From contig NC_054537.1 in NCBI RefSeq assembly GCF_017654505.1, positions 72,598,618 to 72,662,617 on the forward strand: DNA of 64,000 nucleotides, read 5' to 3'. Positions 1-64,000 of the stretch are shown in pieces. The notes below the pieces were generated by a model, which was not told where the DNA came from, did no database searches, and was given only the letters and a program-made list of their open reading frames with translations. The translations under genes were made by a program, and so were the position numbers. Source of the stretch: Polyodon spathula (Eukaryota; Chordata; Actinopteri; Acipenseriformes; Polyodontidae). Numbering within the stretch: position 1 is the stretch's first letter; every line of letters begins with the position of its first letter.

Positions 1-114
1 AAAACATGTACCAAGAATCAAAAGGTCTGATGTTTAAACTGCAAGATGGATACATACATAATATCAGTCCATTCAAGTGTTGTGCCTTAAGAACTCCTTA
101 GTATTATCACATAC
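1..114 (-). other. mylip: mylip intron 3, 5' portion
   Basis: This stretch follows the exon 3 donor (GTATGT, minus strand) and is the beginning of the next mylip intron. No coding similarity is visible. The remaining exons, including the RING domain, must lie to the left of the window. Confidence 0.75.
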
Positions 115-300
115 CTGCTTTGTACCCTTGGACTGGGGTCCTTCCCACAAATTTCTTTATAGATGTACTTGGCAGTGTTCTGGTTGTAGTCTCCAAATTC
201 CGCCTGAGCCACTTGTGCACACAGCTCTTCTGCCTGTTCAGGCAAACACTGCAGACGACCACTGTACAGGTCCTCTTTTACGTGCATGAAGAATAGATTC
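115..300 (-). CDS. mylip: mylip/IDOL coding exon 3 (FERM F2 part)
   Basis: MYLIP/IDOL is an E3 ubiquitin ligase with an N-terminal FERM domain and a C-terminal RING; it ubiquitinates LDL-receptor family proteins and is under sterol/LXR control in mammals. Read on the minus strand, the exon encodes the start of the FERM F2 lobe, with the family-diagnostic FGDYNQNTAKY segment preceded by FFMHVKEDLYSGRLQC. The acceptor is TTTTCTACAG immediately before position 300. The donor AG/GTATGT lies at 115/114. The exon starts in phase 2, which matches the end of exon 2, and joining them gives an uninterrupted frame. An alternative donor at CCAAG/GGTACA nearby is weaker. The following exons are outside the window. 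Identity is confident; the exact 3' end is fairly sure. Confidence 0.9.
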
Positions 301-536
301 CTGTAGAAAAGGAGCCATCATTGAGGGTTTAATGAATGTATTTATATTGTTTGGAGGTTCTACTATATCTATCTAAACACATTAAAAGTCGAACATTAAC
401 GTGACAGCAAATTCAAAGCAGATTCATTTGATTTGTTAACTTTAGCATGCTTTATTTTTGCACTTACACCATTTGTGGGGAAACAGTGACCCAAAACAAC
501 CTTAAAACCAGGACCCACTATTTTTAACTGTAGAGA

Positions 537-539
537 AAA

Positions 540-574
<35 letters not shown>

Positions 575-576
575 AT
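537..576. repeat. (AAAT)n microsatellite
   Basis: About ten tandem AAAT units in mylip intron 2. Confidence 0.95.
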
Positions 577-2115
577 CTGTTGTTCCCTCTGAAAACACTC
601 CTGTATTACTAGCAATTCATGACCTTGGCGCCTTGCCAAAAGGACTGTTGGAGATAAAAATGGTTAAACACTTAAAACACTGACTCTGAAAAGCTTAGCA
701 TCTCCCCACACCTTTATTTGTATGATTCAACTAATTCATGGACTAAGCTCTAAACTCCCGCTCACCAAACTAAAATGGCAAAGATTTTGTAATAAAACTT
801 TCACACAACAACAGCAACAAAAAAGCAGTCTGTTATGCTCCACAATCTCTTTGGAAGGGAGGGTGGTGAGAGAGAAACAGGAGAAAGGAAACTAGCAGGA
901 ACTGCTAGTCACATGCCAGAGCAAGACACAAACATGTTTTGAATGGTTGTTAGGTCAGTGATTATGTTGCTGTGAATCACTGTGTAGGTGGAGGTAGTTT
1001 GTAGCTAAAGAAGTTAAACTGTGGCTACTGAAGAGTTTGTTTACCACAAAACCCATCTTTTATATAAGCATGTAATATCCATGCACTTCAAAAGCAAATC
1101 TGGAGGATCCGATGTGGGTTTAAGAAAGAAAGAAATTTGTCACAGGTGATAAACAGATTAAAGTGTTGAAACCCTTACATTAAAACGTGTTTACTGTATG
1201 TATAGGGGGTTGCTTCACACAATTTTCATACCTTCTTTAGAGGGGTCATATTTCTGTATGCTTTCATGTTAATAAAAACCTGTTTTGCAACACATTAAGA
1301 AAAAAAAATAAAAAAATGTAGTGGTATTTAGTGAGCTTGCAATTACTGATAGCCAAGGACTACATTGGCAAAAATATGTTGGAATGGAAGAAGCAGGCAG
1401 TGATAAAATGTTAGACGAGGTGTACTCACTTTAAACCACCTCACTGCATGTAAACTAGGTAAGGGACACACCTTTCTTAAAACCCCTGCACTGTTGACAG
1501 CTGAACTGACAAAGAACCTTCACACAATCAATTGTGAATTCACAGGGGGCTGCCAAAATGTAACAGAAACATTGGACGGTCTTGTTCTTCCTGTACGTCT
1601 CCTTTGACATTTCATTAGCCAGCCCATTTCAAAGCAAAATAAACCTGAACTACTATAGGAAAACTGTATCCAACAGTCTTTAATGGATGAGAAGCATTGA
1701 CTTCAGTCAATGAACAACCTGCTTCTCTACACTCTTTTGTCAGAGAAGTAACCTGAAATGGGTCAATGTGTTTTTATTGTGTGTCGATTTCAAACCGTAG
1801 TTAAGCCATTGACAATATTAAGGACAATTGCCACATTTATGACCTTAAGGCATAGAGACCTGCATTGAACTAGACGATTTACCTTTTAGAGCAGACTTTG
1901 AGAATGTTGTCTGAGTGTTCCAGCACATTAGGCCTATGCACTTTGCCAATCTGAAGGGGGTCACAAGTACATTTCTGCAACCCTACAGAAGACAATCATG
2001 GGGACAGGCAGAATGCCAGTCTGGCCTAGATCCATTCAAACCAAATTCCATTTAAATGCAAAACAAGCTTATGTGTCTTATAGTCAGGTTCATAAAGTAC
2101 TCAGTATAGAGCTGT

Positions 2116-2163
2116 CCCCCCCCCCCCCCCCCCCCCGAAATGTCCCCCCCCCCCCCCCCCCCC
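2116..2163. repeat. Paired poly-C tracts
   Basis: Two runs of about 20 C residues are separated by the short spacer gaaatgt. Both are followed by gaaa, so the array looks like a duplicated C-run plus GAAA unit. Exact lengths may be affected by sequencing. Confidence 0.9.
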
Positions 2164-3184
2164 GAAAAGAAACGCATATTCAAAATAATAACACGTTTAT
2201 TTAAAATAGTACTGTACGTACTTGTGTTAGATCTTTACATTCACATGTTCTACATCATATACAAAGTAGTAGTGCCTGCAGAAAAATTAATTAAGAGGCA
2301 ACCGCAGGTCAATTAAAATACGCCTGCATACATTTGTTATGGTTTTGCATTTAAATAGTTTTTATTTTTATTTATTTATTTATTTTAAAAAAGGCATTCA
2401 TAGGCACTCCAGAAGGACGGCATTGACGGGAAAAATATATAAAAAAAAATACAAAATGCACCCCAGCACGAGTATTGTTTGGACCCACGGTTTGCACTAT
2501 TATCAGCGATGTGAATGCAACAGAAGCCGCTGCTAGATTACAAAAACAATCAATTAAAACTTAGGCTGGGCAGTTGTTAACGTAGTATGTTTGTTAGCTC
2601 TATTACATTATATTCAGTGAAAAAGGCAAGAGAACCAGATCGTTTTTAGTTTGGTTTAATATAATAGAGGCTAATGTTCCCATTGAAGTAGACTACAATA
2701 TTTGTTTTTGTTCATTAAGAAGTTATCTTTGAAACTAATGCTCAGCTTTCAAACCAAGCAGCGTAAGAAGTTGCTTGTATCGTTCATGACATTTTTCAAA
2801 ATCAAGTACGCTTATTTGTGTATAAAAAAATGACAACAGAATTGCAGCCAGTGTCATCTTCAAGGCACTCATGCTGAAATCGTAAAGCAGGCTATAAACA
2901 TGGCAGCGGACTGTCTCTTTAGCGCACACGCAAGAACTTGTAGACTTAATAGAATGGTGTTCAGATTTTATAAAGAAAGCATTTTATGTGATTTTTAACT
3001 AGGAGGTACCGGCGTTATGACTGCATGCCCAGAGATTCTGTGGCTGTGCCTCCACACTGCGTGCATGCCCCGTACCTACCTACCCTATAGGGACGTGGCA
3101 TGATGACTTTGAAACCACACCCATTATAGTGCTTTAGTGTGGTATAGCCTTTCACAAAGGCAGTGATGGTTCAGTGCAATCTCA

Positions 3185-3206
3185 GAACTACCTTGCAAGG
3201 TAGTTC
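3185..3206. repeat. 22-bp perfect palindrome
   Basis: The arm GAACTACCTTG is followed directly by its exact reverse complement with no spacer. It lies in mylip intron 2. It could be a relic of a MITE terminus or a dimeric protein-binding site; nothing else supports either. Confidence 0.85.
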
Positions 3207-5863
3207 AGAGACGACAAAATAAAGATGGTTCTGTGGCGGTACAAGCAATTCACACAAACCTATAAGCTGTTTACTAATGCTAATTAAAGTTTTTTTTTTT
3301 TATTAAAAAAAAACAAAAAACACGTAAATAAAATCAACACTTTAGGCTTAAGGCCATAATCCTTTATTTGTTTACTGATAACACAGAAGACCCCAGACAG
3401 CGAGTCTCTTGTCATTTATCCAAAACTTTAAAAGCATTCTGCAACAAAGGGTGTTTCCGGTATGAAGTGCAATTCCAAAACTTCTGAATAAAACACCCAC
3501 GAAGTGGCCATTTTACAATGACATCAAAATGTCTCCTACTTGCATAAGAGCACAGACATGCCGTATTAAAACACAACCCAAAATTAGAGGAACAATTTTC
3601 TAAATATTAAAAGTACAGTAAATGCTCCATATTTGCACACTAGTTTGGACACCCAAGGATAACAGAAGAATAAACTTTACACATATAACAATGCTACTTG
3701 TAATAAAAGTATCAAGTAACTGGAGTGTCTCTTTGTGCAGTTTTGCAAGACAACCTCCATTACAGTTTACTGCTAAACCCTTAGAAATCAGCGCTTGCCA
3801 CTTCAATTAAATATTTGTATGTGTATGTAGGAGTGTGTCAGACTAAATTAGTACAGCCTTCTGAAGCCACACTTAAGGTTCCTCCTTTTCAGGCCTCTTT
3901 CAACAGAAAGTCCCTTTTAAGTGAAACCAAAAGTTTCTGCCTGGAGACTGAATTTGCTGACCAATCAGGAATCACATTTCATGTTTTTAGTCTCTGCATC
4001 AACAATATGGGTGAGATTGTCAGAGAAATCTGAACTATTAGCAAGAGTTTACTTACAGTCACTGAACTGAAGTGACACTATGCAGACTCTTGCCCTACTA
4101 GAACAGAATAGACACCTTTAACACAAAGAGTTAGCCACACTTTCCAGAAAAAAGAGGAACAATAGAAACAGCTGACACTTACTTATTACTCATGATCAGC
4201 AATGTTTACCAAAAACTCAAGTGTGTCTTGTACTTTGTTTTTTTAGCCACGGTATTTGTAGATCTTCTCTACCAATTTATAAAGTGTAATTAATATACAG
4301 ATTAAGTTCGCCAACAACGCCAACAGTACTGCTTATTAAATAAATTTCCCCATCTCACTGCAAAAAATGGTTTTGAAACACTACCGCTCTTAAAAATTAC
4401 ATGCTGATTTTAGGTTCAGTTAAAGTTTTAGTACTTTCAGTCTAATTTTCCAGAAGGCAGTTTCACAGAAAAAGCTCTTTTATTGTAAGTCACAGCTTCT
4501 GTACAAAAGACTATTGTCCGTTGTTAACTAAGAATAGAATCATTACCAGGCTGCGACTCTGAAAACAAAAATTCTTGCCGAGGACCAAAAGCCAGTAAAA
4601 AAAACAAAACACAAACCACAAACGGTTTTAGAATTTAGCAACCAAAAGCATGTATTGCCTTGAAGAAACCCTAGCAAAACATTCAAAAGGTCGCAAATAA
4701 GGCTGCCACCTTTAAGACGTGTAAATGCCTCAGTTTACTGTGAATACATGTTTATAAAATCCAGAGACTATAACATTAAAAGTAGTTGTATCAGTTTTCC
4801 CCAGATATATTTTTGTATTACTTAACAAATCGCATCCTGTGTCACTATTAAAAACAAACTAGTTCTAGTATAACAGCAGTTCCTTATTATTGGGAGAGCA
4901 ACTGTTTACTTACGCAAATTAAATTGACAACCAAGACAAGCTGCTTCCTGACCTGCATCCAGCTGAAAGGTTTCAGCATTCAGACCAGGCTGGACTTGTA
5001 GAGAAACCATTTGTGCATCAGTAAATCATGACTCTTCCTTACTTGATATCTATTGGGATACAGTTCAGGTTCTGTATCCAGATAAACTAAAGCACAGCAC
5101 AATGGTTTGGTCCACGAAATGGTTCTGGAATGTCTTACATTACTACACTTACAAAAGTAGACCATAAATACCATAACAAATTGGTAAACATACCGTACAT
5201 TGTTGATATATTGCATCATGGCTTTGATTTAGATTCCACATTTAAACATATAGCATTTTATAAAAACAAGTTGTCGTTTGAAAATATAAAATGCATGCGA
5301 CGCTACAAAACATTTCTTACCACTAAAATACACAATTGTACTACTATAAAATGAGATATATGTAATAATTAGACACACACTAGGATATAAAACATGTCTC
5401 TGAATAAAGTTATATAACCTGTCACTGCTTTACATGAAGGCACCGGTAATCCCTCGTACCACGTGGCTGACAAAGCAAAACAAGTCTAACATTCACACGG
5501 TCTGTCTGCAGTTACACACCGAGACAATGCTGGAATAAACAGAATCCTACACCCTTGGAGACTACAAACCTAGAATGTGTCATCTCTCATAAAAATCATG
5601 CAAGTTAGACACAGACACTCAGTGCTATATTTACAAAGCTCTACTAAAACATGTCAAGGACAGGAATGGAATACAAATATGGCTTATGTTTTACAGCATG
5701 TGGTAGTTTAAGGTATAAAGCATATGTACTATTTAAGAGCACAAGTACATATAAAATATATTGGTTTAGAAATATGCCTGGTCTCTGCCTTTTTAGAAGG
5801 CAGTAGGCATTCAGGGCAAAACATGTTTGAACATGTGTGTTACAAGCATTTGGATTGTTTTGA

Positions 5864-5912
5864 ATTAACAAACAAAGCATGGGCTAATTATTAACAAACA
5901 AAGCATGGGCTA
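5864..5912. repeat. 23-bp direct duplication
   Basis: The segment beginning attaacaaacaaagcatg (5864-5886) is repeated exactly at 5890-5912, with att between the copies. It abuts the following AT tract. Confidence 0.9.
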
Positions 5913-5981
5913 TATATATATATATAATATATATATATATATTATATATTATATAGATATATATATTTAATATATATATGT
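5913..5981. repeat. AT-rich dinucleotide tract
   Basis: Imperfect (AT)n with TA-rich interruptions, immediately after the 23-bp duplication. Confidence 0.9.
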
Positions 5982-8180
5982 AAAGTTCAAAAACAATAGT
6001 TTTTCTAGAATTTATACTTATATGCAAGTATTAAGTTTTTTATTTATGAAAGATTACTTCCTCGTGCTAACATCACAAAAATCTACCCGTCTGAATTACG
6101 CCAATCCGTGTGTAAATTTTGCGACAGGGAGTGTCTCACCCTGTAAAGTAGGTGGTCATAGATAGATTAAGGGACATTTCAATCTGTAAAAGCACATGCA
6201 AAGTGTGCAAATATTGGTAAAGAAATTCAAATTGCAATTCAGTCTTGAATCAGTCATGTAAAGGTAGCAAACTAGTATAATGGTACATTTTGCATAAAAT
6301 GCCATCAATGTCAACTATGTAGGAGACATTATATAAAATGAATACAGAACCACTTATCAAATATAAGAAAGAAAAATGAAAATGAACCAATAGTTCAGCA
6401 CTTTATAGGGAACAGACACCATGGGTGAAAATTAAGTTTGATAATGTACAATATAGAAGAATAAAATTAATGAATAAATAGATTAGAGACCATGATGAGG
6501 ATTTAAATAGAAAGTTGTAATAGACTGTTACATTATCTACATAGTGAATGGGATCACAAAGACATTTATAGAAGATTATAAAAAAAAATACTAGACACTT
6601 TTGATAGACATATACATACACACTTTCTGCTCAGAGCCAATTTCTCAACGTTTTGGTATGTTTTAATATTAAAACAAACATTGGAGGTATTTATAGGCTT
6701 TTTGATGCCATGGTAACCACACTTATTTCTCTTTAAATCTAATGTCTTTGATGTAACAAACTACTGTTCCTTTCAAATTCTTATGCTCTTAAAATAGCAC
6801 CATGGGTGTCGAAGTGGAACTAATCCCAAACAGAAGTACAGTACCAGACTGCAAACAAGGGCTGAAATGGGGAGCTAGTAGGGCTTGGGTGACCATAGCA
6901 TCTGTTAGCAAAAAGCAGTCAAAAAATGACAAGCACGTGCCACTATAAACTTTACTCCACACCTGCTCCACCAGCCACAAGTAAGACAAAAGTGAACACA
7001 AGACAAGGGTCGCCAGATCACCCTCCAGACCCCAGCTGGTTCCACGCATTTGTGCAGACAACAACGGTGCGAACAATACACCAAGGAAAAAAAAATAGAA
7101 TAAGCAGAGCCTCAGACTGACAGAAAATAGTTATGCCAGAACACAACGAAAACCGTTGAAAAATATTTCACCCAGATTCGCAAATACTGCTTTTTTAAAA
7201 AATGTATTTATTTATTTTATGACGTTTCGCATTTAGTTTTGCTGTTCACATAAACATGCGATTACGAACAGAGTTTTAGTAAACACGGCGTTTCTTATAT
7301 AGTCTGCTGAACCGAGTGTATCACATAACATTTCCACTTTAAATAATGAATGTACATGTACTTCGAACAATTGTTTTTCTTAGCTCTAACATTACCGATA
7401 GTGGTTACACAAAAGGAACTGTGTTAATAGGCTCATTTTGTACAGGTTACTTTTCTTACAATATCTTTTGACGCATATGGTTTAAAAAAAAAAAAAAAGT
7501 TTGTGGTTACATCTTGGCTATTACACTTGATAGTGACAAACTAATACAACTGTACCCATAGTATAACAAATAAGTCAGATCGAATTACAGTTCAGCCTTA
7601 AACTACATACGCTGACACGTTAAGACATTTCCTATTCAATTTACAATGAAGGGCGGACGGAACAGTAAAGAAACTTTAATGGTGATCTGCTTATAGTGGA
7701 TACAACCGAGCAAACTTGACGTGAGAGACTGCAGACTATGGTAGTTACTTTTGTTTATGCGAGAGGGAAGCACCACTTCCTGTTGAGTTGGAATGACCAA
7801 CAATAACACTCCTCAGCCGGGGTTACTACAGGACATACTGTATTATAACAGAACCAGCATTTCAGTGTGGATCGCCCCTTAAGGTAAATGCTGATATCAA
7901 AACCTACTTTTAAAATATGTGTTCTTCGGATATTAACGTTAACACAGCAGGAAACTGATCGTGACCGGAAGTTTTGTACGACTAATGACTGTTATATATG
8001 GTGTGTGTTTTGATTCTTTTACCAATTTTTTGAGGAAAAAAAAAGTACAATGTAAAATGGTATACATAAAATACACTATGTATAGTGGCAGTTTCAACCT
8101 GCGAGTGCACTTGTATTCCACCCATCAAATCCCAATGGAGTAGAACTCTAGAACAGAAAATTACTTGCATGGAGACGCAC

Positions 8181-8371
8181 CTAGTTTGCTCCTGTTGTAT
8201 GAGATGTGGCTCAACAAAGAACTTCACTCGCAGCTTCAGTCTGCAGGGTGCAGGGCTGTCCACCTGCTGGGAGATCCTGTTCCTCAAATTCAGCCATAAA
8301 CTCTCTCCTTTGCTGCCCGAGAACTGGAGCCCAAAGTAATCCACCTCTATTATTCCCAATTTTCTGCAAAC
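8181..8371 (-). CDS. mylip: mylip/IDOL coding exon 2 (FERM F1)
   Basis: The minus-strand exon starts after the acceptor TTTATTTAG (8372) with codons for [17 protein letters not shown] and runs through [18 protein letters not shown] and [13 protein letters not shown] to EQT plus two bases. The donor is AG/GTGCGT at 8181/8180. The length of 191 bp (63 codons plus 2 bases) puts the splice inside an Arg codon completed by the first G of exon 3. This is the C-terminal part of the FERM F1 lobe and the F1-F2 linker of MYLIP, and the protein match to the family is close to continuous. No stop or frameshift is present. Confidence 0.95.
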
Positions 8372-9799
8372 CTAAATAAAACGTGGAAACAAGATAATAA
8401 AATGACAATAAGAACCGGAGATGTAGCTGACAGGGAGGTTTATTCTAGTCCATGAATATACATTGCTAACTTCAAAAATTCAAAAGGAACCGTGGCAACT
8501 GCAGCCATTTAGCCGGAAAAGTAAATCCACTTCTATAAATGGCGATCAAAAGAAAATACCTTTAACTGCATAACTGGAATTTACAACATTGAAATAAATA
8601 CTGCAATACAAAACACTTGAAGAAATAACAAACACCAGTATACTGTGGTCACCATGGTAGCATTAATATAAAATGGATGGGGTGTTATACAACTGTCAGC
8701 AAAGTTGAAAACCTCCACGGTCAGCTGCATACATTTCGGTTATTTGAAGAGGATTTCATCACGGTCTACGCAGGGACATTATTAAATCTTAACGGTAAAA
8801 CGCCTCAACCCGCTAACAGACAGCCAGGTACTGCTATACTACAAGCATTAGGAGAAACTTGTATTACCAAACTGTATAGTTTGTTGCAAATGCACACTGG
8901 CTCAAGTACTCTTGTAAACCTTTGCTGATAAAAATGTTATCATTTATACGTAGTAAGATTTCTTGTTCAAATAAATTGCTGAATGAATAAAACATGAGGA
9001 TCCACTGCAGAATCTCACTGTCAAAACGTCTGTTCTGTGAAATGAACCAGCACACTCTTTCATTCTAGCTCAAAGAAGTATTTGTGCAACAAACGGAAGC
9101 AGAGTACAAAAGAAACACACACACAAAAAAAACTGATGATGCTTAGGATTAACTACAATGCAAAATGAGTTCCACTTAGAATCCCAAAGAAATGCTGTAG
9201 GCAGCTAACAGAAAGACTAATAAAAAAAGGTAAAATACGCGTACTGTAGGGTACTAAATCGAAACAAAGCAGACGAGTACTCTGCTACGCTACATCGTTA
9301 ATCGCAATCATGTCATTTTGAAAACGTAAATAACGTAACGTAAATAAAGCTTATCTTCCCTATTTGAGTTCAAATCATTTAAAAAAAGTTCTTTAGAATA
9401 ACTTCACACGGCATTTAACACTCAGAAGAAACAAAACTGCTAATACAAGATCTACTGTATAGAGAGAAATCACATTGAGACAAACCATGTGCACGCTGTG
9501 AATGAAAATTGCAAATTAAATGAAATGTAGATAGTATCGACAGTAATGTCATGCCTACACTTTTCATTTTAGTTTTAGGTGTACCCCTATTTCTGCCGTT
9601 TCACGATGGAAACAAATTAGAATTAAAGATGTGCAGCATGTAGCATTCTCTACTCTAGTACATGCATATTTACACAACGAGGAAAAAAGTATTATCCTCT
9701 TCAAAGAACCATCGAGGCACATTTTCCTACCATATATACTGGTAGAGCGTGCAAGGAGAGACGAAATAAACAAGCCAAGTCTTTGGCTCCAAGCAATAC
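8372..9799 (-). other. mylip: mylip intron 1
   Basis: A 1.4-kb intron with donor GTATTG and acceptor TTTATTTAG on the minus strand. Nothing else was recognised inside. Confidence 0.85.
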
Positions 9800-9886
9800 C
9801 TTATTTAAGCAATCTTCTCCATTTGCTTTCGGATCAACTTCCACCTCCATAACCACCGAATCCGGCCTCGTAACAAGGCAAAGCAT
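9800..9886 (-). CDS. mylip: mylip/IDOL coding exon 1 with start codon
   Basis: The minus-strand ATG at 9886 opens [18 protein letters not shown] and runs to GEDCLNK, 29 codons in total, ending at AAG/GTATTG (9800/9799). This is the N-terminal beta strand region of the MYLIP FERM F1 lobe, and the start and the exon length agree with the family. It splices in phase 0 to VCRKLG of exon 2. The upstream sequence (higher coordinates) is therefore the 5' UTR and promoter side. I see no obvious CpG island or TATA box there. Confidence 0.93.
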
Positions 9887-10256
9887 TTTGGTTTCAATAA
9901 GTTGTCTTTGGTCTTTCGTTCCTTTCTAAAAAAAAATATAAACACGTGTATATATCTTCCTTTAAAACCCCTACATCTGACCCCTTTTCACTTCCCAAGT
10001 CCTTCTTCAGTATCACACATCTCTGATCTCCCAGCTGTATTTCTACGAACTGACATGCAAAATACCACAACCTCATCCAATACATCAGCAAACCCCAGCA
10101 CACCCAATAGAAACATGTCTCTCATTTGTCCCAAAGCTCGCTAGCCAATTGCAAGTACGGTAATTCAGCTCCGGAGGTAAGGCATTATATAGCAGATTGT
10201 AGAGGTCCAGTGGAGACCTCTCACGGCAAGCGTTTAAATTGGCAGTCTACGTTTAT

Positions 10257-10307
10257 GGTTTTTGTTTTGTTTTGTTTTGTTTTGTTTTGTTTTGTTTTGT
10301 TTTGTTC
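10257..10307. repeat. (TTTTG)n microsatellite
   Basis: About ten tandem TTTTG units upstream of mylip. Confidence 0.95.
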
Positions 10308-10443
10308 TTATTTGAAGTTAAAACTAATTTTAAAAGGCGTTTTATTTTAATTACAAAAAAGTGTCCTCCTTCTAACACCGACATGCTCCTACAGTAAGTA
10401 AATAAACCATATGCTATTTTAATAAGTTATACCTATGATTTTC

Positions 10444-10446
<3 letters not shown>

Positions 10447-10474
<28 letters not shown>
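10447..10474. repeat. Poly-A run
   Basis: 28 consecutive A residues; a retroposed tail is possible but no body was recognised. Confidence 0.9.
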
Positions 10475-10477
<3 letters not shown>

Positions 10478-10983
10478 CAGAAAGAAAACGCGTATTACAA
10501 AGCGTTTTTTCTTATAAAACTTTTTACAAGAAAACCTATTAGCGTAATATTTCCAATGTATTCCTATAACTGTGCCCACCAGCTGATAAATGCGGCCGGC
10601 AACTCTTCCAGCGCTGTTTTCAGCAGTGCCTTGCCCAACGTCTCCAGGAAAATTCTACTCACATCCCCTGATTTCTGCTAGGTGTTTTGCCAGGCAATTT
10701 CCCTGTGTACACTTGCATATTCCATGCCTAGCTGGATTCAGCATCGCAGGTTGCCATATTTTTATGCCACACTTAGCAAGTTTGTTAGGTATTTACTGCC
10801 TAAAGGGCCAGCGTCCTCTGAAGTGTTCATCCACTGTAATATTTAGTCCTGTGCTGTAAACATTTCTACCCATATGGCCCTGTATGCATGCAAGTTATTT
10901 CTACTTTGCACCAAGTACACACCCATCTTCCAACATGGTCATTTTCAGTATTATATTTTCGATTACTGATGTTATAATCATAA

Positions 10984-11220
10984 TATTTATTTTTACATAA
11001 ATAGTGGACCTCTCATAGTGGACTCTCATAGTGGACCAACATCACAAAACGCTTTACAACATACAAGACTAGGGTGTGTGAACTGCATCAGCTGCAGAAT
11101 CCTCACAAGAAATTCTCACCCGATAGAAGGAGCACAAGGAGGTTAAGCGACTAGCTCGGGGTCACGCAATGAGTCAGTGGTTGAGATGGGATTAGGCCCA
11201 AGAACCATTTTGATGACATT
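10984..11220. repeat. L2/MIR-like retroposon fragment
   Basis: It contains catagtggac, cacaaaacgctttacaa and later the block gttaagcgactagctcgggg followed by gtcacgcaatgagtcagtgg, which resembles the conserved core found in L2/MIR-type retroposons. The first part recurs at 38296-38350 in a better-preserved form (tagcgcctttcatagtgg), so it is a dispersed family. The family assignment is tentative. Confidence 0.55.
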
Positions 11221-11535
11221 GGAATTCGAGAGCCTACGTTTATTCATACGTGGAGATGCTGCCCATGTTATATTTCCATCTTTTGATTTGAATGTTTTAT
11301 CCACATTAGAAGCAGTGGGCTGGTGGATAGAGTTCGATTTTTCTTCATGCATTCAAAGCTACATAGATAAATACCACGGTCATATGTTTATATTTATAAA
11401 ACTGCTTGGAAAATTCATTCTCTTTGATTGGTTAGCTGCGTTCTGTCAGCCATCATTTAATCCACACAACCTTTCAACAGACAAATCACCTTTGATTCAA
11501 ATTCCTCCGCCACTTATCTGTCCTCATTCTATAAC

Positions 11536-11537
<2 letters not shown>

Positions 11538-11596
<59 letters not shown>

Positions 11597-11597
11597 C
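11538..11597. repeat. (AT)n microsatellite
   Basis: Alternating AT with one shift. Confidence 0.95.
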
Positions 11598-11694
11598 TTA
11601 ACTATGGGAAAAAACAGTTAGACCCAGAATCAAATTTTAATGTTTTTAATGGAACTACTGTTGAAGAACGGTATGCAGATTGTTTCCTGAACCG

Positions 11695-11713
11695 GATATA
11701 TATATATATATAG

Positions 11714-11744
<31 letters not shown>

Positions 11745-11757
11745 ATATATATATACT
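11695..11757. repeat. (AT)n microsatellite
   Basis: A second alternating AT tract about 100 bp after the first. Confidence 0.95.
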
Positions 11758-12095
11758 ACCACTGTATATGCACGTTAAAGTTATGTGTGCAAAAGTATGT
11801 ATGTTCAAAAAGTGTTATTCATATCAATACATTTTTTTAATCCAGTTCGAGTCCAGGCTATTTCACTGCCGACCGTGGACCAGAGCAGGCCTGTCTGTAA
11901 GTTGCCCAGGGCTGCGTGGTCCCCCGACGCTGTAGCTAGAGGGTTTGCGACATGGCAGGCTGCGAGTGTAAAGACGCGGAATGGCTGATGGCGCACATTA
12001 TTAGAAAAAAAGAATTCAAAATTTAAAAAAAATATGTGTTTATTACACATAAATAAAATACATTAGATTTTTTTTAAAAGTTTGTAATATAAACC

Positions 12096-12168
12096 CTATG
12101 TGTGGGAATTGAACCCAAGACATGCTACCAGTGCTGACGCCCTAGCTTTCACACCACAAATTTGTCAT
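12096..12168 (-). repeat. tRNA-like/SINE-head fragment
   Basis: On the minus strand, tgggttcaattccca forms a perfect T-stem-like hairpin and contains a Pol III box B match (GGTTCAATTCC). A proper acceptor stem and D arm cannot be completed, so this is at best a tRNA-derived SINE fragment or tRNA pseudogene. Confidence 0.3.
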
Positions 12169-12749
12169 ATAATTTTACAACATTTGCTAGTAGTATAGCA
12201 GTAAAGTTAGTTTTTAACAAGAGACGAACAAGATTTTGTAAGTAATGATTATGTATTATCCCGATTTCATCTGATTTCATCTTTCATCTGATTTTGCAAA
12301 CTATCATAATAAGCTTGATCCGTTCATTTAGAATATTATAATATTTTGATGTTTAGGAAGTAGTGCTCAGGGACAAGGTGTTGAATTCTCAAAATGCTTG
12401 TTTTATTTAAAACTACAGATAATTCCTGTCGGGCCAGACACCAAAATGATAACCCTACGTTTTAGTCTTGGCACTTTCACTGCTTGTTCTCTCCAGTCAC
12501 AGCTCACACGCTTGCTCAGTTGCACCCACAGTTTCTCATTCAAGTTCAGTGCTGGACTGTCACCCCCTTATATATCCTCCTGTCATTTCCCGTCACTGTC
12601 CAACTCATAAATCAGTCAAATCCATGCTCTGCAACCCCTGAAAAAACAACAACAACACACATTCTCCCCACTCATTCACTCACTCCCCCTTCCCATGCTA
12701 AGTAATGGTGTGACCCGTTCCCCTTACAATACACGTAACATAAAAGACA

Positions 12750-13350
12750 GACGAGACAAACTGAACAGACAACAAGTCCTGCAACAAAGCAATTGTCTGA
12801 GACGTTACAATTACCTATATGGTAACAGTATCCTGGTAGACGGTCAGCATGGTTTTAGGAAAGGGAGATCATGTTTAACTAACCTGCTTGATTTTTTTGA
12901 GGATGCAACATCGACAATGGATAATTGCAAAGCATATGACATGGTTTATTTAGATTTCCAGGAAGCTTTTGACAAAGTCCCGCATAAAAGATTAATTCTC
13001 AAACTGAACGCACTAGGGATTCAAGGAGGTGCATGTACATGGATTAGGGGGTGGTTAACATGTAGAAAACAGAAAAGTACTGATTAGAGGAGAAACCTCA
13101 AAATAGAGCGAGGTAACCAGTGGAGTACCACAGGGATCGGTATTAGGTCCTCTGCTATTCCTAATCTTATTTAATGACTTAGATCCTGGTATCGTAAGCA
13201 AACTTGTTAAATTTGCAGACAACACAAAACTAGGATGACAAACATCATTGCAGCAGCAAAGGTCATTCAAAAAGCTACTAACAATCAAACAAGCAAGATT
13301 GGCTGAATTGCCTCCTCTCGTTTGTAAACTTTCTATTCATCTTATGTTCT
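12750..13350 (+). mobile_element. CR1/Jockey-group LINE, 3' end with partial RT
   Basis: The frame from about 12750 encodes reverse transcriptase blocks QHGFRKGRSCLTNLL, VYLDFQEAFDKVPHKR and WIRGWLTCRKQ, then breaks at 13085. After the break the same domain continues with [14 protein letters not shown] and FNDLDPG. The catalytic (F/Y)ADD box reads FADN. The endonuclease half and about 100 residues after the catalytic box are missing. The non-coding tail ggctgaattgcctcctctcg ending tcttatgttcttat is typical of this LINE group. This is a dead, 5'-truncated and internally deleted copy. Confidence 0.85.
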
Positions 13351-13969
13351 TATATTTTTTTATTTGAAAGTAAAAATAGTTGAAAGCATGACGACCTTTA
13401 TGTACAAGAACTGTTGAGTATTTATTTTCGTTTCATACAGTATTAAATGGCAGTGTTTATATCTGATAGTGAAAAAATTATATCAATATAGATAAAGAAA
13501 TAAATACATGTCTATGTTTTGATTTATGCATTCATTTCTTTCTTTCAATAATTATGTATTTTTATTTATTCATGTTTTACTTTTACCAAAAAATATAGGC
13601 TATCCTTCAGCATAGCTAATTAGTGTTCCTTTTTCTCCAGTGGGGACCGCAAATACCGTTATTCTCATCAACTGGTATCGAGAGGAACCGTACTTTCTTG
13701 CACCAGTAGGGACCACAATGACTGTTACACTGACAAGAAACCAACATTTATCAAAGGTGAAGATCAGAATCTCAGAATGATGAGGAGGAATGAAAAAAAT
13801 ATCCAGAATTTCCAAAATGTATAAAAAATAATTCCAGAGAATTCTCAGCTGGCTGACTTCATCTTTCAAAATACTGCTTGTCTCAACTAATCGTGCAGCA
13901 CTGACAGTATACCACAAAACGCTTGCAAACTGAATATTATAGTTTCAAATCCCACACATGACAGGCCTA

Positions 13970-13978
<9 letters not shown>
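13351..13978. other. Unassigned sequence
   Basis: AT-rich flank. Around 13637-13740 a motif (ccagtggggaccgcaa / ccagtagggaccacaa) occurs twice with about 70 bp spacing, suggesting a decayed duplicated segment of unknown origin. Confidence 0.3.
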
Positions 13979-14030
<52 letters not shown>

Positions 14031-14040
14031 TTTTTTTTTT
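13979..14040. repeat. (AT)n(GT)n compound microsatellite with T run
   Basis: AT repeats pass into GT repeats, then a T run. Confidence 0.95.
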
Positions 14041-14519
14041 GCAGGCAAATGTTCCATTTTAAAACATAAATAAATAATTTAATATAAATTATATAAACGT
14101 CACAATAATTGCATTCCCTGGTATATTTCCATGTTGACAAAACAAGTTGATTGTCATTAAACTCAGATGCGATGCATGCAACTAGCCCATTTTAAAATAT
14201 TAATAAATCGTTTAATATAAATGATACAGACGTAAAAATAAATGTGTTCCCTAGTGTATTTCCATGTTGAGAGTCTTCCTTTTCAGGGAACCGGGGTTAC
14301 ATCCGTAACCTAACGTTAATTGCCATTAAACTTGCCCTGTAATATACATGTGCATGGAAAAAAGTGCCCGGGGTTTTCAAAAATCTGCAAAAAAAACAGG
14401 AGAAAAAGAAGGAGAAGGTCATTTTTACCTTACTTATCTTACTGTATGACATGTATTGACTTTGTTTTCTACTAAGAGCATTGGGAAGTACAAATTAAAA
14501 GTGAAATGGTGCTTTTGAC

Positions 14520-15000
14520 TGATTTACTTTTGCTGCACCAATACCCTGAAAGCATGTATAATCTATCCTTGCTCTATAGAGTCTGGCAGTTCTCACTGAG
14601 TTTAACAATAAATAGTTTTTTGACATCCATTGCTTAATGTCGTCCAGACAGATAGTACGGATATTTGCTATTGAGGTGTCACCTAGTTTAAGGGATAAAT
14701 ATAATTGGGTATCATCTAAACAGCAATGAAAATTGACCTCATGTCTACAGATAACATCACCCAAAGGCAGCATGTTTAGCAGGAGAAAAAAATTGGCCCA
14801 AGAACAGAACCCTGTGGGACGCCACATTTAACTTCTGATAAAGCAGAGGGATCTTCATCAATTCTAACATATTGAGACCTTTTTGAAAGATAGGATTTAA
14901 ACTATGACAAGACACTATCTGGCAGTCCAACAAAATTCTCAAGACGTCCAATTAGAATTGAGTGGTCAATGGTATCAAAAGCTGTGCTTAAGTCCAAAAA
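14520..15000 (-). mobile_element. L2-type LINE reverse transcriptase fragment
   Basis: On the minus strand from about 15000: an L2-like RT segment with YLSKRSQYVRIDEDPSALSE across frames, [25 protein letters not shown] and the catalytic region reading CLDD where YADD is expected, followed by TQLYLSLKLGD and LDDIKQWMSKNYLLLN. Several frameshifts and the replaced catalytic tyrosine show a dead copy. Both ends are truncated. It lies 270 bp left of the Maverick-like element and in the opposite orientation to the L2 fragment on the other side, so the two are separate insertions. Confidence 0.85.
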
Positions 15001-15262
15001 TGATTTCTAAAACCTGATTTGGGTCACTAAGTATATGGCTTTGAAAGGGTTTAGCTGCAATGAGTCGTGTACTCACTTGTTGATCCTTTTAAAAATGTAA
15101 ATCAATTGATGTGGTAATATTAATCAGGCTTTAAAAATCTTTTTGCAACCTAGTTCTTATTTTGCCCCTTTTGAAAATCATGCTGTTTGTATCAAATAAA
15201 CCAATGAACACAAACTGCTAAATAAGGACCACATTCCAGCAACATGTAGCAAATTTTGAAAG

Positions 15263-15268
15263 AACGTG
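15263..15268. repeat. Left 6-bp target-site duplication (aacgtg)
   Basis: Immediately outside the left AG terminus. It matches aacatg at 19485-19490 except for one CpG-type transition. Maverick/Polinton integration makes 6-bp duplications. Confidence 0.75.
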
Positions 15269-15524
15269 AGTAGTATTATTACTACAGCTAACGTCAAAAA
15301 GTTATGATGGATAACCTTTTGACCTTATGATTATGATTATGAATATTTATGAATATATAATGAGGGGGTATGAATATATGATGAGGGGGCGTGAATATAT
15401 GAATATATAAATATATAATGATGGGGATGTGGATTTTATATAGGAGTAGGGAATATATATATAAAACAGGTGCTTATAAAACATTGAATATTTATAAATG
15501 TAAAGAGTTTGAAATAAAAATAAT

Positions 15525-15609
15525 TACTGTTGGTAGGATTTGAACCCACGCTGACAATTTAGTCAAATGGATCTTACGTCCATCACCTTAACCGCTCGGC
15601 CACAACAGT
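15525..15609 (-). tRNA. Class II tRNA, Leu(UAA)-like, in left arm
   Basis: 85 nt. The acceptor ACTGTTG pairs perfectly with CAACAGT and A is the discriminator. D arm GCC/GGT, anticodon stem ATGGA/TCCAT with loop CGTAAGA, long variable stem TGAC/GTCA, T stem GTGGG/CCTAC with loop TTCAAAT. Box A (TGGCCGAGCGG) and box B (GGTTCAAATCC) agree with Pol III promoters. The anticodon would be UAA (Leu), but the universally conserved U33 is G. Overall it looks like tRNA-Leu(UAA). It is identical to the right-arm copy. Function in decoding is doubtful because of G33; transcription is plausible, and a T-rich tract follows the 3' end. Confidence 0.85.
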
Positions 15610-15713
15610 TTTTCTTAATGTGCTACTAAATAGAAAATAAGAATTAAGCTTACCGGGGTTCTGAGAATCATGACGGGTGTTTGAGCAAAATGTCCAACCC
15701 CCAATCTTTGGGG

Positions 15714-15731
15714 AGCCTACTAAATAGGCCC
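15714..15731. promoter_or_regulatory. Small hairpin upstream of the zinc-motif ORF
   Basis: gcctactaaataggc forms a 5-bp stem (GCCTA/TAGGC) about 35 bp before the ATG and is conserved in both arms. A role in expression of the ORF is only a guess. Confidence 0.25.
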
Positions 15732-15763
15732 ACAGACCCTTTTGATTGAAGGAGTCTGCCGCC

Positions 15764-16449
15764 ATGTCTTCTGCAAACTTTAGATACTTCTCTGAAAATG
15801 CCATTCTTGAACCTTGCGATCTCGAGATGGATTGGACCAGTGAAGAAATGACCCAGCTTATAAAAGACTTTGAAAATGTCCCCCTCCTCTACCCTGCGGA
15901 TTCTGACGACGTCGACGGTCCTTTAGGCATCTCTTCTGAAAAAGTATTAAAGATCTCTGCGGGTCTCATAGCTTCTCTATTGGAAGTGATCATCGACCGC
16001 GATATGCTGAAAAATTGCAGCGGTTGCGAAATTGATCACCCGAGCCAGCTGAGACACAGCTGCCTTTTTGAAGCGGACCTAAATTATTTTGATCAACATT
16101 TTGAAGAAATACCAGAAAAACTACACGTCCCATGGCTGAAACTTCTGGTAGAAAAGCTCTAGCTTGTTTCAATTTCCATCCATCTTTGACGAGACTTCAG
16201 AAACTGGTGGAAGATATTTTAGCGGAGCTAAGACCTGAACGCTGCATTCGACATAAACTGCGCCTTCTACAAGAAACCTTGGATGACAAGACCCGAGACA
16301 TTGTTAACAAAATAACTAAGACTTTTTACCACCGCAGCTTTACTAACCCACAAGCTCCTTTAGTTTATTACGGAGCCTATGACTTTGAAAATGGGGAACG
16401 TCCAGACTTCGGTCCAACTGCGAAAAACCATGGAGGGGCTGCTGTTTGA
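15764..16449 (+). pseudogene. Virus-like zinc-motif protein, left copy, frameshifted
   Basis: The ATG at 15764 lies in an excellent initiation context (gccgccATGt). The first frame runs to a stop at 16162. A 1-bp loss near 16149, compared with the right copy, shifts it, and the similarity continues in another frame to 16449. The N-terminal third is acidic. Around residues 88-105 lies CSGCEIDHPSQLRHSC, a CxxC...HxxxxHxC arrangement that could bind zinc. The C-terminal part is helical and charged. I cannot name the family; position and style resemble E1-region or 'oncoid' accessory proteins of adintoviruses, which is inference. It overlaps the Bcl-2-like frame at its 3' end, a compact viral arrangement. 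Confidence 0.6.
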
Positions 16450-16866
16450 GTTAATAGCGGCGAAAGTGGCATGCAAGAGACTCTTTCAAAACCAGATCCC
16501 CGTAAATGTTAAAATGTTCAACAATTTAAAAAGTGTAACTGATTTAATCCATCAAGATGCTGGTGCTCAAGAATGGCTAGAGTTGGTAGATACGCATGTA
16601 AAACAGTGTAACCTATTAAAGGCGTTTTTAATGAATATATTACCTAAGATGTTTGATGATATAGAAGAATGCAAATGTGCTCATATCACTGTTTTGTATG
16701 CTTATGTGACGGATGTCTTTTTTATAACATGGCAATGTTTTTAAGAGATGAAGATATATCGAATATTGTACAAAATGTCGTGGATTATTTAATGACTAAT
16801 CATGAATGTTTGTGTAAAAACTTTACACTTCTTCTAAAATGTCCTAATCTTCTTGATAACCTTTGA
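16391..16866 (+). pseudogene. Bcl-2-like (E1B-19K-like) protein, frameshifted
   Basis: A first frame from ATG 16391 (or 16379) to the stop at 16744 and a second frame from about 16738 to 16866 read as one interrupted protein. It is all-helical in character. The segment FDDIEECKCAHITVLYAYVT has the spacing of a Bcl-2 BH1 region, with a hydrophobic helix after it. After the frame change, DISNIVQNVVDYLMTNHE resembles the following Bcl-2 helix. The conserved NWGR and the BH2 W are not present, so the assignment is moderate at best. Adintoviruses and adenoviruses carry anti-apoptotic Bcl-2 homologues in this kind of position. The stop overlaps an AATAAA signal (16866-16871), giving a compact viral-type 3' end. 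Confidence 0.45.
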
Positions 16867-16919
16867 ATAAAAACTTTTTGAATTACTGATTTGTAGCAGT
16901 TGGGTTATTTTGGTTAAAG

Positions 16920-17924
16920 ATGGCACATCGGCGTATGAAAAAAATATACTACGATCCAGCAAATCCTGGAGGGTTAGGAGGGTTACAGACTCTTCAAAGG
17001 GCTATTGGGTCTGAAGGGCCTAAAGTCTCTGAGAGGGCCATAACCGCCTTTTTATCAGAGCAAGACTTGTACACGCTGCATAAACCCTCTAAAATAAACT
17101 TTAAAAGAAACACCGTATTTGTATCTAATATCGATACACAATGGCAAGCTGATTTAGTGGATATGTCTAGCTTGTCAAAAGAAAATGGAGGTTACAAATA
17201 CATGCTAACATGTATAGATATCTTATCTAAATATGCCTGGGTAATACCGTTGAAAAATAAGTCATCTATTTCTGTGACAGAGGCTTTCAAGAGGATTCTC
17301 AGCACGGGTAGGAAGCCTAAAAAACTACAAACCGATAAAGGGACAGAGTTTCTGAACAAAACATTTCAACACATGCTAAAAAAACATGATACTCTACACT
17401 TTACCACGGGGAATGAACTAAAAGCCTCTATTGTTGAGAGATACAACAGGACTCTGAAAACAAAAATGTGGAAATATTTCACCGCTTTTAACACTCACAA
17501 GTATACTGATAAACTACAAGAAATGATTCAGGCCTATAACAACTCCTTTCACCGCAGTATTCAAATGAAACCTTCGGAAGTTAATGAAGACAATTCATTT
17601 AAAGTGTTTAAAACTTTATACTCTAAGAAGAAAAACCCTAAACATATTAAGTTTAAGTTTACAGTCGGTGACAACGTTAGAATTTCAAAGTTAAGAGCGC
17701 CCTTTATAAAAGGCTATGAACAGATGTTTACTGCTGAGATTTTTACTATAACAGAATGTATACCGAGATTTCCGCTGGTGTATAAACTATGTGGTTATGA
17801 TGGAGAATCTATAACGGGTACCTTTTATGAACCGGAATTGCAGAAAATAAATGTCAAGACTGATAGGTTGTTTAGGATAGAGAAGATAGTTGCTGAGAAA
17901 AAGGAAAATGGTAAAAAGTCTTAG
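16920..17924 (+). CDS. Maverick/Polinton-type retroviral-like integrase, intact
   Basis: A complete 334-aa frame with ATG in good context (aaagATGg). N-terminal segment: KKIYYDPANPGGLGG and SEQDLYTLHKP, hallmarks of Maverick/Polinton integrases. The catalytic rve core has Asp78 (DTQWQADLVD), Asp139 (LQTDKGTEF) and Glu173 (SIVERYNRTLK), so the DDE triad is complete, with 33 residues between the second Asp and the Glu. NNSFHRSI then follows, and a basic C-terminal SH3/chromo-like region with GDNVRISK. No HHCC finger is evident. It acts in the nucleus to insert the element's DNA, giving 6-bp duplications. It is the only undamaged protein gene of the element. Its last codons and stop lie inside the right inverted arm. 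Confidence 0.92.
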   Translation: MAHRRMKKIYYDPANPGGLGGLQTLQRAIGSEGPKVSERAITAFLSEQDLYTLHKPSKINFKRNTVFVSNIDTQWQADLVDMSSLSKENGGYKYMLTCIDILSKYAWVIPLKNKSSISVTEAFKRILSTGRKPKKLQTDKGTEFLNKTFQHMLKKHDTLHFTTGNELKASIVERYNRTLKTKMWKYFTAFNTHKYTDKLQEMIQAYNNSFHRSIQMKPSEVNEDNSFKVFKTLYSKKKNPKHIKFKFTVGDNVRISKLRAPFIKGYEQMFTAEIFTITECIPRFPLVYKLCGYDGESITGTFYEPELQKINVKTDRLFRIEKIVAEKKENGKKS

Positions 17925-17988
17925 TTATTTTGTTAACAATGCCTCGGGTCTTGTCATCCAAGGTTTCTTGTAGAAGGCGCAGTTTATG

Positions 17989-18477
17989 TCAAATGCAGCG
18001 TTCAGGTCTTAGCTCCGCTAAAATATCTTCCACCAGTTTCTGAAGTCTCGTCAAAGATGGATGGAAATTGAAACAAGCTAGAGCTTTAGCTACCAGAAGT
18101 TTCAGCCATGGGACGTGTAGTTTTGCTAGTATTTCTTCAAAATGTTGATCAAAATAATTTAGGTCCGCTTCAAAAAGGCAGCTGTGTCTCAGCTGGCTCG
18201 GGTGATCAATTTCGCAACCGCGGCAATTTTTCAGCATAACGCGGTCGATGATCACTTCCAATAGAGAAGCTATGAGACCTGCAGAGATCTTTAATACTTT
18301 TTCAGAAGAGATGCCTAAAGGACCGTCGACGTCGTCAGACTCCGCAGGGTAGAGGAGGGGGACATTTTCAAAGTCTTTTATAAGCTGGGTCATTTCTTCA
18401 CTGGTCCAATCCATCTCGAGATCGCAAGGTTCAAGAATGGCATTTTCAGAGAAGTATCTAAAGTTTGCAGAAGACAT
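17989..18477 (-). pseudogene. Virus-like zinc-motif protein, right copy, truncated by a stop
   Basis: Minus-strand counterpart of the left-arm gene, starting at ATG 18477 in the same gccgccATG context. It keeps the frame through the point where the left copy is shifted. It then ends early at 17989, where a CGA-to-TGA change (CpG-type transition) replaces the Arg codon that the left copy retains. The motif reads CRGCEIDHPSQLRHSC. The downstream coding part is also cut by the end of the arm at 17910. The two copies are therefore broken at different places, meaning independent damage after the arms were formed or last homogenised. Confidence 0.65.
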
Positions 18478-18548
18478 GGCGGCAGACTCCTTCAATCAAA
18501 AGGGTCTGTGGGCCTATTTAGTAGGCTCCCCAAAGATTGGGGGTTGGA

Positions 18549-18935
18549 CTATAAGGTGTGATAATGCCTCCGGACCGAGGGAGGTCCTTTGAGACGACCT
18601 ATCAGAGATCCACGAATAGGCGTTCCTTGAGGCATTGCCCCTAGGGGCGTTTTCATAGTTACCCTAAAGCAGCCGCCTCCCTCTCTCTCATTCGAGTCTA
18701 TTTTCACTTCAGTCCCCAGAGGAGTATGTTCCATACACAGAGGATCCTTGGAACATATACTTAAAGGCACTTGCTCAGACTCTCTTGAACCTTTTTTACA
18801 TTCCACGGTTTCTTCTTCAGCCTCCTCCGAGAAAGGGCTAATGTGTAATTTTTTAAAAGCGTTTATAAGTTCATCCATTTGCTGATCCTCAAGATCCGCT
18901 TTCTCAGAGTAGGAACTAGCAACGGAATGAGACAT
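18549..18935 (-). CDS. Unrecognised 128-aa protein, unique to right arm
   Basis: Minus strand; the ATG at 18935 (MSHSVASSYSEK) has A at -3. An open frame from a non-ATG codon at 18962 exists but is less likely. The protein is acidic in its first half (residues ~15-45, DELINAFKKL then an EEAEEE run), with cysteines in a middle segment (SICSKDPLCMEH). The C-terminal half is basic and Gly/Pro-rich with a repeated TPLG/TPIRG pattern. No family is recognised. It lies upstream of, and in the same direction as, the zinc-motif gene with about 70 bp between them, so co-expression is plausible. The left arm lacks it through a 508-bp deletion bounded by gac microhomology. Confidence 0.5.
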   Translation of the reverse strand: MSHSVASSYSEKADLEDQQMDELINAFKKLHISPFSEEAEEETVECKKGSRESEQVPLSICSKDPLCMEHTPLGTEVKIDSNEREGGGCFRVTMKTPLGAMPQGTPIRGSLIGRLKGPPSVRRHYHTL

Positions 18936-19012
18936 CTTGTGTAACACTCTAATAATTGGCACATATATTTTCCTCCTTTTATGAGGTCTGAAAAACAGGC
19001 TCAGACCTACCC

Positions 19013-19017
<5 letters not shown>

Positions 19018-19052
<35 letters not shown>
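19018..19052. repeat. Poly-A run inside right arm
   Basis: 35 consecutive A residues preceded by cccctttt, at the outer edge of the 508-bp segment missing from the left arm. Confidence 0.95.
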
Positions 19053-19054
<2 letters not shown>

Positions 19055-19139
19055 GACATTTTGCTCAAACACCTGTCATGAGTCTCAGAACCCCGGTAAG
19101 CTTAATTCTTATTTTCTATTTAGTAGCACATTAAGAAAA

Positions 19140-19224
19140 ACTGTTGTGGCCGAGCGGTTAAGGTGATGGACGTAAGATCCATTTGACTAAATTGTCAGCG
19201 TGGGTTCAAATCCTACCAACAGTA
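19140..19224 (+). tRNA. Class II tRNA, Leu(UAA)-like, in right arm
   Basis: Mirror copy of the tRNA at 15525-15609, with an identical 85-nt sequence. All stems pair (acceptor 7 bp perfect, anticodon 5 bp perfect, variable 4 bp perfect, T stem with one G-U). The anticodon loop is CGTAAGA, so G replaces U33. A T run (attattttt) follows within 10 bp, as expected for Pol III termination. The two tRNAs point outward, each toward its own element end. Confidence 0.85.
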
Positions 19225-19484
19225 ATTATTTTTATTTCAAACTCTTTACATTTATAAATATTCAATGTTTTATAAGCACCTGTTTTATATATATATATTC
19301 CCTACTCCTATATAAAATCCACATCCCCATCATTATATATTTATATATTCATATATTCACGCCCCCTCATCATATATTCATATACTCACGTCCCCTCATT
19401 ATATATTCATAAATATTCATAATCATAAGGTCAAAAGGTTATCCATCATAGCTTTTTGACGTTAGCTGTAGTAATAATACTACT

Positions 19485-19490
19485 AACATG
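19485..19490. repeat. Right 6-bp target-site duplication (aacatg)
   Basis: It differs from the left copy aacgtg by one G-to-A change at a CpG. Confidence 0.75.
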
Positions 19491-20789
19491 TTTACACGGA
19501 TAATCACAAATAAACTAAAAGGGGGTAGCATCTTGGCAAATTTGTCAACACCTGCCTGTAAGTCTAATGTTTTTGCTTGTCGGGATGGCTCACAATAACC
19601 TAAAGAACGCTCAATCTCTCATCTCCAGCAGCTATATGCAGGTATGTTTTGACCCTTTTTATGCACAAAAAGAACCTTTCATTTGCCGAACTAATACCAA
19701 CAGTTGCATACGGCAAAAATATGTTAAAAAAACATCTATTGATTTTTATGTATAACATTGCCATAATTTCTTTCCATATAAATTCATATTTAAGGAATAT
19801 ATCAGCAATTATAACAGTACATTTCAACCAACATTAATCTAATACTCTTAACCCGGATCCCAATGACTGACCTCAGGATGTAGGTCAATGTGCTTTGACC
19901 CGGGCTGAGCGAGACAACATGCATGACGGCAGACAAAAATACAAACAGCCACACTTGCGTGAAGGTTTCACTTCTGCAAGGAACTTTTCTGTTTCTTCTG
20001 TTTAGCCATAGTTGTGTTGCTTGAGACACACCATGAGCCAGATTGCAGCAGGGATGAAGAAACATTTGCTCTAATCAACATCTGGGCCGACAGTTCAATC
20101 CAGAGAAGCGTCCATAACAAGCTGCTTCCGGAGCACTGATTCCAGCATTGTGTTCTTGCGTCTGTCACCCAGGTCAACCCTGCTTTATCAAAAGCAGTGT
20201 GAAAAATCGTGTAGCCGACCAGCATGACATCAGCTCCTGACCCGGGTAGAGCATGCCAGTGTGAAAGGGGCTTGTCAAAAAGATATATAGAGCGGCTATG
20301 CATTCCGGTGCCAAACCCGAAAGCACACAGCACAGCCCTACAAATGATCCTAAATCTTGTTTTAAAATCTTTGGTACTTTTTCTTTACAGCATGTATAAA
20401 TAATTGTACTTCAGCATCAGCAATGTTAATAGTTTTTTCAGCAAGTGAATCCCTCTTTGTTCTCTAGCTGTGTTTAATGTATTCTGTTTTCCACCTGCTG
20501 TGGCAAACATATCTGACATTTCCCTTTGACTCATCATGATATAAATGATATTGTATTATAGAAATAATAGAATGCAATGCCATTCTGTGTTGTCGATGTA
20601 ATCCCTGGACAACGATAAACGATCGACCAAAATGAATGAGTGCCGCCAATGCCTTGAGACTGAGGGTGAGCAATTACATCACATAGCAACCATTGCTGTC
20701 TTAATTCTGGCGGTTAGATTAGAAAAGTATGATTTGAAAAATGTATTGGAAATGTGGGATTACATGAGCTGAACCCTTGCAGTCCCTCA
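19491..20789. other. Unassigned sequence, possible decayed DNA transposon
   Basis: No gene was recognised. Between about 19855 and 20290 the composition rises and the segments gacccgggctgagcgag and ctgacccgggtagagcatgc face each other with ccagtgtgaaaggggc near the right side. This suggests an old DNA transposon, but no clean inverted termini or duplication were found. Confidence 0.3.
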
Positions 20790-21660
20790 TAAAAACTTAA
20801 ACTAGAAATTAAGAGTTTGGGGGTCATCTTTGATCCTGATCTCTCATTTGAGACTCGTATTAGGGAAGTTACTAAAGTATCTTTTTACCATTTGAGAAAT
20901 ATTGCCAAACTTAGACCAATCATTTCTGTATCTGATGCCAACACGCTAATGCATGTCTTTGTTTATTGTAGAATTGATTATTGTAATACACTTTTTTCTG
21001 CTGTCCTAAAACATGTGGTATCCCGCTTGCAGCTTGTTCGGTCGGTCAGAATACCGCCGCTAGAATTTTGACTAAAACCAGAAAAGTTGAACATATTACC
21101 CCTGTTTTGGCCTCTTTACACTAGCTCCCTGTGCAGTACCAATTGATTTAGAATTATATCATTATTATATATAGAATTGATTTTAAGATTTTGCTGTTAA
21201 CTTACAAGCCCCTGAATGGATTAGGACCTAGTTATTTGCAGGAGTTACTGATCCCGTATCTTCCAAACCACACTCTGAGATCACAGGATGTAGGGCTGCG
21301 TGTTATTCTTAGGGTCAACAAAAACATGGGAGGTAGGAATTTTTCTTGTAGAGCTCTTAAGCTATGGAATGCTCTGCCTTTGTTTGTCAGGGAAGCTGGG
21401 ACTGTTACAATTTTCAAGTCAAGCCTAAAACGCATTTTTATATAATGGCTTTCTTATCTTGGTGGGTTTTATATAACTTTAAAATTGCTGTTTTTGTATT
21501 ATTTGTATACTGTTTAAATCGGTATTTTAATGGGCTGAATGTGGCAGTCGTATGTGTGATTGTATTGTGGTTTGTTCTTTTTTTCTGCTATGTACGGTAT
21601 AGTGCTTTGCAATACTTTTGTATAAAAGGCGCTATATAAATGTAATAAATAAAATAATAA
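20790..21660 (+). mobile_element. L2-type LINE, 3' end
   Basis: The C-terminal part of the L2 reverse transcriptase protein: LGVIFDPDLSFETRI, FYHLRNIAKLRP, RIDYCNTLFSAVL, then after frame breaks LLTYKPLNGLGPSYL and FSCRALKLWNALPLFVR to FKSSLKRIFI. The 3' tail agtgctttgcaatacttttg, aaaggcgctatataaatg and (AATA)n is the standard L2 terminus. At least one frameshift and stops around 21070-21190 make it dead. It is 5'-truncated, as usual for LINE copies. Confidence 0.92.
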
Positions 21661-22241
21661 ATAATATCAGCTAGCATGTATGAGGGTTTGTATCTGATGG
21701 AAATGATGTCACATTAAGAACATCTGTATTATTTTTATTTAAACTATATACTATGACAAATATAATACTGGCAGCTGTAAGATACATGCTGATTGTTACC
21801 TCGTTTAAAGTAAGAACTGCTAGAAAGGTCTGACCCGTTGTATGGATATCAGATTTCTTATTATACAGCACCCTATATAATATTCTACATAGTGGGGGTG
21901 ATGTAAGGATAGGCGCAAATGCTGCCGTAAAATCTAATTTTACCGGTCGCTTAAAATGCGGTGTATGTAAACAATGATGTTCATCTGGCATTTTGCACTT
22001 TGCCAACATTAATCAATGGAAATTATACAGAAATGCACTGAAATGAAGAAAAGAGCATGGAATTGGGTGGGATCTGGATAATAAGCGAGTGCAACCATTA
22101 TAATGTGATGTAAGGATTTTGCCTTGCACTTAAGCAATTGCTGACCCTCCAAAAACTTTACACCTCTTTTTATAAAGTGCAAACCATTGTAGACGCGAAT
22201 AACTAAGCTGTATAAAAGCACACACCTGCAGAGACCTGTCA
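21661..22241. other. Unassigned sequence
   Basis: No gene was recognised; it may include the 5' end of the adjacent Harbinger copy. Confidence 0.4.
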
Positions 22242-22625
22242 TTGGTTTCAGGATGGCTGCTGTGGTGCACTTGGCTCTTTGTTGAGGAGAGGCAGGAACA
22301 CATTCGGAGGAGATGGGCAAGACGAAGAATACCCCGCATGTTCAATCCCAGAGTCATATTGCTTGGGATGCCGAAGGATGCGGTGCTAAAGCATTATCGT
22401 CTCACTCCGCAGGTCATCCTTGACCTAATAGCTAAATTGATGGATGAGCTAGACCCTCATGTCAATCTTTGGACCGCTATCCCTCAATAGTGAAAGTGCT
22501 TTGTAATCTGCACTACTTAGTCTCTGGTTCCTTTGAGACCACAACTGGAATGTATGGAGGCCCAATCCACCTTTTCCAGAGTGCTAGGCAAATTTCTGGA
22601 TGTCATGCTGTGATAAAGAGAAAAA
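22242..22625 (+). pseudogene. PIF/Harbinger transposase (HARBI1-like) N-terminal remnant
   Basis: The frame 22242-22487 reads RRIPRMFNPRVILLGMPKDAV, HYRLTPQVILDLIAKLMDEL and stops. It continues after a shift with VKVLCNLHYLVSGSFETT and a third frame resembling STFSRVLGKFLDV. These are the N-terminal blocks of Harbinger transposases (LxxFRLxxExIxxLxxxL, then VLxxLxxLASGSFQxxVG and SQSTVSRVL). The catalytic DDE domain is not present. An alternative start in the frame ATG GCT GCT at 22254 is interrupted by a stop. Confidence 0.75.
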
Positions 22626-23605
22626 GTATCGAAGCGGATCATTATTTGTGCGTTTTGAGTAATTGGCATTGCTCTTAAGTTTTACAAAGGTATGCAAGCA
22701 GATGATACCATTATGTAAGCCATGGTTTTTCATTATCATGGGTTATGACTCAATAACAATTATAATGACATTTACAATCATGTTTCTCTGTACAGCTGCT
22801 ATTTATGCCAACAAAATCAAGCATATAACTTTTACTATGAATGAAATCCACTGCTGCCGAGCCATACTGAGTGTTTATCCAGGATAACCACTAGAAACAC
22901 AATGTTATTAGAACATGTAACAGCCTAATTACATGATATGGATTGCTAGTGCATTAACCCTAAAGACCTGCAATGGCACTGCATGCAATACAGTTTAAAT
23001 TGGGCTTTTTGTGCCACAATAAAACATAATATCACCAACTCAATCGATGACCTATCAGTTCAAACGACAGAAGTACCAGTGTTGGGCTATTTCTAGAATG
23101 ATCTCTAATCATGCATTATGTAAGAAATAACCCACGACAGGGTGTGCAGCGATTTTGTTTTTGATCATAATTACAAAAAGTAACATTAAAGATTAGAAGA
23201 GATCTAATATGTGTCCTTCCACTCAGAAAAAGTAGTCCCTGAGAGCTATTTTATTTCTATTTATATAGGAGGGAGTATTCATGCAGGAGCCAGTCACTGC
23301 ACTGGTTCTTGTGGCTGATGTCGAGGGAGGAGTTTCTGAACTTGAGGACATGGATGGGGGAGCCGTTTTTGTATGGGGAAGGTTTTCAAGAGAAGCTGAC
23401 CAATAATTCCGGAGGCTAAGAAAGCTGGCACTTGAGCAGATTAATTTTAAATTAGATTTGCAGTTGAATCTGTGATGTGTCAGTGGGCATCTACCGTAGG
23501 ATAGAAGCCTGCTAGAGCTGGAAGCTGATTGGCTGACGGTACTGAATCATTTTCAAATAAGGCGCAGTGATATTAATAGATCAGTTAAGTGAGTTGGTCT
23601 ACGAT
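22626..23605. other. Unassigned sequence
   Basis: Repeat-like flank with no recognised gene or RNA. Confidence 0.4.
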
Positions 23606-23673
23606 GGCGGAACAAGATCACATGACTGTGCAGTAAAAATTGTCACTGCATGGTCATGTGATTTTGTTCCGCC
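23606..23673. repeat. 68-bp hairpin (MITE core)
   Basis: The arms ggcggaacaagatcacatga and its complement (one mismatch) enclose a shorter imperfect stem (tgtgcagt/actgcatg). Weaker inverted similarity extends outward (ttaagtgagttgg / ccaatcacagtgcttaa). This is typical of a fold-back miniature element. Confidence 0.75.
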
Positions 23674-24146
23674 AATCACAGTGCTTAATTTATCCAAGCC
23701 ACTTTATAAGAAATTCAATATTTTTCCCTGTTTTTATCTTAACACTTTTCTGAGCTTTTGTAAATAGCCAGGGAAATGGAAATGTTTCATTCTACCTCCT
23801 GAACCAGTTGTTTCTTCAGCAGCACATCAACTTAGATCACACGCATGTATCAAACTGACAGTCCCTAAGGTCACACTCCACAGTATTTGGCAGACACTAT
23901 TTCAAATTCTCAGCAGCAGACAGAAATACTGGTGAACCACTTTTGTCCATGCTTGACCCTTATTTGTTTAAAGTTTGAGTGGTCTTGAGTGTTGTGTTGC
24001 TAATGCACCAGGGAGGTCTGGCAACCTCATTACCATAACTGTTGTTACAATCCCATATTAATCTTGTAGTCTCTTGAAACAACAGGGAGGTCAGGTGACT
24101 GGTCCTTGAAGCCAGATTATACTGGCAGTGCAACCTCTGACAGACA

Positions 24147-24210
<64 letters not shown>

Positions 24211-24211
24211 T
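24147..24211. repeat. (ATT)n microsatellite
   Basis: About 21 ATT units, directly followed by the LINE tail sequence tagcagatgcttttatccaa. Confidence 0.95.
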
Positions 24212-24339
24212 ATTTAGCAGATGCTTTTATCCAAGGTGATTTACAGAAAATTAAACAAAATATAAAAGTATACAAAATTACAGGCAATAAAAATGCAAAA
24301 CAAACACACACACACACATATATCTATATCTATATCTAT

Positions 24340-24424
<85 letters not shown>

Positions 24425-24720
24425 AAAATATTTACAGTATAAATAAGGAAATACAAAAATATATATGATAGGAATTTACAAATAGAGATTGAATAAGTGG
24501 GTTTTGAGAAGACTGTGAAAAGCAATAAAAGAGTGAACAGTCCTGAGGATAACTGGTGGCTGATTCCACCACAGGGGGATGAGGGAAGAAAAGGAGCGAG
24601 CATGGGAGGAAGGAGAGTGAAGAGAAGGCATAGCAAGTTGGCCAGTAGAGGATGAACGGAGGGCGAGAGGGAATATAAAGAGGCACGAGGGATTGGAGAT
24701 ACTTGCCTATCGCTCTATTC
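24212..24720 (-). mobile_element. LINE 3' end (L2-related) with embedded microsatellite
   Basis: On the minus strand, protein pieces with PPVVESATSYPQDCSLFYCFSQ and frame-shifted LLKTHLF-like ending resemble the C-terminus of fish L2-type LINEs (xxWNxLPxxLRxxxSxxxFKxxLKTHLF). The non-coding tail is tcaccttggataaaagcatc next to an ATT microsatellite, the usual 3' boundary. The copy is decayed. Confidence 0.6.
24303..24421. repeat. (CA)n(TATATC)n(AT)n compound microsatellite
   Basis: CA repeats, then four tatatc units, then about 80 bp of alternating AT, inside the LINE tail. Confidence 0.95.
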
Positions 24721-25288
24721 ACTGCTTAATATTTAATAGTTTAATATTTGCCTGTAAGTCTTGGTGCAGAACAACCTTCTGGATTCACATTAGTGATACA
24801 CTGGGCAGCGTTTCTCATTTTATTCATTCATTTTTTAAATAGAATCTGTTTAAAATATTTACATTGTTAATAGCTTCAGATTGCATTTTAATGTTTTATT
24901 TTTGCCCTTTATCAATTAGAGTGGTTCACAGATGGTCTCCCTGCTTTGGAAAAAGCCTAGAAAACATAAACATACTTTATTGGGTAACCTCTGAGCAATA
25001 ACAAGGGAAATGTAGTCATTTGTTGGGTTTTGCCACAAAAACTGCACATATAAATATATATTAAAATGTAACTAAATATGAAACTGCACAAGGAAGTATT
25101 AAGTACCAAGTTTATTTGTTTATTCATCATTTTACAACATACTATTTTGAGCTGGGGGTGTTGTATATCAACTATTGAGATGCACCTATCAAAACAGGAT
25201 TTTTTGTTCTGCCTACAAATAGTAATAACATTTTCGATCTATTTTTCTGCAAAGGTGAATCAATTTGAAATAAAATCATGAAATAGTC

Positions 25289-25289
<1 letters not shown>
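24721..25289. other. Unassigned AT-rich sequence
   Basis: No gene was recognised. Confidence 0.4.
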
Positions 25290-25323
<34 letters not shown>

Positions 25324-25347
25324 TATTATTATTATTATTATTATTAT
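25290..25347. repeat. (ATT)n microsatellite
   Basis: Tandem ATT with one missing base. Confidence 0.95.
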
Positions 25348-25513
25348 CCTCCTCCAGTCTTACCTAAAAATTTGCAAGCCAGTACTACAGTAAACAGAGA
25401 TTTAATGAAACCGTGTTTATTGGACATAATGGAAAATAGATTAGTTATTAAATGATTAATGGGGTGCTTACGGTGTACAGTATATGGGTTGCTTCTGGAT
25501 CTGTCGGTATCCG

Positions 25514-25626
25514 CATGGACCTCTCAGATCTACATTTCCCATCATCCTCCTGCTCACTGGTAAATCCATCTCAGTTACATATGTGAGTAGGAGGGTGATG
25601 GGAAATGTAGTTTTGAGAGTTCCATG
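25514..25626. mobile_element. Fold-back MITE with ctacatttcccat arms
   Basis: Inverted arms of about 43 bp (catggacctctcagatctac... and catggaactctcaaaactac...) share ctacatttcccatca and cctcct(g/a)ctcac, with only a short loop. The motif ctacatttcccat is common in fish DNA-transposon termini. A related motif (actacattttccag) occurs near 38533. No clear target duplication. Confidence 0.7.
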
Positions 25627-26052
25627 TGACACCATTTTGAGGCACGGAACGCAATTTAAAAGTTTTTTTTTTTTAAAAAGTGGTCAAAATGTTAAAAAAA
25701 AAATCCAAAAAAACAATACACACACCATACATAAACAGTTCTAGCAACACATGGGAACATGCAACACAATAAAATAAAAAAAGGTCCTTATGTAAACATT
25801 GTAGGTATCCTGTTGAGTTTTACAGGATGTTTTCTTACTGAAAGCTGATGTGTCTATAGGGTACGTTCTATGAGGTGGCACAGTAAATTAATGCAGTTTG
25901 TTGTGATATGGGGGGGATGCTTCGATTTTATACATGAAACACCACATTTCTTGTTGTAATTCAAATCACTTTGTTAGTAGACGTTGGGGTATGTTTAACT
26001 GATTTAAAAAACACAGTTGTACAAATTATTAAAATTAGATGACTTTGTGAGT

Positions 26053-26241
26053 CTCTAAAGCAGTGGTACTCAACTCTGGCCCTCGAGATCTAATCCAGTC
26101 CAGGTTTTTACTCCAAGCAAGTTCTAATATAGTTAAATTGAAGCTGTTAAGAGGCAATTGACTAATTTAGGACTTGGTTGGAATAAAGACCAGGACTGGA
26201 ATAGATGTCAAGGGCCAGAGTTGAGTACCATTGCTCTAAAG
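26053..26241. mobile_element. hAT MITE with perfect 8-bp target duplication
   Basis: The element 26061-26233 (173 bp) starts cagtggtactcaactctggc and ends with its complement (one mismatch in the last bases: caatgg). Inverted similarity extends to over 50 bp. It is flanked by ctctaaag at 26053-26060 and again at 26234-26241, an exact 8-bp duplication as made by hAT transposases. The CAGTGG terminus is also hAT-like. No coding capacity. Confidence 0.9.
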
Positions 26242-26322
26242 TGTATTTTGTCTTTGAAAGAGGCATTTAAATCTACCACTGTTTTGATCATTTTAATAGA
26301 CCCAGCTGTCTCTTTATAATAC

Positions 26323-26774
26323 TGTGGCAGGGCTGAGGCCTGCCCTATAAATAAAAGTGGTGGGGTGGTAGGTAAAAATAAGAAAGTGTTTAAAAAAAAA
26401 AAAAAAGTATTTAAGTTTGTCAGGGATGGGGTTGATTGAATACCAACACAATGCTAGCATGTGGCTATGTGATGTTGATTGAATGACTAATGATCCATCA
26501 ACTCCTCAGCCACATTCTATATAAGACTCAGCTTCTCCTCGTTAGGAGAGAAGTGTGGAGAGAAGCCTGAGTGAGTGAGTGAGCGAGTGAGTTAAAGTAA
26601 AGTTCAGTGAAGGCTCTGCCCAACCTGGACAGTTTTGGGGTTTTGTTTAAACTGTTTATTTTGGCCCTTGTGCCTATTCATTTGTTCACGTGTTTTGTAT
26701 ATTTGTTTTGTTTATTAAAAATGTGCTGTGTTAATCCTAAGCAATTCTGTGTCTCTGTCTCCCTGCCTGTAACA
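26323..26774 (+). mobile_element. LTR (family A), solo or 5' LTR
   Basis: It runs from TGTGGCAGGGC to CCTGCCTGTAACA. It has a TATA box (tctatataagac) near 26515 and a run of gagtgagt-like repeats at the likely transcript start. The segment gttcagtgaaggctctgcc matches a related block in the LTRs at 42100-42723 and 58589-58949. attaaaa lies near the end, and tctgggccgtagcact following it could be a decayed primer-binding site. No matching 5-bp duplication was seen, so it may be the 5' LTR of a decayed element. Confidence 0.65.
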
Positions 26775-27786
26775 TCTGGGCCGTAGCACTGACCTCTTCA
26801 CAAATGATTGAAAATGTTTTTGTATGAAAGGCAGTGAATCTTCTCTGATTTAAAAGGCTTCTTATTGTTTTAATGAAGAATACCAATACAACTTAAAGGG
26901 GAATATGAACACTGTACTGCTAAGAAACAAAATAAAGCTCTGAGTTTTCTTTGTGCTTTATTTGAGGTGCCTGATTACAGCTGCACACCTCTTCAGAGCT
27001 CCTGGCCCACCGGTCTCAGTAATCCTAAGAATTGTGTTACTGAGATAACAAAATTAAAATGGAAATTAATTAATAGAAATTAAAATGGAGATTCTTTATA
27101 CCAGTATTTGTTTTTTCTGTTACCAAAGTTAATGCAAGCAAAAAATCCTCCTAGTGTGAGAAATGCCATCACTGTAATAATAAATGCATGTGGTAGGAAT
27201 CAAGGGTTTCTTTTTTACATGCTGTGAATTCTATCTTTGAATCATCACTGATATACATTGGAGTTGTACATCTGTGAAAGCCAACGTTTTTCCATGGATA
27301 CACTTGACTAGCGATTCGTCATGGAGGATTGATGGGGCGTGGCCTGAATCATAAAAGGGAACCGTGGTGGTCAACAGGTTGGTTGTGCTTTGGAAACAGA
27401 ACAGGGAGGATCGCAACCCGAAAGTGCCGACAACAACTGCTACTAACCAAAAGGCATGTTTTCAAGCCAGGTTTCCAATCAGTAGGCGGACGTGGACGCT
27501 ACTTGGGGATCCTAGACCAGTCAACCGTGAGCCTGCTTGGGGAAGGGACATTGGGATCTGGGGAAGACAGCAGCAGGGGCAGACGCTTCCTTCCCGCAAG
27601 GATTGTATATTTGTGTAAATAGAGGAGTTCAGGACTTATTGAGTGTGGTTTTGTGTTGTCACTTGGAACTGGAAATTAGTTTATTGAACAAGTGACTCTA
27701 TGTTTTTAGCTACACACCACACACCACCCAGGGTCACATTTTTTTCAGTAGTGGGATTTTTTTTCTTTCCCCTGGGAAGTGTAAAT
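26775..27786. other. Unassigned; possible gypsy leader region
   Basis: 27290-27640 is GC-richer and lies just before the gag remnant, so it may be the LTR or leader of that element. I could not place LTR boundaries. Confidence 0.35.
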
Positions 27787-28240
27787 ATGGACTGCACACA
27801 GTTCCTGGAGTTCCTGCAGGAGCGCCATCGAGATGCACAAGAGGGGCAGCAGCAGATTTAATGGGCTGGACTGTTTGGTCAATTGGCAGAGAAAATGTCA
27901 AGCGCCACAGGAGGTAATCCAGAAGCCATGGTAGTGTGGCTAATGGCAGTCTAGCCAGAGACCTTTCTGGTCACATTGGAGAGGATGGCAGAGGTAGCGC
28001 AGTGGCCCAAAGAAGCCCGGGCCATCAAAATCATGCTCGGTCTGACTGGGCAGGCCCAAGAAGCATACCAGGTGCTGGAAGTTGCCACAACTAAGGATTA
28101 CGACCTGGTCAAAACAGCAGTTTTACATCAGCTGGGGATTACCTTGGAGACTTGCCGTCTATGATTTAGGAGCTTTTTTGTGGAGGAGGTAATGAGACCT
28201 CACGTGGCAGCCCAAAAGCGTCAACATCTCTGCAAAAGGT
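27787..28240 (+). pseudogene. Ty3/gypsy gag remnant
   Basis: ATG at 27787 (MDCTQFLEFLQERHRD). The same frame continues through stops near 27859 and 27952 to ERMAEVAQWPKEARAIKIML, LTGQAQEAYQVLE and DYDLVKTAVLHQLGITLETC, with FRSFF after a further stop at 28162. The pattern of a tryptophan-proline segment, LTGxAQxAY and DYxxVKxAxLxxL is that of gag capsid-like proteins of fish gypsy elements and of SCAN-like domains. It is followed by AT-rich sequence and a piggyBac remnant rather than protease, so the element is disrupted. It probably belongs to the same lineage as the pol fragment at 31060-32900. Confidence 0.7.
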
Positions 28241-28805
28241 AGTTTTATATTAGATCTCATTTCATTGATCTACTGTCCCTAACTTACATTATTTTTACTA
28301 TTTACTAAATATAATTGATAAACTTGTATTCATACTTGTATATTTCATGTGATTTTTTTCCTGTTCTTCTTTAAAAACATTTTAATTTTTAATTTTTTTT
28401 TAAAAACGATTTTGATTAGTATTTTATTTTCTCCTCTCCACATACCTTTGAAAACTTAAGGATATCTTTTTTTCTCCCTATGATTTGATCAATGTATTTA
28501 TATATTCTCATTTTCCATTTAAAAAAAGTTTTTATAATTATTTGATCAGATTTGTTTCTCCTTTCCCCATATACCCAAAAAACAATTTGCAATTTTTGGT
28601 TTGATTTGATTTTCTTCTGCTCCATTTAAAAAAACAAAAACAAAAACAACAGCTTGGCTTTAAAACATATTTGTGTTTTTGATTGAATGATCTCCTCTTC
28701 CCTTACAACACACATTGTAATTGTATAGGATCACATTTTATTATTGCTTTTTCTTAACTTATGATTGGATTTGTGATGGGCAGTGCAGGTTATTTTGGGA
28801 AGAAA
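28241..28805. other. Unassigned AT-rich sequence
   Basis: T-rich stretches at 28330-28640; no gene. Confidence 0.5.
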
Positions 28806-29815
28806 ATGGCAAGGCAGCAGCTCAATGCAGATGTTGTTGCTAAGTTTGGCTCAGAGAGTGATTTTATGTGTATATGAACCAAGTGACACTTCCTCCAGTG
28901 AGGAGATCAACAGTGGTTAGGGAGTGGAGCCTATGGAAACTGAGCCCGAGCCCCTGCCTGAACCCAGTATAGTAGGTGGGTCTGGACCAAGGGGTGGTAG
29001 ATTTCAGCCATTCTACCACTGGATCCCCCCTAACATCAGCCTCAGATACCCCTTTTTTCTGGCACACAAGGTACCAGTATGAACACAACTGAAGTCATTT
29101 TTCAATATTTGGTAACCCAAACCAATTTGGATGCCCAACAATATCTGACACAGCATGGGAACAACCTGGGGCCACATTCTAGTGAGCCCCCATAAAGGTT
29201 TTCCAAATAAAATATGTTTTGGGGCTTATCGCTTTTAATGGGATTAGGAGATAAACATAGAATGGATTTATTTTGGCCCACCAACCAAATCCATGCTGCT
29301 CCAGAAGCTTGCCCGTTATGCAGTTAAATTGTACAAACTCTGTGAGAGCTTCACTGGGTACATTCATTGGTTCAGAGTGCACACAGGGAGGAACTCTCAG
29401 ATTGAGCTGCCTGGCTGTCCCCCATGCTTCCAGACCACTGAGAAAATTGTGTTTGATTTTGTTTTTCCCCTCCTAAATCTTGGCTACCATTTGTTTGTAG
29501 GTAACTTCTACACAAAGATTCCTCTGTTTAGGGCCTTGTACACATCACAAACAATGGCTTGTGGTACAATAAGACCCAACAGGAAGGGATTTCCACGACA
29601 ACAAATGGAGGCATGGCGAAACCAGCGCTCTGTACTGTGAGGAACTGCTGGCTGTTAAATACACTGACAAAAACTGTAGCAGTTCCTGTGCAAGATCAGG
29701 ACACACGCAAATAAGCCCAAGTGTGTCCTGGAGTACAGTAAATTCATGGGAGACGTGGATAAGTCAGACCAGATTTTGGAGCCGTACGATACTGTAAGGA
29801 AGACCATGGCATGCG
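28806..29815 (+). pseudogene. piggyBac-family transposase (PGBD-like) remnant
   Basis: The similarity begins at ATG 28806 (MARQQLNADVVAKFGSESD) and continues over several frames. A block resembling VTQTNLDAQQY then GLSLLMGLGDKHRMDLFW spans about 29110-29280. The longest frame (29293-29637) has CESFTGYIHWFRVHTGRN, VFDFVFPLLNLGYHLFVGNFY and ACGTIRPNRKGFP. The last block is KPKCVLEYSKFMGDVDKSDQ and EPYDTVRKTM at 29720-29810. These are standard piggyBac DDD domain blocks: the second Asp is replaced in VGNFY (family DNFY), and DxSDQ at the end is kept as DKSDQ. Several stops and deletions make it inactive. No TTAA-flanked termini found. Confidence 0.88.
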
Positions 29816-31059
29816 GGGGTGCAAATCACTGCTCTTCATTTAATTTGCAGTGTTTAGTGTTACAGTATTTTTTTTTAACAAAATATACCCAATATCTGAT
29901 CATACCCATGTTTGTATTCATGATTACCTGCTTTATATTTAGTAAAAAGGAAATTCTACCACATCTCTCTCATCCATGGCAAGATTCATAGCACCCTGTA
30001 ATATTATTTACATTTTTTATAAGAAAATAATTAGTAAACAAACAAGCACTTAAAAATAGGGTATTTTAGATGTTGGTAGATGTAGTTTTATTTTTTTTCA
30101 AAATACTTTTTTTTCTTTTTAGCAATATGGACCTCTATTATTATGGGGCATAACGCATTATTTTAAAATAGAATACAGTGCATGGTGGTATACTACGTAT
30201 TAATTTACACTGTTAATTGTGCTGTTAGGAACTGTATCCAAACTATTTTAATAGTGTTTGTACACATTAAGCCTGACTAAACATGAAACGGTACTTCAGT
30301 GTGGATGGTTTGAGCTGGATTAATTAGAATGGTTTCGAGTACGATTCTCGAGATCAGTTATGTAGTGTGGACAGGGCCTTAGAAACCTCAGTAGCCAAAA
30401 CGTTCGACATATTAACAAAATAATAGCTCATGCATTTTATTAATAGATTAGATTTGCATTAGCTGCAACAACTGATTTGGTTTTAACACAAAACCGTGAT
30501 TATATGCATCTAACCAACGCATGAGTATTTTTTAATCAACAAAATGTGTTTATAAACTAGCTAAGCTTAACTTTAGCTGTAAAATGAAGAGGCTTGCGAA
30601 CACGAAACAGTTTTTTACAATGTATTGTTACCTGTTAAGTCTATTTTTGCCCACATACCTTTTTGACTTGCTGAGCAAAGATTTAATTGATAACTGTGTA
30701 AAAGTGGTCTCCAACATGTTTGCTACCACTTTCCCACACGACATGAGCCTTCTCTCCTGTGTATGTTGAATGTGGGTGGGTCATGCTCATGATCATTTTT
30801 GTTAATTGAACATGTCTACTGGTGCCAAAATTTAATGTTGCTGGTGCTATTTGAGGTAACTTGGTGCTAGAATCTAGCACCATAGTGCCAAATTTGCACC
30901 CCTGGGCATAGTATAAGAAGCTTGGCATGTACATGGTCCAGATTTCATTGTACAACACCTATGTAGTATACCTAAGTATGATACCAGAGAATTCCATGCT
31001 GACCTGGTAGTGAAAATTCAAGCCCAGGAATCTTATTGTTAGGTTTGTTATATAAATAC
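29816..31059. other. Unassigned sequence
   Basis: No gene was recognised. Near 30370 the segment gtgtggacagggcctta resembles terminal sequences of fish DNA transposons, but no partner was found. Confidence 0.35.
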
Positions 31060-32900
31060 TTTACTTTCCTTTACCACAGAACATCACAAGGGCCTCAGCA
31101 AAGAAGTGGTTAAAGTACAGTCCATCAGAATGTCTGTATGTCACCCCCAAACAGACTGGTGGAGTGGTTCAATCAGATGCTAAAACAAATGTTGCGTCGT
31201 TTTGTGCAGAAAGACACTAAAAAGTAGGTGAGAATGCTTCCCTACCTTCTATTCACCATACAGGCTTTTCGCTGTTTGAATTGCTTTACAGTAGACAGCC
31301 AAGGGGTATTCTTGATCTGGTGAAGGAAGGTTGATTAATCAGGACAGAACAAAGCAAAGAATATTGTTAAATATGTGCTTGAACTCAGGAATCGCCTTGA
31401 ATTGGTCAGCCAGTTGGCAAAGGAAAATGTAGAAACGGCATGACATGTTCAGATTTGACCATTTTAACCAGGTGACTGAGTGCTACTGCTTCTCCCCTGT
31501 AAATTGTTTGCGAAATTAGGTAATTCAGAAAATTGTGACAGTAAAATCAGGCAGCCAGGACGACTTGAGAAAAATCAAATTAATCATATTAATTTGTTAA
31601 AACCATGGAGAGAGAGAAGTCATGTTTGTTTCCCCTCTGCCTCAGGAGGTATATCTTGGTTCCTGCATGTCCACCGAACAGCCAGTGAACATTCCGGTGG
31701 AGGAGAATCTAAACAGAAAAGAGACTTAGAAATTTTAATAAGCAATTCGGTGACATTTTCTTCAAAAAATCCAGGTAGGATCAATTGGATAAAGCATGCC
31801 AGTCACAGATACAGAGACAACTGTAAGAAAAATATGCCAAGTACCAGAACTGCAGGAAATGGTTCCAGAGGAAGTGAAGAAGATGCTAAAACTTGGGGTG
31901 ATCAAACCGTTGTGAAGCGACTGGTGCAGTCCGGTGGTGTTGGTAACTAAGCCGGACGGAACGTTTCGTTTCTGCGTCGACTTTCACAAGGGAAATTTCC
32001 ACTCCAACTTTGACACATACCCCACACCTCAAGTGGATGACATGTTGGATCGACTGGGGGAGGCTCAGTTCATATCCACCCTTGATCTGATGAAAGACTA
32101 TTTATTGGCAGATACCATTAACAAAACAATCACGTGAGAAATCAGATTTTTCAACACCTCAGGGTCAACCAGTTCCTACAGGAAGACGCGGCAACTTTCC
32201 AGCACCTTATGGACAAAGTGCTCCAGCCTCACGGAGAATATACAGCTGTATACATAGATGACCTAGTCATCTATAGCTCGACATGGACAGAGCACTGACA
32301 GGCTGGCAGCTATTCTGTGTCGATATAGGAAACGGACCTCACGGCAAACCTACTGTAGGTCAGTGCGCCTTTGGAAAACAGCAAGTAAAATACTTGGGCT
32401 ATGTTCTGGAAAGAGGCAAAATAAAACCAATAGTAAATAAGGTGCAGTCTTTATTGGAGGAGTCTGTTCCCAGAACAAAACACCAGGTTAGGTCAATGCT
32501 AGGGCTAGCATGTTATTAAATATAATTTATTCCAAATTTCGCATCTATAGCAGCCCCACTCACTGAACTAACCAAAAAGAGCATGTCCAAAAAGGTAAAG
32601 TTGTCCAGAGAGTCAAGGCGCTTGTGATACCTTAAATATCTGAACCAAGCTCCAGCATCGATAAGTCCGGATTTTACCAAGTCTTACAGAGGTCGGTCTG
32701 GGGGCCATGTTGTCCCGGGAGGTAGGCGGGGAGGAGCATATTTATCAGCTGCAAGCTCCTTCCAAGAGAAAATAATTATGTGGTCATACAGAACGAATGC
32801 TTGGTCCTCAAATGAGCAGTGGATGCCCTTCACTATTTACCTCCTGGGGCAAACCTTCAGACTGCAGATACAAAACAATCAATTACAATTCTGACATCAG
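31060..32900 (+). pseudogene. Ty3/gypsy pol remnant with integrase upstream of RT (Gmr1-like order)
   Basis: All blocks are on the plus strand. Integrase C-terminal half at 31100-31440 across frames: HPQT followed by a decayed VERFNQ-type block, LPYLLFT, and LFELLY with RQPRGILDLV. Linker at about 31585-31615 (NLLKPWRERS), then the pre-RT region (FSSKNPGRINWIKHA). RT follows at 31934-32540: VLVTKPDGTFRFCVDFHKGN, STLDLMKDY, AATFQHLMDKVL and the catalytic YIDD at 32251-32262, then YLGYVLERGKIKP. RNase H pieces (GLGAMLSREVGGEEH) lie at 32690-32890. Integrase before RT is the unusual domain order described for the cod element Gmr1 and related fish gypsy elements. Many stops and frameshifts make it dead. 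Confidence 0.82.
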
Positions 32901-34710
32901 ATCTTGAATCTAAGTACTGAAGTCAGACAGGTATAAGAATGTTAAAAGGAAAGAATATATATTTTGACCCTGTTGTTAAAGCTGTACCTAATATTGTTTT
33001 CCTTGATGCTATGCATTAAGGTAGCTTTTGCATGTATCTTTTCTTTATTACCTGTCCTGGTGAACATATGCTCCCAACACCTGAGCAATGTCTCAATACC
33101 ATTTGCAGTCACTGAGCAACCACTGACGGGCCAGCTAGACATACAGGTGGAAATGGCAGTAGCCCATTTTTGCGGCAGCACACATCTGGGTTACAAAATG
33201 TGCATGGGGATTTGTGCCAGCGTGTTTCAAACCCTGTTTGTTCTGAGTTGTTGATCTTGGCTGGCGGTCCACAGGGAGTTCTCATTCAAATATGGGTAGA
33301 AAAATAAGGGTAAAAAATGCCTCCAACAGAACAGCAGCACTTGAATACTGGAGAATTAATATTATGTTTGGATATCAGGCTTCTGCACGATCGATTTTAT
33401 AATTATTTTTGGAACTACAACCTTTAGAAAAGTTGTTTGATCTGTGGACAAAACTAATCCGAGCCTGCTGTGGAGTCATATTGCTGTATGAAGCCTTGCA
33501 TTCATCCTTGGCTTTTCCTGAATAAATGCTCATATGTTATGCAATTGATGGGCCTTACATTTTTGTTGCACTACTTCCCTCTTCCAACACACATTTACTT
33601 TTATAACTATTAATTAAAATAAAAATGTTTTTCATTAGAGAAAGGTTTATTGTGAGGGAGTACAAAAAGATTCCTTCAGTAACCTGCATGCTACTTTAAA
33701 GTCAAACACATCTAAACCGGCTTTGTTATATCTGTACTGAAAATGCAGGCTTGACATATTGACAACTAATCAAGCTCATGGTTTACCAACATTACAATTC
33801 ACAAATGATCTGACACAGGTACTCTTGGTTTAATTTCTGGCAGGATAATTGTCTGTCTAATGAGATGTGAAGCAAGTCTCATTTTAAGGAGTAAACTGGA
33901 TAATTGACATTCACTCAACATTTATAAACCAATTAGAAACAACTGCTTCAATTACTTCAGATACCATCATTCATTCCAAATTATTGACATAGTAACTAAA
34001 ATAGGAGGCAAAACTCTTGTTAAGCTATAAGCCCAGACAAAAAGGAAATACATAAAATAGAATTATCCTAGCAAGCTCAATGTCACTTAGAATGATTAAA
34101 GGAGTGACAACCATTATTTTGATATGGTTTTGTTTGGTTCTTTCTGTTTGTACATTTAATTATTTTGATGCCCATTGACTTCAGAAGGCATTGGCAGTCA
34201 TGCTTGTAAACTTGACTTATTAAAGTGTTTACTCCAGTCTAACTCTGGTTTTTTGAGAAACAAACAACTTTCAAAAAACAAACTTTTTTGTCTAAAAAAA
34301 AAAGAATATGAAGACTGGAGTAAATGTTTGAACATATGTCCCTTAGTTTTATGCAGCCAGACGAAGCACAGGATACCACAATTATGCTTTCTATCCATCT
34401 GTCTTTCCTTCACGCTCTGTATCTTGCATCTAACTAAGTCATGAAGGTCATTGCCACACAGGTAAATTATCATTAAAGGGAAAGTCTCATGGAGATTGTA
34501 TTTATCTGAATTCTGCTCCCCCAGTTAACTATGCAATTATTTCCTATCTTGGTCCACTCATGTTTTCAGTTTTTGTAAACTGCATTTAGAGCCACTTAGT
34601 GAGTCCAGGTTTGCTGTCCTGATCCTGAGTCGCCTGCTTCTCCTTCCCAGAATCGTACTGGAAAAGTACATTAGTCGTGCTGAATGATCTGGAAAAGTAC
34701 ACGAGAGTTC

Positions 34711-34714
<4 letters not shown>
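32901..34714. other. Unassigned sequence
   Basis: AT-rich; no recognisable gene, RNA or repeat family. Confidence 0.4.
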
Positions 34715-34741
<27 letters not shown>

Positions 34742-34746
34742 ATAGA

Positions 34747-34780
<34 letters not shown>
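34715..34780. repeat. (AT)n microsatellite
   Basis: Two AT tracts split by agatct-like sequence. The flanking gcatgatctgtacctcata is repeated at 34779 and 34819. Confidence 0.9.
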
Positions 34781-34782
<2 letters not shown>

Positions 34783-37085
34783 TGATCTGTACCTCATATA
34801 CTATATGATATGACCTCTATGCATGATCTGTACCTCATACTGGGATAAACAACTGACCAAATTGCATTCTCACTGAAGCTGTGAGATGTGAAAATAGTGA
34901 TAACCCCTGTATTGTATATTGGCCAATTGAAAAGCATTGGATATCCACATAGCCACAGTTAAAGTATCTAAAATTGAGGGCTTGACGCAAGCTGAATTCT
35001 TGAGAAGGGAACTCAATTAGAATGAACATGTCAGTTTGGTCACAGTTCAAGCACTCACACAGGTTTGGAAACAAAGAGAAATATTGTTGCTCTGGTGCCT
35101 TTTCTGTCACACTGCAATGCCATTTTGTGTGCGATGTGAGAGCTCAATGGCACAACATGCTTTATTTTATGCAATTGCAGGTGAATATATTCTATATTTA
35201 TAATTGACCAATGAGACTTCCCATGTAAGTGAAATACTAGGGTTGTGAGTATCCTTGAGCCTCCCGGCCAAGATCACAGAATACCAGGCCAACCCTGTGT
35301 TTTAAAACCATTCTCAGATATAGGTCATGCTTGACCGCTGGCTATCTCAGCTCCAAAGTTAATATTACTCATCAGCCCCCTGTAAGGAAAAACAGTCTTT
35401 TAGGAAGGACAGCTATCAAAACAACAATGGGATATATTTGTATAAACAACAAGTATACCTTAAGGGCTTTTAAGCAAAAACTGAAAAAAAAAGAACAGTA
35501 GAAAGTATTAATATTGCAGCTGAAATTTTTTTCCCTGTGCTATCAAATGATGTCAACGCCATTTTATACCAGCAAAACAAGGGATATCATGATTATTTTG
35601 TTTGTCTGCTTTTCTTTTTGAATATTTATATGCTTTGCGTCTGTTATTCTACACTCTACATTCCAGGAACTAAATACAAAGGGAGACTCCAAAGCTGAAT
35701 GTAAAATATCAGACAAGGCACAGAATAATACACTGTAAATAACTGCTAGGAAGACACACTAGCAACAATAAAATAAAAAGGTGGCATAGTGCCTGGGCAC
35801 CAAACCACATACTGCCAGCTCAAAGATCAACCAGAGGGTTCATCACAATGCCTCATTGGCAAAATAATTAATAATGGAATCATGCAAAAAAATACTGGTT
35901 CTAAAATGTAGCAGTGTCCGCTTGTGCTCTGTAGTGAACATTGTATTCCAGTAAAATCTGAATTCATTAAATTTTTCATTGAAAATAATGTGAGAATTGG
36001 AGGGGAAATAAAATTAAACTATTCCTTGCCTGTCAGAGAGTGCTTGTTCTGTACAGCACATGCGATTTAAATGTAGATATATTTCTTAATAAAACAGCTC
36101 TCTCTTATAAATTCATCTTTTCATATTAGAAACTAGCTTGCAAGGTAGTATTAATCCCAACAAGTTTGCACTTTTGCATTTTAGCGGATTTCACCAACTG
36201 TAGGTGTTTGGGCTTAACATCTATTTCAAATGTTCTTCTTATCGGGGTAAAGACCACAATTTTATAACAAATTCAACAGGCCAACACTGCATACTCAGGG
36301 GTGTTTTTCTGATAATCATTTTTTTTTACCTTTTCCAGCAAAATTAATATTAAGTTTGAGGGAGGCATTTTGACATGGCCATCCTTTCTGTGCACTGGTT
36401 CTGCAAATTTTACATCATTCATAAACAAAAAAAAATTAATAATTTAGCAACCAATTCTAATTTTAAGCTTGGATGCATTTTGCTTGCAGTGTTTTTCTGG
36501 TGTTACTTCCTTCGTACTGATCAAATACTGTGTTGTAAAATCTTTTTGATCCTGAGTGAATTTGAATTCTTCATTCAATGTCTTCTTTGTTATGTCACTT
36601 GGCAAATAGCACATCTGAGCCTCGTTCTGAACATCATAACTGAGTTCAAAGTAGCAACCCTTGGTGTGAACCTGTCTTTTTACCTCCCACTTTGTATTCA
36701 ACATGAAAAGACAAAGCTATTAACAGAGCACCCTAATGCTGCTTTCATCTCAGTAAAATAAAAAAAAAACTACTTGGCTGTACGCCCTGTAATTACTCTA
36801 AATCCCTTTGACATTGGGATGTTTTTCCTGGACTGCCACATTCTTGAAGAAATAATTCCAGAACAGAATGTAACATAATAAGCAAACAACTATAATGATG
36901 AGTGTATTTCAACACTTAATATAAAGTAACCCGACAGTTGATTTTATTTGTAATGTCCACGACAGGCATACAAAAATGATAAAAATAGGAATTATGCACA
37001 TTATCAACTGCGTTGTATAGTGGGGATCAAATGCTTTATTTGAGGAAGTAGAACTAACCGAGGATAAATTCTCCACAGTACAGTG
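34781..37085. other. Unassigned sequence
   Basis: No recognisable gene; open frames here lack any family resemblance. Confidence 0.4.
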
Positions 37086-37330
37086 GTGTGGCAGTGTGGT
37101 CCGCCCCTGTGTGTATTTTGTGTTATATGTTGCATGTGTTGTGTTAATGTTGGTGTATAGGTATTGGTGCACGGGATATAAATGGGTCAGTGTAGCACAA
37201 GTGATTTAATATATATAGTTGTATTTAGGCATGGGGATTGCACTTCAGTGCATTTAAAGTATTTAATAGTATGTGAACACAGGGTTGCACAAATTAGTTC
37301 ACACGCTGGAATTCAAGTGAACAATGAATT
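37086..37330 (+). mobile_element. LTR fragment (family B)
   Basis: It begins tgtggcagtgtggtccgccc and continues ctgtgtgtattttgtgttat, with a TATA-like gggatataaatggg and ttgtatttaggcatggggat. The same order of blocks appears in reverse orientation at 49347-49840 (ctgtgcatattttctgtttt, gggtataaatggtgac, ttgtatttaggcacaaggat), defining a second LTR family. The 3' part is missing or diverged. Confidence 0.6.
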
Positions 37331-38264
37331 GAATCTTGGCACAACAGTATGTATAGATGCACATTTTACAAACACCCTCGTTCCTCTTGGAAAGAATGAC
37401 ATAAGATCTAATATCAGTCACCTATATGTATGAGTTGTTGTATAACTACTGTACTATTTATTAATTCATTCACATGCCTTCAACATTTTCTTGATAGTAA
37501 ATCACAGCCCACTTTTTTGCCTAAATGTTGTCTGCTATCGTCATCTTCAGAAGCTTCTCTCAATCCGTATTTCAAACTTGTGCTATGCGTTCCAGTTAAA
37601 AATCACATTCCTATTGTTCTACTGCTGGTGGAATTTAACAGGATTGATTTTAAATTGCTTTCAACTTAATTCCAGTGGCAAATGGAAAACAGGCATAAAA
37701 ACAGAATTTGACAAGCTCATGCGGTCAAATTCATATTGGTCTGGTGAGTGCAGGCATCAAGCAGCTCTGTGCAGCTACAGAAGGATAGAAAATAGTTCAT
37801 ACGTGTGCCTGGTTTCTAGTTTTGTCCCCAAGAAAATTATTTTGGAGCTTAGAAAAATGCAGTCCCAAAGCAACAATGCTATTTGAGATTGCATTTTCCT
37901 AAATTCCTTAATAATGTGTGGCCTAAATGACATGCCTGAGTGGACAAAGTTTTAAAGTGATTACAGTGTCTTAGCTGTTGCAGTCAGTAACACTGATTAC
38001 ACTACAGTAGAAGCACCTCATCTCTACTGGCTGTGGTTTAATTCATACGGCTGGCTAACAATTATTGTCCCTGACAGTATTCCTGTAGACACGGATCGAA
38101 ACGGAATGTCCAGGTAAATACAAAAAAATATAATTTAGCAACATGTCTGACAAAAAAAAACATAATTCGAATGCATATCTGCACATGAAAATACCATGAT
38201 CCTTACAGCAGTATAATAAATGTATGTTACATGGATAGAATCAGTGTTTTACAAAGTACAATAT
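37331..38264. other. Unassigned sequence
   Basis: No gene was recognised. Confidence 0.4.
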
Positions 38265-38360
38265 CTAGTAATAATAATAATAATCTTTATTTTTATATAG
38301 CGCCTTTCATAGTGGACCACCATCACAAAGCGCTTTACAAGATACGAGACTATGTTTCAG
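38265..38360. repeat. LINE/SINE tail fragment
   Basis: (AAT)n, then ttatatagcgcctttcatag followed by tggaccaccatcacaaagcg and ctttacaagatacgagact. Its second half matches 10990-11070, so this is a copy of the same dispersed family. Confidence 0.7.
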
Positions 38361-38849
38361 GTTAAGTATTACTAATATGTACATTATACATTTAACTTAA
38401 TGGTCTGTCTGTCACACACTATATTGTGAACATGATAACTGCCTTGATTTTGCACCAATTCTCACCAAGTGAGGCAGAGTAGGGGGAGAAAAGAGACAAA
38501 ATGTAGTCCTGGGGTTAAATAGGTACAGGACTACATTTTCCAGAATTCCTTGGGGTTTGTAATTACAGCCAGGTGGGGAAACATTGGCTCCAATAAAACA
38601 AGGAACACCTCCTGGTGGTTAAGCAGACAGGTGTAAAGGCAGCTTTAAAATGTGTTTGTGGCTGTCTGTGTTAAGGCTAAGACCTGGGTAATACCTGTGT
38701 GGTTAGACCTGCTAAAAAAATTAATAAAAAGGTAATTAACACTTGCTTTGTATTTATACAAAATGGCTGTCTAATTTGTTTTGTGAACAAGAAGGTTTGT
38801 TACCAGTAAATGACTTAGCCACCCGGTTTATAGTTTAGAACTGTTAAAA
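38361..38849. other. Unassigned, repeat-like
   Basis: Contains ggactacattttccagaatt (near 38531), related to the fold-back element at 25514. No gene. Confidence 0.35.
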
Positions 38850-39155
38850 CAGGGGTCAAACTCAGTTCCTGGAGGCCGCAGTGCCTTCTGGCTTTCGTTC
38901 CACCCGAGCTCTCAATTACTTAATTGGTCTAATTATTTGATTAACTGGACACATTTAACACTTCTCTTCAGGCCTCAAAATGTTTCATAGGTAGTGTACC
39001 TTGAGTCAAGTGTATTTTTAAAACCATCAACTGTAAAAATATTAAATATGCCAACTTGAACAAATTATTAGATCAATTCTGTTAGTTGAAAGCTTAAGGT
39101 GGAATGAAAACCAGAAGACCCTACGGCCCTCAAGGACTGGAATTTGATACCCCTG
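38850..39155. mobile_element. hAT-like MITE, 306 bp
   Basis: Termini caggggtcaaactcagttcc and its counterpart caggggtatcaaattccagt (from the right end) share inverted similarity through cttctgg, about 45 bp with small differences. No matching 8-bp duplication remains in the flanks (tgttaaaa versus ctccacag), so either the flank decayed or the boundary is off. Confidence 0.75.
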
Positions 39156-39641
39156 CTCCACAGCATGACCAACCCTATTGCAATCTACTACAGTTCTAAT
39201 ACTTTTTGCTTTTTCACCGTTATAAATCTTTTTATTTCACATTTCTGAGCTAGTTAAATGTCAAAGAGAGATGCCTCCTACTTTGAGAAATACAGAAATA
39301 AGCCTGTGTTCATAAAACACACAGGGAACAAACAAAAAAAGAAAAACTTGCCAACCAGAATAATTGTACTGTAAATAGTTCTGTAGCATGTGTACCTTCA
39401 TATAGCACAAATCTGGTCACCCCTTTAATGAATTCTAGATACAAAATGTTGTTCTGTATAGATATTTTGCACATTGACATTATTGTAATTCCTATTTAAT
39501 TGTAATTAATATGTGTACCAGTAAAAAATTACTTTGCATACCACAAGTTAACATTATATACTGTACTATTAGAGTATTTTGTTTATCTGCTGTCTAGAAA
39601 TGTAAACTAAAATCTCCCAGTCTAAATCCCTGATTGCAATA

Positions 39642-41279
39642 CAGTGGCTTGCGAACGTATTGACCCGCCTTGGCATTTTTCCTATTTTGTTGCCTTACAA
39701 CCTGGAATTAAAATGGATTTTTATTTGGATTTCATGTAATGGACATACACAAAATAGTCCAAATTAGTGAAGTGAAATGAAAAAAATAACTTGTTTCAAA
39801 AAATTCTAAAAAATAAATAACGGAAAAGTGGTGCGTGCATATGTATTCACCCCCTTTGCTATTAAGCCTCTAAATAAGATCTGGTGCAACCAATTACCTT
39901 TAGAAGTCACATAATTAGTTAAATGAAGTCCACTTGTGTGCAATCTAAGTGTCACATTATCTGTCACATGATCTCATTATATATACACCTGTTTTGAAAG
40001 GCCCCAGAGTCTGCAACACCACTAAGCAAGGGGCACCACCAAGCAAGCGGCACCACGAAGACCAAGGAGCTCTCCAAACAGGTCAGGGACAAAGCTGTGG
40101 CGAAGTACAGATCAGGGTTGGGTTATAAAAAAATATCAGAGACTTGAACATCCCACGGAGCACCATTAAAGCCATTATTAAAAAATGGAAAGAATATGGC
40201 ACCACAACAAACCTGGCAAGAGAGGGCCACCCACCAAAACACGGACCAGGCAAGGAGGGCATTAATCAGAGAGGCAACAAAGAGATCAAAGATTACCATG
40301 AAGGAGCTGCAAAGCTCCACAGCGGAGATTGGAGTATCTGTCCATAGGACCACTTTAAGCCGTACACTCCACAGAGCTGGGCTTTACGGAAGACTGGCCA
40401 GAAAAAAGCCATTGCTTAAAGAAAAAAATAAGCAAACATGTTTCGTGTTCGCCAAAAGACATGTGGGAGACTCCCCAAACATATGGAAGAAGGTACTCTG
40501 GTCAGATGAGACTAAAATTGAGCTTTTTGGCCATCAAGGAAAACGTTATGTCTGGCACAAACCCAACACCTCTCATCACCCCGAGAACACCATCCCCACA
40601 GTGAAGCATGGTGGTGGCAGCATCATGCTGTGGGGATGTTTTTCATCGGCAGGGACTGGGAAACTGGTCAGAATTGAAGGAATGATGGATGGCGCTAAAT
40701 ACAGGGAAATTCTTGAGGGAAACCTGTTTCAGTCTTCCAGTGATTTGAGACTGGGACGGAGGTTCACCTTCCAGCAGGACAATGACCCTAAGCATACTGC
40801 TAAAGCAACACTCGAGTGGTTTAAGGGGAAACATTTAAATGTCTTGGCCTAATCAAAGTCCAGACCTCAATCCAATTGAGAATCTGTGGTACGACTTAAA
40901 GATTGCTGTACACCAGCGGAACCCATCCGACTTGAAGGAGCTGGAGCAGTTTTGCCTTGAAGAATGGGCAAAAATCCCAGTGGCTAGATGTGCCAAGCTT
41001 ATAGATACATACCCCAAGAGACTTGCAGCTGTAATTGCTGCAAAAGGTGTCTCTACAAAGTATTGACTTTGGGGGGGGTGAGTACTTATGCACGCTCAAG
41101 TTTTCTGTTTTTTTGTCTTATTTCTTGTTTGTTTCACAATAAAAAATATTTTGCATCTTCAAAGTGGTAGGCATGTTGTGTAAATCAAATGATACAAACC
41201 CCCAAAAATATATTTTAATTCCAACAAAATAGGAAAAATGCCAGGGGGGGGGGGGGGTCAATACTTTCGCAAGTCACTG
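39642..41279 (+). mobile_element. Tc1/mariner element, nearly complete
   Basis: 1638 bp between TA dinucleotides (39640-39641 and 41280-41281). It starts cagtggcttgcgaacgtatt and ends with its near complement (aatactttcgcaagtcactg). Inner inverted similarity includes ggcatttttcctattttgtt. The transposase gene sits centrally on the plus strand. A G run at 41244-41257 lies inside the right inverted repeat. The high preservation indicates a relatively young copy. Confidence 0.95.
40055..41066 (+). pseudogene. Tc1 transposase, start lost and frames shifted
   Basis: The expected start reads ACG at 40055 (caccACGaagacc). The N-terminal helix-turn-helix part (KTKELSKQVRDKAVAKYRSG, GYKKIS) breaks at about 40142. 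It continues as NIPRSTIKAIIKKWKEYGTT in a second frame, then from about 40235 as DQARRALIREATKRSK in a third. Catalytic Asp residues are present in LWSDETKIELFG and QQDNDPKHTA. A further shift at about 40850 separates these from [19 protein letters not shown], which carries the catalytic Glu. The triad residues survive but three frame breaks plus the lost ATG make it non-functional. Confidence 0.93.
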
Positions 41280-41570
41280 TAAATATGCCATTACTTACAA
41301 ATACTGTAACTTTATTTTGTTTAGTGTTACTTTCTTTTATTTCCAATTATACTTTTTTGTTACATTTTTTTATTTTATTACATCCTTGAAACTTATTCAT
41401 AAAAATTAAGCCTCCTCAAGATTCACAACAGCATGTCGAGCTTTTGAAAACCAACAATGAGATGCCTACTGTATACCAGGAGAAAGATGTTATTTGTAAT
41501 TACATTTACGTTCATAAATGATATTCAAAACGGTTACAGGATATTACCATGCGTCCATTACCACAAACCC

Positions 41571-41876
41571 ACCACCACGTGACCCAATACTGTGCAACCC
41601 CACCACCACGTGACCCAATACTGTGCAACCCCACCACCGCGTGACCCAATACTGCGCAACCCCACCACCGCGTGACCCAGTACTGCGCAACCCCACCACC
41701 GCGTGACCCAGTACTGCGCAACCCCACCACCACGTGACACAATACAGCGCAACCCCACCACCGCGTACCCAGTACGCGCAACCCCACCACCGCGTGACCC
41801 AGTACTGCGCAACCCCACCACCGCGTGACCCAGTACTGCGAAACCCCACCACCGCGTGACCCAATACTGCGCAACC
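41571..41876. repeat. 31-bp minisatellite, about ten units
   Basis: Unit accaccacgtgacccaatac plus tgtgcaacccc. The first units carry cacgtgac (an E-box) and cacaatactg variants; most later ones read cgcgtgac and tactgcgc. One unit is short (cgcgtacccagtacgcgc). Because 31 is not a multiple of 3 and the unit lacks stops on the minus strand, all three minus frames stay open. This explains overlapping Gly/Val/Trp-rich open frames of no coding significance. Confidence 0.95.
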
Positions 41877-42099
41877 AGCCAGGTGGTTGAGAAAATGATG
41901 CCAGGGTTTAATTGTCTTATTTGGCAAATAATGTATTTCTTGCCAAGTTTTGCTTTGTGAATTAACAAGTTATATAGCTATTTTGTTTCTAAGACACCTG
42001 CTTTGATAAGTGATTTAAAGGGTTAATGTTTATGGGCATGCAGATTTGTGATTTTACCCTCCTGTATGTCATACCTCAGCTGTAGTAACAGAAGCTCAT

Positions 42100-42723
42100 T
42101 GTGGCAGGAAATGGCGTTGTGGTGACATCAGGCCAGAATGAGGAACAACAGACAGGTAGGTAACTGCAGTTCAAAGGCCCAGCGCATGCCGATTATTAAA
42201 TACAAAATTAAATAAAATATTTAAACAAAAATAAACTTGCTCACAGAGCGAAATAAAGGATTTAAACAAAATAATCACAAACACAAAAATATAAATATAG
42301 GTCAGGCTGGCCGAGTGCCTTCACTGTTCCTATATCTTTTCTCTAAATTTATTTTTCACTCCTTGCTCAGTCTCGTTCCTCCTCTGAACACCCACCTGGA
42401 ACCGAGAGCATAGCAGGCTTTTTATACCGTGGCCGAGGGGTTTAACTAGTTAGTAATTATTCTGTTACCCCTCGGCCACAATCTGCATGAGTTTATTTAA
42501 TTACTCCTGGCAGAGGACTAGCTGCATCCTCATCTCTGCCAGAACACACTTTAACAAAAACAATAACAAAGCGTGGTGCTTTGTCGTCATATATAAATAA
42601 ATACAATCAATAAATCATAATACAAACACAAAATAACACGATACAGGGGCGGAGGGTATGAGACCCTGTTCTTAAAATAAACAATACATTTAAACAGCAG
42701 GGCTTTTCTACCGCCCTGCTACA
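42100..42723 (-). mobile_element. Solo LTR (family A), 624 bp
   Basis: On the minus strand it runs TGTAGCAGGGC...CCTGCCACA (TG...CA ends with inverted TGT(A/G)GCAGG). The flanking 5-bp duplication is ctcat (42095-42099) versus ttcat (42724-42728), four of five bases. A TATA box (GGTATAAAAAGCC) lies near 42418-42430, and gaacagtgaaggcactcggcc downstream corresponds to the related block in the LTRs at 26323 and 58589. A perfect 13-bp inverted repeat gtggccgaggggt/acccctcggccac (42429-42441, 42467-42479) sits just upstream of the TATA box. Confidence 0.85.
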
Positions 42724-43161
42724 TTCATGGTAAAATCAGGTGCTTTACATTGACATCTTTATAGGATGTTACTAGCAGTAAGAGCTGCCCTTGTGCAACA
42801 TACAAAATTATGGACTTTTATGCACAGGTCTATTGGTCCAACATTAGTCTACTGGCCCCCCCACTTTTTTTATCCATGATGGCACCTGAGGCTTGAGAAA
42901 TTTTTGAGTTGATGGTAAACACGCCTGGCCTGTACACAGACGTTAATCAACATTTGGCAGTGTTGATTTGCATGAGCACATGATGTGGTACAAATGCAGA
43001 ACATGTTTACAGAAGTTTAGCTGAAAACCGATAAGCACGACTTTCTATAGCATCATCTTCACATAGAAGTGCAAGTTCAGTTGAGACTTCATCTAACGAG
43101 GACATTGGCAAAAATGTCATTCAGCAAGTAAGAGCGCAGCTTCATTCTGAACTTTGGTCAA
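42724..43161. other. Unassigned; flank of hAT remnant
   Basis: 43050-43161 (cagttgagacttcatctaac...) probably belongs to the hAT remnant that follows, but frames are broken. Confidence 0.35.
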
Positions 43162-43533
43162 ATGAGGACGAGCTGGATATTCAGTTTGGTAACAAGGATG
43201 TGTGAGGCAACTCTCAGAGTTTGCGAATTGCTACTTGATAGTGCAAGGGGCTTTCGTAAATACAAAGAATGCAAAGCTGCTTGTATTCCAACTGACTTGG
43301 AGCCACTAGTTAAAGCTGTCAGAACAATTGTGATTTCAACAAGTGAATGTGAGAGCAGTTTCAGCTATATGAATGATATTCTCCCCTCGAAACAAAATGC
43401 GATGGGCACAAATCACCTGTCACTTGTATTTTTAAAGTGTAGCGGGCCACCACTGCAGATCTTTGATCCACTGAAGTATGTCAAAACCTGGCTAGTAAAT
43501 AGATCTTCGGCTGATGAGACTGCAAGGATTTAA
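43162..43533 (+). pseudogene. hAT-family transposase C-terminus (KIAA1586-like)
   Basis: A 123-aa frame whose second half matches the hAT C-terminal dimerisation region: TIVISTSECESSFSYMNDIL, then NHLSLVFLKCSGPPL and FDPLKYVKTWL ending RSSADETARI. This layout (SxxECExxFSxMN, L..LxFIKCxGPPL, FxPxxYVxxWL) is that of hAT-derived KIAA1586-like proteins common in fish. The family usually runs to several hundred residues; the N-terminal zinc finger and catalytic part are absent, so this is a fragment. Confidence 0.75.
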
Positions 43534-46500
43534 CCGAGCCTTGACCCCTGTGAATAGTTTTGAACAGAGCTGCGATTGGTAAACATTTAGTAATTTCTAT
43601 TTTAACTACATATATAATGTCATGTTTAATATGTATAACCGTCATTGACTCCCTTGTTTATATTACTCTGCATACCTCCATTTCAAGCACTGACAAAAAG
43701 TAATATAATTCAGCAAATTGGTATGATATGAAGCAGTTTGATTCCATACACTACTACCAGTCATAAAATCAGAAATAAACCAAGTATGCACTTAAATCCA
43801 GAACTACAGCAATTGTAGTGATTGTGCCAGTGGAGAGTAGGCTAGGCTTCCCTCAAGTGGGGATTGTAAAGCCCCTTACAGGTCCAATTCAATTAACTTG
43901 TGTCATAAACCTTGCCGTGCTTTGTGACAGCAATTAGTTCAAATAGGTGAAAAGGCTTTTCACAATAACTGGTTAGATAAGGATTTCAGACCAAGTTTCT
44001 GTTAATCTCGAGGTCTTGAAATAACCAACGGTGGACAATGTCACGCCGTGGGTATTACCAATATCCTAAATAATAACTTAATACACAATTTAAAAACAAA
44101 TCAGTTCAGGCCCCTTGTACACAAAGGGGAACGTGTTTTTTGGCCTGTTTATTTGATTTATCTCTTAAATGTAAAACATTTAATTCAAATATCAATTCAA
44201 AATATCTAGTAGTCTTCATGTTATTCAAAGCCTCCTTTCTGGCTTTGTTAGAGAAGACAGCCCTGTCCTGTGTTGTTACTGTGTAATGCTAAAATAAAGT
44301 TTCTGAAAGTAATCAGTATACAACTAGTAGGAACAAGTGCTACAAATATAACTGCCTTATCTATGAAAGGGAAGGGCAAGTATCCAAGTCCCAATTAAAG
44401 TTTGACTGCCTTCTGTTTCAATCACAAATATACACACTCAGACACAGTATATTTTTAAATATACAAAACTGAGACTAAGAATGGTATTTGTATGTATTTT
44501 GATCAGGAGAAAAAATAATAAATTAATAATTAGATGAAAATAACAACAAAACAGAAAATGTGTTTTATAGAAAGTTTACAACTGTAGATCGTCCTCTTCC
44601 TTTACAGGCAGGTGGTTTCCAACGAATTAGAAGTAATTCTTCAACTGTTTTCTTCTTGTACCTTAATCATTGGTCTTCAATATCTCATCTAAGATATTAG
44701 CTTAACAATTGAATGTTTCCAGTACTCAAAGTCTCTTTAGAATGTGAAGGCCGTCACCAAATCTTCTCATACAATTTATTCATTAAAGTCTCTCTCAAAG
44801 ATTCCTTATAGAAATTAAAAAATAGGATAACTTTACCCCCTTTTTTTCTGTATCCAGTTACATAAACATGTTGGCAAACTCTATGGGATCCAGTGCCTGT
44901 ATATATAAAGCTAGCAGCAGAGAAGGGTGAACAGTATCGTAGCTTCCAGAGAAAGGGGGATAGAAAAGTCAGAAGATGGCAAAAGGTGTGGCTCACATAT
45001 GAAAAAGGGGTTTTATACCTTTTTTTGAAAAGACTGAGACATTTCTCGTACTTTCCAGTTTTTTCCACAGAAACATTACATCAATACCCCTACTCACCGG
45101 ACATCATGCCATAGATCATCTTGCCTCACATGTCCCATAAGTTGTTATTTTCACAGAAGAGTTACTATAACTTATTTTGAAAGCCATAACGTTAGAATTC
45201 CTCAAACGTATAGTAGTTGTAGAATTAATAAATACATGCTGAGCACAAGTGGCAGAATAAACAAACTGTGTGTTAAAACTTTCCACATTTTTTTGAGTTT
45301 CTACAACCGTGATCAATGCAGAATAAAACCACGTTTTATTTTTAACGAGCTCACAAGTTAGACCCACATGTTTGGATAAAGGACCCCTCCAGTTAGATTG
45401 TATTCCAGGGTTTGATGTTTACTGTAAGTCAGAAATGGAGGGATAGCAACCGTATGCAAACGAAAATGGTGGAATTTCTTTGACCGAATTTTGAAAAAAT
45501 GTAGAAGCCCTATTTCCCAATTTAACAAGAAAGGCTAAAATATATTTGTCAGTTGTTAGCAATTCTGTGGATGTTGAAATAAGTGTTTCTTCATATGGAC
45601 AAATTTTCATAGAACAGCTTCAATCCATGAAAGAAGGCCGGGTTAACCAACTGACAATGGTTAAGTTTAGTAGCAAAATATAATACACAAGAACTAAGAA
45701 TAGATTTTTTTTTGTCTTTTATGCAAACATAAGTAACACTTATGGGCTTCTTACAAACAACCTTTTTTTACATTATATTCAAAGAACAAAATAAAACCAC
45801 TAAAAAGAAAACAAAGAAAAAATAAATAAACACACCTTACATATGTTACAGAATCTATCACACGCACAGATTCCAATAAATAATTATAATATCTATGCTG
45901 TTCAGGGATTGGTGCCAGAAACGGGTAGTCTATTAAAAAAAACAATATCTTCTCTTCTGTTGACAAAATAGATATTTGTGTCTGGTGAGAACCAGATATC
46001 AAGAAAATGCCTTTCTTTTTTTAATGATTTGCGTAAAAGTGTACTGGTAAATTAAAACCTATAAATAATGTATTTACATGTATGAGTTTTCTGAAATAAA
46101 ATTGAAAAAAAGCTTCCTTTATATATGTATTCACAGGGATGTAAGGGGTTAAATAAATGTCAGTAGCCATCTACAGCATTCTGTTTATTTTACTACAAAT
46201 ATGTACTTTGTAGTGATGGGATGAGCAATTCAAATGGTTAAAGTAATGTAACAAGATGATTTTAAATGATTGCTCATTATGTGGCTTACTGCAGAGGCTT
46301 GACATCTTGGGGCTGTATGACTAAATTACAGGTTAAAAACAATTTGTGGAAAATGCAGGGCCCTAACTACAAGATATACTTTTTAAACTAAAATTATAAT
46401 TATTCACAGTTATTCAGCCTCTTGGTTTCTCCAAACCCTCTCATCCCAGCAACAGAACCAAAGAACTGGCTTTCCACTCCTGCTTCATACTGTACTTGAG

Positions 46501-48249
46501 GCCAGGCCTAACTGACAATCACTAAATCAATTAGACCACTTTCTGCATATGTTTTTACAGGGATGGGTTTTTAACTTTGAAACACAACACAATATCCCAG
46601 CTCTATACCACTGTGAGCCTATGATTAAAAAACAGCCATTTTGAAAACTCCTCTTATTTACTTAATGCTTGGCAAGGGGTGAGAAAAATAAGAGCTGAGA
46701 TAACTTTGTCTTCTCAACACAGTTATTTATTATTGATAAACACCAGAGGCACACCAGGCTAAGAATACCATCTTAGTAATGAACGCAAACCCTCAGAAGA
46801 ATGGTGGTATTAAATAAGTTTTAGCTTTATCTTCTTTATCTTAAATACCTTGTGATTGCAGGAGTGCTTTCTAAAAGTAAGGTACAGATAACTGGGAAAA
46901 TAGTAAATCAATAATTGCTTCCTTTAATGTTGAAGGGCTTTTAGTAATGAACATAGGAAAGGTTATAGTGGATACAATAGATGATCCTTAAGAGGGCCAG
47001 TTTATAACAATCGTTATTCTCCTCTTGTTCTCATATCAAACTGGGTTCTGTCTGAACTGTATACATCCAATCTGCAACTGAACATTACACAAAAGTCGAA
47101 TACCATTTATATCTATCACATTTTTTTGTTTGTTTTTCAATTCGTACATTTTTTTCTCCCTGTTAAAATAATTGTTAGGCCTCCATTCTGCCAACATGTT
47201 TTTGTTCTTGGTTACAGTTTTAACACCTGCCTGCCAGCCTGCAGCTCAAACTGGGACTGACAGAATCCCAATTCAAACCAGTCTGAACACTGCTCCAACT
47301 TCAGTGGCAGAGGGAAAGGAGAGGTGAAGTTGGTTTGTGTTGGTCCCTGTAAATATTTTAACCCAACAGAATTGTCCATCTGGTCAATAGGGTGACAAAG
47401 GAAAGTGATTGCTTAATTAAAGTGTTGGAGGGGAAATTGTTACCAGTACTGTAAGTACAGTTCAACAATTAACATCTGGGACAGTTTGCTGGTTGATTAT
47501 TCATTGTTTCTGTTTTAGTCTGGGAGAAACAGCATATTTCTCTACAAACAATTCATTTTTTAAGTATTCGTTTTTAATTGACCTTACCATGCCAGGCTCG
47601 CAAACCTGGAGAAGTTTTTAGAAAAAATGTGAGTTTTCACCAGACAAGTTTGAATGAATATTCAACAGTTGTCCCACTCTACTGAATAAGATAATGTGTA
47701 CTAGGATGTAATGGTGTACTAGAACAAGCCTTAGTGGACTGAACAACATCTTGTCATTCCCAACATTTCTTAATTAAAATAAAAATCTTTTGTGTTATGT
47801 TCTCAATGTTCTTGCCAAGCATCAGCGTAAACAGTGAGGCACTTAAACCACTAACAGATGTCCAGGATAGTTGATCACTCAGTTGCTTCAACATTGGCAC
47901 TACTGCCGCTACTACACTCACACAATTCATATCATGGAATCTGGGACATTGTTTCAAGCACTTCAAATTTTAAAACAAATTGTATACCTGTCATATGGCT
48001 ACATGTTTATGTTATGTCATGAAAGATTAGTGACTGGATACATACCAGTACATTGTGTTGCTAAGAAGACTGTGTTATCATTTAAAACAAACTCCATTTG
48101 TCAAATGTTCATATTCACACAATGCAACATATTTTCAGATGGAAGTAAAACTTTGATCTAAATGTTGACTTTGATGAGGATATTTTAACTTATTTTTTAA
48201 AAGTACTTTACAAAACACAAGTAAGAAGATTACACTTCTCAACAACCAG
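43534..48249. other. Unassigned sequence (4.7 kb)
   Basis: Mostly AT-rich with no recognised gene, RNA or transposon protein. The short open frames here show no family resemblance. Confidence 0.4.
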
Positions 48250-48450
48250 CTCACCTGTCGAAAGGAATGATCTGGCTACTTATGACCAGGCTGGCTGGTG
48301 GTGATGTCAGAGCAGGAAGAGAATGGACACAGAACGTGTAGTGAATTGCTCTGTTGCGCCGGTTTGTTATAGAACAAAATAAACGGCTTAATAAAAGATG
48401 CACTAACACGAAAATCCATAATTCATTAAATACAGTGGAAAGTGCATAAT
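48250..48450 (-). mobile_element. Possible LTR 3' fragment
   Basis: On the minus strand it ends with ctgctctgacatcaccacca, resembling the ctgatgtcaccac(a/c) block near the 3' end of the family A LTRs, preceded by an A/T-rich part with ttattaa. Weak. Confidence 0.3.
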
Positions 48451-48499
48451 ACATTATAGTAACATAATACATGAAATAGTAACAGCAACACAGCAGCTA

Positions 48500-49346
48500 A
48501 TAGCAGATATCAGGCTTAAAGAGCATGGAAAGCAAGAGAGAACAGGTGGGCCTTGAGAGTTGATTTAAGGCGAGCGACGGTGGGAGCATCACGCACCAAA
48601 GCTGGGAAAGAGTTCCAAAGAGTTGGAGTCATGAAGCTAAACTAGCGTTCTCCAAGTGTGGTGCACTTTTGCTTGGGGATAACAAGCAGGCTAGAGTCGG
48701 AAGACCTCAGCTTGCGGGCAGACACATAGCAGGTCAGCCGGTTGAGGTACTCAGGACCTGTGTGATGAAGGGCATTGTAGGTGAGCAGGAGAGTTTTGAA
48801 AATAAGCTTGAACTTTACAGGTAGCCAGTGCAACTACACAAGATGGGGTGATCACGTTCTTTACATCTGGTAAGGATCCTGGCAGCGGTATTCTGAACTA
48901 GCTGTGTGCCGGGAGACCACCACCATATAGAGAGTTGCAGTAGTCGAGTGCATGCCAAAGTATCGCTGCATCTGGGAGGGAAAGGTAGGGACAGACTTTG
49001 AAGATGTTTCAAAGATGGTAGAAGGAGATTTGACCACAGAGGAGATGTGGGCATCAAAGAAGAGGTTGCTGTCAAGAAGTTCCAGCATACTTCTGAAAGA
49101 GGACAAGAAGAATGCCATTTTCTATGGTGTCAAAAGCAGTTGTTAGTTCAAGGAGGACAAGCACAGAGGGAGCACCAGCATCAGCATTGAGCAGGAGATC
49201 ATTCACAATCTGGACCAGTGCAGTTTTAGACTGTGATGCGGCTGGAAAAACCAGACTGTAGAGATTCAAGCAGATTGTTGTCCATAAGATGTTTTATCAG
49301 CTGACAGGCTACAGCCCTTTTGAGAGGTTTTGATAGAAAAGGGAGA
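48500..49346 (-). mobile_element. L2-type LINE, 3' half
   Basis: On the minus strand, from 49346 downward: pieces of the RT C-terminus such as FDAHISSVVKS, LPDAAILWHAL-like and DYCNSLY across frames, QNTAARILTRCKERDHPI, then LHWLPVKFKLIFKTLLLTYN, ALHHTGPEYLNRLTCYV and LRSSDSSLLVIPKQK. It continues into the 3' UTR-like tail to about 48500. Multiple frameshifts. It is cut at 49346 by a family B LTR. Confidence 0.87.
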
Positions 49347-49840
49347 TTTCACTTGAACACAAAACAAAATGGCACATTGGCCGAAATAAACAGACAGATA
49401 AAACAGACAGTGGGTGAACCCCAAAACAAGTACCGTGCGAGTCCTCCCGCATGAGTAGCATTTGTTATTTAATTTCTCCTTCTCTCTCTCTCTCCCATTC
49501 TCCACTGTGAACACCCAACCTCGTGTGTGTGAAACACTGGATCTTTTATGCAGCAGTACTGAGACTTGATTGACAATCAATCATTCAATTTCAGTCTCAG
49601 CACAATCTGCACGTGAACTACTTGTGCAGTTCCTGTGTGCCCGTACAAATACCCACTTCTGTCACTTAAAGTGATTGTGCAATCCTTGTGCCTAAATACA
49701 AATTTACATTTTACATCATCTGTGCTACATGTCACCATTTATACCCTGTGCACCTATATAATAATCCATATAACAGACAACATAAAACAGAAAATATGCA
49801 CAGGGACGGCGAACCCCGCCACTCTACTCTGTCCTGTCAT
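49347..49840 (-). mobile_element. LTR (family B)
   Basis: On the minus strand it starts near agtggcggggttcgccgtcc (49840) and runs to about 49347 (tgccattttgttttgtgttc). It has the TATA-like gggtataaatggtgac and a stretch of gagagaga at 49476-49498, and shares ordered blocks with 37086-37330. The first bases look mutated from TGTGGC. It abuts and interrupts the L2 copy. Confidence 0.6.
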
Positions 49841-52776
49841 GTAAAAAGTAATAGATTACTGTCCAGTGCTTTCAAATGCTTTAAACCAGGGTAGCTACCA
49901 TATTCTTACTGATATGTATATAAAAATGTAATTTGTGGCATAAAAACCATGTCATGCGTGGTGTGCGACGAAAGGATAACAAACTCACACAAAGGTTTTA
50001 ATAAATAAATACTGAATGTCATGCTTTTTAATGTACATTTTGTAGTGAACATATGCTGTTCCGGTCTTCATGTGAGTACTTCAGCTGGGTAAGTTATAAT
50101 AGCAGTGTTACAACATGCACAGGGGCAGGTTACCCTGCTGCAGGGATGTTCCTTTTAGCAGGCCATTTGTGTGGAAAACTTTTATTTTTAGCTTTGTTTT
50201 CTTTTTTAAATCCGGCACTAGGATTACCATTGTTGGTACCCTAGCATCAGGGCCTGTGTTGTTATTTAATCTGCTTGCCTGTGCAACGTGTCAGCACCCA
50301 GTTCCCTATGTCTGCCTCAGTATTATTCAGTGATGAGCCACGCATGTAATCCCCCTGTTACAATGTACCATTTATCAAGTTATGAAAAAGCCTCCACTAA
50401 AAGATATAATCCACCCTGATGTTTTTTTTTTAATTAATTTTCCATTTTTATTCTGCCACCTGGTGGCAGGAATAATGAAGTGTAGTTCTTTCTAAACTGG
50501 TCAAAATAAATAACATGATTTTTTTGCATTGTTTGCACAGCAGCAAGTCCGTGGCAGGTGAATAGCTTGCCATGGTTATAACTTTAATAATAGTTCAGTT
50601 CTACTACTGACCTGGAAAAAGTAGATCCTGTACAGTAGCCAGATAGCAATATTTTTAATGTATAGAATTGAACTTCAATGGCAACAACAAACACATAAAT
50701 AAATAAATAAAAAGCTTACAGTGGTAGGCTTGAGGTCCTGCCCATAAAAATAGTGTTTTTTTTTTTTCCTTCTTTTTAAGGATGTAATGTATAAGGAAGC
50801 CAGACACTGTACAGAGATAAGCTGCCAACTACTGACAGGGAATGACAATCAGGGGTTGGCTGGCTGCAGATCCTTGACGGGCCCGTTTAGGGGATTTTTA
50901 ATCCCACACAAGTATACAGAGAGTGAAGGTTCCTGCAGCAGGACCTCCCTTTTAGTGGGAGCATTGCTGAGACAACTATGTACCAAACTGTTTTTCTATC
51001 TGCTTTTTTACACAGTGTGTTTTGTTTTGCCTTTTTGTATTTATTTCAGTTTATGCTGTATCAGTGTTATAAGATTCCACCCTATGAGTTACAATTACTG
51101 ATACCCCAGCCGCAACTACCTGCAATTACATCTGCAATTACTCTAAATAGATCTGGGCACCCAGGCAACATCAGCCCCCTGTGTCTACAGTGAATGGAAG
51201 GGTGTTCCAAATTCTGCTGAAAAATAGAATTCTCATCCAACAACTTTTACAAGCAACAAACAGTTACTGCTTCCCTAAATCCAAATGTTCCTGCTTGACT
51301 TTTTTTTTTTTTACTTGGACCCTTATAGAAAAGTTTACGTTATATAATTAATACTAGAGTAATACCTTGAAGAAACCATAGAAGAACATTTGGCAAATGA
51401 CAGCACCATAGCTGTTGTAGTGAATCTGATATGGTATAATGGTTCTACAATGGATACCCATTGGTTGGTTGTTTTAGCATTTCTAAATATGGTACCCAGC
51501 ACTTCCATTTTGCCTCATACCATTTCGGAGCAGCCCTTGTGCTACCATTGTCCCTTCGAAAAGAACAACTGCCAATATAGTATTGCATTGATCATTTGGT
51601 ATAGGAGAGAGAGAAAAAAAAATCAACATTACAGTAGTTCTTGTCACAACTTTGAGATAATTATTCCTGAATATAATTATTTACTATGTAAAGTTATAAG
51701 CAGCTTACATGTGACTGCACTTTCAAAAATCCAATACATAAATCAATGTAGGTAATTCTCAGAACGGAAAACATTAATCTGGCATAATTCCTTTATTTGC
51801 AAGGACAAATATCAACTCTGTGAGCTGTGAGCATCTGATAGGGATGAGCCTGTCAGCTTGTAGAAGCGAATGTTCACATGAGAAATGCTTGAAGATTGCA
51901 ATTTGGATTATGTCACAATGCATCATCTCAGCAAAGAGATCCGATGCAGATTTACATTTAAATAGATTAATACTCCCAGACATAAGGGCAGATCATTAAT
52001 TTGTAAGGGCTTCAAATCATCAGTTGGGCATCCTTCAAACTTTCAGTTTCTAGCGAGAATTTGTCAATCGACTATAGTTAAACATCAAAATTGTAAACAT
52101 GTCTTGTCCAAAGCTGCCATAAATATTTAAGTTGTCTTCACTGTGCAGACAATTAATTAGACAAAATGATGATGCCTTAAAATAGCAAGCCCAGAAGTCT
52201 TGAATTTAAACATCCCTGTAGAGCTGTTATTCATTAAGCAACCAAGACACTTATGGCAATATCTGGAATGTCTCCAATTATGTCTGCGTGTTTTCTTTTG
52301 GATAGGAGACTCATTAGTTAGAATTCTCTGTTCAAAATCTTTACCCCACTAGGGATGAGTTGTGGACCCGTCGCCTCTTTGAACTGGCACTGTCACAAGA
52401 CACCTCAAGGGTTTTGAGTCAAGCTCAGCCATTGACTTACAGCCTTGAGACAGGTTATATCCTTTTTGTTTCTTAATATTACACTGCTTTAAAACTGAGT
52501 TAGCTGCATCACACGGTCACACAGGGTCACTCCCTCTAAATACCTTATGAGAGGTTCTATGCAGGTTATTCTTTAAAATACTGGTGTGTAGAACTGGAAG
52601 AACTGTATGGATACTAATGCAATCTGTAATTTATTTGAGATAAGTGGAGAAAAAAAGACCCAAAAAATGGGAACAGCATGCAGGTGGGTTAAAATAGGTT
52701 AAATCTGGTTGATTGAAATTTCATACATTGTTTGGATGTAAGCTCTGAGAAAGAAAGACATTGTAGATGACATATA
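49841..52776. other. Unassigned sequence (2.9 kb)
   Basis: No gene was recognised. Confidence 0.4.
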
Positions 52777-52996
52777 CACTCGTAGAAAAAAAAAGGTTCT
52801 ATCTGGAACCATTAAAGGTTCTTTGCACCGATGTCATAGGGGTATCTTTTTTGGTTCTTCAAAGAACCTTTCAAAATGGTTTTAAATGATTTAAAAAGAA
52901 CCAATTGATAAGGTATAAGATTCTTCACACACAAAAGGTTCAAAGAACCTTGACAACGTCTAAAGAACAATTTAAGAACCCTTTTTTATGTGAGTG
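52777..52996. mobile_element. MITE with TA duplication (aaggttct type)
   Basis: 220 bp flanked by TA (52775-52776, 52997-52998). Termini cactcgtagaaaaaaaaggt and cactcacataaaaaagggtt (from the right end) are inverted. The interior is a series of aaggttct/agaacctt segments that fold back repeatedly. A TA duplication suggests Tc1/mariner mobilisation. No coding capacity. Confidence 0.8.
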
Positions 52997-55900
52997 TAGG
53001 TGCTGACAAGTACTAAATGTACAGGATATTGACACATTCAGTGAACTATTTTACTAATACATTGTGAAGCTTCCCATTTAAAGAAGTATCTTTAAGAAAA
53101 CATTTTGTTACCTCATTAACAAATAACTTTCTTTAAAGTCACTTATTATGTTTCTGTTGGGTTTTACAAACTATTATTTACTTTGAAATGGATAAATCTG
53201 ACGTATCCACCCACAATGCTATATGCTTATTCACTGGCACTCAACTGATACAACACAGATAAAGGTTCCTAACAGCTTTCTTAATGTTGTTGTCTTAGCT
53301 AAATTGTATTTCCATTATTCACACATGCTGTCTGCCATATTCTCTCTATCACTCTCACGCTGTATTTGTGACGAAGCACAGTAACACATGTTTAAGGCTT
53401 TCGCTACGGTATTACCCCTTTAACTAACAAAACAGATATTGTCAGTTGTGAAGAGTAGGGAATTTGAAAAGGAATTGACCTTGTAGCTGCTTGAGGCAGT
53501 ACCCGTTTTAATTAGTATGGCTGAATAGGCACACTGAGGCCTTGTACAACAACTGTAAACATCAAGCAGTATGTACCATCCTGAGGCCCTCATTTATTAC
53601 TGATTACAACCAATATGAAAAAAGAAAACAGCTTTTCTTTGCCACAGACTTTGATTTTAACTCTGGGGATTTGTTTGTTTATACATACAGGACGTGAGGA
53701 CATTTATAATGGGAAAAGAAAAGTATGCAAAGCATTTGACACTGATTAGTTCAGACAGGTAAAACTGAATGCCTAAAGTTGTGTAAAGATACCCTTGTAT
53801 ATGTGTTAGGCTAGCAGAATGCATACAGGACCACATGGGTTTTAGCAATTTTTTGTTAAGATTAATTTGTTGGCAATTTTAGAGTGTTTGCAGCGGAACA
53901 AATATGTTCCATAAACATGAATATATTATGCAGAGTGCATTCTTTTTGTGGAAGTGATCAGTGCTTAAAATGCGGATGTGGAATTAATTAGCTAATCACA
54001 TTCAGTAGAGCAAATCTTTCTCATTAGCACTCTGTTTGTTTGTTTTTTCCTTTTTAATCTATTAATTAATCTATTTTTTTATATTAAACCATGCAAATGG
54101 TAAATTGTGCATTTTGAAGGATTTAATTGGGCCTGAAATGATTAAATTATACACTTTGAGGTTAACATAAAATGGACAAGTTTATAGATATTTGGACATG
54201 GTTTAACATCAATTGCAGTAACTATGGTTTACAAATTTATTTCCTTCCTTTAATGAATACCCTTTCACTGCTCCAACCAAATAAACATTAAAAGTCTATG
54301 CAGTGGCCCTGCATTGGCAATGCAGAGGGTCTAAGAGGCAAGTCAAACACAAGGGCAGCCACAGCAGACGTGATGAAAGGTGATTTCCATACAAAACTTT
54401 GAAGTAAAATAAAAGAATGATGTCACTTGTTCCAAATAATAATACAAACTGTGCATTTGCGCCTTCAGTCTGAGTTAACAGTGTAACCTCTAGCCAGAGA
54501 AGTAATCAATACAAGATAGCTTTAAAAGCTGGGTGGCCTTAAAACTAGGATTTTTCATTTGATGTATTTGATTGGTTAACTCTTTATTGAACCATTTAAC
54601 CATTAAAAATGCTTTTAACCAAACTGTTATAACTATATGTTTTCGGAGGTGGATTTTTTAATTGGAACATTCCTTCCCCAGATCTGCTGTTTATATACTC
54701 GCTTACTCTGTACTGAATAAATGGAATCTGCAGCTTTCACTCTCCTCAGACAGACTATAAAACAGACTTCTATAGACCCACCAGATGCGCTACTCATATA
54801 CCCCCACAGTGGAAACGCCTGGGCATTTCCAGAAGAGAGTCACACATGTGCTAAAAAGTACAATAAAATGTGACCAGTTAAGGTAACAGCTAATTTGTAC
54901 TAGTTTCTGGAAACTTTCCAGTACTTACAAATAGAAAAAAATATATATATTAGCTCTATTTCATAATTATAAGAATTCTTTCTAACTAACTAATACATAA
55001 TACTAGCAATACAATGTAGGTGAATGAAAATAAAGCCCCATTCACTGCAGTATCAAAGCAGTAACACTTTAATATTTTGACATACCCATGGTATAAAAAT
55101 AGTACAAACTGTATGGTAATATACTGTGACAGCACACAGCAGTGATTTGCTTCATTTTCATCTGGCTTTATAAGTTTGTAACTTTGCTTTTAACTTCACT
55201 TCTTTTTATTTAGTCAAGGTCCATGGTTGTTTTAATAACCATTTGCCTGGGAAAATAGTGACCTGGCAGGAACATGGCAAAGCTTTAGGTTTCCACACAG
55301 CATGTACCAGGCCCTATCCAAAAGTACTGCCAAGGAGAAGGGAATGCTCAGCAGTAAGTCCCTAGGGAAAGGTTTAACTTATTAATTGGAAATGCCTTTT
55401 CCTTTCAATAACGGAAGTGTGGCAACGTTAATGTCAGCGTTGTACGTGAATCTACTTGGGAGTTTTCTGTTGTAAACAAGGAGCTGCTGTTGCTTGAAAA
55501 CATTTTCTCTTCATGAATAAGATAATGTAATTTAGTACCTTTGTGTGTAAAGGCTGTCTAAGTCAGTGAGACAGAAATGGAATCGCAATAATTTGGCTTC
55601 CCTGTTTTCATGCCCTGGTTGTTTGTGAACAGAAGTGACTCTGATGGCATTTGGGAGATTGGTTTACTGTAGTCTTATTTCCTATCTCAGGTTGAGGCAA
55701 TGGTAGCATAGAAGCATTTGGTGGAATGGTACTACGTGGTAAAATGATATGGTGTGAACAAATGTACCATATCAGGACCACAGTAGATTCATTTTTATGT
55801 ATAAAGTTGTGGTCTATAAAAGGCCATGCCAGTGTTGCTTCACTATAATACACTTGTTTTATTATCCTCCCTGGGGGTGCTATCCCCTGCAAAGGGAATA

Positions 55901-56706
55901 TGATGGAGGTGGTTGTACGTAAATATGTCACACGTCACATTTTTTCCTTACATCTAGAGAAAAGCTTATCCAATCGTCATGAAACAATTTTGCATATGAT
56001 ATTGATAATATCAGATTCTGTACATGCTGTTGATATATTTCCTGGTCATCATTTTTTTTTGTTTTTTATCATACTGATGGCTAATTTTAAATTTGCAGGC
56101 CATATAGAAAGTAAATTTTTAGAAGATTCTGAGGAGTTTGTTTAATCATTTGTTTATATGTGATAAGATTGACTTTCAAATATTTTTTAACAGTTCCTAA
56201 TGGGTGTTCTGAAACTCCCTGTTTTAGAGATAGACACTGCAAAAGGTATAGGCTCTGACGTCACTTGCTGCATAAAATTTGTTAAATCACCATTTATTAA
56301 AGTCAAACTTTTTTTTTTTTTTTTAGAGTAGTACAACAGTTTAAAAGTTTTAAAGGTTTTTAGACATATGCATTATTTAATTCATTTGAAAAAATAACTG
56401 AAAAGCTGAAATACCTAAATAGATTTTATTACATTTAAAAAGAAATAGGAACTCATAGAAATGCAAAATATAGGCATTTTGAATATCTGTTTCTGCCTCC
56501 AGAGCTTTGAAAATCTACTAGAAAAGGTTAAACCTGTATAAGTAGTAAACCATAATGGTGCATAATATATACATCTGTTCTACATGCTTGTTTTACTCTG
56601 TTTTTTTTTTTAGTTCTCACAGCTCAAATTCAACAAGTTAACAAAATGGCAACTAATTCTATTCAAAATGAACAATAATTTCACAACTCTCTCTCTCTCA
56701 CTCTCT
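52997..56706. other. Unassigned sequence (3.7 kb)
   Basis: No recognised gene. A 107-codon minus frame at 55608-55931 is open but matches nothing I know. Confidence 0.4.
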
Positions 56707-56710
56707 CTTA

Positions 56711-56785
<75 letters not shown>

Positions 56786-56796
56786 TAGATAGATAT

Positions 56797-56834
<38 letters not shown>
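56707..56834. repeat. (AT)n(GATA)n compound microsatellite
   Basis: A CT-rich start, about 70 bp of AT, then about ten GATA units. Confidence 0.95.
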
Positions 56835-56836
<2 letters not shown>

Positions 56837-57917
56837 ACTGTCTATCTTGCTGTCGGCTGAGAGAAGTCAATCAAAATTTTGTTTCAGTATATGAGATATA
56901 CTTAAGTCAACTATTTTTATTTTCTAATAATAATAAAAATTTGTTTTAAATCATAAGAGTTGTCCTGACTAAATGATTTTATTTTATATAGTAGACATCT
57001 CATTGCTTTACAGAGTATGACAATGACAAGTTCCATTTGCTGTGGATACATTACAAAAACTGTTATGCATAATCCAGTGAACAAATAAAAAGAAAAGGGC
57101 CTTTTGTCTTTTGGGGGTTCATTGCTAGTTCTTGTGATTGTGACTTTTTGAGACATGGACCAATGTCAATAAGGGTAGAACTCAATTCACTTACGGTACA
57201 CTTCAATCTGTCAAATATGGTCTGTATGTAGATATCACAAGTGGTTTATAAAATCTATTTAAATATACCACATGCAGCAGGGCCTCAATAAAAGGTATGA
57301 TTTCTCAAGTTTCCTTGGCACATGTAAATGCGAAGTGCCCTCTTGGGAAAAGTGCAAGTAATCAGGGATGATTTCATGAATAATAATGATGACAGATTCA
57401 TTTCAATGATGGGTCTGAATGTCATTATTTTGTATGAATTGTATGTACATGTGAAGTACTGAGTCTATAGACAAAGTAATTGACTGCATTCATTTGTTTA
57501 GTTACTGGTCTAGATGTACTAAGCTTTTGTTCCAGTGTAAAGTGTGCTCCACTATTTTAGTCTAACTATACTGCTTAAAAGTAGTTTTTATTTCACAAAA
57601 AAAAAAAAAAATTACACTGGGGCAATAGCTTTGTATATCTGACCACAGATTTTAAATAAAGTGAAGTCCAGGACTCAGTTTCGTAACATATTATATTTAA
57701 TTAAGGAATATGACTTATGGTCAACTGAGAAATGGGATTGGGAGAGTGCTATTTGGTAACACAATGTTAAAGAGGTCATGAATTTACACATCAAACACAT
57801 TTGTATTGATACATTTTCATTTGGTACTTTATACAAACAATGGAAATAAAATGTGGTACTAAAATAGGTATCAATTATCAATGCTAATAAGATGGAATTT
57901 TACTGTTGATGCTTTTT
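56835..57917. other. Unassigned AT-rich sequence
   Basis: No gene was recognised. It may contain the 3' LTR of the gypsy element to its right, but no TG...CA pair was identified. Confidence 0.4.
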
Positions 57918-58129
57918 CTAAGCTGTTTTATGACTTTTAATATTTTCACCAATTCGGTGTTGCTTTTCATTGCCTTCTTCTGGTTCAGCTAGATTCCATT
58001 GCTGGTCACTATTGGCATGGCTTCCTTCTGCTTCAAGCAAAATGAATCCGTTTCCAGTGTTCACAGCTCTTGGATCAAAGCTTGGGGACTCAAAAGAATC
58101 TGGAATTAAGTCATCAACTTGTACCATGT

Positions 58130-58588
58130 CGTTTTGGTGACTCTCTGTGGCAATGGTGATAGAGGTAAGTTGCTGGAATCATTCCTCCTTCACAGAGTCA
58201 GATGATGGAGATGCACATTCTTTTATCACACAAGCATGGCACTCTGTTGTTCTGTTTCTACAAGTTCTGGATGTTTTAGTTTTAAGTCATTTACTAGCAT
58301 CAGTTTTTCTCCCAGTGTTCTCAGTATCTGCAACAGTGCTATACTGAGCCTTTCAGCTGAGCTACCCTGTGGGTGGTACAATGTGGTGCATGAGCACTCA
58401 ACCCCAGATAACTATTCAAGCTTTCTGAACAAATTGTTCTCAAATTCACGCCCTTGATCATGATGTATCCATACAGGATAACCAAACCTGGGAATAAAAT
58501 CCTTGAAATCCTTTCAGCTTTCCCAGATTTATCCTGTGTTGCATAAACTCGTCCTCTGCCAGTTTGTAATTAGAAAACCCGTGAAGAA
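58130..58588 (-). pseudogene. Gypsy integrase catalytic region
   Basis: Minus-strand blocks: [18 protein letters not shown] (retains the catalytic D before QGREFE, with ENN next) and TLYHPQGSSAERLSIALLQ, where HPQG and the catalytic Glu context (ER) are kept, then LQILRTLGEKL. A stop follows FRKLE. Upstream the coding similarity is interrupted by the nested LTR at 58589. Confidence 0.75.
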
Positions 58589-58949
58589 TGTGACCGAGGG
58601 ATAATCAGATAATTGATAGCTGGTTAATCCCTCAGCACTAATATAAAATCCTGCAATTCTCCCTGTTCCAGGGGGTGTTCGAAGGAAGAACTAGAGCGAG
58701 CAAGACAGAGAAGTCAGACTGAAAGTAAAATAAAGACTATAGTAACAGTGAAGGCCCTGTACAGTTTTGTGTTAGTGACTTGTTTTTATTTAAACTTTAT
58801 TTTTGCTTGTGAGCAGTGCTGTTTTGTTAAAATATTTGATTTGTGTTTAAAAATAAACAGCGCTGCAGTACCTTTTGCACCTCAGTATTTGCCTTGTGTT
58901 TTGTTCCTGCTTCTTGCCTGATGTCACCACCTCAGCCATTCCTGTCACA
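58589..58949 (+). mobile_element. LTR (family A relative) nested in gypsy integrase
   Basis: TGTGACCGAGGGATAATC...CCATTCCTGTCACA with TG...CA ends and inverted TGTGAC/GTCACA. It shares with the LTR at 42100-42723 the inverted gaggga/tccctc stem, the block aacagtgaaggc and the ending gatgtcaccac. It is shorter at its 5' side (361 versus 624 bp), either a subfamily or a truncated copy. Orientation is opposite to the host gypsy element, and no clear 5-bp duplication is seen. Confidence 0.65.
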
Positions 58950-59165
58950 CATGGGCATTTACATAGTTACATTAGTTACTATTTTCTGTATGTCTGTCTT
59001 CATAAAAGGCCAATAGAATCTTTCTCTTATGAGATCCATGACTCTCTCTGTCCCTACATGTCTCATGTCATCATAAAGGTTCTTGAGGACCATCAACTTA
59101 AATTATTCTGGGAGAATGATCTGTTTTCTCATATTGCATATCCCTTCTCAATTTCAATTTAGATC
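58950..59165 (-). pseudogene. Gypsy integrase zinc-binding (H2C2) region
   Basis: Minus-strand frame with LKNLYDDMRHVGTERVMDLI, RERFYWPLMKTDIQ and IVTNVT: the H...H part and FYWP motif of gypsy integrase zinc fingers. The following CxxC is lost where the nested LTR joins. Confidence 0.75.
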
Positions 59166-59362
59166 ATTTTTGCATCAGTCTTTTCATGGTTTTGTCCATG
59201 CGTTCTCTCTCCCTACTGGTTGGTATCTCATTTCTCTCTTTACCTTCCCAATAATCGTATCTTTCTGTTGTGCCTTCCTCAGTTCTCTCAGTGGTATTGT
59301 TGGTAATAATTCAATAATATTTAGTTTATCACTGTCACATTCAGCAGTAGTGCTGAGAGCTA

Positions 59363-59880
59363 CTACTCATGGCACATCTCCTTTCTCAACCATTTTGTTT
59401 CTTTGCCACACTGCTGATACGAAGTCTGTGTTAGTTCTTCCGTGTATTCAGTTATGCACCTGTCAGTATTCACTGGAAGTCTTGAAAGAGTGTCTGAGTC
59501 TGTATTAGCTTTATCTGGACTGTATTTTATGTCAAAACTAAAGTCAGCAAGTTCTCCAACCCAGTGGTGTCCAACTGCATTCAGTCTTGCAGAGCTCATG
59601 GTGTAGGTCAGCAGGTTGTTGTCTGTGTAAATGGTAAAGCATAAAACAAATAATCCCTAAACCTTTCACAAACAGACCATTTTAGAGACTGAAATTATAA
59701 TTTTCCAGAATGAAGGTGATAACTTCATTCAGCTGCTGTCAGCATCATAGAGCCATATACAGTTATCCTTAGTTTCCCTTCTTCTGATAAAGAACTGCTG
59801 CAAGCACTTTTTCTGACACATCAGTGTGTAAGACAAATAGCATGCTAAAGTCTGGGTAGGCATGGACTGGAGGACAGATC
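59363..59880 (-). pseudogene. Gypsy RNase H region
   Basis: Minus strand: a decayed LHTD-type start and EGKLRITVYGS across frames, VYTDNNLLTYTMSSARLNAV and HHWVGELADFSFDIKYSPDK ending DSDTLSRLP, the classical end of gypsy RNase H. Frameshifts are present. Confidence 0.85.
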
Positions 59881-60125
59881 AGTTCATCAATGAATTGGTA
59901 TAACAGCTTGATGTTCTTTGTCTATGTCACAGGCATCCTTGAGGATAACTGACCTGTCTGATTCTTGTGCTGCTGTTTCTTCTTTGGTGGTGAGGTGAGT
60001 TTACTGTTTCCCTTCATCTCTGGATTGAAGGAGATCATATAATCATATCTTTACCAGGATGTCAGATGTTGTGTTGGCATCCTCCATCACAGCTCTTTCA
60101 GTGGCTGAATAAACTGAATATTTAC

Positions 60126-60527
60126 TTAAACAGTTATTTTTGGTATGAGTATGTGATGAGCAGTGCAATTGTAAACAGGTACTGTAATTGTAGAGGTTGA
60201 GCTTTCAGGACTGCTTATGACCCATTCACTAACATCAAGGTCTTCCAAGGCTGGATTATCAAATACTGCTACGTTCCCAATACTGTGGTGTTTGAAGTCA
60301 ACTCTACCCTTTGCATTAACTACCTGCCCCTTGGGTATTCCAATGCACTTTCTTCCAGTTTTTACAGGGAAACTGTTCTCTTCTTCTTGAAACCAACTTA
60401 CAAGTCCATTGGCTTTGTTTTTTTCACTTCCCATTACTTTGCTCAGCAGATGTGCCAGGCCTTTAACACCATCCTCAGCCCCACTGCTATTTGCTCTAAT
60501 TACCTCCTCAATGTCATTGAATCTCAA
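60126..60527 (-). pseudogene. Gypsy protease-RT linker
   Basis: A 133-codon minus frame between protease and RNase H. GRKCIGIPKGQVVNAKGRVD and VPVYNCTAHHILIPK resemble the post-protease region of fish gypsy polyproteins. RT motifs do not follow, so the RT core is deleted. Confidence 0.55.
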
Positions 60528-60556
60528 AATAAGTCTCTCTAAAGCTATTTGGCTAA

Positions 60557-60778
60557 TTAAGAAGGGTGCATGTATAGTAGGGTGGATACTGTCAATGCCA
60601 GGTAAATCAACATGCCATTTGTTGCTATCACATCTAATTTACCTTGCACTCCCATTAGCTCATCAAGTAGACGTACAGTATGTTTGAATATGTGTTGTTT
60701 TCTCCATTTTCTATCTAATATACTGACTTGAGCTCCTGTATCCATTACAGCAATGCCATTAATGTAATACTCCAGCAA
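60557..60778 (-). pseudogene. Gypsy aspartic protease
   Basis: The frame contains YYINGIAVMDTGAQVSILD, the retropepsin active-site loop (DTGA) with its flanking hydrophobic strand. The downstream hydrophobic-hydrophobic-G flap region is short. The frame ends before the RT. Confidence 0.85.
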
Positions 60779-60889
60779 GCCTATTCCTCCAACTAGTTGT
60801 GCAATACTCTATCTAGAGATGTGACTGTTCTCAATGGACTGCGCTATGCATTTTCTTTCTGGTGAAATAACTTTTTTTTTCAGCGCGGC

Positions 60890-61018
60890 TTACATTTTTA
60901 CATCCTCAGCCTTATACCGACACTCTTGTGAACAATATTTAAGTGTTTTGGACAGTGAGCAGAACAGAACCTGAGGCCTTAATGTGCATACCACACACAA
61001 CTGGGACCTATCTTCTTC
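60890..61018 (-). pseudogene. Cysteine-rich (MYND-like) segment of gypsy element
   Basis: The minus-strand frame reads CVVC, then FCSLS and KYCSQEC, so CxxC-x8-CxxS-x4-YCxxxC. This is close to a MYND zinc finger with one Cys replaced by Ser. It lies between gag and protease, where a CCHC knuckle would be usual. Whether it is a real domain of the element or chance is unresolved. Confidence 0.45.
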
Positions 61019-61159
61019 CCTGATCATTGGTAGTCCCTCGTCAGCGATCGATTCATGTTTCCCGGATCAGAAAACTTCATAGGGCACCCCATGACCCAGT
61101 GTTTGCATTCCCCTGCCTTAAGCAATGTTGGCACAGCTTGTGTCGCAAGAGTGTGAGTG

Positions 61160-61720
61160 AGATTGGTAGGGTTTCAGATCTCACCAGGTACTGCTGTGCT
61201 TAACATTGAGGCCTTGGTAGACAGTATGGATAAATTCTCGCTACACTTTTGCTTGATCATATTAAATTTCTATATTTAACTAGCGTTCTTCAAACTATAT
61301 CTTTTGTTTAAGCCCCATCATTCGGTAAATAAACTGTTGTGGGGATTCTTGTATATTTTGTTTGGAACTCATTAATTCCTGAAAAAGCTCTGTGTTGTTT
61401 CTCTCACCCAAGTGTGCTTTTAAAAAGTTTTTCAACTCTGCAAGTGTAAGAACATTTTTGTCTGTCAACATATTTTTTTAAGTTTCCAGGTTTTATTACT
61501 CTTGAGTACAGTTCTAATTATTTCAGACTCACTGTTGCTTCAAGCTTTCATCTATTTGCTTGGAAATACTACTCACAATATTAGAAGAATCATCCCCAAT
61601 TTGCCCACCACAAATTTTGTAATCTCTGCGGAGCAAGAATGGTGTGACATCCCTCAATGCGAGATGAGATATTCTCATCAAAATTTGCAACATCAGGGCT
61701 CCCCCTCATGGTAACTTGCA
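61160..61720 (-). pseudogene. Gypsy gag remnant
   Basis: Minus-strand frames with ESEIIRTVLKSNKTWKL, VLTLAELKNFLKAHLGERNN, TELFQELMSSKQ and ESPQQFIYRMMGLKQK, then EFIHTVYQGLN. The pattern LxxLxxxLxxHxxEKxxxELxxEL...ESPQQFxxRxMxLRQK is that of fish gypsy/retroelement gag capsid regions. Several stops. Confidence 0.7.
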
Positions 61721-61995
61721 TAGTATGGTTTACTGTGTTGCTAATAATCGCACTGTACCTGTATTCCTCAGAAATATTCATGTGGTCCAGTCGTCTCTCG
61801 TTTTGACCGTGACCCTCTCGTTTTCAAGACCAATCTTCCGGTCAGAAAAAAACTTCCCTCTAGGGACACGTTTAATAATATTATTAGTTTTTGGCTTTTT
61901 TGATTACTATACAAAATTGAAGGTTAAAACTGCATACACCTACTATATTTAACTATAATTTAGCCTTTTTATAGTATTTATCCTTTCTTTTTGCA

Positions 61996-62345
61996 GTGAT
62001 CCTTATGGCCAAGCAGTTCCCTCACATTGTGAAAGAACATGATCTGTTTGCCCTGAGAGAAGAGTTCACTGATTACCAGCGCACTGACCCTGAAGATCTT
62101 CCATCTGAAGAGAAGCTGTACAAGTACTGGGGAAAGGTTGGACAGATGACAACTGCAGGTCAACCAAGATTCCCTATTTTGTAAAGACTAATGAAGGCTC
62201 TAGTCGTCATTCCCCATTCAAATGCCAGCAGTGAGAGAGCATTCTGCATGCTCAGGGCTGGCTTGGGAAAGGACACCATTCAGAGCCTGGTTTCCTGCAA
62301 ACTGAACAGTGACAGCTGCTGTTATGATTCCAACATCCATGAAAG
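61996..62345 (+). pseudogene. hAT-family transposase C-terminal remnant
   Basis: Frame 61996-62182 has KQFPHIVKEHDLFALREEFT and LPSEEKLYKYWGKVGQM. After a stop and shift comes LMKALVVIPHSNASSERAFC, then MLRAGLGKDTIQSLVSCKLN. This is the hAT dimerisation region (W....., LMxALLxxPHSNAxSERxFS, LxxLLxxKLN). The rest of the transposase is not seen to the left, where a degraded gypsy element lies instead. Confidence 0.8.
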
Positions 62346-64000
62346 AGTCTTGAGAGATTGAAAGTCTGCCACTTGGGCATATAACATCCAACTCAAAGCA
62401 CCACCATGGTTCAACGCCATCATCTCTAAGGCTACACTAACTCACTTATGCTGTATTCCAGTTTAGTTTCTGAGCATCTATATTTAAATAAAAAATCACA
62501 GACCCCTCCTTTTCCCCTGTGCCGCTTCGCTCGCTTCACGCTATCCCTTCTAAAAATCTCTGGGTCAAGTGTCCTGGGACCTTGACAGGTATGAAATATT
62601 TAACATTTTTTTTATCAGCTTCTTAAGGAGCAATTAGACAATAACAGAAGCAACATAATACAAAGTTATTACTTAATAAAACGCGTATTAAACCTTCAAT
62701 ATACTAACCTTAGTTAAGAAAGACAGAGTTGGTTTTGCTGCGTTCGCTTCAGTGGTCAGAGCAAGCAACAACACCGTTCTGTCTACCTCAGACACCGCCA
62801 CCAACAGGCTGCCTCCCAGACTACAGGACTTTAGTGTTCACACAAACATTTTTCAGATATTTCACAAACATTCAATTATTCTTGCAGGTAAGTACTTTAT
62901 TGTTTTAATCTTTTGGGTGCTACATTCCCAATATGTATTTATTTTTGCATTTGGTTTTCCAATAATAAAATATTTACATAGCCTACAACCCTACAGTTTC
63001 AACAGCAAAAAGACATACTTCTTAGTGGGTGCTTCTCTGAATGAATGCTGAACACTGAAATGAGCTCATGAGTCATGACACTTACAGCTGTAGCTCCACA
63101 GAGCTGGAACTGAATCCCATATTCCCAGTCCCCCTAGCACATAGCTTGACATCTCATACTGCATGTGGGTGGCAGCACATTGGTTGAGTTGCTCTTGTAA
63201 TTGTTATTCCAGTCAAGTGCTTGTCAGATATTGCTGTGTTGTCTCACTGAACTTTGAATTAACTTTTCTGGATGCAAACTCGGTTTTGGCTGCAGAAGAC
63301 CAAAGCAACAAAAGCAAGAGATGAGAGAGCTTTACAAAGCTCAAGTTTTTATTCAAGCTCAGCTAAACGCACTGTTGTCACACACTTTGTACAAACACAT
63401 ACACAGAATTGAGCTTCTGTCACTGTTTATGTTGAATACATATTGTAAATAATGGGTTTATTACAGTTTAACCTCAAAATATGTGTTTTTCATGAAAACA
63501 AGATTGGCATGTCTGGTCAATTTCACATTTTCACATACAATAGTGTAAGGCCTGTGCCATTGCATTATATGTACACTATGACAGAACCACATAAAGCGTG
63601 ATCATGGGGGCAGTTCACACTGCAAAGCATTCTTAGCTGGGTAGAGAAGCAGCTCTGCCTGCCTCCTTTGGGTTTGGGCCAGTTTCAGAGTTTTGGGGCA
63701 ATGGGACCCCCTTGAGAATTTAAGGGGTTATTTTGGGAAACGATTTTAACTGCATGTGGTGGGAATGGTTTTAGTGTACTGTGCATAAGAATGCATTACA
63801 CATTGAGTAAACACAGTGCAAGGGGTAACACTGGTGTGTGATCCACTGAAACTGCTTGTGCTCTGTGATGAAGGGAACAGCGGAGGGGGGTGTGTTATGA
63901 GAATTTGTTCTACAGTGCTTCAAACAACACAATAAAGGTATTTACTTATTTCCAATTAGATAGAAGTATATTAAAATGTAAAGATTATGAATGTTTATTT
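62346..64000. other. Unassigned sequence
   Basis: No recognisable gene, RNA or named repeat up to the right edge. Confidence 0.4.

Follow-up and report, generated by a model that had tools for sequence, protein, structure and literature searches.

An apparent fold-back form of a Maverick/adintovirus element in the genome of Polyodon spathula

The window, meaning the whole stretch of DNA analyzed here, comprises 64,000 nt from Polyodon spathula (GCF_017654505.1, NC_054537.1, positions 72,598,618-72,662,617, forward strand). It contains an element of 4216 bp (window positions 15269-19484), which begins with AGTAGT at 15269 and ends with ACTACT at 19484. According to the main text of PMC8097293, vertebrate Mavericks have (AGT)2//(ACT)2 or (AG)3//(CT)3 ends, target-site duplications (TSDs) of 6 bp and intact lengths of 12.7-24.6 kb. 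The termini of the present element fit the (AGT)2//(ACT)2 motif, and its flanks form a 6-bp TSD with five of six bases identical and one CpG-type transition (AACGTG/AACATG). The AG...CT ends and this imperfect duplication had been described in an initial annotation of the locus, and both were confirmed. In termini and TSD the element resembles vertebrate Mavericks/Polintons and adintoviruses (PMC8097293). The following features were assigned.

15263..15268, no strand: left TSD, AACGTG (sequence read)
15269..16331, plus: left arm, assigned as the parent element's native integrase end (collinear with relatives, which have this end in single copy)
15269..15500, plus: part of the left arm equivalent to the native terminal inverted repeat, TIR (terminus-query matches at the far ends of longer relatives, reaching no further than about 191-256)
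15525..15609, minus: tRNA-Leu(TAA)-like gene, left copy, pointing outward (tRNA search)
15691..15692, no strand: site in the left arm lacking 505 bp of the right arm, GTC microhomology (arm comparison)
15746..16162, plus: accessory frame MSSANF..., left copy, ending early compared with 228-aa relatives (ORF list, comparison)
16132..16449, plus: frame holding the remainder of the left-copy MSSANF... protein (ORF list, comparison)
16317..16331, plus: upstream member of a 15-bp inverted microhomology, TAAGACTTTTTACCA (inverted-repeat comparison)
16332..17908, plus: single-copy loop separating the arms (inverted-repeat comparison)
16379..16744, plus: second accessory frame, 121 aa, no Pfam or PHROGs family match (ORF list, profile searches)
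16920..17924, plus: Maverick integrase, catalytic core kept, chromodomain cut by the junction (profile search, alignment)
17909..17923, plus: putative fold-back junction, TGGTAAAAAGTCTTA, where the integrase side overlaps the inverted-arm side (junction search, parental contexts)
17909..19484, minus: right arm, assigned as the integrase end copied in inverse, 1576 bp (inverted blocks, junction search, relatives)
17989..18495, minus: accessory frame MSSANF..., right copy (ORF list, comparison)
18549..18962, minus: accessory frame found in the right arm but not in the left; this region sits at the integrase end in relatives (ORF list, genome search)
19140..19224, plus: tRNA-Leu(TAA)-like gene, right copy, pointing outward (tRNA search)
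19485..19490, no strand: right TSD, AACATG (sequence read)

The integrase matches the rve family (PF00665) with an E value of 8.4e-13, which together with the termini agrees with the Maverick/adintovirus origin proposed earlier. Residues D78, D139 and E173, which we take to be the DDE triad, are kept in invariant columns of an alignment with relatives. The description of this enzyme as intact holds for its core but not for its C-terminal chromodomain, within which the protein terminates; 16 of 16 aligned relatives extend beyond this point, and PF00385 is present in 114 of the 120 integrase relatives listed (our count; best 120 of 4715). Identity to the 16 aligned relatives is 51-62%, with 60% for Astyanax mexicanus and 53% for "Pimephales minnow adintovirus". 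PHROGs profiles assigned the integrase to transposase families and some families of unknown function. Neither the integrase nor the accessory protein found a relative when scanned against IMG/VR, and an alignment query returned nine loci with 24-32% identity across part of the integrase. Between this integrase and that of L038, an element elsewhere in the genome, there are 8 synonymous and 14 nonsynonymous codon differences; since this divergence is so short, the open frame is unsurprising, and we make no claim of selection on the integrase.

As in Mavericks, the integrase gene heads an inward-pointing module with the accessory genes outside (PMC8097293). The MSSANF... frame is disrupted in both arms, by a frameshift on the left and by a stop codon on the right. 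Among the accessory frames, one gave a weak PHROGs match to a family of unknown function (E 0.07) and the other four gave none. The tRNA-Leu(TAA)-like genes score 51 bits against the Rfam tRNA model (gathering threshold 29), and their position beside the TIR sets the element apart from Mavericks as described in the main text of PMC8097293, from which the word "tRNA" is absent. The element also differs from intact Mavericks in its length, 4.2 kb versus 12.7-24.6 kb, and in its lack of PolB, ATPase, capsid and protease genes (PMC8097293). In agreement with the earlier annotation, Pfam searches of seven frames gave no match to any of these four. Of 52 PF03175 matches in the genome, 0 fall at the position of the window (76 of 76 candidates scored).

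Complementarity between the arms resides in inverted blocks of 460, 242, 179, 98 and 84 nt that are 92-99% complementary, with 13 substitutions in 1054 aligned sites. Long inverted arms, as noted earlier, are thus present, but they are several-fold longer than the TIRs of longer relatives and unequal: 505 bp of the right arm (18550-19054), lying between GTC repeats, are absent from the left. When the 13 differences were polarized by reading, five appeared derived on the left, seven on the right and one was ambiguous. Derived changes on both arms are the pattern expected after a duplication.

Relatives in the same genome provide the reference for this architecture; the search covered the best 120 of 3385 candidates, and its counts, like those of the other genome searches, are lower bounds. 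Longer relatives have a single copy of the accessory region and of the tRNA, both at the integrase end and immediately internal to the TIR; the native TIR measures about 200-290 bp (terminus query; best 40 of 52 candidates). We considered that the tRNA might belong to the native TIR and rejected this idea, because matches of the terminus query to the far ends of the longer relatives on C6, C9, C16, C23 and C11 extend no further than 113-256 and so stop before the tRNA. By our count, the accessory region occurs at no fewer than 23 loci, with 27 matches (25 of 25 candidates scored). C3:5.03 and C2:37.14 each have two copies of it in inverse orientation; the element in the window is a third such case by its arms. 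Unlike in Mavericks, both of its ends are integrase ends and its integrase chromodomain is truncated.

The right half of the element is an inverted integrase end, joined within the integrase chromodomain at the 15-bp inverted microhomology. Among the best 40 of 44 candidates, a single scored match, the element itself, spans query positions 1-201; the remaining matches cover one side each, the integrase side with ends no later than 115 or the arm side with starts at 97-107. Both parental contexts of the junction are present in sequences of relatives, and at loci where both halves match, the arm side is inverted and lies upstream of the integrase. As in a snap-back genome, one end is inversely duplicated and joined to internal sequence. 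From these comparisons of sequence, we conclude that the element is almost certainly a fold-back rearrangement in which the integrase end, duplicated in inverse orientation, replaces the right half. The initial view of an internally deleted Maverick was accurate as to the lost genes, and must be amended by the inverted duplicate and a junction that truncates the integrase. A query with the left flank, used to seek an empty site in the genome, returned dispersed repeats only (best 40 of 595 candidates).

At least three further fold-backs with private junctions occur in this genome, two of integrase-end and one of PolB-end type. Screening covered the element's own Maverick family and was directed at the integrase end; the PolB-end case was a chance find among the stretches examined. 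L040 (C3:5.03 Mb), closely related to the element in the window, has 1067-bp arms, two tRNAs and a perfect TSD (AATGTG, 6/6); at its junction, which is private among the best 40 of 46 candidates, the two sides overlap by 0-1 bp. L044 (C2:37.14 Mb) has arms of about 0.99 kb and a junction, private among the best 40 of 61 candidates, with a 24-bp overlap of which 21 positions are identical in L045; the TSD of L044 is unreadable because the left terminus is lost. The PolB-end fold-back (C8:1.0846-1.0952 Mb) has arms of about 3.2 kb, a TSD with five of six bases identical (TGAAGC/TGCAGC) and a junction private among the best 40 of 43 candidates, where microhomology was none by search and perhaps 4-5 bp by eye. 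Two of the four fold-backs, L040 and the C8 element, therefore show little or no junction microhomology. A 934-bp element, L047 (C16:17.78 Mb), was refiled from fold-back to internal deletion since its inverted part does not exceed native TIR length.

In trees from region-wise alignments, the two arms of each integrase-end element come out as mutual closest relatives, with support of 0.895 (inner 640 bp) for the element in the window, which is modest, 0.965 for L040 and 0.996 for L044. Distances between arms are 1.4, 1.5 and 2.9%, respectively, versus 2.5, 3.2 and 6.4% to the nearest other element. A first tree, which did not join the L040 arms, contained 340 badly aligned columns and was replaced because the 505-bp left-arm gap had spoiled them.

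How might such a molecule arise? We consider it probable, on sequence grounds, that the element entered the germline as a snap-back defective fish Maverick/adintovirus genome, which originated by replication before integration. Linear viral DNA would be copied from the integrase end until the nascent strand pauses in the chromodomain, folds back onto 15 complementary bases about 1.6 kb behind and is extended as far as the terminus with its own 5' part as template. After another round, the resulting hairpin would become linear duplex DNA with a good terminus on either side; an integrase encoded by itself or by a helper could then insert it. Strand-displacement replication of linear viral DNA would be the setting for these steps. 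In favour of this origin are the separate private junctions, the pairing of the arms within each integrase-end element in the trees and the TIR divergence of these three elements given below. Against it count the divergence pattern of the C8 element, the modest arm support for the element in the window, the first tree, the lost left terminus of L044 and the two junctions with little or no microhomology.

Alternatively, a full-length element may have been rearranged in the chromosome after insertion: following a break in the right half, the right TIR would invade the left TIR, copy inward along the integrase end and join to the integrase by microhomology. The TIRs supply some 200-290 bp of homology for this process, the product would retain both termini and the TSD, and hairpin-primed fold-back inversions are known in yeast chromosomal DNA, as the text of PMC7467729 describes. 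Repair primed by the TIR predicts an outer TIR more diverged than the inner arms. The C8 element shows this pattern (7/153 versus 51/2754 substitutions, Fisher p 0.03) and, taken by itself, favours chromosomal repair. In the three integrase-end elements the TIR is not more diverged (4/494 versus 47/2560, p 0.12), a comparison of low power, and all four fold-backs pooled show no difference (p 1.0). Chromosomal repair would also need four separate events in one genome, at either element end. We regard it as unlikely, yet as the strongest competitor to a replicative origin.

Far less probable is a distinct short, nonautonomous or satellite Maverick family, the 4.2-kb form being replicated with the help of complete relatives, as the initial annotation had suggested. 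The good termini and the integrase core would suit such a family, as would the longer relatives: PolB and a protease-like frame were identified in these, and their candidate capsid and ATPase frames gave no Pfam match. Insertion may need no more than the ends, to judge from L048, a 167-bp element that consists of termini only and has a perfect TSD (TGCGGC). Yet no second copy of the short form was found among the best 40 of 44 junction matches, so that there is no sign of an amplified short family there, and the other short forms each have their own junction. The alternative of a one-off deletion falls short as well, given the three other fold-backs with their different junctions. Long inverted repeats are a known class of artefact. 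That the element is an inverted chimera of the library or assembly is nevertheless hardly credible: its arms differ by 13 substitutions and by gaps including the 505 bp, the host flanks differ on the two sides and carry a TSD, and three other loci show the same architecture.

Some defective adenovirus DNAs, such as SYREC DNA, carry the left end duplicated in inverted orientation. Left-end defective adenovirus DNAs were reportedly described by Daniell (1976) and by Daniell and Mullenbach (1978). The fold-backs reported here differ in that they are inherited; they sit as insertions in a fish genome and derive from an element without observed particles. Adenovirus DNA is linear with a terminal protein, and incomplete particles carry left-end DNA (text of PMC5033970); for vertebrate Mavericks/adintoviruses, PMC8097293 states in its abstract that no particles have been observed. 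In human cytomegalovirus AD169 and Towne varS, a right-hand region is replaced by an inverted duplication of the left end, a replacement similar to the present one, but these are full-size genomes of laboratory-used herpesvirus strains (as presented in PMC2885757). The yeast junctions are attributed to a hairpin of single-stranded DNA that a polymerase extends; those events start from chromosome breaks and yield chromosome rearrangements, whereas the present element is a bounded mobile element (PMC7467729).

Mavericks are virus-like by gene content, and their replication mode has so far been inferred from genes. In TSD-bounded fold-back genomes, linear strand-displacement replication would have left a physical mark. 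It is possible, although we would sooner doubt it, that Mavericks of this fish lineage acted as replicating linear viruses that repeatedly shed snap-back defective genomes, which then reached germ cells and were inserted by the viral integrase. If so, the germline would hold fossil defective-interfering genomes, a record of how a virus without known particles replicated by protein priming and strand displacement. Fold-backs would also be a route by which a large virus-like element yields small insertions that lack PolB and capsid genes, and because they recur in one genome and can be dated, the idea can be tested in sturgeons and other fish. The predominance of integrase-end fold-backs (three versus one, in a search centred on that end) might point to a packaging signal there, including the tRNA-like gene adjacent to the TIR.

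A separate observation concerns L038 and L039: the host flank seen is common to both, and they look like one insertion duplicated together with its surroundings.

The element starts with AGTAGTATTATTACTAC at 15269 and ends with GTAATAATACTACT at 19484, as the initial annotation had placed it, and is flanked by the claimed 6-bp duplication with one transition (AACGTG left, AACATG right). The long arms are indeed inverted copies of each other, with 13 substitutions at 1054 aligned sites plus gaps. The largest gap is a 505-bp stretch (18550–19054) that the left arm lacks, between GTC repeats.

Features of the element (window positions)
15269–16331, left arm, inverted copy of the right arm
15525–15609, tRNA-Leu(TAA)-like gene, left copy, pointing outward
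16920–17924, integrase frame with rve domain
17909–19484, right arm, inverted copy of the left arm
19140–19224, tRNA-Leu(TAA)-like gene, right copy, pointing outward

The integrase is 51–62% identical to 16 aligned relatives (Astyanax, 60%; Pimephales minnow adintovirus, 53%). A chromodomain (PF00385) occurs in 114 of the 120 integrase relatives listed from 4715 proteins found (hand count). The DDE integrase had been described as intact, but an alignment of 17 sequences shows that it is cut short in the middle of this domain, where the right arm starts. This coincidence is a first sign that the right arm is secondary.

A 201-bp query over the integrase/right-arm border gave 40 scored matches, and the window alone spans the junction; none of the suggested further copies of this short form is among them. 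Each remaining match covers one side: those of the integrase side stop at or before position 115, and those of the arm side start at 97–107. In four loci carrying relatives (L038, L041, L042, and L046), the chromodomain follows on from the integrase side, and the arm side is oppositely oriented. The motif TGGTAAAAAGT[C/T]TTA stands on both sides in L038, L039, L040, and L041, the variable base being C next to the integrase and T in the arm; L042 and L046 diverge slightly more. The studied element has C in both copies, which hairpin mismatch correction or a variant already present in the parent would explain; we put no weight on either. L038 (C3:97.43 Mb) and L039 (C6:34.58 Mb) share a host flank beside the integrase end and are therefore probably one insertion duplicated along with its surroundings.

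The 1.54-Gb Polyodon spathula genome contains at least 126 integrase matches and 52 PolB (PF03175) matches. The accessory protein has four relatives in the protein database, one at 90% and three from Acipenser sinensis (86, 55, and 48% in the alignment). Full-length relatives with PolB and capsid genes had been proposed as a check, and the PolB part was borne out. The element at C9:11.758–11.7706 Mb, with a worn left terminus, encodes an integrase, a protease-like frame, and then PolB at the opposite end (PF03175, E 7e-11). The protease-like frame (PF00770) falls under the curated cut-off both here (E 2.7e-3) and in L042 (E 4e-4). The capsid part found no counterpart: among the other frames tested, the capsid-protein and ATPase candidates of C9 and C16 had no Pfam match. 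The C9 gene order agrees with that published for Mavericks, in which, according to a passage of PMC8097293, the integrase module faces the PolB module with accessory genes outside. Queried with the terminus, far ends of longer relatives match only to 113–256; at integrase ends the match extends across the tRNA (257–341). The C3 and C9 ends have about 285 bp in common from the terminus (264/286 identical). The different reach of the two ends indicates that the native TIR is about 200–290 bp, AT repeats included, and that the tRNA and accessory genes are single-copy in longer forms, at the integrase end.

In this Maverick lineage the tRNA-Leu-like gene lies just inside the TIR, pointing to the terminus. 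Across 18 loci and the window we counted 16 copies at 13 places, those outside the window being in the integrase ends of L038–L044, L047, L053, and L055–L057. Six loci contain no copy. L045, L046, and L060 have no match to the tRNA-bearing part of the end; L049, L050, and L051 match it, yet without a copy, which indicates decay or loss of the gene at these three loci. ARAGORN called tRNA-Leu(TAA) in 9 and tRNA-SeC(TCA) in 2 of 24 stretches scanned. The base before the anticodon is G in all four copies of the studied element and L040, and the usual U in the other 12. A putative Pol III-transcribed RNA at the genome end is the simplest guess.

The genome contains at least three integrase-end fold-backs and one PolB-end fold-back, in a search centred on the integrase end. 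L040 (C3:5.03 Mb), of 4.6 kb, has AGTAGT/ACTACT ends, a perfect TSD (AATGTG), 1067-bp arms, and two tRNAs; its junction has a 0–1-bp overlap and lies 0.39 kb downstream of the break in the studied element. In L044 (C2:37.14 Mb) the arms measure about 0.99 kb and the left terminus is lost. One of its tRNAs is called by ARAGORN and the second copy carries a deletion; its junction lies further downstream, with a 24-bp overlap (21/24 identical in L045). The element at C8:1.0846–1.0952 Mb (C8:1084570–1095200; loci L052 and L054) is a PolB-end fold-back, with arms of about 3.2 kb and a TGAAGC/TGCAGC TSD; its right arm is split by 2.8 kb of sequence containing long frames. Each of these three junctions is private among 40 scored matches.

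Parts of the C8 element
L052 3570–6737, left arm
L052 6738–8521, loop, which matches the C9 element at its PolB end
L054 5200–3552 and 755–1, plus L052 9000–8522, right arm

The two arms of each integrase-end element are sisters, with tree support of 0.996 (L044), 0.965 (L040), and 0.895 (studied element, inner 640 bp). A less likely alternative is that the arms formed inside the chromosome, after insertion. An inner arm copied in later would leave an older TIR. Substitutions in the TIR part versus the inner arm are 2/226 versus 11/828 in the studied element (Fisher p 0.75), 1/208 versus 14/824 in L040 (p 0.33), 1/60 versus 22/908 in L044 (p 1.0), and 7/153 versus 51/2754 in C8 (p 0.03); pooled, p is 0.12 for the three integrase-end elements and 1.0 for all four. 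An older TIR is thus absent in the integrase-end elements and present in C8, where the AT-rich alignment is difficult. The comparison leans, without proof, towards arms made in a single step before insertion.

Such a step may be pictured as follows. Mavericks encode a protein-primed PolB (PMC8097293). Strand-displacement synthesis would start from the integrase end and pause within the integrase. About 1.6 kb further back, this strand carries 15 bases complementary to its growing end; it would anneal to them and then be extended, with itself as template, as far as the terminus. This single step would yield arm, loop, and inverted arm with two good ends, matching the observed structure, and the Maverick integrase could then act on these ends to insert the product with a 6-bp TSD. 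L048 (C1:35230094–35230260) is a 167-bp element that consists solely of Maverick termini and has a perfect 6-bp TSD (TGCGGC). This suggests that termini suffice for insertion, so that a helper integrase would be enough and the truncated one need not work.

Inverted duplicates are reportedly described in classic adenovirus papers. Among the best-matching titles in the open-licence literature on Mavericks and adintoviruses, none describes fold-back or defective-interfering Mavericks. Adenovirus incomplete particles contain left-end DNA (a passage of PMC5033970), and herpesvirus strains can carry an inverted left-end duplication in place of the right-hand region (a passage of PMC2885757).

The window also contains fragments of other elements.

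Other elements (window positions)
12611–13087, + strand, reverse transcriptase fragment (PF00078), probably from a LINE-like element
29248–29640, + strand, piggyBac-type transposase fragment (PF13843)
40148–40852, + strand, Tc1-like transposase fragment (PF01498)
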